Shown piece after piece: positions 1 to 64,000 of a stretch of 64,000 nucleotides of DNA (position 1 is its first letter; each line of letters opens with the position of its first letter). Under the pieces are notes generated by a model. The model worked only from the letters and a program-made list of their open reading frames with translations, searched no databases and was not told the origin of the DNA. The position numbers and the translations under genes were made by a program. The DNA lies in contig NZ_FZNY01000002.1 in NCBI RefSeq assembly GCF_900188275.1, forward strand, positions 1 to 64,000, given 5' to 3'. The stretch comes from Dokdonia pacifica. GTDB lineage: Bacteria > Bacteroidota > Bacteroidia > Flavobacteriales > Flavobacteriaceae.

Positions 1-186
1 ATTTACATCTTTGATAGATTTGGGAAGTTATTAAAACAGATCAGTCCAACCAGTGAAGGATGGGATGGTACTTTTAATGGTCAACCAATGATTTCGGATG
101 ATTACTGGTTTAGAGTGAACTATACAGAACCAGACGGACTTGGAACACAAAGAGAGTTTGTAGGACACTTTACACTGAAAAGGTAA
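1..186 (+). CDS. C-terminal fragment of a secreted protein with a T9SS type B sorting domain
   Basis: Only the last 61 codons are present, because the gene begins before the window. The reading frame is open from base 1 and ends at TAA 184-186. The peptide contains YIFDRFGKLLKQISP, a GWDGTFNGQP stretch, SDDYWFRVNY and a final GHFTLKR. This is the classic pattern of the gliding-motility-associated C-terminal domain (type B CTD), which directs export through the type IX secretion system and cell-surface attachment or release. The parent protein is therefore probably a large extracellular adhesin or enzyme, but its function cannot be judged from this piece. The domain is strong evidence for a Bacteroidota host. 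Confidence 0.88.
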   Translation: MYIFDRFGKLLKQISPTSEGWDGTFNGQPMISDDYWFRVNYTEPDGLGTQREFVGHFTLKR

Positions 187-228
187 AAGGAAACCTATAA
201 CAAAACATATCTAATAATTCATAAAAAA

Positions 229-252
229 ACTCCTAGTTATATACTAGGAGTT
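229..252. terminator. Bidirectional intrinsic terminator
   Basis: A near-perfect hairpin, AACTCCTAGT and ACTAGGAGTT around a TATA loop, has an A tract on the left and a T tract on the right. It can stop transcription in both directions. It sits between the convergent T9SS cargo gene (ends 186) and the methyltransferase gene (ends 256). Confidence 0.9.
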
Positions 253-255
253 TTT

Positions 256-1446
256 TTATGAATTATTAGATACCTTATGGCAGACTAAAACTACTTTTTT
301 TTCATCTAGCAAGGTGGTGAAGAATAAATACATTTCACCTCCATCTTTAATTTTAAATTTCTTTCTAAGATTGATTACAGATTCTTTAAAATTACGTGTA
401 GTAATATGTGCTTTGTCTGTATTTAATGCCTTTTTAAGTTGTTTGTTATAAGGAAGTACCTTTTCTATAGTAAAAGATCTTCCAGGGAAAGAAATCAAAG
501 TGTTACTAGTATATAATTGAGTATGTGGATGTAATTTATCTAGCTCATAATGTTTACTAATCCAGTTGAATCCTCCAGACTTTAGTAATGAACTATTAGG
601 CTCATATAAATAGGTTTTTGGGAAATCAAAAGTTGCTTCAGCATTACATAGCTCTTCATAGGTAAAAGAAGTAGAAATGATGGTCTCTCCAATGCTATTT
701 GCAGTATGAATGGTACAATTGTTAGTTGCCTCTTGTTCAATGCGCCATAACAATTCTTTTACTTCGTTTTTTACAGCAACAATATGTATTTCAGATACAT
801 TTTTGAGTTCTCTTAAACCTGCAGTAATATCTAATAATGGAGCTGTCTTTATCCATAAAGTAGTACATTTTGATAATAGAAGATCTATATGTTCAGGTAC
901 ATTAGGCAAGCAATCTTTAAGCATAAATACTTTGCCTTTAGCATCGGTACGTCTTCCTGGATCAATATACATAGTATCATAACGCACATCATTATTGAGT
1001 AAAAAATCGATAGAATCTCCGGTGATATGTGTTACGTTAGAAACCTCTAAAGCTTCTAAGTTTGCTTTCGCGAAAGCGGACAAAGCTTCATCCATTTCAA
1101 TATGGGTTACTTGAGAAGCAACTTGTGAAAAATAATAACTATCTACGCCTAGACCACCCGTAATATCGACAATTGTATTGCTTTTTAATAGCTGTGCTTT
1201 GTATTGAGCAGTAGCTTCTGATGATGTTTGCTCTAAATTAATTTTAGGAGGAAAAAGAATACCATCTGTTGTGTACCAAAGCGGCAGTTTGTTTTTTACA
1301 CGGCGTTTTCCATCTAATTGCTGTGCTAATTCCTGTGGTGTAATATCTTGAAAAGGGCTTCCTTTTAAAATAAAATGGGCAATAGGAGTATGCGCATGCG
1401 CTGCCAAATATTCTTGAACATCAGGTCGTAATAAGGCTACATTCAT
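256..1446 (-). CDS. THUMP-like class I SAM-dependent methyltransferase (PG_1098-like)
   Basis: The 396-aa protein has a Rossmann methyltransferase core with SAM motif I VDITGGLG (residues 93-100) and the catalytic-loop motif DPGRR (162-166). This is typical of the Bacteroidota family with an N-terminal ferredoxin-like PG_1098 part and a C-terminal THUMP-like domain (about residues 290-396). An RNA substrate is likely from the family, but the exact target is unknown. Its ATG overlaps the TAA of the upstream permease gene by one base (TAATG), so the two are translationally coupled at the end of a five-gene minus-strand run. Residues 124-128 (AFAKA) are encoded by a GCTTTCGCGAAAGC palindrome, the repeat core found throughout the window. 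Confidence 0.88.
   Translation of the reverse strand: MNVALLRPDVQEYLAAHAHTPIAHFILKGSPFQDITPQELAQQLDGKRRVKNKLPLWYTTDGILFPPKINLEQTSSEATAQYKAQLLKSNTIVDITGGLGVDSYYFSQVASQVTHIEMDEALSAFAKANLEALEVSNVTHITGDSIDFLLNNDVRYDTMYIDPGRRTDAKGKVFMLKDCLPNVPEHIDLLLSKCTTLWIKTAPLLDITAGLRELKNVSEIHIVAVKNEVKELLWRIEQEATNNCTIHTANSIGETIISTSFTYEELCNAEATFDFPKTYLYEPNSSLLKSGGFNWISKHYELDKLHPHTQLYTSNTLISFPGRSFTIEKVLPYNKQLKKALNTDKAHITTRNFKESVINLRKKFKIKDGGEMYLFFTTLLDEKKVVLVCHKVSNNS
1064..1077. repeat. GCTTTCGCGAAAGC palindrome inside a coding sequence
   Basis: A perfect 14-nt copy of the repeat core lies inside the THUMP-like methyltransferase gene. On the coding strand it reads as Ala-Phe-Ala-Lys-Ala. The same palindrome forms the centre or end of the intergenic repeats in this window. 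Confidence 0.85.
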
Positions 1447-2534
1447 TATAAGTCTTTCGTAAGCTTTTGTACAATTTTTATGTCAGGAATAAACTCCTTT
1501 GCAATTACTTTTAATGCTGTATATACAGGAATAGCCACAATCATTCCTACTACTCCAAATAAGAGCCCGGCAATGATGATAATTAAAAAAATCTCTAATG
1601 GATGTGACTTTACACTATTGCTAAATATAAAAGGCTGACTAATAAAATTATCAATAAGTTGCGCGACAAGATAACATACCATTACTTTAATAGTCGTAGG
1701 AAGTATAACGGCTTGAAAATCTGCCCCCAAATTACTAGACATAGATAGCACCATCATGATTACACCACCTATAAGTGGTCCTACATATGGAATGAGATTA
1801 AGCAATGCACATAAAAAAGCAATGACAATCGCATTTTCAATATGGAATACTAATAAGATAATCGTGTAGAGTATAAATAACACTAAAATTTGAAGTAAAA
1901 GCCCTAAGAAATATCTTGATAATAAATCTTTGATCTTATTGAAAGACTGTGTAGCTCTGTATTCATTCTGATCTTTTACAAATGTCATAATCCCCTGATG
2001 GAGTAGGGCACTATCTTTTAAGAAAAAGAAGGTGATAAAAATGACAGAGAATAATCCAATACTTAAGGAACCTAAAGCTCCTAAAACACTATTTAAGAGA
2101 TTAGGAATAGCACCAAAACTAAATGTAGAGCCTAAATCGATACTCTCTAATGTCTTAAATAAATCAATATCTCTATCTGAAAAATAAGTGTTTACTTGAT
2201 TAAATAAAGATGATAAGTCGTCTTTTAAACTATCAAGGTTTAATAAAGATAAATTTTGTCCTTGCTCTGCTATCAGTGGAATAAACATAGCCATGATGCC
2301 AAATAAAACTCCAAAAATAATGAGCATAGTAACCCCAACAGCAAGTCCGTTTTTAAATTTCAGACGTCGTCTTAGAAAACGAATAATAGGTCTACCAATA
2401 AGTGAGATAATAGCAGCTATGATTATGTATGTCAATACACTACGTATTGCATATAAGAAGTAAAGTAGTATAAATACACCAGCTAAAATACCAATAGCTC
2501 GTAATATTCCGTATGTAATTGTGTTTGATTTCAT
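1446..2534 (-). CDS. AI-2E family transporter (PerM/YdiK-like permease)
   Basis: This is a 362-aa hydrophobic protein with about eight membrane segments. An early pair (about 10-55) is followed by a segment at 65-85, then a soluble or amphipathic region (about 90-150), and five further segments to about 345. The AI-2E/UPF0118 pattern is clear: LNLIPYVGPLIGGV and the late DNFISQPFIFSNSVKSHPLEIF stretch, and the length is normal for the family. Members include an autoinducer-2 exporter and Na+/H+ antiporter-like proteins, so the substrate cannot be assigned. The gene lies 64 bp downstream of the TrmH-like gene and overlaps the following methyltransferase gene by one base. Confidence 0.9.
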   Translation of the reverse strand: MKSNTITYGILRAIGILAGVFILLYFLYAIRSVLTYIIIAAIISLIGRPIIRFLRRRLKFKNGLAVGVTMLIIFGVLFGIMAMFIPLIAEQGQNLSLLNLDSLKDDLSSLFNQVNTYFSDRDIDLFKTLESIDLGSTFSFGAIPNLLNSVLGALGSLSIGLFSVIFITFFFLKDSALLHQGIMTFVKDQNEYRATQSFNKIKDLLSRYFLGLLLQILVLFILYTIILLVFHIENAIVIAFLCALLNLIPYVGPLIGGVIMMVLSMSSNLGADFQAVILPTTIKVMVCYLVAQLIDNFISQPFIFSNSVKSHPLEIFLIIIIAGLLFGVVGMIVAIPVYTALKVIAKEFIPDIKIVQKLTKDL

Positions 2535-2598
2535 TTCTATAAATATAGCAATTTGATTGATGTGATACTGGTTTGACGTGTCCTAGAATGATTTGTTA

Positions 2599-3102
2599 CT
2601 ATGATCGTAAGGCATATAAAGCAATTGCAGTGGCTTGTGCGACATTCATACTACTATTATCGCCATACATAGGAATATGAAGTGTATGATGTGCTATTTC
2701 TAAAATAGTATCGGAAATGCCATAATTTTCATGCCCAATAATCAGCACTAGTTTATTAGCGATAGTGGTATCAAACTCTTGTATTGGGATACTTTTAGAC
2801 GTTATTTCAAGGGCAATACTCGTATATGATTTGTCGTGCAGTTCTTGGATGGTATTCTTTAGATTTTCGCTTTCGCGAAAGCGTATAAAACGTTGTGTAT
2901 TTCGTGCTGTTTTTTTGAGTCTATGGCTTGTAAGATCTATCTCTGAACCAAAAAATATAATTTCTGACACTTGGAAAGCATCTGCGAGTCTAAAAATAGC
3001 GCCTATATTTGATGGTGCCTTTATATGGTCACAAGCAAGAATAATTTCGGTAGTTACGGGCTTGTTGATATGTTGATCATGTGTAAGTTGATTATTATCC
3101 AT
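2599..3102 (-). CDS. TrmH/SpoU family RNA methyltransferase
   Basis: A 167-aa SPOUT-fold enzyme expected to 2'-O-methylate tRNA or rRNA ribose using SAM through a trefoil-knot fold. All three family motifs are visible: NIGAIFRLA (32-40), LVLIIGHENYGIS (118-130) and the C-terminal SSMNVAQATAIALY (150-163). It lacks an N-terminal substrate-binding extension, so it is a short TrmL/TrmH-type member. The target nucleotide is not predictable. Its start overlaps the upstream zinc-ribbon gene by 8 bp. The peptide RFRES at 74-78 is encoded by the CGCTTTCGCGAAAGCG palindrome, in a different frame from the copy in the neighbouring methyltransferase gene. Confidence 0.9.
   Translation of the reverse strand: MDNNQLTHDQHINKPVTTEIILACDHIKAPSNIGAIFRLADAFQVSEIIFFGSEIDLTSHRLKKTARNTQRFIRFRESENLKNTIQELHDKSYTSIALEITSKSIPIQEFDTTIANKLVLIIGHENYGISDTILEIAHHTLHIPMYGDNSSMNVAQATAIALYALRS
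2869..2884. repeat. CGCTTTCGCGAAAGCG palindrome inside a coding sequence
   Basis: A perfect 16-nt repeat core lies within the TrmH-like gene, followed by TATAAAA as in the intergenic copies. It is translated as Arg-Phe-Arg-Glu-Ser on the coding strand. Confidence 0.85.
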
Positions 3103-3448
3103 CAGATACCATCACTTTATTAAAGGCGCTCGCTTTTTTATCTTCTGCTCTCCATGCAATAAATGGAATTCCAAAAACTGCAGGAATTATAAAAACAGTT
3201 ATAAATAAGGGTAAAAAGAATATAAGCATTAGTGCAATAAAAGTACCTCCAAGACCTCCAATGATAAGTAACCACTTATTAGGTTTGGCATGCACTCTAT
3301 TAATACGTCTTTTTACAACAGTACCACAATTTCTACAACGTTCATTGATAAAGTTGCCACGTTCTTTTTGGAGATCAAAACGATCTTTAGCTTTTGTTTT
3401 AAAACTATTTTCTTCTTGGCATGAACTACAATAGAAATATAATCTCAT
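3095..3448 (-). CDS. Small zinc-ribbon membrane protein, unknown function
   Basis: The 117-aa protein has two CxxC knuckles, C7/C10 and C38/C41, arranged as a zinc ribbon with an RCRNCG second knuckle. These are followed by two adjacent hydrophobic segments (about 59-80 and 83-98) and a short charged tail. This suggests a cytosolic zinc-binding head anchored in the inner membrane. No named function is recognised. It starts 2 bp after the DUF4159 gene and overlaps the TrmH-like gene by 8 bp, so it is part of the same transcript. Confidence 0.75.
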   Translation of the reverse strand: MRLYFYCSSCQEENSFKTKAKDRFDLQKERGNFINERCRNCGTVVKRRINRVHAKPNKWLLIIGGLGGTFIALMLIFFLPLFITVFIIPAVFGIPFIAWRAEDKKASAFNKVMVSDG

Positions 3449-3450
3449 AC

Positions 3451-4095
3451 TTAGTGTTCAAAGGCGTATTTAATAATATTTGCACCCATTTGAAGTGCTT
3501 TTTGTCTCACGGATTCAGGATCATTATGAACTTCGGTATCTTCCCAACCATCACCTAAATCACTTTCGGTAGTAAATAATACCACTAGTCTGTTGTCTGA
3601 ATATAATCCTAATGCCTGCGGGCGTTTACCATCGTGCTCATGAATTTTCGGGAGCCCTTGAGGAAACTTAAAGGCAATACTAAAAAGCGGATGAGAAGCA
3701 GGAATTTCTACCAATTCCTGATTGGGAAATATCTTTTTGAGTTCCTTGGGTAAGTATTCTGACATCCCATAATTATCATCTATATGTAAAAAACCACCAC
3801 TTTGAAGATAGTTACGAAGATTTTCAGCCTCCTCATCGGTAAAAAATACATTACCGTGACCCGTCATATGAATAAGTGGGTACTGAAATATATCAATACT
3901 GCCAGGATCTACCGTATCGGGATTATCATTCATAGCTGTATTGATGTTTTCATTACAGAATGCAATCAGATTGGGTAGGGAAGTGGGGTTTGAATACCAA
4001 TCGCCACCACCTTTATATTTTAAAACAGCTAGATTTTGTGCTTTTGTAGTTGCAAATGCTACACACAAAACCATACATAAAAAGACGTTTCTCAT
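3451..4095 (-). CDS. DUF4159 domain-containing secreted protein
   Basis: The 214-aa protein has a cleavable signal peptide (about 1-19, ending ...TTKAQ). The rest matches DUF4159: LKYKGGGDWY near the start, YPLIHMTGHGNVFFTDEEAENLRNYLQSG stretch features (HMTGHG, then LRNYLQSGGFLHIDD), and ELVEIPASHPLF. The fold resembles class I glutamine-amidotransferase or flavodoxin-like domains found in Bacteroidota periplasmic proteins, often near MoxR/BatA-type genes. Function is unknown. It is the first gene of the minus-strand run ending at 256, and the 200 bp upstream separate it from the divergent M16 operon. Confidence 0.85.
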   Translation of the reverse strand: MRNVFLCMVLCVAFATTKAQNLAVLKYKGGGDWYSNPTSLPNLIAFCNENINTAMNDNPDTVDPGSIDIFQYPLIHMTGHGNVFFTDEEAENLRNYLQSGGFLHIDDNYGMSEYLPKELKKIFPNQELVEIPASHPLFSIAFKFPQGLPKIHEHDGKRPQALGLYSDNRLVVLFTTESDLGDGWEDTEVHNDPESVRQKALQMGANIIKYAFEH

Positions 4096-4296
4096 AGAAA
4101 ATAATTTTCAGTACTAAAATACATATAATACCAAGATGTAAGCTAGTATTTTTATATAGTAATGATGTGTTAAAATTTTTATAATTCTATTAAAAATAGT
4201 TCCCCTCGATCATGGACGAATTATTTTTACAGAGATATGTAACATTTTGTAAAAAAAGCTACCTATCACACTAATTATAATTATAACAAAAAAACT

Positions 4297-5619
4297 ATGA
4301 AAAAAACTGTATTTGCAGTTACTTCTCTATTGCTTATGGGAGCATCTATGCAAGCCCAAAAAGTGACGTATGAGGAGTATGATTTAGACAATGGAATGCA
4401 TGTGATTTTACATCAGGATAATAGTGCTCCTGTAGTAACCACCTCTGTAATGTACCATGTAGGTGCTAAAGATGAAGACCCTTCAAAAACTGGATTTGCT
4501 CACTTTTTTGAACACCTTCTTTTTGAAGGAACTGAAAACATTGAGCGTGGCGAATGGTTTAAGATTGTTACCTCAAATGGAGGACGTAATAATGCAAATA
4601 CATCGCAAGATAGAACGTATTACTATGAAGTTTTTCCATCAAACAATTTAGAATTAGGACTTTGGTTAGAGTCTGAGCGTTTATTACATCCAATTATTAA
4701 CCAGATAGGAGTTGACACACAAAAAGAAGTTGTTCAGGAAGAACGCAGATTACGTGTTGATAATGCTCCTTATGGAAGATTTCAAGAAGAAATCGGAAAA
4801 TTATTATTTACAAAGCATCCATACCGTTGGTCTACCATTGGATCGTTAGAACATTTAGCAAGTGCATCACTTCAAGACTTTAAGAACTTTAGTAATACGT
4901 ATTATGTTCCTAATAATGCAGTATTAGTAGTTGCTGGAGACTTTGAAACAGAAGCTACAAAAAAAATGATTCAAGAGTATTTTGGCCCTATTCCAAGAGG
5001 AAAAGAGATTGCTCGTAATACGTTTGTAGAAGATCCTATTTCTGGAAACATTAGAAAAAAAGTCTATGACTCAAATATTCAAATTCCAGCCATCTTTTTA
5101 GGATATAGAACACCAGCACAAACAGAACGTGATGCCTATGTACTTGATATGGTATCTTCTGTTTTAAGCGATGGACCAAGCTCTAGATTGTATAAGAAGC
5201 TTGTAGACGACAAGAAGAAAGCATTACAAGTATTTGCATTTAATAATTCTCAAGAAGATTATGGTTCTTACCTTATTGGTGGGCTTCCGTTAGGAGAAAC
5301 AAGCCTAGATGATCTTATTGCAGAAATGGATCAAGAGATTGAAAAAATGCAGACAGAGCTTATCTCTGAGCGTGATTATCAAAAACTACAAAACAAATTT
5401 GAAAATCGTTTTGTAAACTCTAATAGTAGTGTAGAAGGTATCGCTGGTTCTCTCGCTACGTATTATATGTTATTTGATGATACGAGTTTAATCAATAATC
5501 AAATAGATATCTACCGTTCTATCACAAGAGAAGAAATTAAGGCAGCAGCTCAAAAATATCTTCAGAAAGAACGTCGTATTATTTTAGAGTATTTACCAGA
5601 AACAGCAAAAGAAAACTAA
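4297..5619 (+). CDS. M16 family zinc metallopeptidase, catalytic subunit
   Basis: The 440-aa protein has a signal peptide (about 1-20) and an intact inverted zinc motif, HFFEH (H69, E72, H73). The downstream KEVVQEER segment (about 143-150) supplies the third zinc-ligand glutamate. It has the normal M16B two-domain length. It would hydrolyse peptides in the periplasm as half of a clam-shell chamber. The next gene starts at the base immediately after its stop and encodes a homologue without the zinc motif. This is the usual active/inactive heterodimer arrangement of bacterial M16B proteases. Confidence 0.93.
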   Translation: MKKTVFAVTSLLLMGASMQAQKVTYEEYDLDNGMHVILHQDNSAPVVTTSVMYHVGAKDEDPSKTGFAHFFEHLLFEGTENIERGEWFKIVTSNGGRNNANTSQDRTYYYEVFPSNNLELGLWLESERLLHPIINQIGVDTQKEVVQEERRLRVDNAPYGRFQEEIGKLLFTKHPYRWSTIGSLEHLASASLQDFKNFSNTYYVPNNAVLVVAGDFETEATKKMIQEYFGPIPRGKEIARNTFVEDPISGNIRKKVYDSNIQIPAIFLGYRTPAQTERDAYVLDMVSSVLSDGPSSRLYKKLVDDKKKALQVFAFNNSQEDYGSYLIGGLPLGETSLDDLIAEMDQEIEKMQTELISERDYQKLQNKFENRFVNSNSSVEGIAGSLATYYMLFDDTSLINNQIDIYRSITREEIKAAAQKYLQKERRIILEYLPETAKEN

Positions 5620-7689
5620 ATGAAAAAGATAATCATACTAGGTGCCTTTTTACTACTGGTAACGGCATCATTTGCACAAATAGATCGTAGTAAGCAACCT
5701 AAACCAGGACCAGCACCTACCATCAATTTACAAGACCCAAATACATTCTCATTAAAGAATGGATTAAAAGTATTAGTTGTAGAAAATCATAAACTTCCAA
5801 GAGTTTCTATCCAGCTTACGATGGATAATCCTTTAATTGTAGAAGGTGACAAAGCTGGAACATCAGATCTAGTGGCAGCTCTTTTAGGAAAGGGATCACA
5901 GAATATATCAAAAGATGATTTTAATGAAGAAGTAGATTTTTTAGGGTCTTCTATTAATTTTGGATCGCAAAGTGCTTTTGGAAATGGACTTTCAAAGTAT
6001 TTCAATCGCATTATAGAGTTAATGGCCGATGCGGGATTAAATCCAAATTTCACACAAGAAGAATTTGATAAAGAACGTGAACGTATCATTGAAGGAATCA
6101 AGAGTAATGAAAGTAGTGTTTCTGCCATTGCAGGACGTGTACAAAGTGTACTTGCCTATGGTGCAGATCATCCTTATGGAGAATATACAACAGAAGCGAC
6201 TATTAATAATGTAACCTTAGCTGATGTAAAGAAATTCCATAATGACTATTTCCGCCCTAATAATGCGTATTTAATTATCATCGGTGATGTTAACTTTAAA
6301 GATGTTCAGAAGGCAGTAAAAAAGAATTTTAAAAGCTGGGAAGAAGGGAGTATTCCTCAAACCCCATTTGGAACACCCCAAAACCCTTCTGAAGCCGAGA
6401 TTGACTTTATATCTATGGACAACGCAGTACAATCAGAAATTGCAGTTCAAAATACGGTATCACTTAAAATGAGTGATCCAGATTATTTCCCAACACTTAT
6501 TGCAAATAAAATCCTTGGAGGAGGAGGAGAAGCTCGTTTATTTAATAATCTTCGTGAAGATAAAGGATACACGTATGGAGCATACTCTAGTATAGGAAGT
6601 AATGAAAAGACTGTGAGTCGTTTTAGAGCTTCTGCAAGTGTGCGTAACGCTGTTACTGATAGTGCTGTTGTAGAGTTTATGAAAGAAATAGAAAAGATTG
6701 GAAATCAGTTTGTTTCTGATGAAGAACTTGCGAACGCAAAAGCAAAATATGTAGGCGATTTTGTATTGGCATTAGAGCGCCCTCAAACCATTGCTAATTA
6801 TGCATACAATATTGAAACAAGAGGGCTTTCTAAAGATTACTATAAAAACTACTTAGCAAACCTTAATAAGGTTTCTAAAGAAGATGTAAAGAATGCGGCG
6901 CAAAAATATTTCCAAGGCGATAATGCACAAATTGTTGTAACAGGTAAAGGAAGTGAAGTTGCAGAAAACCTTGAAAATATCGTGATTAATGGAAAAAAAC
7001 TCACTGTAAATTATTACGATAAGACTGGAGCAAAAACTGCAAGACCAGATTTTAATAAAGCTATTCCTGCAGATATGAATGTTGCTAAAGTGATGGAACG
7101 TTACATTGAAGCCATAGGAGGAAAAGCTACCTTATCTAATGTAAACTCTGTATTTATAAAAGCAGAAGCTTCTATACAAGGGCAGACATTAAATCTAGAG
7201 CTTAAAAGAACCACCAAAAATCAATTTGTTCAAGATATTATGATGGCTGGTAATTCTATGTCTAAACAAGTTATTGATGGTAATAAGGGATATGTAGTAG
7301 CACGCGGACAGCGTAAAGATCTTTCTGATGATGAACTGAAAAAAGCACAAGCTTCATCGTCACCATTTCCAGAAGTAAATTGGATCAATGGAGGAGCTAC
7401 ACTTGAAAAAATAGAAAAAGTACAAGGTGAAGATGCGTATATCATTAGAGTATCTAAAGAAAAAACCATTGCTTACAGCATGAAGTCAGGTCTTAAATTA
7501 CAAGAAACTACGACTACCGAAGCTGGAGGGCAGACCGTACAACAAACCCTTTCTTATAGTGATTATAAAGATCTAAATGGAATTATGTTTCCATTTACAC
7601 TATCACAGTCTTTTGGACCACAATCACTTGATTTTAAAGTAACAGAAATCAAAGTTAATGAAGGGATTTCTGATCAAGATTTTGATTAA
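5620..7689 (+). CDS. M16 family peptidase, non-catalytic partner with C-terminal extension
   Basis: This 689-aa protein has a signal peptide (about 1-19). At the position of HxxEH it has SDLVAALL, so zinc binding is lost. The substrate-binding Arg/Tyr region is present as REDKGYTYGAYS. It is therefore the expected inactive partner of the preceding protease. Residues from about 480 to 689 form an additional domain (VMERYIEAIGGKATLSNVNS... onward) that resembles the LolA-like/outer-membrane lipoprotein-sorting fold. Such tails are known on Bacteroidota M16 partners. The gene abuts its partner with no spacer and ends shortly before a terminator hairpin. Confidence 0.88.
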   Translation: MKKIIILGAFLLLVTASFAQIDRSKQPKPGPAPTINLQDPNTFSLKNGLKVLVVENHKLPRVSIQLTMDNPLIVEGDKAGTSDLVAALLGKGSQNISKDDFNEEVDFLGSSINFGSQSAFGNGLSKYFNRIIELMADAGLNPNFTQEEFDKERERIIEGIKSNESSVSAIAGRVQSVLAYGADHPYGEYTTEATINNVTLADVKKFHNDYFRPNNAYLIIIGDVNFKDVQKAVKKNFKSWEEGSIPQTPFGTPQNPSEAEIDFISMDNAVQSEIAVQNTVSLKMSDPDYFPTLIANKILGGGGEARLFNNLREDKGYTYGAYSSIGSNEKTVSRFRASASVRNAVTDSAVVEFMKEIEKIGNQFVSDEELANAKAKYVGDFVLALERPQTIANYAYNIETRGLSKDYYKNYLANLNKVSKEDVKNAAQKYFQGDNAQIVVTGKGSEVAENLENIVINGKKLTVNYYDKTGAKTARPDFNKAIPADMNVAKVMERYIEAIGGKATLSNVNSVFIKAEASIQGQTLNLELKRTTKNQFVQDIMMAGNSMSKQVIDGNKGYVVARGQRKDLSDDELKKAQASSSPFPEVNWINGGATLEKIEKVQGEDAYIIRVSKEKTIAYSMKSGLKLQETTTTEAGGQTVQQTLSYSDYKDLNGIMFPFTLSQSFGPQSLDFKVTEIKVNEGISDQDFD

Positions 7690-7710
7690 ATACGTATGTA
7701 TATGTTAATG

Positions 7711-7740
7711 AAAAGGGGTCGCTTTTAGCGATCCTTTTTT
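7711..7740 (+). terminator. Intrinsic terminator after the M16 operon
   Basis: GGGTCGC and GCGATCC pair across a short TTTTA loop, allowing one wobble pair, and are followed by a run of T. The hairpin lies 20 bp beyond the stop of the second M16 gene. Confidence 0.8.
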
Positions 7741-7774
7741 GTTTTATTCACCTTATGATGTGCTAATGTTGTGT

Positions 7775-7796
7775 ATACGCTTTCGCGAAAGCGTAT
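7775..7796. repeat. Minimal palindromic repeat, GCTTTCGCGAAAGC core with ATAC/GTAT ends
   Basis: A 22-nt perfect palindrome: the GCTTTCGCGAAAGC core extended symmetrically by ATAC on the left and GTAT on the right. It is intergenic, just past the terminator of the M16 operon and upstream of the small secreted protein gene. Confidence 0.9.
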
Positions 7797-7873
7797 TTAG
7801 AAAAATACCCTTAACAAGAGTATTTATAATATTTTACTATATTTACAACACCCAAATTATAAGTACCTACATT

Positions 7874-8242
7874 ATGAAAAAAGTTATTTTATTTGCCATA
7901 GCATGTCTGGCATATGTATCTGTTCAAGCACAAAGTGCAGCTTCTCCAGAACAAGTTAAAAAAGTTATTGACACAAAACTTCAAACAATTACTTCTAAAG
8001 TTGATTTTTCTGAAACACAAACGGCATTTTTGAAAGATTATGTTGCTTTCAAGGTAAAGTCAAAAACTAGAGGTTTTCAAAAAGAAGCAAAAGCAATGCA
8101 AATGAAAGATGTAAATATGGATACATTTTTTACAGAAGAACAACGTGTTGTTATTCAGAAAGAACTCATGAAAATTCCTAGTGTTGCAGTACCATCTAAA
8201 ACGTTAGTAGTAGAGGAGAATAGCTCTAGTACAAAGTTTTAA
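7874..8242 (+). CDS. Small secreted protein of unknown function
   Basis: A 122-aa protein. I chose the ATG at 7874 because it gives a textbook signal peptide (MKKVILFAIACLAYVSVQAQ). The longer in-frame version would translate the palindromic repeat at 7775-7796. The mature part is about 100 residues, Lys/Gln-rich and probably helical (QVKKVIDTKLQTITSKVDFSETQTAFLKDYV), and may be a small periplasmic helical protein. No domain is recognised. A terminator follows at once, so it is probably a single-gene transcript. Confidence 0.7.
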   Translation: MKKVILFAIACLAYVSVQAQSAASPEQVKKVIDTKLQTITSKVDFSETQTAFLKDYVAFKVKSKTRGFQKEAKAMQMKDVNMDTFFTEEQRVVIQKELMKIPSVAVPSKTLVVEENSSSTKF

Positions 8243-8266
8243 TTACTACAAAACATAAAATATATC

Positions 8267-8292
8267 AAAACCTGACGTTTGTCAGGTTTTTT
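8267..8292 (+). terminator. Intrinsic terminator
   Basis: The AAAACCTGAC / GTCAGGTTTT stem with a GTTT loop runs into a T tract, 24 bp after the small secreted protein gene. Confidence 0.88.
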
Positions 8293-8348
8293 TAATGCAT
8301 CCCGTAAGGCATTTTAGTTTCTAAAGACTTAAGAAAATAAAAAGAACT

Positions 8349-9074
8349 ATGATGCGTACTTCCTATAAACTGTTATTACTCTTTACCCTTTTACTTCAAG
8401 TTACCCTATACGCTCAAAATACACCTACAGTGATAGAGTTATTTACATCACAAGGATGTAGTAGTTGTCCACCTGCAGATGCATTATTAGAAGAGATCAA
8501 ACAGAAATATGGAGATCAAGTAATTACACTTTCGTATCACGTAGATTATTGGGATTATATAGGCTGGAAAGACCCTTTTGCAACCAAGGGGTTTACACAA
8601 AAGCAATATACCTATGCAGAAAAATTTAGATCACGTAGTGTTTATACACCTCAAGCAGTGATTAATGGGCGTTCACATTATACGGGTTCTGATAAAGCGA
8701 CTATATACAACGTTCTGAATAGTGATAACAAGATAGCCCAGCCTATAGCTTTGACTATTACTAAAACAACTCAAAATGGAAATACGGTTGCCATAGATTA
8801 TAAAACCAATACAACAACTGACGCTAATGAACTGACGTTTGCTGTCACTATCAATGAAAAAGTAACACAGGTAAAGCGTGGTGAGAATAGAAATAAAACT
8901 TTAAAAAACACACATATTGTTGTTGCCGAACAAACATTACAACGCTATGCGTCTAATGGACAGATATTATTACAACTCCCTGATTGGATACAATCTACAG
9001 ATCAACTCTCTGTAGTTGCTTATGCTACAAAATCAAATGTTGGGATTATTGATGCTGTAACAGCATCGCTATAA
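8349..9074 (+). CDS. DUF1223 thioredoxin-fold secreted protein
   Basis: The 241-aa protein has a signal peptide (about 1-23, ...TLYAQN). The hallmark of DUF1223 follows: VIELFTSQGCSSCPPAD with C37/C40 in a CxxC on a thioredoxin-like fold, then SYHVDYWDYIGWKDPF. A periplasmic dithiol/disulfide role is plausible, but the partner is unknown. Two consecutive ATGs exist (8349 and 8352) and either could be used. It converges on the YceI gene with only 2 bp between the stop codons. Confidence 0.9.
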   Translation: MMRTSYKLLLLFTLLLQVTLYAQNTPTVIELFTSQGCSSCPPADALLEEIKQKYGDQVITLSYHVDYWDYIGWKDPFATKGFTQKQYTYAEKFRSRSVYTPQAVINGRSHYTGSDKATIYNVLNSDNKIAQPIALTITKTTQNGNTVAIDYKTNTTTDANELTFAVTINEKVTQVKRGENRNKTLKNTHIVVAEQTLQRYASNGQILLQLPDWIQSTDQLSVVAYATKSNVGIIDAVTASL

Positions 9075-9076
9075 CG

Positions 9077-9589
9077 TTACTTGGTGTATGGCAGTATCAT
9101 TTTAATGGATACTTCATTACGTGCTTTTTCATCATACACTTTAATATTGTAATCATGAGTATTAATAGAAGTGGTTCCAGATAAGTTATTTTCTTGTATT
9201 GTAAAATTCCAAATACAATTTTGAGTAATTCCTTTAATGGTGAGTTCTCCGCTTACGCGAAAACCAGCTGTCGTCTTTGTAATTGTCTTGCTTTTAAAAT
9301 ACAAACGCGGATGCTCTTTTGCAGCAAAATATTTCTTACTTCGCAAATGTCTACTTCGTAACCAATTATGAGTATCTAGGCTTTCTGTAGTCACAGATCC
9401 AGAAAAAATGGCTGTTGCAATTGTATTTAAATCAATTGCCCCTGTAAATTTAAAACCACTGAGTTCTCCTTCTACATCTTGATCTATAAACGTAAAATAG
9501 ATTTTTGTAAGTTCCTCATTTATGGTGATTTGCTGTGCATAGCATCCAAAAGAAAGTAGAAAAATAAATGGTAAAAGAGATAATTTCAT
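9077..9589 (-). CDS. YceI family protein
   Basis: The 170-aa protein has a signal peptide (MKLSLLPFIFLLSFGCYAQQ). The core shows the YceI lipocalin-like barrel pattern: FTFIDQDVEGELSGFKFTGAIDLN, then SLDTHNWLRSRHLRSKKYFAAKEHP, and GELTIKGITQNCIWNF near the end. YceI proteins bind isoprenoid or amide ligands in the periplasm and some help in stress tolerance. The ligand here is unknown. The stop codons of this gene and the DUF1223 gene nearly touch, and the gene is transcribed alone. Confidence 0.92.
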   Translation of the reverse strand: MKLSLLPFIFLLSFGCYAQQITINEELTKIYFTFIDQDVEGELSGFKFTGAIDLNTIATAIFSGSVTTESLDTHNWLRSRHLRSKKYFAAKEHPRLYFKSKTITKTTAGFRVSGELTIKGITQNCIWNFTIQENNLSGTTSINTHDYNIKVYDEKARNEVSIKMILPYTK

Positions 9590-9656
9590 AGTGATTATGC
9601 TATTATTGAAATGATAAATGTACTACATTAGAGGTATGAAATCATAAAAATCAAAA

Positions 9657-10058
9657 ATGAAAAAAATCATTACACTCCTTTTTATTACTTACATAATCTC
9701 TAGTTGTTCTAACCAAACTACTACAACTTCTATGCCTATTCAAGGTGATTTTGCTCATACCGTTTATTTCTGGCTTCATCGTCCAGATAACCCAGATGAC
9801 AGAAAAGCTTTTGAAGCTTCTTTGACTTCATTTATAAATCAATCTCCTTATATAACCACCAAACATATTGGTGTTCCCGCGGCAACTAATAGAGATGTTA
9901 TTGATAATAGTTATACCTATAGTTTACTACTTACATTTAAAGATAAAGCTGCCCAAGATCAATATCAAGACGAACCAGCCCATAAACAGTTTATAGCAGA
10001 ATCTTCTCATTTATGGTCTAAAGTATTGGTATATGATAGTGAAGATATACTAGAATAA
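9657..10058 (+). CDS. Dabb (stress-responsive alpha/beta barrel) lipoprotein
   Basis: The 133-aa protein has a lipobox ending at C17 (IISSC). The mature region fits the dimeric alpha-beta barrel Dabb family: HTVYFWLHRPDNPDDRKAFEASL at the start and YSLLLTFKDKAAQDQYQDEPAHKQFI near the end. In this family the protein dimerises to form a small barrel. The physiological substrate is unknown. The next gene begins 9 bp downstream, so co-transcription with the membrane proteins to 11623 is likely. Confidence 0.85.
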   Translation: MKKIITLLFITYIISSCSNQTTTTSMPIQGDFAHTVYFWLHRPDNPDDRKAFEASLTSFINQSPYITTKHIGVPAATNRDVIDNSYTYSLLLTFKDKAAQDQYQDEPAHKQFIAESSHLWSKVLVYDSEDILE

Positions 10059-10067
10059 GGTAGTATT

Positions 10068-11393
10068 ATGGATAAGCATACTCCAGAGCATATTACACAG
10101 TATCGTTACCAAAGTTGGCAAATTGAAATGCTTATTGCCGGCGGTATTTTATATGGTCTTTTTACCAGTGATAAAATATTACAAGCCTTTTTTGTAGATA
10201 ATTACGCAATAACTGATCTTACAACGAATAAGATTATTTTGCTCTTTGGCTCATTTACCATTACTAAAATTTTATTGATAGGATTTGCTGCAAATCTCTT
10301 TCTAAGAGCTGTATGGTTAGGGTATTTAGGCATTTCATTTTGGTTTCCGAATGATATCAATTATGATCGTCTCATTGGTACTGATTATTATAAAGAAACA
10401 TTAAAAACAAAACCTACAGCCTCAGAGCGCTTATTGATATTAGAAAAATGGTGTAACCTTAGTTTCTCCTTTGCTGTTTTATTGGGGTTCTTGTCTATAA
10501 GCTTATTTATAACGGTTTCTGCAATCATTTGGACATTAGGATTGTTTTCTACAGGTTATACCATAGCAGATACCCCTACATTTATCTATATACTCGTATT
10601 TGTACTTATTTTTATTCAAGTTGGAGTACTAGATAAATTCTTATTACGTAAGAAGAAAGATCGATTTCAATTTATTACAAAATTAAAAAGAGGTATTGTA
10701 CGCTTTTTCTCAATGATTACATTATCCTATTTTATACAAAGGGAATTCTTAGTATTACGTACCAATACTAACAAATGGTTACTCAGCAGTTTTATTATTG
10801 TCTATCTCTCTATAGCTATTTTAGCAGCAGCCAGTTCGATAGGTAGTTTTTATAATAGTGATGCTGCTTTTGATTTTTCTTTTTTTGATGATAGAGAAAT
10901 GTACGATGTTGCAAGTACTCCTAGAACACTCTATAATAGCTATATGAATAATTTATCTGATGGTAATAAAATATTTTGGGGGGCTATTCAAAGTGATATT
11001 ATTTCAGATGATTATCTTCAATTATTTGTCGTGTCCTGGAATGATTTTGATTATTATTTAGAAGATCGGTATGCACATTATGATGTAAAACAAAAATACC
11101 CTTCATTACCTACTGCAAAAGCAAGAGATTCTTTTAAGCTAGTAAATACCATTAATTGGCAGAAGTCTATGCGAGATTTGCTTAAAGTGAAGATTGATAC
11201 CACAACCATCCCTAATCTTGATTGGGCCAGATATAGGCATCCTATTACAAAAGAAGAAGGATACATTACGTATATCAATATTTCAAATATTTCGCATGAA
11301 AAGCATGATTTAGAGCTTATTGTACATCAAAAATTTAATAATAATGCTGAACGAGATCAGCAATGGTTTAAATTTCCATTTTGGAAACAATAA
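10068..11393 (+). CDS. Multi-pass membrane protein, unknown function
   Basis: The 441-aa protein has about five or six hydrophobic segments (around 20-38, 60-90, 130-160, 170-190 and 240-260). A mostly hydrophilic C-terminal domain (about 265-441) follows, rich in aromatic and acidic residues (DFSFFDDREMYDV, SWNDFDYYLEDRY). I do not recognise a family. It starts 9 bp after the Dabb lipoprotein gene and is followed within 2 bp by a 75-aa membrane protein, so the three probably form one operon. Confidence 0.7.
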   Translation: MDKHTPEHITQYRYQSWQIEMLIAGGILYGLFTSDKILQAFFVDNYAITDLTTNKIILLFGSFTITKILLIGFAANLFLRAVWLGYLGISFWFPNDINYDRLIGTDYYKETLKTKPTASERLLILEKWCNLSFSFAVLLGFLSISLFITVSAIIWTLGLFSTGYTIADTPTFIYILVFVLIFIQVGVLDKFLLRKKKDRFQFITKLKRGIVRFFSMITLSYFIQREFLVLRTNTNKWLLSSFIIVYLSIAILAAASSIGSFYNSDAAFDFSFFDDREMYDVASTPRTLYNSYMNNLSDGNKIFWGAIQSDIISDDYLQLFVVSWNDFDYYLEDRYAHYDVKQKYPSLPTAKARDSFKLVNTINWQKSMRDLLKVKIDTTTIPNLDWARYRHPITKEEGYITYINISNISHEKHDLELIVHQKFNNNAERDQQWFKFPFWKQ

Positions 11394-11395
11394 CT

Positions 11396-11623
11396 ATGGA
11401 AAAGAAAAGACTTAAAAGACAATGGTGGCTATATGGAACTATAGGAGCTTTGTTTTTGGGAAGTGGTCTTTCATTAATTTCAGAAGCAGGACATTGGAAA
11501 CATCAAGAGATGATTTGGTATCAATGGATAGGAGGGGGTATTATAGGATTAGCCCTTGCTATAAGTGGTGTGGTATTCTTAATTAATGCAGGAATTCTTA
11601 AAGAGCGTATTCGTAAACTATGA
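11396..11623 (+). CDS. Small two-pass membrane protein
   Basis: The 75-aa protein has two predicted membrane helices (about 12-32 and 46-68) and a basic C-terminus (LKERIRKL). I set the start at the ATG at 11396, 2 bp after the preceding stop. A TTG at 11381 inside the preceding gene is a less likely alternative. Its end overlaps the convergent efflux gene by 6 bp. No function is recognised. Confidence 0.65.
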   Translation: MEKKRLKRQWWLYGTIGALFLGSGLSLISEAGHWKHQEMIWYQWIGGGIIGLALAISGVVFLINAGILKERIRKL

Positions 11624-12835
11624 TTCTGAAGTTACGATCTGCTTATTTTGCATCCAATGTAACCACCCAATAATCCCTAGAGAAATAATTCCAGCAATCG
11701 TAAAACCTATAAACAGTGGGAGGGAAGATGTTTTTACAAAGCTTCCTATGTAAATACTAATAGGCACTGCCATCATTGTAGAGATAAATCCCGTAATAGC
11801 GGCTGCCATTCCTGCAATATGCCCAAGTGGCTCCATAGCCAGCGCACGTATATTTCCAAATAAAAACCCTATAGCAACAAATTGCGCACAAAAGAAACCT
11901 ATTAAAACGCCTACTGGAGGATTGATACCTGAAGAAAATAATACAACATATAAAAGCGAAATAAAAAAGAATGCAAACAATGCGGTATTCACTAATCGTT
12001 TCATACCCAATCGAAGTACCAATGTACCATTAAGGTATATAGCTGTTCCTATAGAAAAAGCAGTTGCCGCAAAGATATAGGGAAACTCTTCTTTTAACCC
12101 ATATTGCAATTCAAATATCTGTTGTGATGCACTTAAATATACCAAAAACGAGCCCACAATAAAGCCCGAAATAATGGTGTATGCCATGGTAGATTTTTGT
12201 AAAATAACTTCCTTAAAACCTTCAATAAATGATTTTCCAGAAAAAGGAATTTTATTAGCGTTTGTGAGTGTCTCGGGTTGCCTACGCCAAAACCAAATCC
12301 CTACGATGATACTAAAAATCACTTGTACGTAAAAAATACCTTGCCAATCATATTGTGTCATAATAAGCTTCCCTAAAGCAGGAGCAATGACGGGTACAAG
12401 TATAAATACCACTGTAATAAAAGACATAATTCGAGCCATGTAATCACCACTATACATGTCACGTATAATAGCAATACTGATCGTTCTTGGAGCTGCCAGA
12501 CCAATACCTTGTAATACACGCCCTATCAACATTACTTCAAGACTTTGCGCATACACACAGATAAAACTGGCAATAATAAATAATGTGAATCCCATATAAA
12601 CGATAGGCTTCCGTCCTATACTATCTGAGTATGGACCAAAGAAAAGTGGTCCCACGCCTAAACCTAAAAAAATGGCAATTACCAGTAATTGATTATCCAC
12701 ACTTTCTTTAATCCCTATTACAACACCAATCGTATCTAGAGCAGGCAATAAAGCATCTAGAGCTAATGCAGCAATAGACATTAATGATGCCATTAAAGTG
12801 ACAAATTCAAATTGAGATCTTTTCTGGTTTTGCAC
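11618..12835 (-). CDS. Bcr/CflA-type MFS multidrug efflux transporter
   Basis: This is a 405-aa, twelve-helix major facilitator. Helices start around residues 10, 45, 75, 100, 135 and 160, with six more in the second half. The loop 2-3 motif A appears as GPYSDSIGRKP and the following helix has LIGRVLQGIGLAAPRTISIAIIRD, both typical of the Bcr/CflA drug:H+ antiporter branch. The first codon is GTG at 12833-12835. Starting at the next ATG would remove the N-terminal cytoplasmic residues but keep helix 1 nearly intact. The drug or metabolite exported is unknown. It is transcribed alone. Confidence 0.9.
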   Translation of the reverse strand: MQNQKRSQFEFVTLMASLMSIAALALDALLPALDTIGVVIGIKESVDNQLLVIAIFLGLGVGPLFFGPYSDSIGRKPIVYMGFTLFIIASFICVYAQSLEVMLIGRVLQGIGLAAPRTISIAIIRDMYSGDYMARIMSFITVVFILVPVIAPALGKLIMTQYDWQGIFYVQVIFSIIVGIWFWRRQPETLTNANKIPFSGKSFIEGFKEVILQKSTMAYTIISGFIVGSFLVYLSASQQIFELQYGLKEEFPYIFAATAFSIGTAIYLNGTLVLRLGMKRLVNTALFAFFFISLLYVVLFSSGINPPVGVLIGFFCAQFVAIGFLFGNIRALAMEPLGHIAGMAAAITGFISTMMAVPISIYIGSFVKTSSLPLFIGFTIAGIISLGIIGWLHWMQNKQIVTSES

Positions 12836-13046
12836 GCTGCAAATGTAGCTGTTTAGAAATTGAAAAGAGTATCAATTTTGCTAATAAAGTAGAATATTAT
12901 ACATCTTTATCTACTGATAAAACGAGTGCAAAATGGAACCCTAATTTTCACACAATAGTAAGTGCTTTTTAGAGCTGTTTAGTTAACTATGATCGGTGTA
13001 CACTTTCATTAAAAAATATGGTGATACCTTAATACAAACAACCAAA

Positions 13047-14039
13047 ATGAAAAAAATATATCTTGTGATGATGCTTCTAGGAAGCGTCATTTCTTGTAGT
13101 GATGATACTACGACCAATCTACTTATAGATGATGCCATAAGTAGTGGTGGCTTTATAAGAACCCTTCAGTTTAATAATTCTGATTTAATACTGAATGACA
13201 CCAACAGTACTTTTAGTGTTGATATAGAAATACAAGATGAGCAACAAGGCGCTCTACTAGACAATGTAGAAGTGTATGCACGCTTTAAGGATCATAATCC
13301 AGATAATGGTGATCAATCCTCTTCCGAAGTGTTTGTAAAAAGAGTTGAAGAAACTGTTTTTACTACGGGGGCAAATAACCTACCGACCACTACATTGGAG
13401 TTGACATATGCAGAGTTAATTGGAGCTACACAAATTTTGAATGAAAACATACAATGTAAAGATCAATTTTTAGTGCGATTGGTATTGAATTTAACAGATG
13501 GAAGATCATTCTCTATTAATGATGGTGCGTCTTCTTCTGTGATTGCTTTTGATACTATTTTTAGTTCTCCGTTTTGTTATACCCTTAATATAGTAACGCC
13601 TATCGCTGCCGATAGATTTGTTGGAACTTATCAATACCAATCTACTGTAGATGGACCTATTGGCCCCACTTTTGGCTTACCAAACACAGTAGAAATACGC
13701 GTAGGAGAATCACCAAATACGAGAATATTTGAAGCCAATTATATTGTCTCTCGCCTTAATGAACCCGCGCGAACATTTCGATTTGTTGTTAATTGTGATG
13801 AAATTATATTTAGAAAAAATCAACTTTCTAGCTTTTTTAGTTGGTGTAGACCAGAGGAAGGAGGTGGTTTTTCTTTTGGAGGTCCGCCTATATTGTTAGG
13901 CCCAGATACAGAAAATGCAGTGGTAGATAGTAATGATGATACAACTTTTGAATTACGATTTGTAGAAGGATATCTAGGATGGGACGGAGATTGTGATTTT
14001 GGAACGGTAGGCGTTAGTGTGTTATTTACAAAACAATAA
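13047..14039 (+). CDS. Predicted lipoprotein, unknown function
   Basis: The 330-aa protein has a lipobox with C17 (GSVISCSDD). The ATG at 13047 is preferred over an in-frame GTG 51 bp upstream because it places the signal peptide at the N-terminus. The mature protein is acidic and beta-rich (IQDEQQGALLDNVEVYARFKD, and a late RVGESPNTRIFEANY). Several cysteines in the second half are consistent with an outer-membrane-attached extracellular protein. No conserved domain is recognised. A hairpin and a long palindromic repeat follow the stop. Confidence 0.7.
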   Translation: MKKIYLVMMLLGSVISCSDDTTTNLLIDDAISSGGFIRTLQFNNSDLILNDTNSTFSVDIEIQDEQQGALLDNVEVYARFKDHNPDNGDQSSSEVFVKRVEETVFTTGANNLPTTTLELTYAELIGATQILNENIQCKDQFLVRLVLNLTDGRSFSINDGASSSVIAFDTIFSSPFCYTLNIVTPIAADRFVGTYQYQSTVDGPIGPTFGLPNTVEIRVGESPNTRIFEANYIVSRLNEPARTFRFVVNCDEIIFRKNQLSSFFSWCRPEEGGGFSFGGPPILLGPDTENAVVDSNDDTTFELRFVEGYLGWDGDCDFGTVGVSVLFTKQ

Positions 14040-14062
14040 ACACATACCCTTATAAGAAATTG

Positions 14063-14096
14063 AAAAGCTATCAGATGTATTCTGATGGCTTTTTTG
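14063..14096 (+). terminator. Intrinsic terminator
   Basis: AAAAGCTATCAGA and TCTGATGGCTTTT form a stem with one wobble pair around TGTAT and run into T residues. It lies downstream of the lipoprotein gene and directly before the modular repeat at 14101. Confidence 0.82.
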
Positions 14097-14100
14097 TTGT

Positions 14101-14232
14101 ATACGCTTTACCATTTCATTCTCCCTTCGGTCGTGAACCAGCCTGCCGGCAGGCTGGTCTCGCGAGCTCGATTTACCGCTTCGCTCTCCCTACGGTCATG
14201 AATCTCACGAGCTCGATTTCGCGAAAGCGTAT
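14101..14232 (+). repeat. Long modular palindromic repeat, two tandem units
   Basis: Two units of the repeat family lie head to tail. Each reads from an ATACGCTTTA- or TACCGCTTCGCTCTCCC-like left part through GGTCGTGAA or GGTCATGAATCTC to a CGAGCTCGATT right part. The block ends in TTTCGCGAAAGCGTAT. Between the units lies a GCCTGCCGGCAGGC palindrome. The block begins with ATACGCTTT and ends with AAAGCGTAT, giving short terminal inverted repeats. An apparent frame across the block is not a gene. Confidence 0.88.
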
Positions 14233-14340
14233 AAAAAACAATTCAAATAGCCATAGTGACAATTCAACGTATTGTGATATGATTATATGTAACAAAACAA
14301 TTCTTTTGTACTCTAGTTAGTAACAATCAATCAAAAAATC

Positions 14341-15999
14341 ATGAAATCAATCACATTCAAATTAATGGTATGCGCTCTACTAGTGTTCATCAGTACTGGA
14401 ATTCTTAGAAGCCAAGAGGCATTAACTACGTCACAATGGCAAGAAGATTTAAAATATCTACAAAAAACAGTGCATGAAAACTATCCATTTTTATTTAAAA
14501 AAATAGATCGTACTACTTGGGATGCGGAAGTAGAAAAGTTGTATCATCAAATCCCGACATTAGCATCTCATGAAATCAAAGTTAGTCTCACCAGAATGGT
14601 CTCTCTTTTTGAATATGGGCATACACAAATACCCTTTAGCACTTTAGCAAAAGAAGCCGTATTACCTATTAATCTATACCATTTTGAAGATGGTGTTTTT
14701 GTAGAAGGGGTACAAAAAGAACATCAAAACCTTTTAGGAGCTAAGGTGATCAAAGTAGGGGATATGCCTATAGAAGATGCTTTAAAAGCAGTACGACCTG
14801 TTGTTCCTGTAGAAAATGATAGTTACTTTAAAGCTTATGGACTTCGTTTCTTAACGGTTCCTTCTATTTTGCATGCCCAAGGAGTTGTTTCAGAATTTTC
14901 AACGAGTATCCCATTAACGTTAGAAAAAGATGGAAAAACCTTTGTATATACACTTACGGCTGTAGCGCTTAAAGAACTCTCTAGAGATTATGGATTTACC
15001 ATTCCAAATGAATCATGGGTAAGCGTTAGAAAACAAAATACAACCCCTTTATTTTTGAAAGAGTTAAACGAAAAATTTTACTTCTTCGAATATCTAGAAG
15101 CATCAAAAACAATGTATGTGCGTCAGAGTTCTGTGTTTAATGATGAAAAAGAAACCTTAGCAGATTTCTATAAGCGTTTGTTTGCTGCTATAGATACTCA
15201 TGATGTAGAAAAACTTGTCTATGATGTCCGTTTAAATGGAGGCGGAAATAATTACAATAATAAACCACTCATTAAAGGGATTATGGCGCGTCCACATCTC
15301 AATAAAAAAGGAGCCTTTTTTTATATCATAGGTCGTAATACGTTTTCTGCTTGTCAGAACCTTACCAATGAGATAGAAAACTACACAGAAGCCATCTTTG
15401 TAGGAGAACCCACAGCTGAGAATAAAAACTTTTATGGAGATGCCAGACGTGTGACCTTACCAAATTCAAAAATGAATGCGTATTTATCCTATGCATGGTG
15501 GCAAGACATGCCACAATGGGAAAATAAGGATTGGACCATCCCACACATTGCAGTAACGATGACTTCTACAGATTATATACAGAATGAAGACCCTGTTTTA
15601 CAAGCCGCTTTAAACTATACAGATACAGATTTTATACTAGATCCTACCAAGCATTTAACACAGCTATTTACAGAAGGGAAGATGGAGCAGTTTGAAAAAG
15701 ACGCATTAAAAATAGCAAAAGACCCTTCTTATAAATATTCAAATTTTGAAAAAGAACTTGGCGAAGCCGGCTATCGTTTATTTTCACAAGGGATGACAGA
15801 CGCAGGCATCTATATCATGCAAATTGTAACAAAAGCATACCCAGCATCTCCAGGAGCCTGGTACAGCCTGGCAAGTGCGCAAGAGCAAATGCAACAACTG
15901 GATCAAGCAAAAAAGAATTACAAGAAGATTTTAACCCTTGACCCGAGTAGTACTTTAGCGACTACGGTGAAGAAACGATTAGCCAAGCTATCTAATTAA
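14341..15999 (+). CDS. S41-like serine peptidase family protein with C-terminal TPR
   Basis: The 552-aa protein has a signal peptide (about 1-25). Residues 30-440 match a peptidase S41/tail-specific protease-like fold, with YDVRLNGGGNNYN (294-306) and a putative nucleophile S336 in GRNTFSACQN. A GEPTAENKNFYGDA stretch follows, as in other Bacteroidota S41-like proteins. Residues about 500-550 form a TPR (AWYSLASAQEQMQQLDQAKKNYKKIL). It is probably periplasmic or surface-exposed, and the substrate is unknown. Whether the Ser/Lys dyad is complete was not verified. It is a single gene between two repeat blocks. Confidence 0.82.
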   Translation: MKSITFKLMVCALLVFISTGILRSQEALTTSQWQEDLKYLQKTVHENYPFLFKKIDRTTWDAEVEKLYHQIPTLASHEIKVSLTRMVSLFEYGHTQIPFSTLAKEAVLPINLYHFEDGVFVEGVQKEHQNLLGAKVIKVGDMPIEDALKAVRPVVPVENDSYFKAYGLRFLTVPSILHAQGVVSEFSTSIPLTLEKDGKTFVYTLTAVALKELSRDYGFTIPNESWVSVRKQNTTPLFLKELNEKFYFFEYLEASKTMYVRQSSVFNDEKETLADFYKRLFAAIDTHDVEKLVYDVRLNGGGNNYNNKPLIKGIMARPHLNKKGAFFYIIGRNTFSACQNLTNEIENYTEAIFVGEPTAENKNFYGDARRVTLPNSKMNAYLSYAWWQDMPQWENKDWTIPHIAVTMTSTDYIQNEDPVLQAALNYTDTDFILDPTKHLTQLFTEGKMEQFEKDALKIAKDPSYKYSNFEKELGEAGYRLFSQGMTDAGIYIMQIVTKAYPASPGAWYSLASAQEQMQQLDQAKKNYKKILTLDPSSTLATTVKKRLAKLSN

Positions 16000-16010
16000 T
16001 ATGTTTTTTT

Positions 16011-16098
16011 ATACGCTTTAGCGTTTTACTCTCCCTATGGTTGTGAACCTGCCTACCGGCAGGCAGGTCTCATAAGTACGCTTTCGCGAAAGCGTATA
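16011..16098 (+). repeat. Modular palindromic repeat
   Basis: One unit of the family: ATACGCTTTAGCG, then CTCTCCCTATGGTTGTGAACC, then a CCTACCGGCAGGCAGG palindromic insert, ending in the TACGCTTTCGCGAAAGCGTA palindrome. It follows the S41-like gene on the same strand. Confidence 0.88.
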
Positions 16099-16110
16099 CA
16101 AGAAATTCTA

Positions 16111-16154
16111 TACAAAAGAGACGATCTGGTAATTGCTAGATCGTCTCTTTTGTA
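16111..16154 (+). terminator. Long hairpin, probable terminator
   Basis: A 17-bp perfect stem runs from 16111-16127 (TACAAAAGAGACGATCT) to 16138-16154 around a 10-nt loop. The T-rich right arm (CTCTTTTGTA) suggests termination after the S41-like gene, although the T tract is weak. Confidence 0.65.
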
Positions 16155-16244
16155 GGAAATTAAAAGTTTAGTAGGCTATTTAAATTGTTAATAATTAGGA
16201 TTCTATTTCATTAAAAGACAATTATCCTTATTTTTAAGAGTCTA

Positions 16245-17639
16245 ATGACTCATCTTATGAAAATGATGTTGAAACGATTTTATAATACACCATTCTTATT
16301 CTTTCTGCTCGTGATTGCCTGTAATGACGATCCAGATGTAATTACAGGAGAAGAAGAAATGATGCCTGAGGTTGCTGTTGAAGATTTGTTACCACAGTTT
16401 CTGATCAATACCAATGGCGCTACGATTGTAGACGAACCAAAGATAGATGCCGAATTAGTGATTGTAGAAGCAGGAGTAGAGACACACAGAGGTGCTATAG
16501 GCATTGAGATTAGAGGATCATCGTCACAACAATTTCCTAAAAAATCTTTCGGATTTGAAACCCGAGACGAAGCCAATGAAGATCTAGATGTCTCTTTACT
16601 AGGGTTTCCCGAAGAGGAAGACTGGATTTTATATGCGCCTTATAGTGATAAGTCATTGATGCGAAATCATTTGATTTATGAATTATCGAATGATATGGGA
16701 CGTTATGCAAGTAGATCAAAACTCGCTGAGGTTTATATCAATGGGGTTTATAATGGAATGTATGTCTTTATGGAGAAATTGAAACGTGATAGTAATCGTA
16801 TAGACATCAATAAATTAAAAGATGATGAAAATACGGGAGAAGATCTCACAGGTGGGTATATCCTTAAACTAGATAAAGCTGACGGTACTAACGAAACCCT
16901 ATATACCGATACAAATTCATTTCCTTCTCAAATAGATCCGCCTAATTCAACAATAGGGCAGGAGATTCATTTTTTATATGATGATCCAGATGATGAAGAT
17001 ATTACTCCTGAACAAAAAGAGTATATTTCTACATACGTAAATGGTTTTGAAACTGCACTTGCTTCAGATACGTTTACCGATCCTGATGTAGGCTATCGTG
17101 CTTTTATTGATACCGATAGCTTTATAGATTTCTTCTTGCTGAATGAGTTATCTAATAATGTAGATGGCTATCGTCTCAGTACTTGGATCACCAAAGACAA
17201 GAATGAAAAGTTGAAAATGGGACCTATCTGGGATTTTAATTTGGCTTTTGGAAATGCCGACTATTGTAGTGGAGGATCTAATATGGTGTGGGCATATCGT
17301 TTTAATGAACGTTGTTCTAATGATACGTGGCAAATTCCGTTTTGGTGGGAACGTCTTTTGGAAGACCCTGCTTTTGTTACTCAATTACAAGAGCGATGGA
17401 CTACATTACGCGCAAGTACATTTTCTGAGGGATATATCACAGAAAAGATTGATGATTATGTGACAGAAGTACAAACCAGCGGATCTGCGCAAGCCAATTT
17501 TTCTAGATGGCCCGTATTAGGTGTCTATGTATGGCCTAATAACTTTGTAGGATCTTCATATGATTCAGAAGTTACCTATCTAAAAGATTGGATTACACAA
17601 CGTTTAAATTGGTTAGATACAGAGATAGAGAGTCTGTAG
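16245..17639 (+). CDS. CotH kinase family lipoprotein
   Basis: The 464-aa protein has a lipobox around C26 (LLVIACNDD) and a CotH domain over most of its length. Recognisable elements are EIRGSSSQQFPKKSFGFE, DWILYAPYSDKSLMRN, a MYVFMEKLKRD element and GPIWDFNLAFGN, whose Asp would bind metal. CotH proteins are atypical protein kinases first described in spore coats. In Bacteroidota they are secreted or surface proteins whose substrates are unknown. Start codons at 16245 and 16260 are both possible. The gene stands alone and is followed by a degenerate repeat. Confidence 0.9.
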   Translation: MTHLMKMMLKRFYNTPFLFFLLVIACNDDPDVITGEEEMMPEVAVEDLLPQFLINTNGATIVDEPKIDAELVIVEAGVETHRGAIGIEIRGSSSQQFPKKSFGFETRDEANEDLDVSLLGFPEEEDWILYAPYSDKSLMRNHLIYELSNDMGRYASRSKLAEVYINGVYNGMYVFMEKLKRDSNRIDINKLKDDENTGEDLTGGYILKLDKADGTNETLYTDTNSFPSQIDPPNSTIGQEIHFLYDDPDDEDITPEQKEYISTYVNGFETALASDTFTDPDVGYRAFIDTDSFIDFFLLNELSNNVDGYRLSTWITKDKNEKLKMGPIWDFNLAFGNADYCSGGSNMVWAYRFNERCSNDTWQIPFWWERLLEDPAFVTQLQERWTTLRASTFSEGYITEKIDDYVTEVQTSGSAQANFSRWPVLGVYVWPNNFVGSSYDSEVTYLKDWITQRLNWLDTEIESL

Positions 17640-17672
17640 TATTGAAATTATTTTAACGATACTACTTTGTTG

Positions 17673-17724
17673 CTACGCTCTTTCTATGGTTGTGAACCTT
17701 TCTGCCGGCAGGCAGGAGTGTATA
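17673..17724 (+). repeat. Degenerate fragment of the modular repeat
   Basis: GCTACGCTCTTTCTATGGTT, then GTGAACCTT, then the CTGCCGGCAGGCAGG insert and GTGTATAAAG. The internal modules are recognisable but the GCTTTCGCGAAAGC end has decayed. It lies downstream of the CotH gene in the same orientation. Confidence 0.7.
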
Positions 17725-17791
17725 AAGACATCTTGAAAAATTGATAAAAAGTGTATCTTAGAGACAACATATGAATTGAGTCTATTTGTAC

Positions 17792-18478
17792 ATGAAAAAA
17801 GGAATTAAAGGGTTTTTACTATACGGCATACGAGAGATTGTCTTTGTAGTGATAGGGATCTTGATAGCCGTGAGTATTAATAATGCTAATGAGTCACGGA
17901 AATCCAAGAAAAACCTAGAAGGAATCCTAACCACCTATAAAGAAGATCTTAAAATAGATACGTTAACTATAGGACAAGTCTTAAACGTATTAGAGCAAAA
18001 AGAAAAGTTATTTACGCGATTTTTGAGTGATACGGTAACCATTGCATCTTATGAAGAGAAACCAGTAGCATTTGGTCTGGTATTATCATATACGCCATTT
18101 CAGTTACAAAAAAAGGGAATCCGGTCACTAGAAGGATTTGAGAGTTCGAGTAAAGAGTCTGATAGTTTGGTGATTCGTATTTTGGCAAATCATAGCATAT
18201 TTGATCATTTATTGAATACGACACATGAACGTATTGGTGAGGATATTGATGAGAATATGTATTATTTAAAAACAAATCATCCTTGGATAGGAGATTTATT
18301 AACAGGTAAAATAGATAATCCAGAGATGCTAGATTATTATATGAGCAAATCCTACAGAGCACGATTAGCAATTCATTACAATCTAGTATATAAAAATTTA
18401 CAGCCTTATTTACAACAATATCAGATCACAGCAAGAAAAACGCTAGAAGATTTAGATAAGCGATTACAGGAGGAATAG
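17792..18478 (+). CDS. DUF6090-like single-pass membrane protein
   Basis: The 228-aa protein has an N-terminal membrane segment in the signature context GIREIVFVVIGILIAVSINN followed by NANESRK. This is the hallmark of the DUF6090 family, common and often multicopy in Flavobacteriia. The remainder (about 40-228) is helical and presumably periplasmic. Function is unknown. The ATG at 17792 is preferred over a TTG 6 bp upstream. The gene is the last before the AT-rich spacer that precedes the radical SAM operon. Confidence 0.78.
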   Translation: MKKGIKGFLLYGIREIVFVVIGILIAVSINNANESRKSKKNLEGILTTYKEDLKIDTLTIGQVLNVLEQKEKLFTRFLSDTVTIASYEEKPVAFGLVLSYTPFQLQKKGIRSLEGFESSSKESDSLVIRILANHSIFDHLLNTTHERIGEDIDENMYYLKTNHPWIGDLLTGKIDNPEMLDYYMSKSYRARLAIHYNLVYKNLQPYLQQYQITARKTLEDLDKRLQEE

Positions 18479-18621
18479 GGTTGTATTGCAATTATTCTAT
18501 TTGACATAATATAAATTATAGTACAAATATCTCATTTTAGAATTATATAAGATTTTCGCTATTTGATAGCTATAATTAGACATTATGTAAAATTGCCGCT
18601 CACAAACGCTCGATTGTTTTA

Positions 18622-18651
18622 TAAAATAAATTGCTCTAGCAATTTATTTTA
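18622..18651. repeat. Inverted repeat, 13-bp stem
   Basis: A perfect 13-bp inverted repeat with a 4-nt TCTA loop. It lacks a T tract after the stem, so it is not an obvious terminator for the DUF6090 gene. Confidence 0.75.
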
Positions 18652-18700
18652 CACACAATTATCCAACCGCATAGCCACCGCCAAACGAACTTGCGTTAAG

Positions 18701-18721
18701 AAAATGTCCAGTGGACATTTT
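18701..18721. repeat. Inverted repeat, 10-bp stem
   Basis: AAAATGTCCA and TGGACATTTT are separated by a single G. It could be an operator-like palindrome or the base of a structured element. No protein is known to bind it. Confidence 0.7.
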
Positions 18722-19056
18722 TAGGAAATTGCGAGATAATGTGGTTGGAAAGCCTTTTAGGTTTGCTTAAAATTCGCGTATATGATAATAATCCTGCAAG
18801 ATTTTTTTCTACGGCATTCTTGCAAGCTAGTCACAACAGCTTAAAATTTCTCTGTGAGTAAATTTCTAAGCCCTTGTTCTAATTGTGCTATGATTCAACT
18901 TTTTTTTATTTGCACTGTTCAATAGTATTTAGAACTTGCTTTAAAACCTGTTATTATCAAGAATATGTAAGAATAATTATTATTTAGTTGAAAAAAAGTG
19001 TATATTTAACTAATTGTAAGTCAGTTTTTTAAATTAACCAATTAAATATTTATAAC

Positions 19057-19290
19057 ATGAAAATTGAAGTCAACACTGATAATGTAGATGCTTTGAAAGA
19101 TGCTGCATTAGAATTCTCTTCCCGCGAAACCGTTACAGAATCTCTGTCAAAAAACGCTCAGGAAACTCTTAACAAATTAGGTATTAGCGTAGACGCCGTT
19201 ACAGCTAAAGCGATCGAATCAAAAGCAAAGTCATTAAAGGCTAGTGATCTTTCGAAATCTGCTGCATCAATTGTACATATTGATCTTTAA
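19057..19290 (+). CDS. Candidate RiPP precursor peptide (77 aa)
   Basis: This small gene opens a tight plus-strand operon with two radical SAM enzymes. The peptide begins MKIEVNTDNVDALKDAALEF, is rich in Ala, Ser, Lys and Leu, and ends SAASIVHIDL. It has no Cys, Trp, Tyr or Gly-Gly cleavage site. It has one Gly, one Phe and one His (in the C-terminal VHIDL). A helical N-terminal half could serve as leader, and the Lys/Ser-rich second half as core. I do not recognise a family. The precursor call rests on size, position and the hairpin directly after it. The ATG at 19057 is preceded by an AT-rich leader without a Shine-Dalgarno sequence, normal for Bacteroidota. Confidence 0.72.
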   Translation: MKIEVNTDNVDALKDAALEFSSRETVTESLSKNAQETLNKLGISVDAVTAKAIESKAKSLKASDLSKSAASIVHIDL

Positions 19291-19299
19291 AATATTAAT

Positions 19300-19332
19300 A
19301 AACAATTTGGTTTTTTTAAAACCAAATTGTTT
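19300..19332 (+). terminator. Hairpin between precursor and first radical SAM gene
   Basis: A 15-bp perfect stem (AAACAATTTGGTTTT and its complement) with a TTT loop lies 9 bp after the precursor stop. It can act as a partial terminator or 3' stabiliser, making precursor mRNA more abundant than enzyme mRNA. It ends 15 bp before the ATG of the radical SAM gene. Confidence 0.8.
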
Positions 19333-19347
19333 AAACTATTCGTATTT

Positions 19348-20358
19348 ATGTTTTCTAGAACACTAGATGAACTAGTAGTTCATCTTACGAAGTTTTGTCC
19401 ACTTGAATGTGATCATTGTAATGTAAGTGCTAGTAAATTATTGAAAGAAGATATTGAATTTAATAAACTTATGTCTATAATAAAAGATGCTAAGGAATTA
19501 AATTTCAAAACAATAAGTTTTGCAGGTGGTGAACCTTTTGCTAGGAAAAAATTACTCATTTCGGCTATAGAATATTCAAATTCTCTTAATCTTAAAACAA
19601 AAGTAGTTACTAGTGCTTTTTGGGGAATAAATCCAGATCATGCTATAAATTACCTTTCAAAGTTCAAAAATGTGGGGTTACAGGAAATTATATTTTCCTA
19701 TGATGACCCTCATGCGGCTTATTTAAAAGAGAATATTGTTATAAACGCTGTAAATGCAGCATTACATTTAGGAATTAAGGTTACAATTCAAGTTGCTGTT
19801 GAACCAGATTCAGTAATTGATAAAGAATATGTTCAAAAATTGCTTGATGAAAATTGCAAAAATTCTGACCTAGTAGTAATTAGTCAAGCACTTATCAATA
19901 GCACCGGTAGAGCGTTAGATAGTTCTGATATTGATCGTCGATTATCAAGGAGAAAAGATCATAGAGCTTTTAAAGGCCCATGTTCCTCTGTAATTAAACA
20001 AACTACAGTTCATACAGATGGTTCAATTGTTCCGTGTTGTGGAGTGGTTCCTAACCTTGAAACAATGCAAAAAGGTACTTATGGTAAAAAATCTTTATCC
20101 AAAATAATAGAAGATTCTCGAAACGATAATTTATATCGTTGGATAGCCTTACAAGGACCTGTGAGTCTTTTATGTCAAATAACAAAAGATAATGAATCTC
20201 CTCTTACCGAAAATGACTTTGACGGTATTTGTGATGCCTGTAATACTTTATTTACCTCCCCTAGCCTATTGAAAAAAGCTAGAGATATGTCAGAGATTAT
20301 GAGCTCTACTTTTGAACTTCAAGAAAAAATTTATAATGCAATGAACTGGTCTCATTAA
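19348..20358 (+). CDS. Radical SAM/SPASM-like peptide maturase 1
   Basis: A 336-aa enzyme. I set the start at ATG 19348 because the upstream TTG lies inside the hairpin. The radical SAM cluster motif is C17-x3-C21-x2-C24 (FCPLECDHC), followed by the SAM-binding GGEP motif at 60-63 (SFAGGEPFARK). The C-terminal part has a SPASM/twitch-like set: C-x12-G-x4-C (from GPCSSVIKQ to DGSIVPCCG) and a later CDAC. Such enzymes install carbon-carbon or carbon-heteroatom links in peptides using auxiliary iron-sulfur clusters. The 57-bp gap after the precursor and four same-strand enzyme genes support a role in maturing that peptide. The chemistry is not predictable. Confidence 0.85.
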   Translation: MFSRTLDELVVHLTKFCPLECDHCNVSASKLLKEDIEFNKLMSIIKDAKELNFKTISFAGGEPFARKKLLISAIEYSNSLNLKTKVVTSAFWGINPDHAINYLSKFKNVGLQEIIFSYDDPHAAYLKENIVINAVNAALHLGIKVTIQVAVEPDSVIDKEYVQKLLDENCKNSDLVVISQALINSTGRALDSSDIDRRLSRRKDHRAFKGPCSSVIKQTTVHTDGSIVPCCGVVPNLETMQKGTYGKKSLSKIIEDSRNDNLYRWIALQGPVSLLCQITKDNESPLTENDFDGICDACNTLFTSPSLLKKARDMSEIMSSTFELQEKIYNAMNWSH

Positions 20359-20394
20359 TTCATTAAAATTTAAAAGGAAAAATAAAATAATAAT

Positions 20395-22308
20395 ATGATC
20401 GAAGTACGACCGTATGGTGTAAAATGTAATATTCGTTGTAAATATTGTTATCAAGAAAATGAACGAAATTATGAAGGAGCCATACCAAAAATTGACTTAG
20501 ATTTATTAAAAAATAAATTAATTAATCTAGATCAACCTTTTTCTCTTTTTGGAGGAGAACCTTTATTGATGCCTATAAATGAAATTGAGAAACTATTTAA
20601 ATGGGGATATAAACGGTTTGGTGTAAACCAAGTTCAAAGTAATGGAATACTAATTAGTGATGAGCATGTAGATTTATTTAAACGTTATAATGTAAAAGTA
20701 GGTATTTCTGTTGATGGACCATTAGAACTAAACCATGCAAGATGGGCCGGTAGTTTAGAAAAAACAGATAAAGCATCAATAAAAACCCATCAAGCAATAG
20801 AAAAGCTCTGTGATGAAGGGATTTTTACTTCTATTATATTAACATTACATAAAAATAATGCATCTCCCAACCTATTAAATAAATTATCTGATTGGATTTT
20901 AAACTTAGAAGAAAAAGGGATTACAATGGTTCGATTACATTTATTAGAGGTCGATTCATTGATAGTACGTGAACAACTTGCTTTAACAGAAAGTGAATCA
21001 ATTGAAGCATTATTACATTTTCAAAAACTAGAGCAAAATCACCTTAAAACTCTTACGTTTGATATTTTTCAAGAAATTGAAAAATTGCTTCTAGTAGATG
21101 ATGATAACACAGGTTGTGTATGGCATGCTTGTGACCCACTAACTACTAATGCAGTACAAGGTTTAGAGGGGAATGGATATTTATCAAATTGTGGACGATC
21201 TAATAAAGACGGCGTCGGTTTTTTGAAAAACAAAGATATTGGTTATGATCGTTATATTTCACTTTATCAAACTCCACAGGAAGAAAACGGCTGTAAAGAT
21301 TGTAGATTTTTCTTAATATGTAAGGGGCAATGCCCTGGTACATCAATTAATGGTGATTGGAGAAATAGAAGTGAGCATTGTGAAATTTGGAAAGAAGTAT
21401 TTGAGGTTATTGAACAAAAGATTCAATTTTCAGGACAACTACCAATATCTCAACATCTGAAAAGAAAAGAATTAGAAAACCTTAATTTATCCCATTGGAT
21501 GAAACAAAAAAATGTTCTTTTAAAAGACCTTGTAAAGGAATGGAAAGAGCAAGAAAATATAGTGGGAAATATCAACTTGAATGAAGGTTTTATAAACCCA
21601 AGTAAATTGAGACTTTCATGGGCAAGTAAAGCCGCACAAGAAAAGTACGAACATGCTCTTTATTCTTTAGTACAAAGAATCAATAACTTTAAAATAAATG
21701 CTGTTTACAAAAAAATCCTAGATACTGTATCTATAAGAATTCCACTTGAAAAACTGAATGAATACAGTTCAAAAATAAAAGATCTAGGTTTAAACAGTAA
21801 TGCTATAGATTTAACAAAGAATTTGTTTTCATCTAAAACTTCAAATGAAACACAACTTGATATTAATCTTCAAGTTTCTAATAGTCAATCAGATAAGAAT
21901 AGTAATATAGACGATAATTTTAATAAATTACTTTCCCCTAAACAAGAAAAAGTTTTTGATTATGAAAATCAGTTATTTAATATTTTACTAGCTCCAATTG
22001 GTCTATCCGTTATTCCTTGGGATTTGACAAACTATAAGGATTCTGATGATACCTCTACAAAATTAATAGAATTCTTTATGATTAATGAAAGTGAAGAAAA
22101 CATTCAATTTCTTAAATCAATTTTAAGTTGGCCCATTGAGCTTTCTTGTCTTCACGGGATTGCAGAATGTAAAACGCCAATCTTCAAATTTACATTTGGA
22201 ACAGAATATACCTCTACCCTTATCAAACAAAAACACTACGGTAAGGTATGGCCAGATAAAGGTGCTAACGGACTTAGATTTCCATTTAGAAACACTAGAT
22301 TTAATTAA
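20395..22308 (+). CDS. Radical SAM/SPASM enzyme with large extra C-terminal domain
   Basis: A 637-aa enzyme. The first cysteine motif comes unusually early: C11-x3-C15-x2-C18 (KCNIRCKYCY), with GGEP at 53-56 (LFGGEPLL). A full SPASM domain follows. Its diagnostic C-x2-C-x5-C-x3-C appears in GCKDCRFFLICKGQCPG, and a last Cys in SEHCEIW completes it. This part, about residues 1-345, resembles anSME and peptide-maturing enzymes. Residues about 345-637 are an additional region of no recognised family. It has a helical section, a low-complexity Asn/Ser linker (NSQSDKNSNIDDNFN) and a compact C-terminal block (APIGLSVIPWDLTNYKD to FPFRNTRFN). The extension may bind precursor or partner. It lies 36 bp after the first maturase. 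Confidence 0.85.
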   Translation: MIEVRPYGVKCNIRCKYCYQENERNYEGAIPKIDLDLLKNKLINLDQPFSLFGGEPLLMPINEIEKLFKWGYKRFGVNQVQSNGILISDEHVDLFKRYNVKVGISVDGPLELNHARWAGSLEKTDKASIKTHQAIEKLCDEGIFTSIILTLHKNNASPNLLNKLSDWILNLEEKGITMVRLHLLEVDSLIVREQLALTESESIEALLHFQKLEQNHLKTLTFDIFQEIEKLLLVDDDNTGCVWHACDPLTTNAVQGLEGNGYLSNCGRSNKDGVGFLKNKDIGYDRYISLYQTPQEENGCKDCRFFLICKGQCPGTSINGDWRNRSEHCEIWKEVFEVIEQKIQFSGQLPISQHLKRKELENLNLSHWMKQKNVLLKDLVKEWKEQENIVGNINLNEGFINPSKLRLSWASKAAQEKYEHALYSLVQRINNFKINAVYKKILDTVSIRIPLEKLNEYSSKIKDLGLNSNAIDLTKNLFSSKTSNETQLDINLQVSNSQSDKNSNIDDNFNKLLSPKQEKVFDYENQLFNILLAPIGLSVIPWDLTNYKDSDDTSTKLIEFFMINESEENIQFLKSILSWPIELSCLHGIAECKTPIFKFTFGTEYTSTLIKQKHYGKVWPDKGANGLRFPFRNTRFN

Positions 22309-22346
22309 TTCTATTAAAATCTAAAACTATTTTAATAAAAATAATT

Positions 22347-23228
22347 ATGCATGATCCATTAATTGATAAAACAATTCAATATTTAAATTGTTTAAGAGAT
22401 GATAATGATATATCAATTAAACATATTGTTTTAGGTTCTTATTTTACGGTCGTTGAACTTTCTGACAATAATGTTGGTGCGGTAATGTCATACTATAATG
22501 CGAATCACTTAATTAATGGTGGTTTAATGCATATTATAAATGATGTAATAGCAAACGATCCACAATTACTGACTTCTAAAGACGGCTTCTCCCATTCAAT
22601 TTTTAATGATTGGAAAAATGATCATCAATTCAGTTTAGCTTGTGCATGCATTCTTTGTGCCCTTACGAGCGCTTTATCTCAACCTTATCTAAGCACAAAT
22701 AAAACCAACGAATTTATTATACATAAAGAATTTCCTTATCATTCTAAAATTTTTGATAGCAAGTCTGCTTTAGTAATTGGTTTTGGAGGGTATTTACCAT
22801 TTTTAATTAAAGAAACATCAATAAATAATATTTATGTGTGTGATTTATCTTACAAGACGCGTTATGAAGAAATGAATAGTATGTTGCGTGATTGGCTTAT
22901 AGATCAGCCTGAAAAAAAGATTACTTTTTTTGATAGTTTTGAAGACCATGCTGATAAAGAATACGACTTATTATCAATTACAGGATCAAGTCTTTGTAAT
23001 GGCACACTTTCACAAATACTTAATGCACATAAAAATAGTTTTAATATTGTGCAAGGGCAATCTGCTGGTATTTTTCCAAAATTCCTTTTTGAAGCTGGTG
23101 TAGACATGGTTTCGACAACTATAAAACCCAGGGCTATTGTCAAAGATGCTCAAAAAGACTTAAGTGGAAAATTTTTAACACAATACTTTGAAGGAGGATT
23201 ACCTTTTATTTACCTATTACCAAACTAA
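22347..23228 (+). CDS. DUF4213/DUF364 (putative heavy-metal chelation) protein
   Basis: The 293-aa protein has an enolase-like DUF4213 N-terminal part (about 1-115, with VVELSDNNVGAVMSY and FSLACACILCALTSAL). A Rossmann-like DUF364 half follows, with a glycine-rich strand at SALVIGFGGYLPFL, the signature LLSITGSSLCNGTLSQIL and the late IFPKFLFEAGVDMVS. Structures of the family suggested metal or cofactor binding, but no reaction is established. Its place between a radical SAM enzyme and a PLP decarboxylase (38 and 15 bp gaps) implies a role in the same pathway, perhaps handling a metal or the finished small molecule. That is inference. Confidence 0.8.
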   Translation: MHDPLIDKTIQYLNCLRDDNDISIKHIVLGSYFTVVELSDNNVGAVMSYYNANHLINGGLMHIINDVIANDPQLLTSKDGFSHSIFNDWKNDHQFSLACACILCALTSALSQPYLSTNKTNEFIIHKEFPYHSKIFDSKSALVIGFGGYLPFLIKETSINNIYVCDLSYKTRYEEMNSMLRDWLIDQPEKKITFFDSFEDHADKEYDLLSITGSSLCNGTLSQILNAHKNSFNIVQGQSAGIFPKFLFEAGVDMVSTTIKPRAIVKDAQKDLSGKFLTQYFEGGLPFIYLLPN

Positions 23229-23243
23229 TGTATTATTAATAAA

Positions 23244-24407
23244 ATGCAAAAAAAACTAGAAATTTTACCTTTTATAAATGATTCTGACACTTATTCAGGT
23301 GATGTGAATTCAAGATTATTATTGTATTGTTGTTCATATAAAAATCCAGAACCAGCTTTTGTTTTTGACTTAGAACGAATAAGATCAAATTATAAAATCA
23401 TTCAACAAGCTTTTGAGGGGTGCAATGTTCATTATGCTCTAAAAGCAAATTCAGAAGTAAGAATTTTAAAAACACTAAAAGATAATGGTGCTAGCTTTGA
23501 AACAGCTAGTATTGGTGAAGTGAAGAGACTTCTCGAACTAAAAGTTAGCCCTAAAAAAATTATTTTCAGCAACCCCTGTAAAAGCAAAGAAGATATTGTG
23601 AATCTTGCTAATATGGGAATTAGATACTTTAGTTTTGAAAATACAAAAGATTTGGATAGGTTAATAAATCTCGTTCCAAAAGGGGTTTTTGTATTACGTC
23701 TTAACCTCAATGAAATAGATCCTATTCATATAAATTATGGAGCTACATGGGACTATATAAAAACTAAAATTATACCTAATCCTAGATATGCAAGCGCAAT
23801 TCAAGGAATTACGTATTATGGTATACATGATATAGGTCTTAAGTCTTGTGAGAAGTTACTTTCAAAAAATAAATTGCCTAATGTTAAATTTATTAATATT
23901 GGTGGAGCAATTCAATATGATGGTCTAAAAGAAGATTTGGATGCTGGTTATTATAATGGGGGATTAATTTTTTTTACAGAAAAATTAAGAATTCTAAAAG
24001 AGAAATTTAAAATAGATATTATTGTTGAACCTGGTACAGCTGTATTATACAATGCATGTAATGCGATAGGTAGAATAAAATATGTAAACAATCTTTGTAC
24101 AGGAACTTTGAATTATCATCTAGATTTAGGCCCAACTATAGGGCTTAGAAAACCACCTAGTGTTGCCTATGTTTTAAGGGAAAGCTCTTTAGAAATAATT
24201 ATGAGTAAAGCAAATATATTAGATGCTGCATGTTCTCAGAGGATTATTGGTAATATAGGAAGTCATGAACGTTTTCATGAAGGAGATCGATTCATTTTCC
24301 CAAACGTAGGAATGTATTCTATTATGTATATATGTGATTTTCACCTTTTACAAATTCCTGAAATATTATTTTTGCCATTAAGAAATACTGCTGTAAATAA
24401 TAATTAA
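23244..24407 (+). CDS. Fold-type III PLP-dependent decarboxylase
   Basis: A 387-aa enzyme of the ornithine/diaminopimelate decarboxylase superfamily. The PLP-binding Lys lies in HYALKANSE (about residue 70), the barrel shows the usual SIGEVKRLL and FINIGG strands, and the C-terminal active-site Cys is in LDAACSQRI. The phosphate-binding loop reads VEPGTAVLYNA. This is closer to the EPGE of carboxynorspermidine decarboxylases than to the EPGR of ornithine or diaminopimelate decarboxylases, so substrate specificity is uncertain. A family member, SbnH, decarboxylates an amino-acid conjugate in staphyloferrin B synthesis, so action on a pathway intermediate is plausible. It is the last gene of the operon, 15 bp after the DUF364 gene. 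Confidence 0.82.
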   Translation: MQKKLEILPFINDSDTYSGDVNSRLLLYCCSYKNPEPAFVFDLERIRSNYKIIQQAFEGCNVHYALKANSEVRILKTLKDNGASFETASIGEVKRLLELKVSPKKIIFSNPCKSKEDIVNLANMGIRYFSFENTKDLDRLINLVPKGVFVLRLNLNEIDPIHINYGATWDYIKTKIIPNPRYASAIQGITYYGIHDIGLKSCEKLLSKNKLPNVKFINIGGAIQYDGLKEDLDAGYYNGGLIFFTEKLRILKEKFKIDIIVEPGTAVLYNACNAIGRIKYVNNLCTGTLNYHLDLGPTIGLRKPPSVAYVLRESSLEIIMSKANILDAACSQRIIGNIGSHERFHEGDRFIFPNVGMYSIMYICDFHLLQIPEILFLPLRNTAVNNN

Positions 24408-24775
24408 AATTAGTTATTAGATTACACATAATTTGAATACAATCTATGATTTACTTTAAAGTTATCAAGCTTGAATATGAGATTTTTGATAAAAAGAGAG
24501 TTAATTATTCAACAGGTAAGAAATAAAGCCATTCCATACACATTTTGCCTCCACGCTCCTACCCTTTTAGCAAAAAGAGTATTTACTCGCATCTCTCCTA
24601 TTTTAATAAATAAGTGCTCGTGAATCCTAAAGGGTTTCATTACAGTTGTAGAAGAAACTTTTAGAAAGAAAAAAAGAAGAAAATTGGGGTGAAGAAATCC
24701 TGCACTCCACCCTACTCCTACTTCTAAGGTCTACTTGATCTTTTTCATTGAGCTGTACAAAAACAAAGACCTAGT
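24408..24775. other. Spacer between radical SAM operon and DJ-1 gene
   Basis: There is no convincing gene. A 48-codon open frame (24477-24623) exists but overlaps a short sequence repeated elsewhere (CCATTCCATACACATTTT at 24529-24546). The end of the spacer (about 24700-24765) has diffuse similarity to 30035-30100. No terminator with a clear stem was found after the decarboxylase gene. Confidence 0.5.
24529..24546. repeat. Short intergenic repeat CCATTCCATACACATTTT, copy 1
   Basis: An exact 18-nt match to 27809-27826. The following 25 bp, rich in CTC and CTACCCT, are also similar between the two copies. A shorter 12-nt version lies at 32999-33010. Confidence 0.6.
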
Positions 24776-26398
24776 CTATTTTTTCATTGCGGCTATTAAT
24801 TCTATAACTTTTAAAGACACAGGCTTTGAAGATTGAAAATTCTGCCCAGTAACGAGACGTCCATCTACCTCTAAAGTAAATTTTCCTCGTTCGGAAAATT
24901 TAAAATCACCGCCTCTTTCTTCAATTGTTTTTTTGATTAAAAAAGGAAATGTTTTAAAATATGGGGCATCTTTATTTTCATAATCATCAGGATACCCACT
25001 TACGCTTTTACCATCAACTACATATTTTCCATCTTTTGTCTTTAAATTAACAATACCAGCGGTTCCATGACAAACTGAAGATAAAATTCCATTATATTTT
25101 TCATAAATATCCATGGCTATCGTTTGAATTTCTTTATTATCTGGAACCCCAAACATCGCAGCTCCACCTCCAATATATTGGATAGCCTTATATTTTGAAG
25201 CATCAATTTCTGAAGGTGACTTTGTATTCTTCAAGGCATTCATAAATTGGGGGTCATATAGATATTTTTTACTCATCTCGTCTGATGTGTTAATATAAGC
25301 TAATGGTACCGCACCTCCTTTTGGACTTACAAAATCAATAGTATAATTTGCTTTTTTAAAAACATCATAGGCATTTACAATTTCAGAAAAACTATTACCT
25401 GTAGGAATGTCTGAATTTGCATAATAATGAGCGTTAGAAACTACAAATAATACAGCATTCTTAGGAGTTTCATCTACCCTTGTTGCTGTTTTACTACTAA
25501 TTTTCCACTCATTTTTAAACTTTTTAAGCAAGAACAAATCAATATATACCCATGCCCTATTAGGGCCGGCAATTTCAACTTTGGCCGTTGCTATATCTTT
25601 TGTAATGGTAATATCTAGAATTTTAGCGACTCTCCCATTGAATGTGCCTTTTTCATCATTTTTAAAAAAATCGGCATACGCACTTGGTGAATATCTTTTA
25701 AAATCCCCATCACGGTTTGTGAGGTATAATGTGGCATTGTCTGCAAAGGCACTAAGGAGCATTTCTCTCTTATTATACGAACTGCCATCCATATACTTCT
25801 GAAGTGTTTGTACTACAGCAGGATCATATGATGCTTCTCTATAGGTAGATGGGGCACTTATGGGGTAAAAATCTTCTGTCATTTTTGAAGTAATTTTTCC
25901 GTTTTTTCTATCTACTAAAAAAGAACCTCCCCAAACAACGTCGGGATATGCTATAATTTGATTTACCATTTCACCAATAGCAGGAAGTGTACCACTCAAT
26001 TTTTCAATAGCTTCTTCTTTTGGTGCCCAAATAAATTCCACGTTTTTGTTTGTGGGTAACTCATTAGTCGTAGATCTTGCCACATAAAGTTGCCTGATAT
26101 AGGTGGTGTTTTTAAAGGCATATTTGTGCGTAAAGACACCTTTAAGGTTGGGTTGAGATATGGAAATACCATATTTAATAGAAAGACTGTCAATTACTTC
26201 GTTTATGGTTTGTCTTTTCTTAAATGCAGTATCTATCGTAAGCCAACCAACGGTTGCTTTCTTTAATAAAATGTCCCCATTATCATTCAATATAATTAAT
26301 CGTATGATGGTGGTATTTACATCTTCATCAATAGTAGATTGGGCATTTATACATTGAATTGTAAGTAGCATAGCTACTACTTGGATATACTTTTTCAT
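24776..26398 (-). CDS. Three-domain secreted protein: Nudix-like, NTF2/lumazine-binding-like, DJ-1/PfpI
   Basis: The 540-aa protein has a signal peptide (about 1-19). Residues about 25-150 resemble a Nudix hydrolase fold (IIRLIILNDNGDILLKK) but lack an obvious intact Nudix box. Residues about 185-310 resemble the SnoaL/lumazine-binding NTF2-like fold (LLSAFADNATLYLTNRDGDF). Residues about 315-540 are a DJ-1/PfpI Hsp31-like domain with the nucleophile Cys in GILSSVCHGTAG. DJ-1 homologues act as glyoxalases, deglycases or chaperones. A periplasmic version fused to two other small folds is unusual. It is transcribed alone, and no partner is evident. Confidence 0.8.
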   Translation of the reverse strand: MKKYIQVVAMLLTIQCINAQSTIDEDVNTTIIRLIILNDNGDILLKKATVGWLTIDTAFKKRQTINEVIDSLSIKYGISISQPNLKGVFTHKYAFKNTTYIRQLYVARSTTNELPTNKNVEFIWAPKEEAIEKLSGTLPAIGEMVNQIIAYPDVVWGGSFLVDRKNGKITSKMTEDFYPISAPSTYREASYDPAVVQTLQKYMDGSSYNKREMLLSAFADNATLYLTNRDGDFKRYSPSAYADFFKNDEKGTFNGRVAKILDITITKDIATAKVEIAGPNRAWVYIDLFLLKKFKNEWKISSKTATRVDETPKNAVLFVVSNAHYYANSDIPTGNSFSEIVNAYDVFKKANYTIDFVSPKGGAVPLAYINTSDEMSKKYLYDPQFMNALKNTKSPSEIDASKYKAIQYIGGGAAMFGVPDNKEIQTIAMDIYEKYNGILSSVCHGTAGIVNLKTKDGKYVVDGKSVSGYPDDYENKDAPYFKTFPFLIKKTIEERGGDFKFSERGKFTLEVDGRLVTGQNFQSSKPVSLKVIELIAAMKK

Positions 26399-26544
26399 CG
26401 TGACTGTTTATAAAATTAATAGGCTGTAAATGTCTATGGTATAGACACTACTTCCTACTTAAATCATGATGTTGGCATACAAAATGGGCAGATTTACTAT
26501 ATTTTATAGGATATGTTATATGAAGATTAGTAAGGGATGTGTTA

Positions 26545-26672
26545 TGCTTTCGCGAAATCGAACTTGTGAGATTCACGACTGGAGGGAGAATGAAATGATA
26601 AAGCGAACTTCTGAGACTTGCCTACCGACAAGTAGGTTCACGATCATAGGGAGAGCGAAGCGATAAAGCGTA
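26545..26672 (-). repeat. Long modular palindromic repeat, two tandem units, reverse orientation
   Basis: Beginning GCTTTCGCGAAATCGAACTTG, two units run on the minus strand with a CTACCGACAAGTAGG insert between them, ending GAGCGAAGCGATAAAGCG. It lies 3' of the AraC-type gene, in its orientation. Short frames across it are not genes. Confidence 0.85.
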
Positions 26673-26686
26673 ACGTATATATACTA

Positions 26687-27739
26687 TTACTTTTGTTTTG
26701 AAGCATTGCGATACTGTACCGCAGTAGTAGAAGTAATACTCTTAAAAGCCGCATTGAAAGAAGATAAACTGTTGAAACCGCTATCGTATGCAATGGCCGA
26801 AATCTTTAAATTACGATACTCGTCTGCAACCAATCGTTTTTTAGCTTCAGCGACTCTATAATTTGTAATGAATTTTGAATAATTGATATTTTCAGATTGA
26901 TTGATGACCTGTGAAAGCCGTTTGGATGAAATACCCATCTTCTTACTTAATTTTACTAACGTCAAATCTGGATCGAGATAGAGGTTTTCTGTAGTCATTA
27001 ATTGCTTTAAAGTAGCTGATAATTGGGCAATTTCACCTTGCTCTAATGTAGACTGGACATATTTTTGGGCTTCAATTTTAAAAAGAAATGGGTTTTGTAA
27101 CCACCATATACAAAATGCAATAATCACCGCCGAAAACAGGAATGCCATTCCCATATAATATGGGATTATATTTTGCATAATAAAGAAATAGAGAATTACG
27201 ACGATTAAGGTCGTGTTTACAAAAAATCGTAGCCAACTATCAATTTTACGTTCTCTATGTGACGTTCCTTTTTTGCCATCTTTAAGTAGCTCATAAAGTG
27301 TGTATCCCGAATACGCAATAATATGACCTATGAGTCCATAGTGAATGAATCTAGCTAAAGTGCCTCTATCGTTTGGAATTATCCAACATAAGGCCATAAA
27401 TAAAAGCATGGGTAGGTAATGCCATAGATATTTTTTGCCAGAAAGTTGCTGTTGTGGATGTTTCCGAAGAGAAACATACAACCATAGCGAAGGCCCAATC
27501 GCTAATAGTACTGCTAAAAATACATTTCGAATTACTGGATCTATGGGGAAATAGTTATAAAACATAGATTTTCCAATACGTAAACTAAACGCCAATAAAT
27601 ATATTGATAAGAAGAAATTGGCTTTGTGTCGCTCTGCTCTAGTAACTAATAAGAATATACCAAATAACAGACTAATACTAACACCGATACTGCCTACAAG
27701 TAATTCAATATGTTTTAAGATGTCTGCATTTACTTCCAT
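26687..27739 (-). CDS. Membrane-anchored AraC family transcriptional regulator
   Basis: In this 350-aa protein, residues 1-220 contain about seven hydrophobic helices (from LLVGSIGVSISLLFGIFLLV to FLFSAVIIAFCIWWL). The C-terminal 110 residues are an AraC/XylS helix-turn-helix pair: VKLSKKMGISSKRLSQVIN is the first HTH, and ISAIAYDSGFNSLSSFNAAFKSIT is the conserved second HTH. This seven-helix plus AraC architecture is frequent in Flavobacteriia and probably senses a membrane or external signal and regulates directly from the membrane. Targets are unknown. It is flanked on both sides by repeats and transcribed alone. Confidence 0.9.
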   Translation of the reverse strand: MEVNADILKHIELLVGSIGVSISLLFGIFLLVTRAERHKANFFLSIYLLAFSLRIGKSMFYNYFPIDPVIRNVFLAVLLAIGPSLWLYVSLRKHPQQQLSGKKYLWHYLPMLLFMALCWIIPNDRGTLARFIHYGLIGHIIAYSGYTLYELLKDGKKGTSHRERKIDSWLRFFVNTTLIVVILYFFIMQNIIPYYMGMAFLFSAVIIAFCIWWLQNPFLFKIEAQKYVQSTLEQGEIAQLSATLKQLMTTENLYLDPDLTLVKLSKKMGISSKRLSQVINQSENINYSKFITNYRVAEAKKRLVADEYRNLKISAIAYDSGFNSLSSFNAAFKSITSTTAVQYRNASKQK

Positions 27740-27808
27740 GCCATAAAGAAAATAAAATATTTTCAGCTACTTATGTGTTAGTCAGTTTTAATTTTAATAA
27801 ACTTGATC

Positions 27809-27826
27809 CCATTCCATACACATTTT
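27809..27826. repeat. Short intergenic repeat CCATTCCATACACATTTT, copy 2
   Basis: Identical over 18 nt to 24529-24546, and the C/T-rich sequence after it is also similar. Confidence 0.6.
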
Positions 27827-27882
27827 TATCTCTACTCTTCCACCCTAACGTCACGTAAAATAGTATACATATAAATATGATG

Positions 27883-27950
27883 TATACGCTTTCGCGAAAG
27901 CGAACTTGTGAGATTCACGACTGGAGGGAGAATGAAATGATAAAGCGTAT
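27883..27950 (-). repeat. Modular palindromic repeat, single unit, reverse orientation
   Basis: GTATACGCTTTCGCGAAAGC is followed by GAACTTGTGAGATTCACGAC, then GGAGGGAGAATGAAATGATA and AAGCGTAT. It is very similar to the left unit of the 26545-26672 block and lies 3' of the DinB gene in its orientation. Confidence 0.88.
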
Positions 27951-28055
27951 AATTGCTTTTAATAAAAATAACAGTAATGCTTTTGTCAAGAATGATGTCA
28001 CAGCCGTTTTACAACCTAGATATTATTACTGTAAGTTGTAAAATTGGTGCTGGTT

Positions 28056-28628
28056 TTATTTGGGCAATCGGTTTTTTACGGTTGCAATTTGCCCCATATG
28101 ATTTGCCGAATGTTCCATCACATGATACCAGACATAATGGTAGTTAAGTCCCTCTTCTATATTGGAAACAAACCAATCATCATCTTTGGTTTTGAGTAGT
28201 TTTAGGGTTTTCTCACGGACTTCATCCCATAAATCCAAATAATACGTAATCGGCTTACCTTTAAGTATGTTTTTTACTTCTTCGTTAAGCTCACCAGCAA
28301 TACCAAATCTCTTTAGTTCATCTTTTGTCCATTCCCGTCCCTCCAATGTCATGGTCTGATAATAGGATTCTGTAGACACCAAATGCATAATCAATGCTCC
28401 TATGCTATTGGCATTAGTATCATACATGAAGTCAATTTGTGATTGATCTAGGTCTTTAACTTGTTCCGTAATTCTATCTTTTAAATCTTCTAACATGTAT
28501 ACCATTAAGCCAATCTTTGGTGAATAGCCATCGACTGATTTCAGCTCTCCTTGAGCGTTCAAAAGGATTATGGGTAGTAATAGTAATAAAGAGGTGATTT
28601 TTGTTTTAAGCGATTTCATAGTGTCCAT
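28056..28628 (-). CDS. DinB family protein
   Basis: The 190-aa protein has an N-terminal signal peptide (ending ILLNAQG). The body is a DinB-like four-helix bundle with metal-triad histidines: one in IGALIMHLVSTESYY and two in VWYHVMEHSANHMGQI. DinB proteins include metal-dependent thiol transferases and DUF664 enzymes. A secreted member without a thiol-transfer context cannot be assigned a substrate. Two ATGs (28628 and 28619) are possible starts, and the second gives a tighter signal peptide. It is probably monocistronic. Confidence 0.85.
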   Translation of the reverse strand: MDTMKSLKTKITSLLLLLPIILLNAQGELKSVDGYSPKIGLMVYMLEDLKDRITEQVKDLDQSQIDFMYDTNANSIGALIMHLVSTESYYQTMTLEGREWTKDELKRFGIAGELNEEVKNILKGKPITYYLDLWDEVREKTLKLLKTKDDDWFVSNIEEGLNYHYVWYHVMEHSANHMGQIATVKNRLPK

Positions 28629-28825
28629 TTTAAGATCAAAACCTATACTTAAAGATACTATTTATAATCATCTGTTATTCTTAATAAAAAATTAATAGTG
28701 TAAGCTTATCGATCACTTAGAAACCATTATATAGCATTTGTAATATTCCATATTCTATCTCTCGCCTGTGCTGAACTTGTCTAAACATAAAATTGTCGTT
28801 GTCTCTTTTACATCTAAATATTTTC

Positions 28826-29878
28826 TCAGCTTTTTGCTTTACGTAAGATTTTAACGACGCGTGAATGTGTTATTTGTAACAAATTCCATTGATAGCCTTC
28901 AAAATCGGTTGTATTCATAAATTGAATAACAACAGCATCTATATCCTTATGGTATTCTGTCATACTTTGGTAACCTGGAGCCAATCCTCCATGATTAAAT
29001 TCATACATAGAGGTATAGATTTCCATTTCGCTTTCATTAAGTAATGTCCCATCATTTAAAGCTCTTAAAAAAATACCTACATCTTCTGCGGTAGCGATCA
29101 TCATTCCTTGATTCTCGTTTTTAAAATCTTTCTCAATACCAACATAATAACCACTCATTACATCGTCTAGATTTACGTCATCAAGTGAACCAAAAGTATT
29201 GTTGAGCCCAAGCGGTATTAAAATTTCCTTTTTGAAATACTCTTGACGACTCCCTCCTGTAACTTGCTCTATGATTCTTGAAAGCAATAAATAGTTTGTG
29301 TTTGAATAGCCATAGTCTTTATTTGGCTCAAAATCTGCGGGTACATCTAGTACATATTCAAGCACATCGATATTTGTGTTAGGTTGGTTTTTCCAAAAAT
29401 CAGGATTATCTATGAAATTAGGAATGCCACTCCTGTGTTGTACCATCATTCGTAAGGTGATTTTATCTACATTTTCTATTCTTCCTACAAGTTCTGGAAA
29501 GTAGTCAGCTACTGTTTTATCTAAAGACACATGATTGTCATGAGCCAATTTAGTGATAGCAACTGCAACATATAGCTTGCTAATGCTTGCAATTTTGAAC
29601 AATGCATTAGGATTGGCTGGTATTTTAAGTTCTCGGTTATGATAACCTGCTGAATAAAACGCGGGTGGTTTTCCAGCTTCATCTACATATACAATAACTC
29701 CATCAAAACCATAACTTAAAGTTTGATCTACTTGAGCCTGAACCGTATCTGGTAATGGCACTATCCATGCTTTTACTAATATCCAAGGTACAAACCATAA
29801 AGAAATGAATGTCCCAACAAATAATACAATTCTAAAAATTTGTTTTGCTTTAGTAGTTTTACGTTTGGTCTTTTTCAT
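28826..29878 (-). CDS. Beta-lactamase family serine hydrolase, apparently active
   Basis: The 350-aa protein has an N-terminal basic stretch and one membrane anchor (about 14-40). The class C penicillin-binding fold follows with intact motifs: S98-I-S-K101 as SxxK, YGYSNTNY containing YSN, and HGGLAPGY as the third motif. It probably hydrolyses a peptide, D-amino-acid amide or ester in the periplasm. Resistance to beta-lactams should not be inferred. It contrasts with the two paralogous folds at 45102 and 48200, where SxxK is lost. It is transcribed alone. Confidence 0.9.
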   Translation of the reverse strand: MKKTKRKTTKAKQIFRIVLFVGTFISLWFVPWILVKAWIVPLPDTVQAQVDQTLSYGFDGVIVYVDEAGKPPAFYSAGYHNRELKIPANPNALFKIASISKLYVAVAITKLAHDNHVSLDKTVADYFPELVGRIENVDKITLRMMVQHRSGIPNFIDNPDFWKNQPNTNIDVLEYVLDVPADFEPNKDYGYSNTNYLLLSRIIEQVTGGSRQEYFKKEILIPLGLNNTFGSLDDVNLDDVMSGYYVGIEKDFKNENQGMMIATAEDVGIFLRALNDGTLLNESEMEIYTSMYEFNHGGLAPGYQSMTEYHKDIDAVVIQFMNTTDFEGYQWNLLQITHSRVVKILRKAKS

Positions 29879-30152
29879 GATTCCAGATGATCTAGTGGCT
29901 ACTTTCTTTTATTTACAGGACAAATGTATGTAAGATTGCAATGCAAGTAAATTATAGATAACCGAACTGTAATATAGTATGGATGAATTGATTTTGTTTG
30001 TTTAATGGGATATAATCAAAAATGGAGTAATAAGTACAAGCGCCTCACCTCTCTCCTATTTCAAGAGATCTACCAGACCTTTTTCATTCGATTGTATCAA
30101 AGCTCAAGTTACATCACACAGCACATAATAGCACATTTGTAATATTCTACAA

Positions 30153-30911
30153 TCATTCATCACTTAAATGAATATCACCAGTAATTGTCGAAAGAATGAT
30201 AGCATGATTTTCATTACTTAAATTCCTTGTAGCAAAACTTCCTACTATTTTTTCACCAATTATGAGTTTAGGAATTTGTCCTTTTTTAAAAATGTTACCC
30301 AGTGTTGTTTTTGCATCTATAGCGTCAGTAGCATCAATTTTTATAGTAATACTCCCACTCACTGTTTTTAATGTCATATCTCCATGATGCGTTCCTACCT
30401 GAATAGTTCCACTAATAATATCTGTGACTAAATTCCCATCAAATAATGGTATCGTGACATTAGCTGAATTACTATTAAGTTCTACATTCAAATTTTGTGG
30501 GACAAAGATTGTATAAACAGTCTTTATAGAAATACCATTCACACTGTTTTGATTCCCATTTTCTTCATTACCAATTTTGATAATAGTACTCGCATCTTTA
30601 TTTGATAAAAAACTAAAAAACCCTTTTTCCTTTTTGAATAATTTGCCATAAGAGGCTTCTATGTATAATGTATTTAATCGTTTTTTTACTTCAAATTCAA
30701 AATGATCATTAAGCTTACCATCATCAATCGTAACCGTAGCTTTTATATACACTTCATCTTTTGCCCAAGTGTTGATATCAATAAAACTCGCATATGGAAA
30801 ATCAATAGATATGTTTGTTGCGTTGTCTATTGGGATTTTCTTTTCAATAGATTTCTGTGCATTTAATTGAAAACCTATTACTATGATTACGACTAGAATT
30901 ATTTTTTTCAT
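30153..30911 (-). CDS. DUF4097-like secreted beta-helix protein
   Basis: The 252-aa protein has a signal peptide (about 1-18). The repeated short strands are typical of the DUF4097/putative adhesin fold: ATNISIDFPYASFIDINTW, then NVELNSNSANVTIPLFDGN, GTIQVGTHHGDMTLKTVSG and STITGDIHLSDE. These proteins often sit beside regulators and ABC or anti-sigma genes. The exact role is unknown. It lies 153 bp downstream of a LytTR regulator on the same strand and could belong to its regulon. Confidence 0.78.
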   Translation of the reverse strand: MKKIILVVIIVIGFQLNAQKSIEKKIPIDNATNISIDFPYASFIDINTWAKDEVYIKATVTIDDGKLNDHFEFEVKKRLNTLYIEASYGKLFKKEKGFFSFLSNKDASTIIKIGNEENGNQNSVNGISIKTVYTIFVPQNLNVELNSNSANVTIPLFDGNLVTDIISGTIQVGTHHGDMTLKTVSGSITIKIDATDAIDAKTTLGNIFKKGQIPKLIIGEKIVGSFATRNLSNENHAIILSTITGDIHLSDE

Positions 30912-31064
30912 TTGAATACTATTTTAAACCGTACGTTAAATATGTAGGTGTTGTTATACGCTACAAATATGAATTCAAATACCAATAGTAAAAAGCAGAT
31001 CTGAATGAGTTATGGTATAAACACAATGAAACGGGTTAAAATATATGAGAGCGATTCAGAAGAG

Positions 31065-31829
31065 TTATGAATCTAGCCAAATCCTGAATTTTGCTGTAAC
31101 ACTAGAACTAGTCGTCATTTTTTCTTTACTCCCTCGCATCTGAAGTAAAAGTCTATTCTTGAAGTAATTATCCATACGCACGATATGGCTAATATTAATA
31201 ATCCGACTTCGGTTAATCCTAAAAAATTGTTTTGGATCAAGAGTTTCATTAAGTGATGTAATGCTTTGAGAAAGCAAATGAGATACTCCCTTATCATCTA
31301 CCAACTTACAGAATGTTCCTGAAGCTTCTATATAACTAATATCATGTGTAGACAGTAGGTGCATTCCTTTTGGAGTTTTAATAATGAATCGAGATTTATA
31401 ATGGGTATCCTGAGATAATGCAGAAGTTATATATTTTAAAATGGTATCATTTATTTGATAGTCTGATGTTTTATTAAAAAGGGTATTATATTTATGTAAG
31501 GCCTTGCTGATATCTTCCTGAGCATATGGTTTTAAAATATAAGCAATCCCATTACTCTTAAATGCATCCAACAAATATTTATGATATGCAGTACAAAAGA
31601 TGATAGGGCAATCTATTTTTATTTCCTTAAACAATTCTATAGATATTCCATCTAATAATTCTATATCAGAAAATAGAATATCATACTTATTTTCATGAGT
31701 TAGTAGTTCTTTTGCTTCAACTATAGTACGACACCAATCAAAGGTATATGGTTCACTAAAATATATTTCTAAATGCTCAGAGAGTTTTTCATAAGCTGGT
31801 ATTTCATCTTCTAGAATTAATATATTCAT
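31065..31829 (-). CDS. LytTR family response regulator
   Basis: The 254-aa protein has an N-terminal receiver domain with the acidic pair near E7/D8 and phospho-acceptor D55 (YDILFSDIELLDG). A C-terminal LytTR DNA-binding domain (about 145-254) follows, with DISYIEASGTFCKLVDD and FFRINRSRIINISHI. It starts 3 bp after the cognate histidine kinase gene, giving a two-gene signalling unit. The signal and target promoters are not known, but the DUF4097 gene immediately downstream is a candidate target. Confidence 0.92.
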   Translation of the reverse strand: MNILILEDEIPAYEKLSEHLEIYFSEPYTFDWCRTIVEAKELLTHENKYDILFSDIELLDGISIELFKEIKIDCPIIFCTAYHKYLLDAFKSNGIAYILKPYAQEDISKALHKYNTLFNKTSDYQINDTILKYITSALSQDTHYKSRFIIKTPKGMHLLSTHDISYIEASGTFCKLVDDKGVSHLLSQSITSLNETLDPKQFFRINRSRIINISHIVRMDNYFKNRLLLQMRGSKEKMTTSSSVTAKFRIWLDS

Positions 31830-31832
31830 AAG

Positions 31833-32942
31833 TTAGCTATCATATTTCATAAATGTAATAATCGGAATGGTCACTTTGAATTCTTCTTCATTTTCTTTGA
31901 TATCTATTGTTTTATCAAAAATTAAAAGATAACGTTCTTTCAAATTTTGAAGTCCAGTTCCAAAGGATATATCACTATTTACGGTATCCGTCTTTGTATT
32001 TGTGATCGTTATGTCTTCCTTTTTGACATCAATATTTGTAACAATAGGATTTTCATTTGTTGTTTTATTATGTTTTACAACATTTTCAACAAGTATTTGT
32101 AACGCTCCTGTAGGTAGATACTTATTATCCATGTCTACACGTTCCGATATGTTAAACTTATATGTATTTCCAAAGCGTGTTTCAATAAGGTAGAAATAAT
32201 GTCGAATCATTTCTATCTCTTTTTCTAGACTTACAATTTCTTCATCTTTAGATTCAATTAAATACCTATACAGAGAAGATAAGTTTAGAATGTATTGCTT
32301 TGCTTTTTTTGATCTATCATCTATTAAAGCATCTAAGGTATTTAGATTATTGAATAAAAAATGCGGATTTAACTGTGCCTGTAATAATTTCAATTCGCTT
32401 TCTTGTTGTTTTTTTTGAATCTGAACAATATGCAACTGACTTTCATAATACTTTTTTGCCAATAATATTCCTAAGGGTAAACCTGCATTTTCAGCACTTA
32501 ATCCTAATCCATTTAATAATACAGTAAATAATTTAGGATAGATTTCCCAGGGCTTATTTTCTGACCAATGCCATGCTGTGAATGCAATGACTCCAAAGGT
32601 TGTAGCAATCAAGATAGCTAATGTGAAAAACAGAAAATAGTTCTTCTTTTTAATTAAAAATTTGGGAATAATCCATAAAAAGAAAAGAAAAACGACTAAA
32701 AAGGTTGCTATTAATTCTACGGGTATGGCAATGATATATCCTTTTAGAGGAGGTGATATATTTTGTATCGTACGACCGTCTGAGAAAATATACTTCGTAA
32801 TATCATAATTAACTACGTAATCATAGATATTGAATAAGCAAAAAATGACTGCATATATGCATATGAAAAGGTAATCCGTTTTATTTAGCTTAATAGTTAG
32901 CACACCGTTTATAAAGATGATAAAATAAAATAACATCTTCAT
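31833..32942 (-). CDS. LytS-type sensor histidine kinase
   Basis: The 369-aa protein has about five hydrophobic helices in the first 165 residues, a coiled-coil linker (KKYYESQLHIVQIQKKQQESELK) and the His_kinase (PF06580) motif LQAQLNPHFLFNNLNTLDAL, whose His is the phospho-acceptor. A HATPase module (LQILVENVVKHNK, later FGTGLQNLKERY) follows. It belongs to the inner-membrane LytS/YpdA class that signals to LytTR regulators. The regulator gene follows within 3 bp. Confidence 0.92.
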   Translation of the reverse strand: MKMLFYFIIFINGVLTIKLNKTDYLFICIYAVIFCLFNIYDYVVNYDITKYIFSDGRTIQNISPPLKGYIIAIPVELIATFLVVFLFFLWIIPKFLIKKKNYFLFFTLAILIATTFGVIAFTAWHWSENKPWEIYPKLFTVLLNGLGLSAENAGLPLGILLAKKYYESQLHIVQIQKKQQESELKLLQAQLNPHFLFNNLNTLDALIDDRSKKAKQYILNLSSLYRYLIESKDEEIVSLEKEIEMIRHYFYLIETRFGNTYKFNISERVDMDNKYLPTGALQILVENVVKHNKTTNENPIVTNIDVKKEDITITNTKTDTVNSDISFGTGLQNLKERYLLIFDKTIDIKENEEEFKVTIPIITFMKYDS

Positions 32943-33268
32943 GTTATTGAAATAAAACAGGATAAAAAAGAATTAAACCAGGTTAAAATTAGTACGAACC
33001 ATTCCATACATCATGTTACTTTTACTTGTTTTGAGAAAGTACAATACACTAGTTTTATATATTCTTATACGCTTTATCGCTTCGCTCTCCCTGTGGTCGT
33101 GAATCTCGCAAGCTCGATTTCGCGAAAGCAAAAAATAAATGAGATCCTTTTAAATTCAGTGAAATCTATTAGATTTTGAAATCATGGATGAATCTGAAGA
33201 GTTGTAAAAACAACATAATAACACAAAAGGAAAGGATCTAGGGTGCGGTATATTCACAACCCTATACA
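32943..33268. other. Spacer with repeat, upstream of the kinase gene
   Basis: It holds a short CCATTCCATACA repeat (32999-33010) and a modular repeat (33067-33130). The rest is AT-rich with no supported gene and should contain the kinase promoter, though no clear box was identified. Confidence 0.55.
33067..33130 (+). repeat. Modular palindromic repeat, single unit, forward orientation
   Basis: ATACGCTTTATCGCTTCGCT, CTCCCTGTGGTCGTGAATCT, CGCAAGCTCGATTTCGCGAA and AGC in order. It is the best example of a single canonical unit in this window and the only one whose orientation disagrees with both flanking minus-strand genes. Confidence 0.88.
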
Positions 33269-34582
33269 CTATAAATCAATGAGCCAACGACCCCGGCGTT
33301 TCATGAGCGGATAATCTTCTAGACGCTTCACAGATGTTTCAATATATAGAGTGTCATTTTTAAAAACCCCTTTCAAGACAGATGATGTATCGCTTTGTTT
33401 TATATAGTGTAATGATTTCCATGTTCTATGCTTCTCGATGCTATCATCTATTGTAGCAAAAATATCATACTGTGGTGTCGGATCTATAAAATCACTGTAG
33501 TTTAGGGTGTTTGTAAGTGTATCTATTGTAAACTCAAATCGTTCTGTCTTTTTATTAGCATAGGCAATTTCAAAACTATTAGGGTAGATGTTTGACGTAT
33601 TAAAACTGATTTTTTCCCATCGTTTGTTAGGAGTATCTTTTGAAATAGTATCCCCATTATGGATAAATGTTTGCACCGTTTGTTTATTTTGAAACCAAGA
33701 TTGATTTTTCCTCAAAAGACGATCATATGTAGTAAACTGATACATCAATACACTAAGCATAGTGATTAAGAGTACTGCTTTAAAAATTCTAGCGCGTGCA
33801 TAGTGTCTATCACTTATGAATAAACGTTGATAACGAACAGGAGTTACCGTTTTATTGAGCACAATATACTTGTAGATTCCTAAGAATTGATCACTCAATA
33901 ATATGAGCATAAGCACAAGTATATATATCGCATAAATGGTCACGGAAACATTATATCCAATGTCTAGAATCACCACATTTGCCATAACGGTAACCAATAG
34001 AATTAATCCTAAAAATGTTGTCCTTCTAAAAAATAAAAGCACCCCTCCTATCACCTCAAGCCATCCAGAAAATTGCGTAACCGTTTGGGAATAGCTTAAA
34101 AAATTCCACATAAAACCCATAGGTGATGACTCTCCTATAGTTTGATCTAAGGTATCTATGCTTAGTAACCCAAATTGAACATTAAATACTTTAGAGAGAC
34201 CATAGGTGAGGATTATAAAAGCAATGTGATAACGTAATATAGTTTGTACTAAATTTTTAAGCTTTTGATCATATGTAGTTTGATACTTACGATCTAGTAA
34301 AACCCAAACAATGCTCCCTATAATCGCTAGCAATATACAAAGCGTATAACGCACCACTTCATATTTTGAATCAAAACCTATGTAGCGTGTATCTGCGTTT
34401 AATTCCCAGCCAAATAATACGTCGGCTAACCAAAATATAGGCGTATCCCATATCTTCCAATCTTCTAACGCATAAGTGATTCCATAGGTCATGTCATATG
34501 GGAAACAACAGAAAAGCAAAAAGAGTAGTGCAAATCGCCATAGATATTTTTGAGAGAGTGACATGTTTGATACTGAAGTCAT
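33269..34582 (-). CDS. DoxX-like multi-pass membrane protein
   Basis: This 437-aa protein has about seven hydrophobic helices in residues 10-245 and a soluble C-terminal domain (about 285-437). Elements such as YHIAFIILTYGLSKVFNVQF and FSGWLEVIGGVLLFFRRTT resemble DoxX/HTTM-type membrane proteins. No catalytic motif was identified, and the assignment is tentative. Start codons at 34582 and 34564 are both possible. It lies between two modular repeats and does not appear to be in an operon. Confidence 0.6.
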   Translation of the reverse strand: MTSVSNMSLSQKYLWRFALLFLLFCCFPYDMTYGITYALEDWKIWDTPIFWLADVLFGWELNADTRYIGFDSKYEVVRYTLCILLAIIGSIVWVLLDRKYQTTYDQKLKNLVQTILRYHIAFIILTYGLSKVFNVQFGLLSIDTLDQTIGESSPMGFMWNFLSYSQTVTQFSGWLEVIGGVLLFFRRTTFLGLILLVTVMANVVILDIGYNVSVTIYAIYILVLMLILLSDQFLGIYKYIVLNKTVTPVRYQRLFISDRHYARARIFKAVLLITMLSVLMYQFTTYDRLLRKNQSWFQNKQTVQTFIHNGDTISKDTPNKRWEKISFNTSNIYPNSFEIAYANKKTERFEFTIDTLTNTLNYSDFIDPTPQYDIFATIDDSIEKHRTWKSLHYIKQSDTSSVLKGVFKNDTLYIETSVKRLEDYPLMKRRGRWLIDL

Positions 34583-34653
34583 AGGTATTACAATGTTATA
34601 TACTGCTAATATAACTTAAGAAACCATATGAGTAACATACTTTTTCATGCGGA

Positions 34654-34720
34654 GTACGCTTTCGCGAAATCGAGCTTGCGAGATTCACGACCAACGGGAG
34701 AGCGAAGCGATAAAGCGTAT
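34654..34720 (-). repeat. Modular palindromic repeat, single unit, reverse orientation
   Basis: GTACGCTTTCGCGAAATCGA, GCTTGCGAGATTCACGACCA, ACGGGAGAGCGAAGCGATAA and AGCGTAT. It is nearly identical to the unit at 43076-43142 and lies 3' of the DUF6734-like gene in its orientation. Confidence 0.9.
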
Positions 34721-34831
34721 AAAGTCACCTTTTAATTAAGAAAATGGTGTTTGTAGTGTTTGAGAAGAAAAATAAAAACATGTGATACAAACTCTATCTA
34801 CCGCTTCTATTTTTCTAATACAAAGTTCTCT

Positions 34832-36166
34832 TTAGGCGAGTACCGTGAGTACTTTCCTAGCGGCAAACAAAAGGATTCTCTCATTAACCATATGAATAAA
34901 ATCTGCTATATCAGCATCAGTTACATCGTCGTCTAAATACGTTTTGAAGGTCTCTAGTAATTGACTGTAGTCCATAGGTTGTGTTATTTCTGATAGTAGC
35001 AATTCATCAATCTGATCAAGAGGTAATGCGAAATCGTCTCCCAAACGATCTTTTACTATGATTTCTTTAAACTCACCAGAGATAAAAAGTTTATTACACG
35101 GTAATTTATAGAGTTGAAAATTTTTACCAGTATCCATTAATGTACGAATACGTGCTGATAAGCCAATAGAATGTATATCCCGACTTAAAAAATAATGGGT
35201 ATGTATAGTTTCTTTAGTATGGTGCGTTGAAGCAAATTCGGCAATTAACTGTTTGTTATTTTGCATCGAGAAATCATAGCTAAAATCACCTACAAAATAT
35301 GGATCATCAAAAATGGTTAATAACCGTTTGTAATACTCAGGATAATACCTCATGACGTAGTCTTCCATTGCTTTATATGTAGGAATATCTCTTTTATAAT
35401 TTCCTAATAAGTGCAGATACGTCTTTTCATTTGGCACTTTGTCAAAATCACCAAAACCTACATATTTATTATCATCTGGGATATCTTCAAATAAATAGCT
35501 TACTTTTTTAGTGTGTTTTTTTGCCAATTCATAATATAAAAGTTGTTCAAAAAACACATTAAAATTGTTATTGCTTATTTTAGTCCAAGCTGTTCTGTTT
35601 ACGTCTACAAACTTAAAGGCCTGTTCTGCATAGTATTTATAAAATGCTAGGTCTACACCACCCACAATTCCCATATTACAGGCAAATCCATTCTTAGTAT
35701 TTGTAAAATCATGAAACTCTTCAGGTATATAGGAAAGATGCGGTTCGATACTACTCCACATAGATTGATAATAATCTGTTGTCCGTTCTAAGTTTTGAGT
35801 AATTAGATGTGCTTTCATGAGATCATCTGGAAATGTATCCCAAATAAACACATCGCCATCTACGTGTAAAAAAGGTTCCTTTTGGAGGGAGTATGTTTTA
35901 ATTTTTGCAACTGCCCATAAATCACGATCATAGCTGTCTAATTCATTTAACACAATATGAACTTTTGAATAAGGTAATTGAAGCGTGTCTATTAGTATTT
36001 CTGCTCCTAATGCATCTGTATATAACTCTACCCTATCGTAATACTTTCGTAATTGATTAGCACTTAAAATCCAACCGATTAAATTGTATTTGGATGATAC
36101 CCATCCATAATTATTTTGAGTTATTTCTTTTATATTTCCTGTCCAAAAACTTTGAATTATTTTCAT
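34832..36166 (-). CDS. DUF6734-like (glycosyltransferase-type) protein of a peptide locus
   Basis: The first 280 residues of this 444-aa protein resemble a GT-A glycosyltransferase-like fold found in Bacteroidota peptide clusters. It begins MKIIQSFWTG, and a DxD-type HVDGDVFIWD (D103/D105) and NGFACNMGIVGG follow. No glycosyltransferase activity is established for this family. The last 80 residues (QIDELLLSEITQPMDYSQLL and after) look helical and could be a small peptide-binding winged helix, but this is a guess. It starts 9 bp after the VKOR/thioredoxin fusion gene and so belongs to the Cys-rich peptide locus. Cytoplasmic location is inferred from the lack of a signal peptide. Confidence 0.72.
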   Translation of the reverse strand: MKIIQSFWTGNIKEITQNNYGWVSSKYNLIGWILSANQLRKYYDRVELYTDALGAEILIDTLQLPYSKVHIVLNELDSYDRDLWAVAKIKTYSLQKEPFLHVDGDVFIWDTFPDDLMKAHLITQNLERTTDYYQSMWSSIEPHLSYIPEEFHDFTNTKNGFACNMGIVGGVDLAFYKYYAEQAFKFVDVNRTAWTKISNNNFNVFFEQLLYYELAKKHTKKVSYLFEDIPDDNKYVGFGDFDKVPNEKTYLHLLGNYKRDIPTYKAMEDYVMRYYPEYYKRLLTIFDDPYFVGDFSYDFSMQNNKQLIAEFASTHHTKETIHTHYFLSRDIHSIGLSARIRTLMDTGKNFQLYKLPCNKLFISGEFKEIIVKDRLGDDFALPLDQIDELLLSEITQPMDYSQLLETFKTYLDDDVTDADIADFIHMVNERILLFAARKVLTVLA

Positions 36167-36175
36167 GTAGTTCTA

Positions 36176-37756
36176 TTAAAAATTGACATCCTCTATAAGA
36201 TCGTTTATATAAAAGGCTAAGTACTCTTTTTCATATTCACTGGGGTATTTAAAACCATTAATATAAATTTCTGGGGTGTAATTGATTTGATTTTCTAAAC
36301 ACCAATGATTCATGGAGTCATATATGTCATCTACAGCTTTGTTATTTGTGTCAATTTGATACACTTGATTCCAAGCTTTTACATCTTTAGATTTAAAAAA
36401 ATCATGCAAGGCATTTGTAAACACTTTTTCTCCATTTTCTAAATATAGGGTCATTAATATTCGAAAAAACCTCTTTGTTTCTTCATTGTCTAACTCCAAA
36501 GCTGTTTTAAATAGGATTTTAACTTGTATCTGATCTCTGTATTTATCTAAAATCGTATTTACAATCTCATGTACTTCTTTGCAATGACCACAGAAGGGGT
36601 TTGTAATTATAGTTATATGAGTATTACTTTTAGGATTCCCCAGTATCATACCAATGTTTTGGGGTATGGTAACTTTTGGAGTGATGACCAGTGTATTTTT
36701 AAATACCGAATAATTGCGAAGTAAACGATTGGTTTTGATTTGAAATTCTTTGAGTTTTTTTTGTTTGGAGAGCATCTTTTTTAAGACCATCCAAAGTATG
36801 ATAGTCACCAAAAGAATATATGCGTATATAAATAATGACTTACTAGAAATAGTAATACCTACATCTACAAGTAAGAATAAATATATGATCTCTAATAGTA
36901 CAATACTTGCAATCGTTAAACATATGGGGCACCATTTTTTTTCTATAAATTTTTGATAATATAAAGAGAGCACTATAACTGGAATCGAAGTAATGAGTAC
37001 TATTTTTTGAATAGCAAAATATTCTAAAAAATTCCCCAATAAAAAGAAAGTAATGAGCCCAAAGATTTGTGATGAAAAAAATAATATGCTTAAGTCACTA
37101 AAATTAATACTATTAAAAAACTTCCATTTATTGGAAGATACTACAGATGTACAGTTGGTAGAAGCAGTTATATTACAAAACTTATTAATCAACGTGCTCT
37201 TTGTTCCAAATAATTCCTTCAAAGCAGCTACTGAGAATAAAATTCCAACACAGGGAAAGAGTATAAATAGTAGTTTTGAAATGGTACTATTACTCGTAAA
37301 GTAAAAAAGTGAAAATAATGCAATACATAAAAACGATAAGATCATTACTGTCTTATCTTTTTTGATAACAGTTGTATTTTCAATATCAGGTTTTTCAACT
37401 AAAAATATAAGATTATACCACCTTGACTCTAAAGTTTCATAGTCGATTTCGAAAGGGGTCTTATCTTTAATAGTAATATACTTGTCATCTTTTTTCTGGA
37501 TGTAATAAAGCTGTGGTTCGTCATTTGCTTCTCTCATTATTCCCATAAATTGATCTGGCAATAGCTCTATCTTAGATGCTTCAAAAGGAATAGCTCCATT
37601 ATCAATATTAAAAAATGCTAAGGTGTCTGAAATGGAAAGTAAGGTTGGATAATCTGGATGTGATTGAATTTGAAATAAAAATTCGTCTTTATCGAAAGCT
37701 ATAGATTCTTTTTCTAAGTAAAGAAAAACGTGATTGAAACTAATATTTTCTGCCAT
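36176..37756 (-). CDS. C39-like / VKOR / thioredoxin fusion, disulfide-forming protein
   Basis: A 526-aa three-part protein. Residues 1-120 resemble a C39 peptidase-like domain (QSHPDYPTLLSISDTLAFF), but the catalytic Cys is absent. Residues 138-330 form a vitamin K epoxide reductase membrane domain with C194/C202 in the periplasmic loop and the redox CxxC C276-P-I-C279. Residues 345-526 form a thioredoxin-like DsbA-type domain with C389-G-H-C392. Together they should oxidise thiols to disulfides, with quinone as the final electron acceptor. The gene lies 140 bp downstream of a Cys-rich leader-GG peptide gene, so it probably oxidises or processes that peptide during export. Confidence 0.87.
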   Translation of the reverse strand: MAENISFNHVFLYLEKESIAFDKDEFLFQIQSHPDYPTLLSISDTLAFFNIDNGAIPFEASKIELLPDQFMGIMREANDEPQLYYIQKKDDKYITIKDKTPFEIDYETLESRWYNLIFLVEKPDIENTTVIKKDKTVMILSFLCIALFSLFYFTSNSTISKLLFILFPCVGILFSVAALKELFGTKSTLINKFCNITASTNCTSVVSSNKWKFFNSINFSDLSILFFSSQIFGLITFFLLGNFLEYFAIQKIVLITSIPVIVLSLYYQKFIEKKWCPICLTIASIVLLEIIYLFLLVDVGITISSKSLFIYAYILLVTIILWMVLKKMLSKQKKLKEFQIKTNRLLRNYSVFKNTLVITPKVTIPQNIGMILGNPKSNTHITIITNPFCGHCKEVHEIVNTILDKYRDQIQVKILFKTALELDNEETKRFFRILMTLYLENGEKVFTNALHDFFKSKDVKAWNQVYQIDTNNKAVDDIYDSMNHWCLENQINYTPEIYINGFKYPSEYEKEYLAFYINDLIEDVNF

Positions 37757-37846
37757 TTATAAGGGTGTTATTAGTAGGTTATTACCTCTCGGTAAATAAT
37801 CAATATTCTATTTTTGTATTTCCAGAAATTTTAGGTGTATATACGA

Positions 37847-37883
37847 ACTAAGGGAGTCGTATATTACATATGACTCCCTTAGT
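37847..37883 (-). terminator. Hairpin between Cys-rich peptide gene and fusion gene
   Basis: CTAAGGGAGTC and GACTCCCTTAG form an 11-bp GC-containing stem, extendable by flanking A/T pairs, around a short AT loop. On the minus strand it follows the peptide gene by 13 bp. It probably causes partial termination or stabilises the short peptide mRNA. Confidence 0.82.
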
Positions 37884-37896
37884 ATATTTTAAATGA

Positions 37897-38067
37897 TTAA
37901 CAACTTCTCAAAACACCTTGCGTACAAACAGTACCACTATTACAACAACTACAATTATTAGTACCAGCCCAACAACACTTATTTCCTGAGGTACCAGAAC
38001 CACCATGTATTGCTCTCAATTCATCTCTTTTTAGACCATTTTTAATGTCTTTTAAACTAATTTTCAT
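37897..38067 (-). CDS. Leader-GG Cys-rich peptide precursor (56 aa)
   Basis: A short gene with ATG at 38065-38067 and TAA at 37897-37899. The N-terminal leader MKISLKDIKNGLKRDELRAI ends in HGGSGTSG, the double-glycine type typical of Bacteroidota natural-product precursors (...LSREELKKIMGGS). The core has seven cysteines (C31, C32, C39, C41, C42, C48, C56), including two adjacent CC pairs, and one Trp. It is followed by a hairpin, then a disulfide-forming C39-like/VKOR/thioredoxin fusion gene. The peptide is likely cleaved after GG and exported with disulfides, perhaps as a bacteriocin or signal. No dedicated peptidase transporter gene is visible in the window. Confidence 0.87.
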   Translation of the reverse strand: MKISLKDIKNGLKRDELRAIHGGSGTSGNKCCWAGTNNCSCCNSGTVCTQGVLRSC

Positions 38068-38648
38068 AATAAAATAATTTTAATGTGCACCTACTCTATT
38101 CGAGGCTTTTCGGTATACGCCTTTTCTTTATGTACTGTAAAATATAATTACTAAAAACATGTAAAACTCTAATTATCAGTATTTTAAATTTTATAGTAGT
38201 ACATGCCAGTCTAGAGAACTAAAATTCTCATCTACAATTTTATTTTTCTATACAACTAGTAGTTTATTTCTGTGACTATACTTCACATTTAAGTGATTCA
38301 TTCTTGAACTAAGTATAGTTTCTTATTGATTTATCTCACTATAGGTTATTATTATTTCAGAGCACTATATGGATAGGTAATCGGTTAGATGAATATAGGT
38401 TTTTATATTGTAACTAATTGATTACGAGTATAAAGTTAGCGAATTTCGTTAAGACTGATGCTGTGTAAAACCACAAAAAAATTATGGAAAATCCATAATT
38501 TTTGTCGCTTTTCTACTAACTTTTACCTTAACTAGGTTTGATGTAGACTTTCCTGAAAAGTCCAATAGTAATGAAAGTTAATTTTTCATTTGTGAGGTAT
38601 ATATGATACATTCATAAATTATATACCATTTTCAACATTTTTAACGAA
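38068..38648. other. Gene-free AT-rich spacer upstream of the Cys-rich peptide gene
   Basis: No open frame longer than a dozen codons with a good start was seen. It should contain the peptide promoter (minus strand, within about 150 bp of 38067). A hairpin, TTATGGA/TCCATAA with A and T tracts, lies at 38474-38504. The stretch is large for a housekeeping spacer and may carry regulatory sequence. Confidence 0.5.
38474..38504. terminator. A/T-rich hairpin, possible bidirectional terminator
   Basis: CAAAAAAATTATGGA and TCCATAATTTTTG pair around AAA, with an A run on the left and a T run on the right. It could terminate the LamG-side or peptide-side transcripts, though the nearest gene end is not adjacent. 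Confidence 0.6.
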
Positions 38649-39503
38649 TCAATTTAATAACTCTTTTATGCCATTTTTAAGTTCAAAAATTGCTGTAATT
38701 TCTTTATGGTCTAGTGGTTTACTAAAAATGGCAAGCTCATCCATTAAACCAATATAACCTAAACCTAACATGATTTTTCCATTTTCAGCTTGCCAGGTAA
38801 ATGGATCACTAATATTTTTTATCTCACCTTTAAACTCTCCATCTAAGTATAATTGATAAGTTGGCTTTATTGTATTCACTTTTGAAAAAGTAATAACGAC
38901 ATGTGTCCATTTTCCTTTTTCAAATGGAGGTTGCTTTACGGTAACAGTACGTTTTTCCCACTTAGTTTCGTCATTTTTATTTTCTGGATTCCAAACGTCT
39001 AGATCTCCCATAGCACCTAATCGAAATTGCCTTGGGTTATGATCTGTAAAATCTACCCATATTGCGGCATCATTGTATCTAACATCTGTAATACATATGG
39101 GATCACAATATCCAGGTGCTAAGTCTCTATTGGCATCTAATTGTAACCAAAATGATATGGTACCACTCCATGATCTTGTATTATATCCTACATTTTTAAA
39201 CGCTTTATAAAAGATAGCAGAAGTATTTGCCTTTTTAAAATGAAGTGCATCGCCAGTAATACCTTTCTCTTTTGCTAAAACTACATTAGGATTATGCAAA
39301 CCAGGCTGTGCATTTGCTGCTTTCTTATAATTTTCTGCGGTATACATCTTTGCATCGCCATTTGCTACATCTGCGGATAGTTTTCCGTCGAAAGAACTAT
39401 AAAAAAGCAGATGATCTTTTAATTGGTCTTCTTGAGAAAAAGAAATCGTAGTTATAAGAATAAAGCATGTTTTAATTATCGATGCGTACATGTTAGTTTT
39501 CAT
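38649..39503 (-). CDS. LamG/concanavalin A-like lectin-domain secreted protein
   Basis: The 284-aa protein has a signal peptide (about 1-23, ...ITTISFSQ). The remainder is a LamG-like jelly roll: LLFYSSFDGKLSADVANGDA at the start, then SWSGTISFWLQLDANRDL, GKWTHVVITFSK and the closing IGLMDELAIFSKPLDHKEI. These folds bind carbohydrates and are often accessory to glycan-degrading enzymes. No sulfatase or glycosidase gene is next to it. It lies 66 bp downstream of the racemase gene on the same strand and could share its transcript. Confidence 0.87.
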   Translation of the reverse strand: MKTNMYASIIKTCFILITTISFSQEDQLKDHLLFYSSFDGKLSADVANGDAKMYTAENYKKAANAQPGLHNPNVVLAKEKGITGDALHFKKANTSAIFYKAFKNVGYNTRSWSGTISFWLQLDANRDLAPGYCDPICITDVRYNDAAIWVDFTDHNPRQFRLGAMGDLDVWNPENKNDETKWEKRTVTVKQPPFEKGKWTHVVITFSKVNTIKPTYQLYLDGEFKGEIKNISDPFTWQAENGKIMLGLGYIGLMDELAIFSKPLDHKEITAIFELKNGIKELLN

Positions 39504-39569
39504 AATTTCTTATTGTAGTATTAAAACGTATGGTATTTGTATGATTTATTATATGCGTTAATAGCGTGA

Positions 39570-40265
39570 TCAGTCTTTTAAACTCCATTCAACGGCTTTG
39601 TATGCATGAATTTTACTTGTGTCAAATATTGGGATATCAGTATCTAATGCTGAAATTAGAATTGGTAATTCAGTACAACCTAAAATAACACCTTGCGCCC
39701 CTTGGTTTTTGAGTTTATTAATGATATTTATATTTTTTTGCTTTGCAACATCTGTAAATTGTCCTTTCACCAATTCATTATAAATGATATCATGTACAAT
39801 TTGTCTATCATTCATATCAGGAATTAAAATTTCAAGCCCAAAATCATTCATAAGAGTTTTGGTGTAGAAGTCTTTTTCCATTGTAAACTTAGTACCTAGT
39901 AAAGCTATTTTCTTTAATCCCTTATTTTTTATAGAATTTCCGACAGTAGTAGCAATATGTAGAAATGGAATCGTTATACTTTCAGAAATATAGGAGCTTA
40001 CTAAATGTATCGTGTTTGTACAAAGTAAAACAATGTCTGCTCCAGCGCTCTCCAACTGTTGAGCAGCTTGTTTCATAAGTTCTCCAATGGCTTCCCAATC
40101 ACCTTTAAAAGTTAAGTATTCTATCTCTGCAAAATTGACAGAAACCATAATGCATTTTGCAGAATGTGATCCTCCCATTAGTTCTTTTACTCTTGTGTTT
40201 AAGAACTCATAATACAATTTTGATGATTCCCAACTCATTCCTCCTATTAGTCCTATTGTTTTCAT
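39570..40265 (-). CDS. Aspartate/glutamate racemase family protein
   Basis: A 231-aa PLP-independent amino-acid racemase. Both catalytic cysteines are present, C82 in LLCTNTIHLV and the second in VILGCTELPIL (about residue 196). The N-terminal IGLIGGMSWESSKLYYEFLN is the YgeA-type aspartate racemase signature. It converts L-Asp or a related amino acid to the D-form in the cytoplasm. It is divergent from a LysR regulator gene with 136 bp between starts, the classic layout for a LysR-controlled target. Confidence 0.92.
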   Translation of the reverse strand: MKTIGLIGGMSWESSKLYYEFLNTRVKELMGGSHSAKCIMVSVNFAEIEYLTFKGDWEAIGELMKQAAQQLESAGADIVLLCTNTIHLVSSYISESITIPFLHIATTVGNSIKNKGLKKIALLGTKFTMEKDFYTKTLMNDFGLEILIPDMNDRQIVHDIIYNELVKGQFTDVAKQKNINIINKLKNQGAQGVILGCTELPILISALDTDIPIFDTSKIHAYKAVEWSLKD

Positions 40266-40401
40266 GTTTTTTGTTCTGTATATTTTTGATGAAATTATAA
40301 ATTACTTCTTCCATTTTTTAGAATCTTCATTGAGAGATTTTAAGAGCATCATTGAAAAATAATCAACGATAACTTTATATAACCCTCTTATCTTTGCTAT
40401 T

Positions 40402-41289
40402 ATGGAACTAAAATATTTTAGATTAATAAAAGCAATCCAAGAAGAAGGAAGTCTTGCTAATTCTTCTGAACGCTTATTCTTAACACAATCAGCTTTAAGT
40501 CACCAATTAAGAGATTTAGAAGAACGTTTAGGATTTAAAGTATTTTACAGAAGTAGAAATAAGTGGGAACTTACTGATGAAGGAGCAGAATTGTATTCAT
40601 TGGCGAATAAACTTTTTAACTCAATAGATGAAAGCTTTAGTAAAATTAAAAATATTAAAGAGGGGTCAAAAGGCACTATTAAATTAAGTGCAGAATGTCA
40701 ATCGTTTTTTCACGCTATCCCTCCTTTTATCCAAAAAATGGGGATTCTCTATCCAGAGATCGACATAGAGGTAACTCTTGGGGCAACGCATCAAACCATA
40801 TCACAAGTACTATCAAATGAGATAGACATTGCTATTGTAACCTCAAAACCAGTATCTGAAGAGCTTTCTGTGAGTCCAGTTTTTAAGGATGAAATCTTTG
40901 CGATTATGCATAAAGAGAACCCATTAAGTCATTTGGAATTCTTAGAAGCAAATCACTTTTTAAATGAACACTTATTCATCAATTCTTTTCCTTTAGAGGG
41001 TGTAGCTGTTTATGAACATTTCTTAAAACCCAATAAAATAAATCCTAAAAAGATTTCTGCTATACCATTTACAGAGATTAGCTTATCAATGATACAAGCA
41101 AACATGGGACTCATGTGTGCTCCAAAATGGCAATTAAACCCATTTAAATTATCTAAAGAGTTGGCTTTTAAGCGTATTAGTAAAAATGGATTAAAACGAA
41201 CACATTACTTGGTGGTGAAAATGGAACATCGAAATAAAAAATATATAAATGATTTCATATGTAGTTTTGAAGAGGATTTTTTAGATTAA
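40402..41289 (+). CDS. LysR family transcriptional regulator
   Basis: The 295-aa protein has an N-terminal winged HTH (MELKYFRLIKAIQEEGSLAN, then LTQSALSHQLRDLEERLGFKVF) and a periplasmic-binding-protein-like effector domain (about 90-290, KGTIKLSAECQSFFHAIPPF). The N-terminus resembles MetR-type members. It is divergently transcribed from the amino-acid racemase gene and likely regulates it. The co-inducer is unknown. Confidence 0.93.
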   Translation: MELKYFRLIKAIQEEGSLANSSERLFLTQSALSHQLRDLEERLGFKVFYRSRNKWELTDEGAELYSLANKLFNSIDESFSKIKNIKEGSKGTIKLSAECQSFFHAIPPFIQKMGILYPEIDIEVTLGATHQTISQVLSNEIDIAIVTSKPVSEELSVSPVFKDEIFAIMHKENPLSHLEFLEANHFLNEHLFINSFPLEGVAVYEHFLKPNKINPKKISAIPFTEISLSMIQANMGLMCAPKWQLNPFKLSKELAFKRISKNGLKRTHYLVVKMEHRNKKYINDFICSFEEDFLD

Positions 41290-41370
41290 TGTATCATTTT
41301 ACTTTATACAAACTTCACTCCTATTTTCATTTCAAGTAAGACGTAATGCAATAAAATGTAAGATCGAATA

Positions 41371-42012
41371 CTACAATTTCGTTATCAATCCAAATATGAT
41401 TTCTGAATCTTCTATATCAATACGTTTTGATTTGCACAAATACGTATGCTCGTTAAGTACTTCTATAATCTCAACCGAAATAACAGTATTTTTTTTATGC
41501 TTAATTTTTGAAGGTAATTTTTCAGTTTTCAGTATATATGTATGATCGTCAGTCCATTCAATACTATAGACTTGTCTGCCAGAAGTTCCTTTTTCTATTT
41601 GACGGTTTTTACGACGTTTAATGATAGTTTCACTATAAGCAGGGTTTTCATATTTAAAGTTGCCAAGATGAAAGGCTTTACATTTTGCACGCTCTTGTTC
41701 GGGTAACTCATAGTCTTTATAAATTGAATTTACAAAATAGTAAACCGATTGCCAACAATGATTCGTTAGCTTCATAGGATAAAGTAACGTACTCTTTTTA
41801 AAATGATCTAAGCAACCTTTTTGCCAAGCTTCATCCTTATACGAACTTTTTTCTTGGTTAATTGTTATATCATAACGTTCTCCATTTTCGTTTACACAAT
41901 AATCAATGATTACTACTGCTACTCTATCAATATCATTCACAAATATTTGTGCATTTGAGTAAGATGAAATACATAAGATTCCTAAAAAGAGTAGTTTTTT
42001 CATAACATTCAT
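41371..42012 (-). CDS. Secreted protein of unknown function
   Basis: The 213-aa protein has a signal peptide (KKLLFLGILCISSYSNAQ). The mature region contains several cysteines (VIIDYCVNENGERYDITI, QKGCLDHFKKS, AKCKAFHLG) and a basic patch (IIKRRKNRQIEKGTSG). No family is recognised. The start is at 42012 or at the in-frame ATG at 42003, and the second gives the better signal peptide. It converges with the LysR gene. Confidence 0.62.
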   Translation of the reverse strand: MNVMKKLLFLGILCISSYSNAQIFVNDIDRVAVVIIDYCVNENGERYDITINQEKSSYKDEAWQKGCLDHFKKSTLLYPMKLTNHCWQSVYYFVNSIYKDYELPEQERAKCKAFHLGNFKYENPAYSETIIKRRKNRQIEKGTSGRQVYSIEWTDDHTYILKTEKLPSKIKHKKNTVISVEIIEVLNEHTYLCKSKRIDIEDSEIIFGLITKL

Positions 42013-42255
42013 TTGGTACTAATATAGCTCAATAAACCAAATACACTGTATATGATGTGAGCTTACTTTACTCTTTAAGACCCAATTTTTAATAGCTAAC
42101 TGCATAAAATATAAATATTTAACTTTTTAATAGCTAGATATTGAGATATATTTGAAATTAAAATAGAATAATTCAAATATGGCAAGAATATTGTTGCTGT
42201 TATAAATGAATTATACACAGAAACAAGGCCTTATTTAATTATTTAAAAAAGTACT

Positions 42256-42948
42256 ATGAAAAAAACAGTTATTTTATTGATATCTATGATATCTATTTTT
42301 ACCACCTTAGCTCAAGAAACTACTACGGATAAAAACCCGAGAAATAATATACGACAAGGATTCGGAACTCATAATTCTTTTGATCTGGGACTTGGTTTTG
42401 TGAACCCTAATTTTAGAACAGATGGTTCTGCTTACTATTTTGAAGATTGGAATACAGAAGGCGTTATATACACCAAAGAAAATGGAAATTTTAAAATAAA
42501 AAACATCAATATAAACTTGTATAACAATACACTTGATGCGCTTTATGACGAAAACTCTGTGTATACTTTTGATGGTGATAACTTACTCAAAATAGAAATT
42601 AACGGTAAAGTATTTCGCTTAATGAATATGGATGGGGAGTTAAAAATGTTTGAGTTATTTTATAGAGGCCCTTTTTCTGTATATAGACATTATGATGTAC
42701 TTTATTCTGAAGCATCTATAAATCCAATGCATGCTAGAAGCTCAAATAAGTATATTAAGAAAGAAAAATATTATTTATACAGCAATCGTGAGTTGACTAA
42801 AATTAAAATGTCTAAGAAAGGTTTTTCTAAACTTTTCCAATCAGATAAAATTAGCCAAAGCACTATTAATGAGTACATAGAAAAAAGTAAATTATCTCTA
42901 AAGGATGATGAAGACCTAATTAAGGCTTTGAAATTTGTTAGTAGATAA
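42256..42948 (+). CDS. Secreted protein of unknown function
   Basis: The 230-aa protein has a signal peptide (MKKTVILLISMISIFTTLAQ). The mature part looks like a beta-rich outer-surface protein (FGTHNSFDLGLGFVNPNFRT, VYTFDGDNLLKIEINGKVF). No domain is recognised. A strong hairpin follows the stop, so it is monocistronic. Confidence 0.65.
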   Translation: MKKTVILLISMISIFTTLAQETTTDKNPRNNIRQGFGTHNSFDLGLGFVNPNFRTDGSAYYFEDWNTEGVIYTKENGNFKIKNININLYNNTLDALYDENSVYTFDGDNLLKIEINGKVFRLMNMDGELKMFELFYRGPFSVYRHYDVLYSEASINPMHARSSNKYIKKEKYYLYSNRELTKIKMSKKGFSKLFQSDKISQSTINEYIEKSKLSLKDDEDLIKALKFVSR

Positions 42949-43009
42949 TGTACCCTACCTCCTATTGTAAAGACATGTATACTTTATAATGAGGTCACAT
43001 AATTTTATA

Positions 43010-43049
43010 AAAAGGTGTAATGATTCATTATAGATCATTACACCTTTTT
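43010..43049. terminator. Strong bidirectional hairpin terminator
   Basis: AAAAGGTGTAATGAT pairs with ATCATTACACCTTTT around a short AT loop, flanked by A and T tracts. It lies between the plus-strand gene ending at 42948 and the minus-strand esterase gene ending at 43167. Confidence 0.9.
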
Positions 43050-43075
43050 ATTTGGATATAAGGGATTCTATCTTA

Positions 43076-43142
43076 GTACGCTTTCGCGAAATCGAGCTTG
43101 CGAGATTCACGACCAGCGGGAGAGCGAAGCGATAAAGCGTAT
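43076..43142 (-). repeat. Modular palindromic repeat, single unit, reverse orientation
   Basis: GTACGCTTTCGCGAAATCGA, GCTTGCGAGATTCACGACCA, GCGGGAGAGCGAAGCGATAA and AGCGTAT. It is almost identical to 34654-34720 although the two are 8 kb apart. It lies 3' of the esterase gene in its orientation. Confidence 0.9.
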
Positions 43143-43166
43143 AAAACAGCTATTTTACTATTATTT

Positions 43167-44045
43167 TTAGTTATGAGTGTTTTCATCTTGACCTTTATTC
43201 AAACTTGCTAACCAAGTAACGCTACGTATTCCCGTCAAAGGAAATGCTGTCTGATGATTCCCTTCAATAATTACAGACTCTACCGATAAACTCTTATCAT
43301 TTCTATTCTTTAAGAGTGTAATAAACTCCTCAACATGTTTACTAGATTCTTTTTCTAATGATCCATAAGAAATAAAAACATTAGCGTTTGTATTTTGATG
43401 AGACGTAAGCTTAGAAAGCATAGGAATATCGCCTTCAAGAGCAGGACTACCAAGAATGTAATTTTTAAAGGTATCTGGTTGTGCTAGTAATGTATATGCG
43501 CCAAACACACCTCCAAGTGAATATCCAAAATAGGTTCGGTTATCTGGATCGGTTCGATAATGGGTCTCCACATATTTTATCACATCATTGCGAATAAAAT
43601 CTAGATGATTTGCAGCCTGTCCAAATTGATACTTTGCTTGATGTTCTTCATTACTTGATTTCCTTACGGAGTAATCTCGAAACCTACTCACATGAAACCT
43701 TCCTGCTTTCTTAAATTCTTCATCTATATCTTTTTGCCACGATATTCCTACCAAAATGGCTTCTTCCACAATGTATTCGGCAGCTCCAGACAATATCTCA
43801 ACATGCCACATGGCATCTGTGTAATAAATTACGGGATATTGAATACTATCATTCTCTGAATATCCATCAGGGAGTTCTACATACAGTTCATACTGTCTAT
43901 TGGTTTTCGTTTCCTTTATAGGAATTACTTCTGTTTTTGGTAATTCCAAAAGAGATTTTTTGCCTGTATGAGCATCATTATTTTGAGCAAATACCGTATT
44001 AAGTGATATAAAACTCACTACTATTAATAATTGAAAAGTTTTCAT
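43167..44045 (-). CDS. Putative esterase (esterase D/enterochelin esterase-like), secreted
   Basis: The 292-aa alpha/beta hydrolase has a signal peptide (about 1-20). The nucleophile elbow is GYSLGGVFGAY (Ser about residue 174), preceded by YPVIYYTDAMWH and followed by a late GNHQTAFP that can supply the catalytic His. It fits PF00756, whose members cleave esters of sugars or siderophores. It lies 72 bp downstream of a PD40 lipoprotein gene on the same strand and may be the last gene of the PD40/serine-hydrolase locus. Confidence 0.85.
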   Translation of the reverse strand: MKTFQLLIVVSFISLNTVFAQNNDAHTGKKSLLELPKTEVIPIKETKTNRQYELYVELPDGYSENDSIQYPVIYYTDAMWHVEILSGAAEYIVEEAILVGISWQKDIDEEFKKAGRFHVSRFRDYSVRKSSNEEHQAKYQFGQAANHLDFIRNDVIKYVETHYRTDPDNRTYFGYSLGGVFGAYTLLAQPDTFKNYILGSPALEGDIPMLSKLTSHQNTNANVFISYGSLEKESSKHVEEFITLLKNRNDKSLSVESVIIEGNHQTAFPLTGIRSVTWLASLNKGQDENTHN

Positions 44046-44117
44046 GTTTTCTTTTTGTTTATAATTTTACCCACTAGCGGGCTATTTTGTTCATTACATA
44101 AGGTCAACTTGGTCTTT

Positions 44118-44969
44118 TTATTTAGGTCTAAATTTTTCAATAATCTGAGCATCTACCCAATAAGGGTTTCCTAATAAAACTCTACTTCCATCTTCTTTAG
44201 TTTTAAAATATCCCCTCCAAAAGGTAAAATACTTTCCATCTGGGGTTACTTTAGGCCGTTGTTCATAAACTGAGGTGTTTATCTTATCTCCCATATTGAT
44301 GGCAGTTCCCCAAGAACCATCTTTCTGTCTAAAACTAATGTATACATCAGGCCTGTCTTCATTTTCTTTTTCTGCATCCCACATCAAATAAGATTCATCT
44401 GGCGCTATGAAAGGATGCGCAATATACTTTCCTCTATTAATTGCGCTACTCATTTTTTGAGGGGTTTCATATTTGCCATTTATAAGACGTGAATACCCCA
44501 TATAACCATTACCGTCTGGATTTAAAACATAAAAATAATATGTCCCTTTAGCTGAGAGCGTCCCTCCCCAGATGGGGATATCTTTAAAAGGCTCAAGACT
44601 ATTAAGTTCTATAAAACTAGGGCTGAAACGTTCTCTGTAATTATCAACATCAGACTGGGGGACAGATTTCCTATTCCAATTTTTATTGTTGTATTCCATA
44701 ACAATTAATGTTGCTGATTCGCCATTTTTTCCACTAGACCTATTAAAAGAAAATTCTGTCATATCTGGTAGAAACAAAACTTCAGTTTCAAGATGTTCTT
44801 CTGTTGCAACCATACCAGGCGCAAACAACTCAGGTGTTAAACCAGGAGGATGTAATCCAGCATATGGATCTTCTATAGTGGGTGTATCATTGTTATCTGG
44901 ATGCTGTTTCTTAGTCGTACAGGCATTTATGACGAATACGAATAGCAATGCATAATATATTTTTTTCAT
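44118..44969 (-). CDS. PD40 (TolB-like beta-propeller) lipoprotein, paralogue A
   Basis: The 283-aa protein has a lipobox at C17 (FVINACTTKK). The body contains WD40-like/PD40 propeller blades: HPFIAPDESYLMWDAEKENE, ISFRQKDGSWGTAINMGDKI and KVTPDGKYFTFWRGYF. A conserved PPGLTPELFAPGMV segment near the N-terminus is shared with the proteins at 46377 and 50029, so the three are paralogues. Function is unknown, though such proteins are usually periplasmic or surface binding partners. A minimal repeat palindrome separates it from the next gene upstream. Confidence 0.85.
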   Translation of the reverse strand: MKKIYYALLFVFVINACTTKKQHPDNNDTPTIEDPYAGLHPPGLTPELFAPGMVATEEHLETEVLFLPDMTEFSFNRSSGKNGESATLIVMEYNNKNWNRKSVPQSDVDNYRERFSPSFIELNSLEPFKDIPIWGGTLSAKGTYYFYVLNPDGNGYMGYSRLINGKYETPQKMSSAINRGKYIAHPFIAPDESYLMWDAEKENEDRPDVYISFRQKDGSWGTAINMGDKINTSVYEQRPKVTPDGKYFTFWRGYFKTKEDGSRVLLGNPYWVDAQIIEKFRPK

Positions 44970-45040
44970 GGCTTGGGCTTTTTTAAATAGATCAGAACAG
45001 TAGTTTTTATAGTTGATTGGTCTTATGGTATTGATTCAGT

Positions 45041-45062
45041 ATACGCTTTCGCGAAAGCGTAT
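45041..45062. repeat. Minimal palindromic repeat, identical to that at 7775
   Basis: The same 22-nt perfect palindrome as at 7775-7796: GCTTTCGCGAAAGC with ATAC and GTAT ends, followed by AAAAC. It is intergenic, 3' of the serine-hydrolase-fold gene at 45102. Confidence 0.9.
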
Positions 45063-45101
45063 AAAACATTCTTATTCATAGATAAATTATGTAATTGCAT
45101 G

Positions 45102-46355
45102 CTATCTAGTTTTATTAAGATCGAACAACCCAGATTTGGAAAGCTGTCGGGCAATCAGATTGAGTTGATTTCTTTCACGATTAGTATTGGAGGTTCCGAA
45201 ATAGGCAATGACCAAATCTTTTGATGGAGAAATATAAAGTCCTTGACCTCCATGTGCTCCTTTATAAAAATCGCCATCTTCAAAGACCGCTCCCCATTGA
45301 TAATTACTATAGAATGTTTCTTTTAAAGAGCGTGATTCAATTTTGAGATTTTGATTGACATTTTGAATTTTTGATAAGTGAGCATCAGAAATTATTGGAT
45401 TGGGACCTTTTCTACCACTAGGTGTAAAAGCTAGACCAAATCTGCCAAGATCACGAAGTGTTGATGACATGCCGTCTACATAGGAAAGAGATGTTCCATT
45501 CTTATTTTTTCCTAAAAGGGCACTATATTCTGCCCCTATCTTTTCCCATATTTCTTGTTCTACAAAATCATTGAATGTAATGCCGCTAATTTTTTCAACG
45601 AGTAGTGTTAATACCATAGCATCAGCATTCGAAAATTGATATTCTGTTCCTGAAGGCTTGGCTGATTTTGCAGTTGCTAAGTCTTTAATGGGATCAAAAC
45701 TTACCTCATACGTTTCTAATGGAACATGGGCAATTCCAGAACTCATGGAAAGAATATCAACTATAGGAACACCTTCCCATCCTGATCCTTTAAGCGAATC
45801 AAAGTAGAAATCAATAGGTTTGCTCGTATCAATTAAACCTCTATCCTCCAAAATGGCTATTGAAGTACTCACATAGACTTGGGTTATTAAAAAATTTACG
45901 TGTAAATCGGTGGGGAACATTCTTGGATACCCTTCAAAAACGATGTTGCCTTTATGAATGATAATCAACCCGTTAACTTCTACTTGTTGTACATAGTCAT
46001 TTAATGATAGTCCGCCGCCTTTTTTTAAATCTGTTGATGTAATAAAATTTTTCACATCATCTCTCGGGGTTTCTTTAAGAATTTTTGGCGTATCTGATCT
46101 CTTGATACGTGAATGTTCCTTTATTTGGGAAAAGTTTAGATAAAAATACCGTTCTAAATCACCGTATTCGGTCCAATCGCCTCCTTCAAAAATGTGTTTA
46201 TGGTATGCATACATCTCTTCTTTTGTAAATCCAGCATAATTATACGTTTCATATTTTGGACCTTTAGTACTGATGGGATCGGTATCTTTTTTTGGCTCAT
46301 TTTTACATGCGAGAAAGAGAGACACGGCGAAGAGAACTGAGATACTATTTTTCAT
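45102..46355 (-). CDS. Beta-lactamase-fold lipoprotein with degenerate SxxK motif
   Basis: The 417-aa protein has a lipobox at C17 (FLACKNE). The sequence follows the class C serine hydrolase/6-aminohexanoate hydrolase-like fold (EGYPRMFPTD, AILEDRGLIDTSKPIDFYF, DILSMSSGIAHV, KGAHGGQGLYI). At the nucleophile position, where relatives have S-x-x-K before the VxTSxAILEDRG helix, this protein has L156-I-T-Q159, so both Ser and Lys are missing. The HGG region is kept. It is probably a non-catalytic binding protein. It is the last gene of a closely spaced run from 50961, 21 bp after a PD40 gene. Confidence 0.82.
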   Translation of the reverse strand: MKNSISVLFAVSLFLACKNEPKKDTDPISTKGPKYETYNYAGFTKEEMYAYHKHIFEGGDWTEYGDLERYFYLNFSQIKEHSRIKRSDTPKILKETPRDDVKNFITSTDLKKGGGLSLNDYVQQVEVNGLIIIHKGNIVFEGYPRMFPTDLHVNFLITQVYVSTSIAILEDRGLIDTSKPIDFYFDSLKGSGWEGVPIVDILSMSSGIAHVPLETYEVSFDPIKDLATAKSAKPSGTEYQFSNADAMVLTLLVEKISGITFNDFVEQEIWEKIGAEYSALLGKNKNGTSLSYVDGMSSTLRDLGRFGLAFTPSGRKGPNPIISDAHLSKIQNVNQNLKIESRSLKETFYSNYQWGAVFEDGDFYKGAHGGQGLYISPSKDLVIAYFGTSNTNRERNQLNLIARQLSKSGLFDLNKTR

Positions 46356-46376
46356 AGTTAGAACTTTTTATATGAG

Positions 46377-47276
46377 TTATTGTTGATGCTTTAGTGTGTC
46401 AATAATCTTTGCATCCACCCAGTAGATATCCACATTCATATTTTCATTGTTACTACCGTCATCTATAAATCTATTAAAGAGTATGTATTTGCCGTCTGGA
46501 GTAACGCTCGCATAAGCATCCCATTTATCAGAGTTGACCTTGTCACCCATATTAATAGCAGGACCCCATGAGCCATCCTTTTGACGGAAACTAATGTAGA
46601 GATCAGAGTCTCCATAACCTCCTTCTCTTTCACTATCCCAAATCAAGTAACTTTCATCAGGGGCTATAAAGGGATGAGCTGTCCATTTTCCAGTGTTCAC
46701 TATTGGTCCCATCTTTTTGGGTTTTTGACGTTTTCCGTCTTTAAGTGTTGAGATACGGATCACATCACCGCTTTTATAATCGTCAAAAACATAGGTGCCT
46801 TTTGATGAGGCTGTTAGACGCATAATACCCCAGTCTTCACGATTAAACATAACACCAAGACTTTTGCGTTTTGACCAACCATCTCTCTTACGATCTTTAT
46901 AGCCTTTGGCCATATGCATGCGTGAACCATCAGGAGAGAACGATATTTCACCTTTGCGCTTGAATTCAATGTATTTTTTCCAAACATTGTCTTTTTGCCG
47001 GAAACCAATTACGGTAATAGGTGTGTCTTTACCGCTTCGTGTAGTGAAATAGAATTCTTTCATGCCTGGTGCGAATACGCCCTCAATTTCCCAACCTTCT
47101 TTTGAGATGATACCTGGAGCAAATGGTTTTGCGATCATGCCAGGTGGTTTTTGCCCCATGTAAGGCCCTTCTATGTATGGAAAGTTGAAATCACTCTCTT
47201 TGTTTTCTTGTGCAAAGCCACTATTTGTTTGTATAAAAAGTATTAAGAGTAATACCCCTATTTTATTTCTCATCAT
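46377..47276 (-). CDS. PD40 beta-propeller secreted protein, paralogue B
   Basis: The 299-aa protein has a signal peptide (about 1-22, ...TNSGFAQ). The PD40 repeats are very similar to those at 44118: HPFIAPDESYLIWDSEREGG, ISFRQKDGSWGPAINMGDKV and SVTPDGKYILFNRF. The shared PPGMIAKPFAPGIIS segment marks it as a paralogue. It differs in being secreted without a lipobox. It lies 4 bp after the TolB-like gene and 21 bp before the degenerate hydrolase gene, so it is translationally close-coupled. Confidence 0.85.
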   Translation of the reverse strand: MMRNKIGVLLLILFIQTNSGFAQENKESDFNFPYIEGPYMGQKPPGMIAKPFAPGIISKEGWEIEGVFAPGMKEFYFTTRSGKDTPITVIGFRQKDNVWKKYIEFKRKGEISFSPDGSRMHMAKGYKDRKRDGWSKRKSLGVMFNREDWGIMRLTASSKGTYVFDDYKSGDVIRISTLKDGKRQKPKKMGPIVNTGKWTAHPFIAPDESYLIWDSEREGGYGDSDLYISFRQKDGSWGPAINMGDKVNSDKWDAYASVTPDGKYILFNRFIDDGSNNENMNVDIYWVDAKIIDTLKHQQ

Positions 47277-47280
47277 TTTA

Positions 47281-48198
47281 CTATTTTGTTGTTTTTAACC
47301 ATTCCGCTTGTGAACCATGCGCTATAAATTCTCTTATTTTTGAGCCGTCTTTATTCATAATGTAAATGGTTCTATCTTCTTTATTTTTTCCTGTAGCAGT
47401 AGAAAAAATTAATTGAGAACCATCAGGAGACCAGGACGGATACCAATTATCAATGGAACTATTCGTCAATCGTTTTTGATGAGAACCATCTATATTCATT
47501 ACATAAATTTCATAGTTCCCATCTCTATCAGACATAAAAGCAATTTGTTTACCATCTGGAGAAACTTCAGGATGCCACTCTTTACTATTATTATGAGTTA
47601 GCCGAGTTATGTTTCCTCCATCTAGATCTGCGATGCTTATGGCACTGTTCTTGTCATTAATTTCCAAGGAAAAGACAATTTTTTTGCCATCAGAAGTAAA
47701 ATAGGGATTACTCCCTTTTAAGGATTTTATTTGATGCTGTTGACTACCATCAGCATTCATGATCCAAATTTCTGGACGCCACATACCTTCAGAGTCTTTA
47801 TACGCTCTAGCGAAAACAATTTTCTTCCCATCTGGCGACCAATTAGGAGCACTATCCCATTTATTTTTTGCATGTGTTAATCGTTTCCTATTCGTACCAT
47901 CGCTATTCATGGTATGAATAGACCATGTTTTTTTGTCATCATATTTTGCATAAAACGCCATGCGTTTTCCATCTGGAGACCAAGCTGCATATCCGCCTTT
48001 TTCATGTGTACTTTTGATGCTTGATGTTCCAGTTTTATCACTAGAATAAATTTCTATATTTCCTGTTTTTTTGGAATTATAGGCAATGGTATAGAATTTT
48101 GATTCAGAGGAGTTACTGTGTTGACAATACGTATTGAAAGATAAAAATGTCAAAAAAACAACTGCCATTTTTGCTTGAGTAAAATTTTCAGTTTTCAT
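47281..48198 (-). CDS. TolB-like PD40 propeller protein
   Basis: The 305-aa protein has a signal peptide (about 1-25). It contains at least six clear PD40 blades with the repeated W/SPDGK motif: AAWSPDGKRMAFYAKYDD, APNWSPDGKKIVFARAYKD, PYFTSDGKKIVFSLEIND, EVSPDGKQIAFMSDRDG and PSWSPDGSQLIFSTAT. This gives a six-bladed propeller as in TolB. Unlike TolB it lacks the N-terminal alpha/beta domain. A protein-binding role in the periplasm is likely. It starts 1 bp after the preceding gene. Confidence 0.88.
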   Translation of the reverse strand: MKTENFTQAKMAVVFLTFLSFNTYCQHSNSSESKFYTIAYNSKKTGNIEIYSSDKTGTSSIKSTHEKGGYAAWSPDGKRMAFYAKYDDKKTWSIHTMNSDGTNRKRLTHAKNKWDSAPNWSPDGKKIVFARAYKDSEGMWRPEIWIMNADGSQQHQIKSLKGSNPYFTSDGKKIVFSLEINDKNSAISIADLDGGNITRLTHNNSKEWHPEVSPDGKQIAFMSDRDGNYEIYVMNIDGSHQKRLTNSSIDNWYPSWSPDGSQLIFSTATGKNKEDRTIYIMNKDGSKIREFIAHGSQAEWLKTTK

Positions 48199-48199
48199 A

Positions 48200-49990
48200 T
48201 TATTTACTTTCTTGTAAATTCTTCAATTTTTCTTTGCTACGTTTATTTTGAGGATTCAATTCAAGTGATTTAGAATAGTTTGAGATTGCAAGGTCTATTT
48301 TCCCTGCTATCTCGCAGTAGTTGGCATACCTATCGTACACTTGAAAGCGATTAGGATAGAGCTTAGTATTTAACTTGAAAGCATCTAAGGCTATTTCAAT
48401 TCTATCCTGACCATAGAAAAGTTCACCTAAATCATCTACATATTCTTCATCAATGGTAGGATGTGTAGGATTTTCTTTCATTAAATACTTGTAAGCTTGA
48501 AGCGCTTTTTCAAAATCTCCTTCCACAAGAAATTCTACAGGTTCTTTTGTAACAGTGTTAGATTTGGCTAATTGGGATGTAATTGAATGGTCATTTCTAT
48601 TGAAGTACAATAAATTAATTTCCTCATTTTCAGGATTTGGTTTGAATTGAATCAATCTACTAGAGTTTCTTATCACATAAGAGCTATCTGAGATTCGTAC
48701 CAATTCTTGGGCATCGGGATAAAGTATACTTTTAGTGTAAAGCTTATCGTCGTTTTGAAAAACAGTTACTACGCTATTTGTACTTTGATATTTACCGCTA
48801 ATTTCATCTACAAGGGATGGCGTTATTTCTATTTTTTTATAAACGGGTATATATTTATCCCAATCATAGGCCAGCGCTACAGCGCGAATCACTTCGGCAT
48901 TAAAGCTTGGAAAAGTAGAATTACTCATTACGACTACCCCATAACCCTTATCTCTGTGTGCCATTATCTCAGCATAAAAGCCTGTATTCCATCCGTGATG
49001 TCTTAAGTAGATTTCTTCATTTTTATTAAAAAGCTGAAAGCCTAGGCCTAATGTAAATGACCATCCAGAATCATTCACCCCATATGGTTTACCCATTAAC
49101 TCTGTCAGATGTTTTGATTGCTGGACGTGAGTTATAAATTTTGCATAGTCTTCGGCAGTTGTCCATAGTCCACCTGAAGCCATTGCGGGTTGGATATTTC
49201 TTCCGCCCTTAACCATAGAGCCATCTTGTAAATAACCAGTTGCTGCTCTTGCTAATTGCTCAGGAGTAAGCGTTTGATTAAATGTGCTGTTATTCATTAC
49301 TAATGGTTGTAACACGAGTTCATGCATGATTTCAGGGAACGTTCCTCTCTTCACATCCAGCATCATTTGCTGAATGGGTACATAGCTAGCGTATGCAAAA
49401 CGGACACTTTCACCAGGCTCTTTATTTACGCTAATTGGTTCGTTTAAAGCAGGAGGTGTTCCGCTTAATATCTCTACAAGTGTTGGGATTTTTTCATTTA
49501 TACCATATGATCCTGTTCCACGAGGATAAATTCCAGCTGAATGATTTAGAAGATTTCTTATGGTAACCTTTTTTTTACTGGTAAAATCATTTTCGGGTAC
49601 TTGCCAAGATTTTAAATACCTATTGACATTTTCATCTAAATCTAATTTATTCTCTTCTACAAGTCGCAATGCTCCGTAGGCCGTTACTGGCATACTGGTC
49701 GCTGCTGCTTGGAAAAGTGTTTCTGTCGTTACGGGAGCTTTACTTTCCTTATTTGTAACTCCATATCCTTTTGCCCAAACAACTTTTCCATCATGTATTA
49801 CAGCAATACTAACTCCAGGGATTCCGTAGTGTTTCATACGTTCTTCAATAGAAGATGTTGTATCTCCTTCTATGTATACTAAATTTGGTGTGAGACCATT
49901 TTCTACCTTTCTAATTAAATTAGTATTTGATTGCGCTGTACATAATTGAATAAAAATGATACTTACTAGTAATGTGATACTGTTTTTCAT
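48200..49990 (-). CDS. Beta-lactamase-fold protein with lost SxxK plus TPR tail
   Basis: The 596-aa protein has a signal peptide (about 1-19). Residues 40-385 are clearly of the serine hydrolase family (GVSIAVIHDGKVVWAKGYGV, LRLVEENKLDLDENVNRYL, IRNLLNHSAGIYP). Where relatives read AASISKPVTA, this protein reads A96-A97-T98-S99-M100-PVTA, so nucleophile Ser is Ala and Lys is Met. The YSN motif has become YAS (FAYASYVP). HHGWNTGF retains the third motif partly. Residues about 480-596 form TPR repeats (EIALDAFKLNTKLYPNRFQV, LAISNYSKSLELNPQNK). It is a probable pseudoenzyme acting by protein binding, next to PD40 proteins. Confidence 0.85.
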   Translation of the reverse strand: MKNSITLLVSIIFIQLCTAQSNTNLIRKVENGLTPNLVYIEGDTTSSIEERMKHYGIPGVSIAVIHDGKVVWAKGYGVTNKESKAPVTTETLFQAAATSMPVTAYGALRLVEENKLDLDENVNRYLKSWQVPENDFTSKKKVTIRNLLNHSAGIYPRGTGSYGINEKIPTLVEILSGTPPALNEPISVNKEPGESVRFAYASYVPIQQMMLDVKRGTFPEIMHELVLQPLVMNNSTFNQTLTPEQLARAATGYLQDGSMVKGGRNIQPAMASGGLWTTAEDYAKFITHVQQSKHLTELMGKPYGVNDSGWSFTLGLGFQLFNKNEEIYLRHHGWNTGFYAEIMAHRDKGYGVVVMSNSTFPSFNAEVIRAVALAYDWDKYIPVYKKIEITPSLVDEISGKYQSTNSVVTVFQNDDKLYTKSILYPDAQELVRISDSSYVIRNSSRLIQFKPNPENEEINLLYFNRNDHSITSQLAKSNTVTKEPVEFLVEGDFEKALQAYKYLMKENPTHPTIDEEYVDDLGELFYGQDRIEIALDAFKLNTKLYPNRFQVYDRYANYCEIAGKIDLAISNYSKSLELNPQNKRSKEKLKNLQESK

Positions 49991-50028
49991 ATTTTTTATT
50001 GAGTTCTTATTAACTGTTTATTTCGCTT

Positions 50029-50961
50029 TTAAAAATTATTAGGCCGTAGTTCTTCAATTACTTCAGTGCTTACCCAAAAGATATTTGACAATCCAGGTTC
50101 TATGTCTCTTTCGCTTCTGCCAAAAAATAAATAGTTACCGTCTGGAGTGATTTTCGGGCTTTTTTCATCAAAATCAGAGTTTACTGTACTTCCTAGGTTC
50201 ATTGGTTTAGTCCACGCTCCGTCTTGCTTTTTGAAATAAACATAAATATCGTTGTCTTTTCTACTGGGATCTTCATTGTTTCGACCACTCACCAATAAAT
50301 AATCTTGAAATGGAGAAATAAATGCGTGATGACCAAATTTAATTTCAACCTCCTGCACTCTGGGAAATGCACCATTTATATTCGGCGCATGATTAGTTTT
50401 TATTAATGGTAAATATGAAATATTGGTATAATACATATCTCCATTTTTCGCTTGATTAGGAGAAAATACCAGATCGTCATTTATAGGTGAATCCAGTTGT
50501 ATAGCATCACTCCAGGAATCTTTTAGACGGTTTACATACCAAATTTTCTCATCGACAAAACTAGAGTCCAAGGCTGTGAAATAAATCCTTTTACCATCAG
50601 GGCTAACAAACGGATGCATTTCTTCCTTTTTTTCTCCATTTGTAAAATTGGCTCTTTTAATAGAAGTCCATTTATTATTTTTAAGTTTTGAGAAATAGAT
50701 AGCTGTTTTTTCGTCTTCATCAGAAGCTCCAAAATAAATTTCTTTTAAATCTGGAGAAAACGATACACTTCCTTCAAACCTTCCATTGATTGAAACAATT
50801 CCTTGAGCAAAAATTTCTGGTATTAAACCAGGTGGCTTTTGTCCAAAATAAAATTGTTCTGTAATTGATGTGCTATCAGTTCTTGAGTCCTGCTTTTTAG
50901 TATTACAAGCATTTAAGAATAAAATCCCTACAATAATCAAAATGTTATATGATTTTTTCAT
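50029..50961 (-). CDS. PD40 beta-propeller lipoprotein, paralogue C
   Basis: The 310-aa protein has a lipobox at C19 (LFLNACNTKK). It shares with the 44118 and 46377 proteins the PPGLIPEIFAQGIVS segment and the propeller blades (SFSPDLKEIYFGASDEDEKT, HPFVSPDGKRIYFTALD, KITPDGNYLFFGRSERD). It is more diverged than the other two are from each other. It is the first gene of the minus-strand run (50961 to 45102) and lies divergent to a histidine kinase gene, 155 bp apart. Confidence 0.85.
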   Translation of the reverse strand: MKKSYNILIIVGILFLNACNTKKQDSRTDSTSITEQFYFGQKPPGLIPEIFAQGIVSINGRFEGSVSFSPDLKEIYFGASDEDEKTAIYFSKLKNNKWTSIKRANFTNGEKKEEMHPFVSPDGKRIYFTALDSSFVDEKIWYVNRLKDSWSDAIQLDSPINDDLVFSPNQAKNGDMYYTNISYLPLIKTNHAPNINGAFPRVQEVEIKFGHHAFISPFQDYLLVSGRNNEDPSRKDNDIYVYFKKQDGAWTKPMNLGSTVNSDFDEKSPKITPDGNYLFFGRSERDIEPGLSNIFWVSTEVIEELRPNNF

Positions 50962-51116
50962 GTATTTTCAATTCGATTTAAACTCTTTATCTTACAAAAG
51001 ATGTATTTTTCTGTCACGTATTCAATGTAAATCTTGCCAACTGCTCTATAACCTAATGAACTGCTCTAAATTGCTATTTTATAATAGTTAGTTTGCATTT
51101 ATAAAACCAAATCAAA

Positions 51117-52799
51117 ATGAAGTTGAGAACTTTATTATATTTTCTATGTATCTGCTTCACGCTACTTACAGTTTCGTGTTCTCAGAAACCTAGTTTTTAT
51201 AATAAATACACAAGCGTATTCAAAATTGGAGATCAACAAGAATGGGCTACTAAAGAATTTAATGATCAAAATTGGAAACCAATACTAAGATATGTGCCAG
51301 ATGGCCAGGTGTTTTGGTCCAGAACTAAAATTGATATTTTCGAAGATTCAGATTCATTAAGGCCTTATGGTATATATCTACATGTATATGGAGAATATGA
51401 AGTTTTTTGGGACGGCGTATTGATTGGCAAAAATGGAAACCCAGGACAGGAAGCTACACTTGGTAAAGTTGGTAAAATGTGGACTACACATAGCATCCCT
51501 ATTGACCTTACTAAAAAAGGAACGCATGTATTGGCGATTCGAACTAGTCTTTATTATTTTCCAGACCATTTAAGAATATCTGGATTAAAAATAGACACTT
51601 ATGACGATCTACTAGCAGATCGACTTATAGAAACCTCTTATATGCATCTCTTTGCGGGTGCTTTTCTTATTGCTTCTATCTATTTTTTCTTTCTCTTTTT
51701 AAGTAATAAAAAAGAATATGCAACACTCATTTTTAGCATCTGCTGTTTTCTGTTTTTTGCTCTAATATTTGCAGAGTTTATTAAAGCCTATATGGCTATC
51801 CATTACAGTATGCATTTGGTGCGATTACAGATCATAAATGTATTAATGGTCTGTATTTCATTTTTAATACCGTTTTATTTTTCCACACAATTTCCATTTC
51901 CTAAACGAAAATTATTGTTAATCATATATGCAGGTTTACTATTATACATATTCTTGTCAAGACATATTATTGAATTAACGAGTAATAATATGGCATTAAG
52001 TATGTTGGTGTTCTCTTTTGTAATTGTAGGGTATGGTGTTTATAAAAAAAGGAAAGGTGCTCTTCTCGTACTTTTCACCCTTTTACTATCAGTACTTATA
52101 GGGGCTGTCACTCCATTTAATAAAAGCATATTTTCAGGTTTTACGTTTATACTTTTAGGAATGTTTTATTTACTTTCTTTAAGAATCAAAGAACAAAGAC
52201 TGGCTTATGAAAATTCTTTAGTTCAATCTACACGCCTGCGTCTTGAGTTACTGAAAAAAAATATTCAACCTCATTTTTTGATGAATACGCTAACCTCATT
52301 AATAGATTGGATAGAAGAAGCCCCTAAAAAAGGGGTGTTATTTATAGAAGCATTGGCAAAAGAATTTGATCTTTTTAATCAGATAGAAAATAAAACATTA
52401 ATTCCTATTACTCAAGAAATAGCGCTTTGTCGTACGCATCTTGAGATTATGGAGTACCGAAAGGAAATCAATTATTCTTGGGAAGAAGAAGGTATAAATT
52501 ATGAAGAAAAAATACCACCTGGGATTCTTCATACGTTATTAGAAAATGGGATTACGCACAACTTACCTTTGGAAGATAATAGCATTACATTTAAACTAAC
52601 TTTTGAATCAAATAATGATTATAAATGTTACACATTTTTAACGTTTGCGGCTCCTATTAACCATGAAACTACTAAAAAAGAAGGTACGGGTCTAAAATAT
52701 ATAAAAGCACGACTTACAGAGAGTTATAACAAACAATGGGATCTCACCTCTGAACCAATGAATAACGGTTGGAAAAATACCATAAAAATATATTGTTAA
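51117..52799 (+). CDS. Sensor histidine kinase with periplasmic jelly-roll and 7-helix region
   Basis: The 560-aa protein has a signal peptide with a lipobox-like Cys (LLTVSCSQ, C21) and a periplasmic galactose-binding-like domain (about 30-165, YEVFWDGVLIGKNGNPGQ, GTHVLAIRTSLYYFPD). About seven membrane helices (180-360) resemble the 7TMR-DISM architecture. The LytS-type His_kinase motif follows (LELLKKNIQPHFLMNTLTSL), then the HATPase region (PPGILHTLLENGITHN). It probably senses an extracellular ligand, possibly linked to the divergent PD40 locus. The response regulator gene follows after 4 bp. Confidence 0.9.
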   Translation: MKLRTLLYFLCICFTLLTVSCSQKPSFYNKYTSVFKIGDQQEWATKEFNDQNWKPILRYVPDGQVFWSRTKIDIFEDSDSLRPYGIYLHVYGEYEVFWDGVLIGKNGNPGQEATLGKVGKMWTTHSIPIDLTKKGTHVLAIRTSLYYFPDHLRISGLKIDTYDDLLADRLIETSYMHLFAGAFLIASIYFFFLFLSNKKEYATLIFSICCFLFFALIFAEFIKAYMAIHYSMHLVRLQIINVLMVCISFLIPFYFSTQFPFPKRKLLLIIYAGLLLYIFLSRHIIELTSNNMALSMLVFSFVIVGYGVYKKRKGALLVLFTLLLSVLIGAVTPFNKSIFSGFTFILLGMFYLLSLRIKEQRLAYENSLVQSTRLRLELLKKNIQPHFLMNTLTSLIDWIEEAPKKGVLFIEALAKEFDLFNQIENKTLIPITQEIALCRTHLEIMEYRKEINYSWEEEGINYEEKIPPGILHTLLENGITHNLPLEDNSITFKLTFESNNDYKCYTFLTFAAPINHETTKKEGTGLKYIKARLTESYNKQWDLTSEPMNNGWKNTIKIYC

Positions 52800-52803
52800 G
52801 GAG

Positions 52804-53502
52804 ATGAATATTTTAATAGTTGAGGATGAATCAAGAATTGCTAAAAGAATAGAGCGAATGACGCGTGATATTCTTGGAGATGCATTGCAATCCATAAAGC
52901 ATATGAATACCCTTTATGAAGCTATACGATACATTGAAAATCACTCATTAGATCTAGTGCTTCTAGATTTAAACCTTAATGGAAATAGTGGTTTTGATCT
53001 TCTTACGACTGCCGTTTCAGAATCATTTCATACGATTATTATTTCGGCGTATAATGACCAAGCTATTACCGCTTTTGAATATGGGGTTTTAGATTTTGTA
53101 TCAAAACCTTTTAATAGAGAACGATTACAGCAAGCGTTACATCGAGCTATTTCAAATGAAAAAGGAATAACGAATCCGATTAAATTTTTAGCAGTAAAGA
53201 AAAGACACAAAGTACAGTTATTACCTGTTAAGGATTTGCTTTATATTAAAGGTGCTGGTACATATACAGAACTATTTTTAGTAGATGGAAGAAAAGAACT
53301 GCATGATAAATCACTCGAAAAGCTAGAACAGTTATTAGCACCTTCTTTTGAACGAATTCATAAATCATATGTAGTAAAGATGTCTGAGATAAAGGAGATT
53401 ATAGTAGAATCTGGAAGCAAATATATGGTCGAGCTAAAAAATGGAGAGCACATTCCTATTGGAAGAACAAAATACAAAGACATCAAAGCTAAGTGGTTTT
53501 AG
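52804..53502 (+). CDS. LytTR family response regulator
   Basis: The 232-aa protein has a receiver domain with E7/D8 and phospho-acceptor D55 (LDLVLLDLNLNG). A LytTR domain (about 130-232) follows, with KDLLYIKGAGTYTELFLVDG and FERIHKSYVVKM. It begins 4 bp after the cognate kinase stop, and an AAGGAGATG sequence provides an unusually good Shine-Dalgarno-like site for Bacteroidota. It may control the ABC exporter genes beginning at 53636 on the same strand. Confidence 0.93.
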   Translation: MNILIVEDESRIAKRIERMTRDILGDALQSIKHMNTLYEAIRYIENHSLDLVLLDLNLNGNSGFDLLTTAVSESFHTIIISAYNDQAITAFEYGVLDFVSKPFNRERLQQALHRAISNEKGITNPIKFLAVKKRHKVQLLPVKDLLYIKGAGTYTELFLVDGRKELHDKSLEKLEQLLAPSFERIHKSYVVKMSEIKEIIVESGSKYMVELKNGEHIPIGRTKYKDIKAKWF

Positions 53503-53635
53503 GTATTCTATTGCTTCTATACTTATTTAGTTTTTGCAAATACACAATTCATCCTTAAAAAAGTGCAACTCAGTACAATCATTTCTGTAAATACTATTGC
53601 TTTTATGACATTTGAATAACTGAAAATGGTTATTT

Positions 53636-54556
53636 ATGATTCAAGTACAAAACCTGTCGAAATCCTTTCAAGATATAAAAGCAGTAAATGATATTAGTTT
53701 TACCATAAAAAAAGGTGAAATCTTCGGACTTTTAGGACCTAATGGCGCTGGGAAATCTACTACACTCAATATGATGAGCGCTATATTAAAAAGTGATGAA
53801 GGACATATTCATATTGATGGTAACCTTATTAATGGTCATGCAAAAACATGTAAGCATTTGATAGGAGTTGTGCCTCAAGAAATATCATTATATGAAGATC
53901 TTTCTGCATATAAAAACCTATTGTTCTGGGGAAATTTATATGGGATTCCATCTAAAGAATTGAAAGATAGAATTAATAAGACACTAGCACTTATTGGATT
54001 ATTAGATCGAAAAAACGATTTAATAAAAACGTACTCAGGAGGAATGAAGCGAAGGATCAATATTGCTGCGGCATTGTTGCACCATCCAAAAGTATTGTTT
54101 ATGGATGAGCCTACTGTGGGTATCGATCCGCAAAGTAGAAACCATATTTTTGAAGTTATCGAGACCTTAAATAAACAGGGAATGACCATTGTTTATACTA
54201 CTCATTATATGGAAGAGGTTGAACGTCTATGTAATCGTATTGCTATTATAGATTCTGGAAAAATCATTGCGCAAGGAACACAAGCTGAATTAAAAGAATT
54301 GATTCCTACGAAAGAAAGCATTCAATTTGAATTTAATCTTCTCTCTGAAAACGATGTAAACCAACTAAGAGGACGACTCCCCTATCCCCTATCACAAAAT
54401 AAAAATAAGTTATTGGTAGAATGTACTGTACAAGAACTTTCTAAAGTGATTACAACGTGCAATGAATTGCAATTGAGTGTCGAAGATATACAACTGAATA
54501 AAGTAAACTTAGAAGCAATCTTTTTAAGCTTAACTGGGAAACAGTTAAGAGATTAA
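53636..54556 (+). CDS. ABC transporter ATP-binding protein (ABC-2 exporter)
   Basis: The 306-aa protein shows all ATPase motifs: Walker A GPNGAGKST (about 34-42), the Q-loop in GVVPQEISLYEDL, the signature YSGGMKRRINIA, Walker B VLFMDEPTVGIDPQ and the H-switch TTHYMEEVE. The C-terminal 70 residues form a DrrA-type regulatory region. It works with the permease at 54593, 36 bp downstream, as an ABC-2 exporter for an unknown substrate (drug, lipid or polysaccharide). It lies 133 bp downstream of a LytTR regulator. Confidence 0.93.
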   Translation: MIQVQNLSKSFQDIKAVNDISFTIKKGEIFGLLGPNGAGKSTTLNMMSAILKSDEGHIHIDGNLINGHAKTCKHLIGVVPQEISLYEDLSAYKNLLFWGNLYGIPSKELKDRINKTLALIGLLDRKNDLIKTYSGGMKRRINIAAALLHHPKVLFMDEPTVGIDPQSRNHIFEVIETLNKQGMTIVYTTHYMEEVERLCNRIAIIDSGKIIAQGTQAELKELIPTKESIQFEFNLLSENDVNQLRGRLPYPLSQNKNKLLVECTVQELSKVITTCNELQLSVEDIQLNKVNLEAIFLSLTGKQLRD

Positions 54557-54592
54557 TCAATCTTTCAAAAACCATTTATAAAATCTACTAGT

Positions 54593-55708
54593 ATGATACT
54601 TACTATTTTAAAAAAAGATCTAAGATTATATTTCTCGGATAAAAAGGGAGTTCTTGTTACCTTTTTATTACCTATTATTATGATAACGCTATTTGCTTTT
54701 GCATTTGGAGGTGTCGGAAAAAAGAAAAGTACTCCTAAACCTTTAGGGATTCTGGTTGTTGATAAAGATTCAACATCTACTTCTCAAGAGTTTATCACAA
54801 AATTAAACAGTCTTCCTACTATTCGTTTGATTTCCTCAGAAGAAGAAAAAGCATTAGATCTAGTTAGAAAAGGTGAAAATGTCGCTGCTCTAGTTTTTGA
54901 AAAAGGATTTTCGGAGGCTATTGCTACTAATGCTGATGTGCCTGTAGAATTGAAATACGATGCTGCTAGAGATATACAGATGCGAATTGTACATACAATT
55001 TTAAAAGATGGTTTTACGTATCATTTAGGGAAAGGAGATGTGATTAATCAAGTTCAACTAAAAACTACTTCCGTAATCAAACAGAGTTCTACGAAAGCAC
55101 ATCCAGGTTTGGTACAAGCAGTAGGCGGTACAGCTATTATGATGTTATTATTTAGTATCGCTGCTATAGGTGGCGGGTTACTAGATGAAAAAGAAGCAGG
55201 CACTTTAAAACGTCTATTAATTGCTCCTATAAAACCATTGGATATTTTATTAGCAAAAATGGGAACAGCTATGATAGTTTCAATTTTGCAATTAACAGTT
55301 ATGTTTATTTTTGCTTGGGTAGCATTTGGATTACCCATTTTCATGGATGCTTCCTCATTGATTGTATTGATTTTATGTATCTCGTTTGCGGTTTCTAGTT
55401 TTGGGGTTTTCTTGGTGTCTACGGTAAAAACACGACAGCAATTACAAGGAATGAGTACTATTATTATCATTCTTATGTCGGCGATTGGAGGAAGTATGAT
55501 TCCTATTAGCATGATGCCTGCATTCATGCAAAACATTGCCATAATTAGCGTAAATTATTGGGGTATTGAAGGTTTCTTTGATATTTTTTGGAGACAATTA
55601 CCTTTTATAGATATTCTTCCTAAAATGGGAGTTTTAGTAGCTATAGGTTTTGGAATGACCTTGGTTTCTACGGTATTATTCAAAAAGAATATTATAGAGA
55701 TTGCGTAA
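54593..55708 (+). CDS. ABC-2 type transporter permease
   Basis: The 371-aa protein has an N-terminal membrane helix (about 20-40), a long extracytoplasmic domain (50-165) and five or six C-terminal helices (about 175-370). This is the ABC-2/YhgE-NatB-like layout. FLLPIIMITLFAFAFGGVGK and DEKEAGTLKRLLIAPIKP are characteristic. It pairs with the preceding ATPase. It converges with the LytTR regulator gene at 55735, with only 26 bp between the stops. Confidence 0.9.
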   Translation: MILTILKKDLRLYFSDKKGVLVTFLLPIIMITLFAFAFGGVGKKKSTPKPLGILVVDKDSTSTSQEFITKLNSLPTIRLISSEEEKALDLVRKGENVAALVFEKGFSEAIATNADVPVELKYDAARDIQMRIVHTILKDGFTYHLGKGDVINQVQLKTTSVIKQSSTKAHPGLVQAVGGTAIMMLLFSIAAIGGGLLDEKEAGTLKRLLIAPIKPLDILLAKMGTAMIVSILQLTVMFIFAWVAFGLPIFMDASSLIVLILCISFAVSSFGVFLVSTVKTRQQLQGMSTIIIILMSAIGGSMIPISMMPAFMQNIAIISVNYWGIEGFFDIFWRQLPFIDILPKMGVLVAIGFGMTLVSTVLFKKNIIEIA

Positions 55709-55734
55709 TTTATGTTTAATCACTGTTATAGTAT

Positions 55735-56433
55735 TTAAATCCTATCTAAAACTATTTTTCTATACGATTTTCCGATGGGAAGTTTAGTGTCATTTTGTAA
55801 CACAATTTGGTTACCATCTATGAGTTTCAGATGATTAAAATTGATGATATATGATTTATGAATTCGTAAAAATTGCTCAGGCAATTTTTCTAAAAAATCA
55901 GATAGTGTTTGTGGAGTTAAAATCATTACATCTGTAAATATCTTAATGTAATTTCCATAAGCCTCAATATGATATATGTTTTCAAAATTGAGCTTTATAA
56001 TTTTCTTATCGCTTTTTACAAAAATAGCATTGTTTGCAGGTTCGTTTTCAACTACAATAGGTTGATTTTGGGTCGTAGTTTGTTGTTGTACTTTAAAAAC
56101 TGCCTGTATAAAACGTTCTAATGAAAACGGTTTTAATAAATAGTCGGTTACAGAAAGCTCAAAACCTTCTACAGCATATTCAGGATAAGCAGTAGTTATG
56201 ATTACATGGGGTTTTTGCTGTATGGTCTTTAATAAACTTAAACCTGAAAGTTTAGGCATATTAATATCTAAGAACAAGATGTCTACAGGTTTTTCTTGTA
56301 ATATTTGCATTACTTCAAATGCATTTTTACAGGATGCGACAAGCTCTAAATTTTGAATTTCTTGTATGTAATTTTCCAAAATTTGACGTGCAATTGGTTC
56401 ATCATCAGCTATTATACATTGTAGTGCTTTCAT
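55735..56433 (-). CDS. LytTR family response regulator
   Basis: The 232-aa protein has a receiver domain with phospho-acceptor D56 (DILFLDINMPKLSG) and acidic D10/D11. A LytTR domain (about 130-232) follows, with ENIYHIEAYGNYIKIFTD and FLRIHKSYIINFNHLK. I chose the ATG at 56433, 1 bp after the kinase stop. A TTG 12 bp upstream would overlap the kinase gene by 11 bp and is less likely. It forms a two-component pair with the kinase encoded upstream. Confidence 0.92.
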   Translation of the reverse strand: MKALQCIIADDEPIARQILENYIQEIQNLELVASCKNAFEVMQILQEKPVDILFLDINMPKLSGLSLLKTIQQKPHVIITTAYPEYAVEGFELSVTDYLLKPFSLERFIQAVFKVQQQTTTQNQPIVVENEPANNAIFVKSDKKIIKLNFENIYHIEAYGNYIKIFTDVMILTPQTLSDFLEKLPEQFLRIHKSYIINFNHLKLIDGNQIVLQNDTKLPIGKSYRKIVLDRI

Positions 56434-56434
56434 A

Positions 56435-57415
56435 CTATACTTCAAGAATTAAATTAACACTATAAATCCCTTCCTTTTTTTCAATAGTTAATGTGTGTTG
56501 ATCAGGATACATCAATGCCAATCGTTTTTTTACGTTTTGTAAACCTATCCCATTCTTACCTTTCTCTAAATTTTCATGTAGAACATCCATTTTTCCAATG
56601 GTATTTTGGCATTTAAAGTATAATTTGTTGTTTTCTTGACGAATAGATACAGATACATTTTCTTTTATATCGGTAGATGTTTCCAAGTGTTTAAATGCAT
56701 TTTCTACAAAAACAATAAATAACATAGGTGCTATTTTTTGTGTTGAGATCTCCCCTGTTTTAGAAAATAGAATATCTGTTTTTTCCTCTAATCTTATTTT
56801 TTCCAGGGATATATAATTTTCCAAATACTGAATTTCTTTTTCTAGAGGGACATATACATCTTTAGTTTCGTACAGACTGTAACGTAGTAAATCTGATAAT
56901 TTCAACATTAATTCAGGTAATTTATCTGATTTTATGACAGATAGCCCGTAAAGGTTGTTTAATGTATTGAATAAAAAATGAGGATTTAGTTGTCCTTTTA
57001 ATAATTTTAATTCAGCATCTTTTTCTTGTTGTCTTCGTGTAAAACTATCTCTTGCAATTTTAAGGGATGATGCAAATAGAAGTGCCAAGATCATAATGCC
57101 TAAAAAGTTTACAAACATACCGAGTTGTAAAGTTTCTCCTGTGGTGTTTTTAACAATTAGATATACTGAAATCGCAGTAAATACTATTGAGTTTGCACTA
57201 AACAATAAGAAAAAAATAGAAGGCTTCTTTCTGAAAAATGGAAGAATATAGAGGTTATTAATATAAACAGCAGGGGCTAATAAAAGAATAACATAGATAG
57301 ATGTTAAGGCTCTAGCTCCATCTTGTATGGTGATTAATAGAATAACATAAAAGAATAGCCATACAAATAAGTTTTGTATAAGTTTATTGTCTATTAAACG
57401 ATCAAATTTTGACAT
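56435..57415 (-). CDS. LytS-type sensor histidine kinase
   Basis: The 326-aa protein has four hydrophobic helices (about 15-35, 40-60, 70-90 and 100-120) and a His_kinase region with the phospho-acceptor in LKGQLNPHFLFNTLNNLYGL. ATP-binding motifs follow (MLFIVFVENAFKHLE, GIGLQNVKKRLALMYP). It lacks a recognisable sensor domain, so it probably detects a membrane-associated or regulator-coupled signal. The cognate regulator gene starts right after its stop. Divergent genes downstream of 57631 encode a small secreted protein and a second ABC exporter. Confidence 0.92.
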   Translation of the reverse strand: MSKFDRLIDNKLIQNLFVWLFFYVILLITIQDGARALTSIYVILLLAPAVYINNLYILPFFRKKPSIFFLLFSANSIVFTAISVYLIVKNTTGETLQLGMFVNFLGIMILALLFASSLKIARDSFTRRQQEKDAELKLLKGQLNPHFLFNTLNNLYGLSVIKSDKLPELMLKLSDLLRYSLYETKDVYVPLEKEIQYLENYISLEKIRLEEKTDILFSKTGEISTQKIAPMLFIVFVENAFKHLETSTDIKENVSVSIRQENNKLYFKCQNTIGKMDVLHENLEKGKNGIGLQNVKKRLALMYPDQHTLTIEKKEGIYSVNLILEV

Positions 57416-57630
57416 TTTAATTGTTTAGAATTCACTCCAAAAATAACCTATAGTCTCTCAATTATGTTTTTTTAATGATGAAAGCCCCTATTTTCTATCT
57501 AAAGGTATTCCTTTTCATGATATCCTGACTTTTGGCTATATATCATTTTTTTAGGCTCCTTGGTCATTGTTTATTTTTTGGGTTGAATAATTAAAAGAGT
57601 TTTGAAGTGTAAATCATAAAAAACAATATC

Positions 57631-58032
57631 ATGAAACACGTAATTCAAATCACAACAGCACTTTTTTTATTAGTTCAAACGATGGGATATAGTCAAGTAA
57701 ATACAGCAGAGACTCTATCAAAAAATGAAAATGCTTCTTTAAAAAATGATCAGATAAAAGAAGAAGTTGATCACGCACAACTTCAAAAATTTGTTGGAAA
57801 CTACCTTTTAGAAGAAGCAGATTTTGAGCTAGAGATTGTAAAAGAAGATGACAAGATGTATATCATTAGCCCATTTTCTAAAGATTTATTGACTCAAAAA
57901 AATGAAACTACCCTACGCGAGCCTACAAGAGGTGTAGATTTAGAATTAATAGCTGATAATAATAATGCATTGAAATTTACTCAAAATGGGTATGAGACTA
58001 TTATCAAGAAAGTAAGATCTAAAACGGACTAA
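57631..58032 (+). CDS. Small secreted protein of unknown function
   Basis: The 133-aa protein has a signal peptide (about 1-21, ...QTMGYSQ). The mature part has an acidic linker and a compact beta-rich C-terminal segment (LQKFVGNYLLEEADFELEIV, LTQKNETTLREPTRGVD). This resembles the small lipocalin-like DUF3471 tails found on Bacteroidota serine hydrolases, but the match is tentative. It is followed by a long repeat and a hairpin before the ABC gene. Confidence 0.65.
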   Translation: MKHVIQITTALFLLVQTMGYSQVNTAETLSKNENASLKNDQIKEEVDHAQLQKFVGNYLLEEADFELEIVKEDDKMYIISPFSKDLLTQKNETTLREPTRGVDLELIADNNNALKFTQNGYETIIKKVRSKTD

Positions 58033-58059
58033 GTATCAATTTCCTTTTATAGATGTGTT

Positions 58060-58168
58060 ATACGCTTTATCGCTTTGCTCTCCCTATGGTCGTGAACCTC
58101 ACAAGTTCGCTTTACCATTTCATTCTTCCTTCGGTCGTGAATCTCGCAGGCTCGATTTCGCGAAAGCA
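58060..58168 (+). repeat. Long modular palindromic repeat, two tandem units
   Basis: TATACGCTTTATCGCTTTGC, then CTCCCTATGGTCGTGAACC, then a second unit with CCTTCGGTCGTGAATCTCG, ending CGATTTCGCGAAAGC. The layout is the same as at 14101-14232 but without the GCCTGCCGGCAGGC insert. It lies downstream of the small secreted protein gene in its orientation. Confidence 0.88.
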
Positions 58169-58204
58169 AAAAAACATTCTTCCTCATTCTAAATTATATA
58201 AAAT

Positions 58205-58230
58205 GCTATGGTAGTACTAGCTGCCATAGC
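58205..58230 (+). terminator. Hairpin upstream of ABC exporter gene
   Basis: GCTATGGTAG pairs with CTGCCATAGC (one wobble) around TACTAG, 24 bp before the ATP-binding protein start. There is no T tract. It may be a 5' leader structure or the end of the preceding transcript. Confidence 0.6.
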
Positions 58231-58254
58231 AACTTGAATCAAAAAAATAAATCA

Positions 58255-59118
58255 ATGTTATTAGATATACAAAACGTTTCTAAACGATATAATAAGAACA
58301 ATTATGGAGTGAAAGATTTCTCTATGACTATCGAGAAAGGTATTTTAGGTTTATTGGGGCCCAATGGCGCTGGAAAATCTACATTACTAAAGATGATAGC
58401 TACGGTGAGTACACCGAGTAATGGTATTATTTCTTTAAATAAAAACAACATCGTAAAGGATGCAAATTATATGCGAAAACAACTTGGGTTTCTACCTCAA
58501 GATTTTGGTGTCTATCCAAACCTGAATGCCTATGAGTTTTTGAATTATATGGCAGCATTAAAGGGTATAGGAGGTAATAAGTTATCTACTAGGATTGCTC
58601 AATTACTAGAGGGTTTAAATTTACTGAGCGTTGCCAAAAAGAGAATTGGAAGTTATTCAGGAGGAATGAAACAAAGAGTTGGCATTGCACAGGCATTGTT
58701 GAATCATCCGAAAATTGTAATTTTTGATGAACCAACTGTTGGTTTAGATCCAGAAGAACGAGTGCGTTTTCGGAATCTTATTTCTGATTTAGCAAATGAG
58801 TGTATTGTAATTTTATCCTCACATATCGTTTCTGACATTGATACCATTGCAGATACGGTGGCTATAATGAAAAATGGGACGCTTATTTCTTATGGAAATC
58901 AAGAAGACAGCATTCAAAAAGTAAAAGGCAAAGTATTTGAAACTACCATTGAAAAAGAAGTATTATCTGATTTTAAGAATCAACATGTTGTTGTGAGTAC
59001 TACCCGAACAGGAAACTCATTAATAGTTAGATATATCACAGATATTCCTGTTAAAAACTCTATAGAAAAAGAAGCCAATCTTGAGGATGCGTATTTATAC
59101 TTCACCAAAACACATTAA
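58255..59118 (+). CDS. ABC transporter ATP-binding protein
   Basis: The 287-aa protein has Walker A GPNGAGKST (about 36-44), the Q-loop LGFLPQDFGVYP, signature YSGGMKQRVGIA, Walker B IVIFDEPTVGLDPEE and H-switch LSSHIVSDI. The start at ATG 58255 is preferred over a TTG 21 bp upstream. It works with the membrane protein at 59171, whose gene begins 52 bp later. The substrate is unknown. The pair lies downstream of a small secreted protein and may be regulated by the adjacent divergent LytS/LytTR system. Confidence 0.93.
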   Translation: MLLDIQNVSKRYNKNNYGVKDFSMTIEKGILGLLGPNGAGKSTLLKMIATVSTPSNGIISLNKNNIVKDANYMRKQLGFLPQDFGVYPNLNAYEFLNYMAALKGIGGNKLSTRIAQLLEGLNLLSVAKKRIGSYSGGMKQRVGIAQALLNHPKIVIFDEPTVGLDPEERVRFRNLISDLANECIVILSSHIVSDIDTIADTVAIMKNGTLISYGNQEDSIQKVKGKVFETTIEKEVLSDFKNQHVVVSTTRTGNSLIVRYITDIPVKNSIEKEANLEDAYLYFTKTH

Positions 59119-59170
59119 GACACTACCTGAGATTATTTTGGAAGATCTAAAAACTATTAAAAATCACAGT

Positions 59171-60718
59171 ATGGATTTATTACTTACGATTATAAAATCT
59201 GATTATTTACAGCGTACTAGAAGCTATGCTTTTTTAATTACACTTTGTGTAAGCTTAGCTATTGCGTATACATTTGTGCCAGAACCAAATGCAAATTATT
59301 CTACAATTAGGATTGCCGATCATGTAGGGTATTATAATTCGGCTTGGTTTGGGTATGTAACCGCAATTTTGACAAGTATATTCTTGTCTTTAATAGGATT
59401 CTATCTTATAAATAATAGTATCAAAAATGATATTCATACCAAAATAGGACACATTGTAGCCTCTACTCCTATTTCAAACTTCATCTATTTATTATCGAAA
59501 GTACTCAGTAATTTTTTAGTATTGTTTACTATAGCAGCAATGGTTTTTATCATGAGCATCTTGTTATTTATTTTATACAATGATGGTTATCCATTTGAAC
59601 TTAACCAATTTGTAAAACCATATGTACTTATTGTGTTGCCTGCTCTTTTTGTAATTGCAGTAATAGCCATCGTCTTTGAAGTTTTCTTTGGTAAATATTC
59701 AGTACTTCAGAATATTGGTTTTTTCTTTCTTTTTTCAGGACTTTTAGTCATGACTCCTAAAACTGAAATGCAATTTTCAATGGATATTTTTGGGAGTAGC
59801 ATTGTCATGCATGAATTAGAACAGACGGTAAGAAAAATTTCAAATACTCCTGAAAATACGGATCTTTCTATAGGTTATGTTCTAGGAAATGTAAAACAAA
59901 CACATTCATTTGAATTTAAGGGAATGGAATTCCCAACCATATTTCTATTAAGTCGCTTTATATGGATTATTATTGGGATTTTAGTAATCTATTTGATATC
60001 TCATTTTTTTCATCGATTTCGCTTAAAAGAACGTATCTCTTTACGAAAACACTCTGTAGAAATTAGAAAAGAAGCAGTGTCAAAAGAGCTACTGCTTAAC
60101 AAATTACCAACTCCAGAGATAAACTACAGTATATTTCCATTAGTGAAAACGGAGTTCTTATTACTCTTTAGAAAAGGGAAAAAATGGTTATGGATCGTTA
60201 ATGTTCTTGGAATGTTATTGCTAGCAGTGCTTCCTATAGAAAAGGCACATCAACTTGTATTACCTATTTTATGGTTTCTGCAAGTAAGCAGATTGTCTGA
60301 CTTGACCACAAAAGAATTTTTAAACAATGTTCACTATTTTGCATTTTCTGCTTATAAGCCTATGAGTAGATTATTGTTTTCGCAACTACTAGCGGCTATT
60401 AGTTTATTATTTTTATTAGCAGTTCCATTAGTTGTTAGGTATGCAATAAGAGTAGATTTTTATGCTATTTTTTCTATATACTTAGGGAGTGTTTTTATTG
60501 TGCTGCTTGCTTGCGCTTTAGGCATCTTATCAAAAGGCAAAAAACTATTTGAAGTGTTTTTCTTTATGATTACATATGCGGTTATCAATGGTATTCCTTT
60601 TGTAGATTATTTTGGAGGAAACTCGCATGATTCTATGTATCTAGTGTATCTTTTTATTTTAATATTTGTTTTGGGATGTATTAGTGTTTATATGAGGAGA
60701 CATCAGTTATCTGAGTGA
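59171..60718 (+). CDS. ABC transporter permease-like membrane protein
   Basis: The 515-aa protein has about twelve hydrophobic helices in two groups (about 20-230 and 355-510) around a central soluble region (about 230-345). It starts DLLLTIIKSDYLQRTRSY and has GHIVASTPISNFIYLLSKVL, as in Bacteroidota ABC-2 membrane subunits. The chosen ATG at 59171 follows the ATPase stop. A longer version starting inside the ATPase gene is unlikely. It probably forms the exporter channel with the preceding ATPase. Confidence 0.82.
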   Translation: MDLLLTIIKSDYLQRTRSYAFLITLCVSLAIAYTFVPEPNANYSTIRIADHVGYYNSAWFGYVTAILTSIFLSLIGFYLINNSIKNDIHTKIGHIVASTPISNFIYLLSKVLSNFLVLFTIAAMVFIMSILLFILYNDGYPFELNQFVKPYVLIVLPALFVIAVIAIVFEVFFGKYSVLQNIGFFFLFSGLLVMTPKTEMQFSMDIFGSSIVMHELEQTVRKISNTPENTDLSIGYVLGNVKQTHSFEFKGMEFPTIFLLSRFIWIIIGILVIYLISHFFHRFRLKERISLRKHSVEIRKEAVSKELLLNKLPTPEINYSIFPLVKTEFLLLFRKGKKWLWIVNVLGMLLLAVLPIEKAHQLVLPILWFLQVSRLSDLTTKEFLNNVHYFAFSAYKPMSRLLFSQLLAAISLLFLLAVPLVVRYAIRVDFYAIFSIYLGSVFIVLLACALGILSKGKKLFEVFFFMITYAVINGIPFVDYFGGNSHDSMYLVYLFILIFVLGCISVYMRRHQLSE

Positions 60719-60882
60719 TCTTTCATATAAATAGATTTTCTAGATCAAACAAATTCTTTTTTCCAATTCCTTCCATTCTAAAACATTAAAAAAGACTTTC
60801 TAAAATTGTGAATATCTATCTCAATTTTGACTTTTTTGCTTATCGCGAAATCTTATATTTGGCACCCTTAAAACAAAAAAAT

Positions 60883-61401
60883 ATGAGCGTAACTTGGTAT
60901 GAGTGTAAAGTAAAGTATAGAAAAATGGATGAAGTATCTGGAATGCAAAAAGTAAAGACGGAACCTTTCCTAGTAGATGCCATTTCCTATACAGAAGCAG
61001 AAAGTAGAATTACTCAGGAAATGTCTGTGTATTTAAGTGATAGTGACGAAATTAATATCACTAATATTAAAGTAGCTAATTATGCAGAAATACATCCATT
61101 TGAAAATTCTGATAGATGGTTTAAATCTAAGGTTTCTTTAATTGCATTTGATGAGGAAAGTGGTAAAGAACGTAAAACCAATCAATATCTATTGGTACAG
61201 GCAAATGATGTAAAAGAAGCTTATGAAAATACGGAGAGTGTGATGAAAGACTCTATGGGAGAATACACAATTCCTGCTATTGCAGAATCTCCTGTAATGG
61301 ATGTATTTCCATATTTTTCTGGGGAAGAAAGCGAATTAGAGCGACTAGAGAAATTTACAGCATTAAAAAATTCAGTACCTGTAACTGATGAAGAGGAATA
61401 G
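60883..61401 (+). CDS. DUF4494 domain-containing protein
   Basis: The 172-aa cytosolic protein begins MSVTWYECKVKYRKMDEVSG. DUF4494 is recognised by WYECKVKYRK, KTEPFLVDAISYTEAESRI and KTNQYLLVQANDVKEAYEN. I use ATG 60883. The longer in-frame start at 60808 adds 25 residues without homology and follows weak sequence. DUF4494 proteins are conserved across Bacteroidota and of unknown role. It stands alone. Confidence 0.88.
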   Translation: MSVTWYECKVKYRKMDEVSGMQKVKTEPFLVDAISYTEAESRITQEMSVYLSDSDEINITNIKVANYAEIHPFENSDRWFKSKVSLIAFDEESGKERKTNQYLLVQANDVKEAYENTESVMKDSMGEYTIPAIAESPVMDVFPYFSGEESELERLEKFTALKNSVPVTDEEE

Positions 61402-61421
61402 ATAGTACCTTTTTTAAAATC

Positions 61422-61459
61422 TAAAGAGAGATTATACTATATGTGTAACCTCTCTTTTA
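61422..61459. terminator. Bidirectional terminator hairpin
   Basis: AAAGAGAGATTA pairs with TAACCTCTCTTT with one internal mismatch, with T-rich and A-rich flanks. It lies between the convergent DUF4494 gene (ends 61401) and the alpha/beta hydrolase gene (ends 61469). Confidence 0.78.
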
Positions 61460-61468
61460 TGCTTTATA

Positions 61469-62941
61469 TTAGAATTTGTTTCCATTCTTATATACTGTCA
61501 TATCCAGTAGTTCATACTTCTTTGCTACATTTTGAGGGTCTGCAATTTTATCTTTTTTTAAGTGTTTGTCAAAGAATGAGAGGATGAGTTCGTTTGTTAT
61601 CTGAATCCCTAACTTAGCATCAATAGTCCCTGTTTGAGCAAGACTTTCTACAGGAATCATTAAAGGTATATCCATAAAATTGGGATGTGCCGCAGTGAGT
61701 AATTTGCTTTCATAAAAGTAGTCGGTACTTTTATGCTTATATGTATGTGCATTAATATCATGATGATCTGCTGGCCAATCGGCCGAAATATATAAAAAGG
61801 GTTTGTGATACATGGTATCCATCATTTCACCCCATTGTACACCATCAATATTTACAGCTGCTTTTATTCGAGTGTCTTTTATAGTGAGCTGTCCTGCAGC
61901 GCCTCCACCTCTAGAGTGCCCAAAAACACCAATTTTTTCGAGATCTAGCCTATTTTTTAAAAAGCCATTTTTATTCCAGTCTTCTAATTGGTCTAAGGTG
62001 TATATCATGTCCTTGGTCCATCTCTTTACCATCTTGGTTACATTATATTCTTTAGAGGCCTCTCTAATTATAGCATGTCGCTCATCATATGAATAATCGT
62101 TTTCAAAAGCATTTTTTATAGGTGTGATATGTTGCATAGCATCTGCGCCATCTATAGCTTGGAATTCATAATCAAAAAACTTTTCTGAACCATCAGGAAA
62201 TGTAGTTGCCAAGCTTTCATAAGTATGATTCATGTTGATCACAATATAACCATGACTAGCAATTTCACTTAGTAAGGCATAATATCCAGATGCATTAGAT
62301 CCATAACCATGAGAAAATAATACTACCGGAAACGTATCTTCTATAATAGGTGCTTCTTGGTAGACATGTGTTGTTACTCTATCTAAATAATTCATAGAGG
62401 CTGGAGGTAATATACCACCACCGTACTTTTGTATAAAACTCGTTCTATTTGCTTTATCTAAGTAAGGCACTTCTTTCGCGAAAGCGTTATTATTAGATGG
62501 ATACCAAACTTTCACCATAATTTCTCTTTTATCGGTTTCATCTTTTGTAATTGGCTCATCCATATCCGTTTTTAGATGAATAGCATGTGTTCCTACTTGA
62601 TAAATACCAGTAGGTTTTGGTAGCGAAAATACAGGGAGTACATTAGGCACCATCCAACTTGGGAACAAAACGATGATGAGAATCACATACCCCAGGACTC
62701 TTATAAAAGTAAGTTTTATAGATAAAGTTTCATTTACTTGGTAAATCCTCCATAGGACAATCATAAGTAATACGTATACAGGAAACATTTGCCATCGCCA
62801 ACCTTCAAAAATTAAATGACAGATCACTATAAGTGCTAGTATCATTAATAATGGTTTTTTCTTACTAATTTTAAGTACAGGTCGTTTTACAAATGGTAAA
62901 ATAGTTACGATACATAGTAATACGATTTCTAGAATTCTCAT
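61469..62941 (-). CDS. Membrane-anchored alpha/beta hydrolase (dienelactone/PAF-acetylhydrolase-like)
   Basis: The 490-aa protein has three or four N-terminal membrane helices (about 1-110). A hydrolase domain follows with FPVVLFSHGYGSNASGYYAL as the oxyanion region and the nucleophile in GVFGHSRGGGAAGQL (Ser about residue 345). It resembles the PAF-acetylhydrolase/dienelactone hydrolase branch and would cleave a lipid ester or lactone in the periplasm. The residue group AFAKE (about 154-158) is encoded by a CTTTCGCGAAAG repeat core. The gene is transcribed alone. Confidence 0.83.
   Translation of the reverse strand: MRILEIVLLCIVTILPFVKRPVLKISKKKPLLMILALIVICHLIFEGWRWQMFPVYVLLMIVLWRIYQVNETLSIKLTFIRVLGYVILIIVLFPSWMVPNVLPVFSLPKPTGIYQVGTHAIHLKTDMDEPITKDETDKREIMVKVWYPSNNNAFAKEVPYLDKANRTSFIQKYGGGILPPASMNYLDRVTTHVYQEAPIIEDTFPVVLFSHGYGSNASGYYALLSEIASHGYIVINMNHTYESLATTFPDGSEKFFDYEFQAIDGADAMQHITPIKNAFENDYSYDERHAIIREASKEYNVTKMVKRWTKDMIYTLDQLEDWNKNGFLKNRLDLEKIGVFGHSRGGGAAGQLTIKDTRIKAAVNIDGVQWGEMMDTMYHKPFLYISADWPADHHDINAHTYKHKSTDYFYESKLLTAAHPNFMDIPLMIPVESLAQTGTIDAKLGIQITNELILSFFDKHLKKDKIADPQNVAKKYELLDMTVYKNGNKF
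62473..62484. repeat. CTTTCGCGAAAG palindrome inside a coding sequence
   Basis: A perfect 12-nt copy of the repeat core lies within the alpha/beta hydrolase gene, read as Ala-Phe-Ala-Lys. This is the third repeat core found inside a gene in this window. Confidence 0.8.
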
Positions 62942-63100
62942 ACGTTTATAATTGATAATGAATGATCAATTCAAACATAAAATTTTTGTGATACGTTGTC
63001 AATGTTATAACTTGTGGTAAAACGGTTATGTATCGATATAAAAGTGTTGTTTTTAAAAACAAGAAGAATTTTTAAAGGAGTTCTATCATAACTACGCTTA

Positions 63101-64000
63101 TCACTTCTCATTAATATGTTTAACTAATTGCTTTAATTGGGTATCTGTTCCTTTTAAAAGTTGGTCTTGGTTTATAGGAAGATAGATATCTGGTTTGGTA
63201 CCGTTTCCATCCAATGTTTTTCCATTTCTTTGAAATGATAACATGGTAGAGATTTTTACTCTAATATTTGAATGTTTTAATTGTGTACTTTGCGAATTAC
63301 CACTTGAACCATCGGTAGTAACACCTGCGATAGTAACATTGGGTAATCCTTTAAAAGCACTCGTAAAAACAGTAGCTGCACTAAAACTACGCTCATTTAC
63401 TAGAATATAGATAGGCTTGTTATACGAGTGTTTCCCAGCATGAAGGATCATGTAGTGAGGATTACTAAATTTAGTAGTGTCAAACTTTTTCTGTGTATTA
63501 AAAAGCTCTAAAAAAGCAGTTATTGATGCCTTATCTGTTTCACTCCATTTGTCTGAAGCATATGGATATAAAAATCGATTGGACATAGAAGAGTGATCTG
63601 TATTTTTTGCTTCAGTTCTAAGATAAGCTACATTTGCTACCCAAGGACTATTTGATGTAGGTACTATATAATTTGCAAATTTTTGTATTAAATCTCTCCC
63701 TCCTCCAGGATTAAAACGAATATCTATAATAAGTGCTTTTGTATTTTCAAATGCCGTAAAAGTAGAGTCGATATATTCTTGCATGGCTTTTACCTCCTTA
63801 AAATGATACATTCTGGGAAGAGATATATAGCCAATATTCTCGTTAAGTAATTTTGAAATCCCGGCTAGCTTTCCGTTTTTAATTTCTTTCGATTTTATAT
63901 ATGTATTCCATGCTATTTTAGAATAGTATGGAGATTGTTTACTTTGTAATTGAACCCATGCGGTTTTATCTGTATGCCCATTGGTAAAAACAATTTTTGT
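63101..64000 (-). CDS. S41 family peptidase, C-terminal part (truncated by window edge)
   Basis: The frame stays open to base 64000, so the N-terminus lies outside the window and 299 codons are present. The visible part contains S41 hallmarks: ALIIDIRFNPGGGRDLIQKF, and the nucleophile Ser in the NERSFSAATVFTSAFKGLP segment. A GVTTDGSSGNSQS turn and a closing LDGNGTKPDIYLPIN follow, a C-terminal processing protease-like pattern. An internal ATG at 63811 could be taken for a start, but the homologous reading continues upstream (NGKLAGISKLLNENIGYISL). The substrate is unknown. Confidence 0.85.
   Translation of the reverse strand, partial: TKIVFTNGHTDKTAWVQLQSKQSPYYSKIAWNTYIKSKEIKNGKLAGISKLLNENIGYISLPRMYHFKEVKAMQEYIDSTFTAFENTKALIIDIRFNPGGGRDLIQKFANYIVPTSNSPWVANVAYLRTEAKNTDHSSMSNRFLYPYASDKWSETDKASITAFLELFNTQKKFDTTKFSNPHYMILHAGKHSYNKPIYILVNERSFSAATVFTSAFKGLPNVTIAGVTTDGSSGNSQSTQLKHSNIRVKISTMLSFQRNGKTLDGNGTKPDIYLPINQDQLLKGTDTQLKQLVKHINEK

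Follow-up and report, generated by a model that had tools for sequence, protein, structure and literature searches.

Gene layout and conservation of the cassette

The window, a stretch of 64,000 nucleotides from Dokdonia pacifica (contig NZ_FZNY01000002.1, positions 1 to 64,000), contains five plus-strand ORFs at 19057–24407 with intergenic gaps of 57, 36, 38 and 15 bp. They encode a small peptide, two radical SAM enzymes (rSAM1 and rSAM2), a DUF364 protein and a PLP decarboxylase-like protein:

19043..24389, plus strand: five-gene cassette, block common to the Aquimarina locus L020 (blastn, 83.8% identity; adjoining DNA dissimilar)
19057..19290, plus strand: precursor, 77 aa, with a predicted leader of ~65 aa and the C-terminus ...AASIVHIDL; homologues in L020, L028 and L034
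19276..19284, plus strand: His-Ile-Asp (HID) codons, proposed rSAM2 site; HID invariant in 4/4 precursors
19299..19333, plus strand: RNA hairpin with a 16-bp perfect stem (z -5.5; equal stability in 0/200 shuffles)
19348..20358, plus strand: rSAM1, EpeE/YydG-like radical SAM, 336 aa, CC pair at residues 230-231 (TIGR04078, PDB 8ai6)
20395..22308, plus strand: rSAM2, 637 aa, rSAM core at residues 1-345 and C-terminal partner domain at 346-637 (from 21430) (Pfam, named models)
22347..23228, plus strand: DUF4213/DUF364 protein, 293 aa (Pfam DUF364 47.4 bits, cut-off 23)
23244..24407, plus strand: fold-III PLP decarboxylase-like protein, 387 aa, with the YALKAN lysine and the C-terminal motif GDRFIFPNVGMY (PF02784)

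A preliminary description had placed these genes correctly, with gaps of 15–57 bp, and its proposal of a RiPP-type operon (precursor, two rSAMs, DUF364 protein and PLP decarboxylase) stands, as the block is kept in a second genome. The Aquimarina contig carries the same five genes in the same order, and similarity detected by blastn stops at the block edges. The DNA flanking the cassette is unrelated between the two contigs, whose one further match is an unrelated 305 bp at 56120-56423. All five genes, the precursor included, are under purifying selection between the window and Aquimarina (dN/dS 0.09–0.21; precursor 0.205, rSAM1 0.088, rSAM2 0.162, DUF364 0.172, PLP 0.138). Because the block recurs in Aquimarina and all its genes are under purifying selection, it represents more than a chance arrangement; by sequence comparison, these are genuine genes that make up a single unit.

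The same types of precursor, rSAM1 and rSAM2 were found in Marinicella and in an Alcanivoracaceae MAG, adjoining a B12 radical-SAM protein. Neither genome yielded a DUF364 match, and neither locus contains a PLP gene. Of the four loci with a precursor, only two have DUF364 and PLP genes; the gene set is not fixed. Co-occurrence of all five genes is borne out in Aquimarina but fails for DUF364 and PLP at the two gammaproteobacterial loci. The five-gene block contains no gene for a protease, an exporter or immunity. Pfam detected no PqqD/RRE, peptidase or oxidase in the five proteins, although a divergent recognition domain in rSAM2 could escape such a search.

Genome scans for relatives of the cassette genes cover samples and do not amount to a census. 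The DUF364 protein had a match in 1/148 sampled genomes, and rSAM2 in 1/395 (at most three candidates scored per genome). rSAM1 was retrieved from 3/148 genomes at 1e-8 (the window's own and two partial matches) and from 2/397 by profile (the window's own and a distant one). The same profile had matches in 3/200 genomes in the order of Marinicella and in 2/66 in the genus of the Aquimarina. Across 395 genomes of the phylum, five DUF364 matches were found at E ≤0.001, three of them above the cut-off, the window's own included; no cassette surrounded the matches at the three loci inspected (L012, L014 and L015). In a plasmid search, rSAM and PLP matches were generic and formed no cassette, and DUF364 had no match. 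A role in anti-phage defence was also considered and rejected, PADLOC having given just generic radical-SAM matches to viperins and one 15-bit match.

Between the precursor and enzyme genes, the hairpin is probably an attenuator, terminator or mRNA stabiliser. A 14-bp stem with two compensatory pair changes lies at the matching place in Aquimarina. A longer alternative rSAM1 ORF would start at TTG 19327, inside the hairpin, which makes ATG 19348 the likelier start.

The precursor tail and its candidate enzymes

Translation confirms the earlier observation that the 77-aa peptide lacks Cys, Trp, Tyr and GG. Its single His sits in the C-terminal HID, a motif absent from the preliminary description. 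The four precursors (the window's and those of three other genomes) share 26 invariant columns in all and end AA[SA][VI][VI]HID[LIF], so that the homologues do have a conserved core. A precursor profile retrieved only the window's own peptide among 148 relatives (none in the other 147), and homologues were found in three of the nine genomes of rSAM2 relatives. This outcome favours the RiPP proposal, which peptide homologues widespread without the rSAM genes would have contradicted: in these searches the peptide was found only in genomes with both, and rSAM1 and rSAM2 adjoin it at 4/4 loci. Each of these loci combines an encoded precursor, a conserved core and co-conserved modifying enzymes, as expected of a RiPP, and in each the core contains the aromatic-x-X3 motif of triceptides, as HID. 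The claim that no known logic applies thus lacks support, given the fit of HID to this motif, the association of the rSAM2 family with H-x-[D/N/K] and the similarity of rSAM1 to EpeE/YydG.

Both enzymes carry CX3CX2C (CPLECDHC in rSAM1, CNIRCKYC in rSAM2) and GGEP, as described earlier. rSAM1 aligns nearly full length with the EpeE structure (PDB 8ai6, E 3.2e-18, residues 17-313 of the 343-aa TTG form) and matches Pfam Radical_SAM (38.8, cut-off 29.5), while SPASM stays below its cut-off (16.7 vs 21.5). At 101.4 bits against TIGR04078 (YydG; cut-off 300), it is not a YydG equivalog. The CC pair is invariant in the rSAM1-type sets examined (6/6 and 4/4), and C231 aligns with the second Cys of the EpeE PCC, presumably residue 223 by the offset of the PDB chain. 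Cys223 is the proposed H-atom donor of EpeE, and the target residues are Val and Ile (PMC8326336). Considering the nearly full-length alignment and the retained donor cysteine, the most likely activity of rSAM1 is epimerisation of at least one residue around HID. This activity is less certain than the HID target, because rSAM1 falls in a broad YydG-like superfamily, most of which is uncharacterised.

rSAM2 matches Pfam Radical_SAM (47.8, cut-off 29.5); SPASM is not listed, and the SPASM cysteine pattern, C300-X2-C303-X5-C309-X3-C313-X15-C329, was assigned by eye. Its best named model is an anaerobic sulfatase maturase (77 bits, cut-off 349), and models near the top include the cyclophane formers AmcB (66.5 vs 425), YhhB (56 vs 445) and GrrM/OscB (55.6 vs 310); DynA is also among the best. 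rSAM2 is thus similar to known 3-CyFE families without belonging to one, and since all named models score far below their cut-offs, neither rSAM can be assigned to a characterised equivalog. An AlphaFold2 model of the C-terminal domain (mean pLDDT 80) had no PDB match at E ≤0.001, the best being 0.04, and DUF483 weakly matches this domain in 3/19 sequences.

The DUF364 protein scores just below the cut-off for Pfam DUF4213 (20.2 vs 23.5), and its predicted structure is too poor for use (pLDDT 44). The genome context described for DUF364 is metal transport and chelation (PMC2954201). The PLP protein matches PF02784 (Orn_Arg_deC_N, 94 bits) and aligns at both ends with ornithine decarboxylase PDB chains (E 1.5e-15); weak matches include BtrK (2j66, E 8.1e-6) and an L-glutamyl-carrier decarboxylase (7ru7, E 9e-6). 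Neither a DUF364 protein nor a fold-III decarboxylase was met within a RiPP pathway in the literature surveyed; the cassette places both in a RiPP block.

Association of the rSAM2 family with H-x-[D/N/K] proteins

Proteins with a dense motif, defined as five or more occurrences of H.[DK], or of H.[DKN], within 80 aa, lie near 16 of the 22 cellular rSAM2-family loci. Among the other rSAM matches of the same scan, used as controls, this was the case for 2/58 with H.[DK] and 3/58 with H.[DKN]. In an independent viral set, 76/79 family loci had such a protein (63/64 clusters at 95% identity) compared with 0/13 controls, the latter being distant rSAM1 relatives from an alignment-based scan of viral contigs. 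A single-protein scan of viral contigs with rSAM1 retrieved none. Y and F sometimes replace H in the motif. Three loci with HxK in place of HxD form one clade (support 100/100), so rSAM2 branch and third motif residue agree. Offset counts were made in stretches picked by H.[DKN]; their HxD excess arises partly by construction and carries no weight.

From this association we infer a His-Asp crosslink, made by rSAM2, in the HID tail. In most rSAM2 relatives, the partner is a large repeat protein and not a 77-aa peptide, and three family loci (L035, L038 and L040) have neither repeats nor an HID peptide. Such repeat proteins are very unlike a peptide with a single motif, which counts against the crosslink. 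The HxD repeats could instead bind metal or undergo a different chemistry.

Candidate pathway, alternatives and related systems

We consider it fairly probable that the locus is a mobile five-gene RiPP cassette in which rSAM2 forms a cyclophane at HID, rSAM1 epimerises nearby and DUF364 and PLP add a lineage-specific step. The precursor would consist of a leader and a short core, ...AASIVHIDL, on whose His-Ile-Asp rSAM2 would act with its attached partner domain, most likely linking the imidazole of His with the beta-carbon of Asp in a triceptide-type three-residue cyclophane. The conserved C231 of rSAM1 would serve in epimerising at least one residue around HID, the adjacent V/I residues being guessed targets. 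In Gammaproteobacteria, a B12-type radical SAM of the C-methyltransferase family occupies the place of DUF364/PLP. We infer both reactions, the residues modified, the role of DUF364/PLP, leader cleavage and export. A pathway that seemed to lack the usual modification sites would thereby gain a testable target, a single His-Ile-Asp, with two kinds of rSAM chemistry paired on one short tail.

The preliminary description suggested a peptide scaffold for a small-molecule or metal-binding product, an idea for which we found no direct support. In a pathway of this kind, akin to those of PQQ and mycofactocin, which are made from peptides, the crosslinked HID would be excised and then converted to a small cofactor or metallophore by the decarboxylase and the DUF364 protein; we consider this unlikely. 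Both genes lie within the block under purifying selection, and the metal-related context of DUF364, the lack of an exporter in the block and the need of a PLP decarboxylase for a free amino acid are consistent with a released product. PQQ and mycofactocin pathways, however, use a PqqD-like RRE and peptidase or oxidase partners, of which the ORF list and Pfam show none in the block. Furthermore, the gammaproteobacterial precursor relatives do without a genomic DUF364 match and without a PLP gene at the locus, and the large proteins that rSAM2-family relatives would modify are impossible as such scaffolds. Rather unlikely, too, is that rSAM2 changes His or Asp without forming a cyclophane (by dehydrogenation, epimerisation or a different crosslink, for instance). 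rSAM/SPASM chemistry is diverse, no characterised enzyme is close to rSAM2 and its nearest model is a sulfatase maturase; against this, the aromatic-any-D/N/K spacing is the three-residue cyclophane rule and cyclophane formers account for several of its nearest models.

The absence of DUF364 and PLP from two loci would also suit two independent neighbouring pairs, peptide/rSAM and an unrelated DUF364/decarboxylase, but we find this improbable for five genes that move as one block on one strand, closely spaced and with common borders in two genomes. BtrK decarboxylates on an acyl carrier, and the 77-aa product is near carrier proteins in length; with BtrK and 7ru7 among the PDB matches, it might itself carry an amino acid for the PLP enzyme. 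We regard this as highly improbable, as conservation is located in the HID tail, Pfam lists no carrier domain and the four homologues have no conserved Ser phosphopantetheine motif.

The proposed cyclophane cassette resembles the triceptide systems (HaaB, ScaB, YhhB, YxdB, OscB, XncB) in combining an rSAM/SPASM enzyme with an aromatic-x-X3 motif. Among the crosslinks already described in three-residue cyclophanes are C2(His)-Cb(Ala), C2(His)-Cb(Arg) and C3(Tyr)-Cb(Asp), so His as aromatic partner and Asp as X3 have precedents, whereas H-x-D and H-x-K pairing was not met in the accessible sections (PMC11002830). rSAM2 further differs in its extra C-terminal domain, in relatives that adjoin large repeat proteins and in that its crosslink is putative. 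With EpeX/EpeE (YydF/YydG) of Bacillus, the cassette shares the rSAM1 similarity and donor cysteine pair, but rSAM1 is far below the YydG cut-off and a second rSAM, DUF364 and PLP are added. EpePAB comprises a peptidase and transporter, and neither the ORF list nor Pfam shows such genes in the block and its flanks. The His-Xaa-Ser system (HxsABCD) likewise has a His-rich motif protein with rSAM maturases (PMC9062424), its motif being H-x-S and not H-x-D/N/K. Membership was rejected, HxsB being absent from the best 25 of 53 models for rSAM2 and the motif being HID.

More tentatively, rSAM2 might belong to a large unrecognised family of protein-modifying enzymes, frequent in phages, whose members crosslink H-x-[D/N/K] repeats and possibly staple tail proteins; the cassette would then be a cellular offshoot with a single HID in a small peptide, an epimerase and, in DUF364 and the decarboxylase, a pair with new RiPP chemistry. 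Judging by the wider family, radical chemistry directed at H-x-D/N-rich proteins may be widespread among phages. With phage proteins as its apparent substrates, this family may outweigh the cassette in importance. If true, the phage reading would change the interpretation of phage rSAM modules. Some of the phage modules of this family lie beside baseplate and tail-fibre genes. The Cumys/phiMa module of Thermus phages comprises an rSAM, a DUF483 protein and a third protein, and its Cumys rSAM is an rSAM2 homologue (47%). DNA modification was suggested by its authors (PMC11437467). However, the product of the third Cumys gene (Cumys_13) has 54 H-x-[D/N] in its 343 aa, a density that speaks for modification of protein and not of DNA.

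The cassette and its Aquimarina counterpart

The five closely spaced genes read from the sequence in the preliminary description were borne out by ORF inspection (gaps of 57, 36, 38 and 15 bp), as were its CX3CX2C and GGEP motifs and Pfam assignments when sequence and Pfam were checked. The start of rSAM1 is the ATG at 19348; an upstream TTG falls within a hairpin. The hairpin 3' of the precursor gene has a z of −5.5 and is kept in L020, a locus of an uncultured Aquimarina, with two compensatory pair changes.

The five proteins were compared by phmmer with 23 loci around rSAM2 relatives (L020–L042). The proposed co-occurrence of all five genes held, in the same order, for L020; of the five, the Alcanivoracaceae MAG (L028) and Marinicella (L034) loci contained the precursor, rSAM1 and rSAM2 only. 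The DUF364 and PLP proteins were matched in L020 alone among these loci. DNA similarity to L020 spans 19043–24389 (83.8%) and ends at those borders, and dN/dS is 0.205 for the precursor, 0.088 for rSAM1, 0.162 for rSAM2, 0.172 for DUF364 and 0.138 for PLP. The sole other match between the two lies outside the cassette, a 305-bp segment (window 56120–56423) 66% identical to L020 13205–13508.

Four precursor homologues, including the window's, are 77–79 aa long, with 41–81% identity to the window's, and align at their tails (AASIVHIDL, AAAIIHIDL, AASVVHIDI and AAAVVHIDF). A profile search matched one of 148 relatives, the window's own, and three of nine genomes of rSAM2 relatives, in single copy in each. 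From its sequences, this is probably a RiPP cassette with a probable crosslink at the HID motif and a probable epimerisation. It also carries a two-gene addition, DUF364 and PLP. The PLP protein aligned with ornithine decarboxylase at the YALKAN region and a C-terminal GD...NMGAY segment, and PMC2954201 ties DUF364 enzymes to metal chelation by genomic context.

The two radical SAM enzymes and variant loci

The top model for rSAM1 was TIGR04078 YydG (101 bits against a cut-off of 300), and its top PDB match was the epimerase EpeE/YydG (E 3.2e-18, residues 17–313 of the 343-aa form). Its PCCG aligned with PCCS of EpeE, whose second Cys we take to be Cys223, allowing for a numbering offset. Cys223 is the proposed H-atom donor of EpeE (PMC8326336). 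Plasmid YydG-like rSAM genes in Halocatena, Streptomyces, Lactococcus and Thermus (L005, L006, L007, L010) sit directly 3' of hypothetical genes of ~170–300 aa with no clear Pfam match. A genome of the window's family encodes an 88-aa leader-like ORF lacking HID, followed by a distant rSAM1 relative (L101 1438–2716).

Residues 346–637 of rSAM2 were found, fused or as the following gene, in 18 of the 23 loci, and not at L036, L038, L039, L040 or L042. At two haloarchaeal loci, the gene following the rSAM matched DUF483 weakly (E 0.0038 and 0.014), as did three of 19 aligned partner-domain members (best 7.3e-6); a structure search with the predicted model of this half retrieved no fold match.

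The extra gene in Marinicella encodes a B12 radical-SAM protein of TIGR03975, RiPP rSAM C-methyltransferase (600 bits, cut-off 282), whose partner protein has weak methyltransferase matches (best 23 bits); the L028 counterparts are 58% and 42% identical. Four partner genes of HxD/HxK loci were scanned; those of L023, L029 and L031 passed TIGR04267, aKG-HExxH beta-hydroxylase, and that of L024 missed it (28.6, cut-off 40).

Variant loci and associated genes
L034 6995–12971 and L028 1949–7956: gammaproteobacterial version, with rSAM2 as two genes, precursor, rSAM1 and B12 radical-SAM C-methyltransferase-family protein
L023 5950–6816, L029 8004–8570 and L031 8150–8950: aKG-HExxH peptide beta-hydroxylase genes adjoining HxD/HxK systems

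H-x-[D/N/K] partners in cellular genomes

Genome contigs were scanned with rSAM2 and two haloarchaeal relatives, and 80 of 191 loci were kept: 22 family (L020–L041) and 58 control (L042–L099). Each was scored by its highest motif count per 80 aa over six frames. At least five H.[DK] occurred in 16/22 family versus 2/58 control loci, and at least five H.[DKN] in 16/22 versus 3/58; the high-count control L060 (8) may be a remote family member. Six family loci fell short of five: L020, L028 and L034, which have the HID precursor, and L035, L038 and L040, where no partner was seen. Partners include proteins of roughly 870 to 1,360 aa with repeat tails and peptides of 70–90 aa. H-x-K tails replace H-x-D at L029, L030 and L031, whose enzymes form one clade (support 100/100). 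The window groups with L020, L028 and L034 at 86/88, a support that is not strong; L037 and L039 have long branches. Literature largely outside subscription journals yielded no description of an H-x-D or H-x-K cyclophane, or of this gene set, which supports novelty weakly.

The family in viruses

The cassette offers a way into a larger, phage-borne family. A separate scan of viral contigs retrieved at least 79 loci with rSAM2 relatives (L114–L192), 76 of which have at least six H.[DKN] per 80 aa, against 0/13 viral control loci with dense motifs. The exceptions are L116 and L121, with scant or no upstream DNA covered, and L137, rich in F-x-N instead. The repeats lie in an ORF ending ≤200 bp upstream of the rSAM (47), farther upstream (27) or within its own tail (2); at L154 the match falls in an ORF of low complexity at a distance of 5.4 kb and is probably artefactual. 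Clustering at 95% identity gave 64 clusters, 63 with a match.

Three Thermus phages have an rSAM2-type enzyme (46–49% identity). In Cumys the rSAM comes after genes for the baseplate and tail collar and for a protein of 343 aa that contains 54 H-x-[D/N].

Thermus phage Cumys module
L194 3955–7185: 343-aa protein, rSAM and DUF483 protein, adjoining baseplate and tail-collar genes

PMC11437467 presents the rSAM/DUF483 module of the Thermus phages Cumys and phiMa as a possible DNA-modification module; because of the H-x-[D/N] repeats, the Cumys sequence points to protein modification rather than DNA modification. The rSAM protein of Thermus phage phiLo (L193 4995–6443), like those of L115 and L172, bears its own H-x-D-rich C-terminal tail, as if self-modifying. 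On the opposite strand, phiLo has in addition an ORF of 75 aa that contains 15 motifs of this kind.
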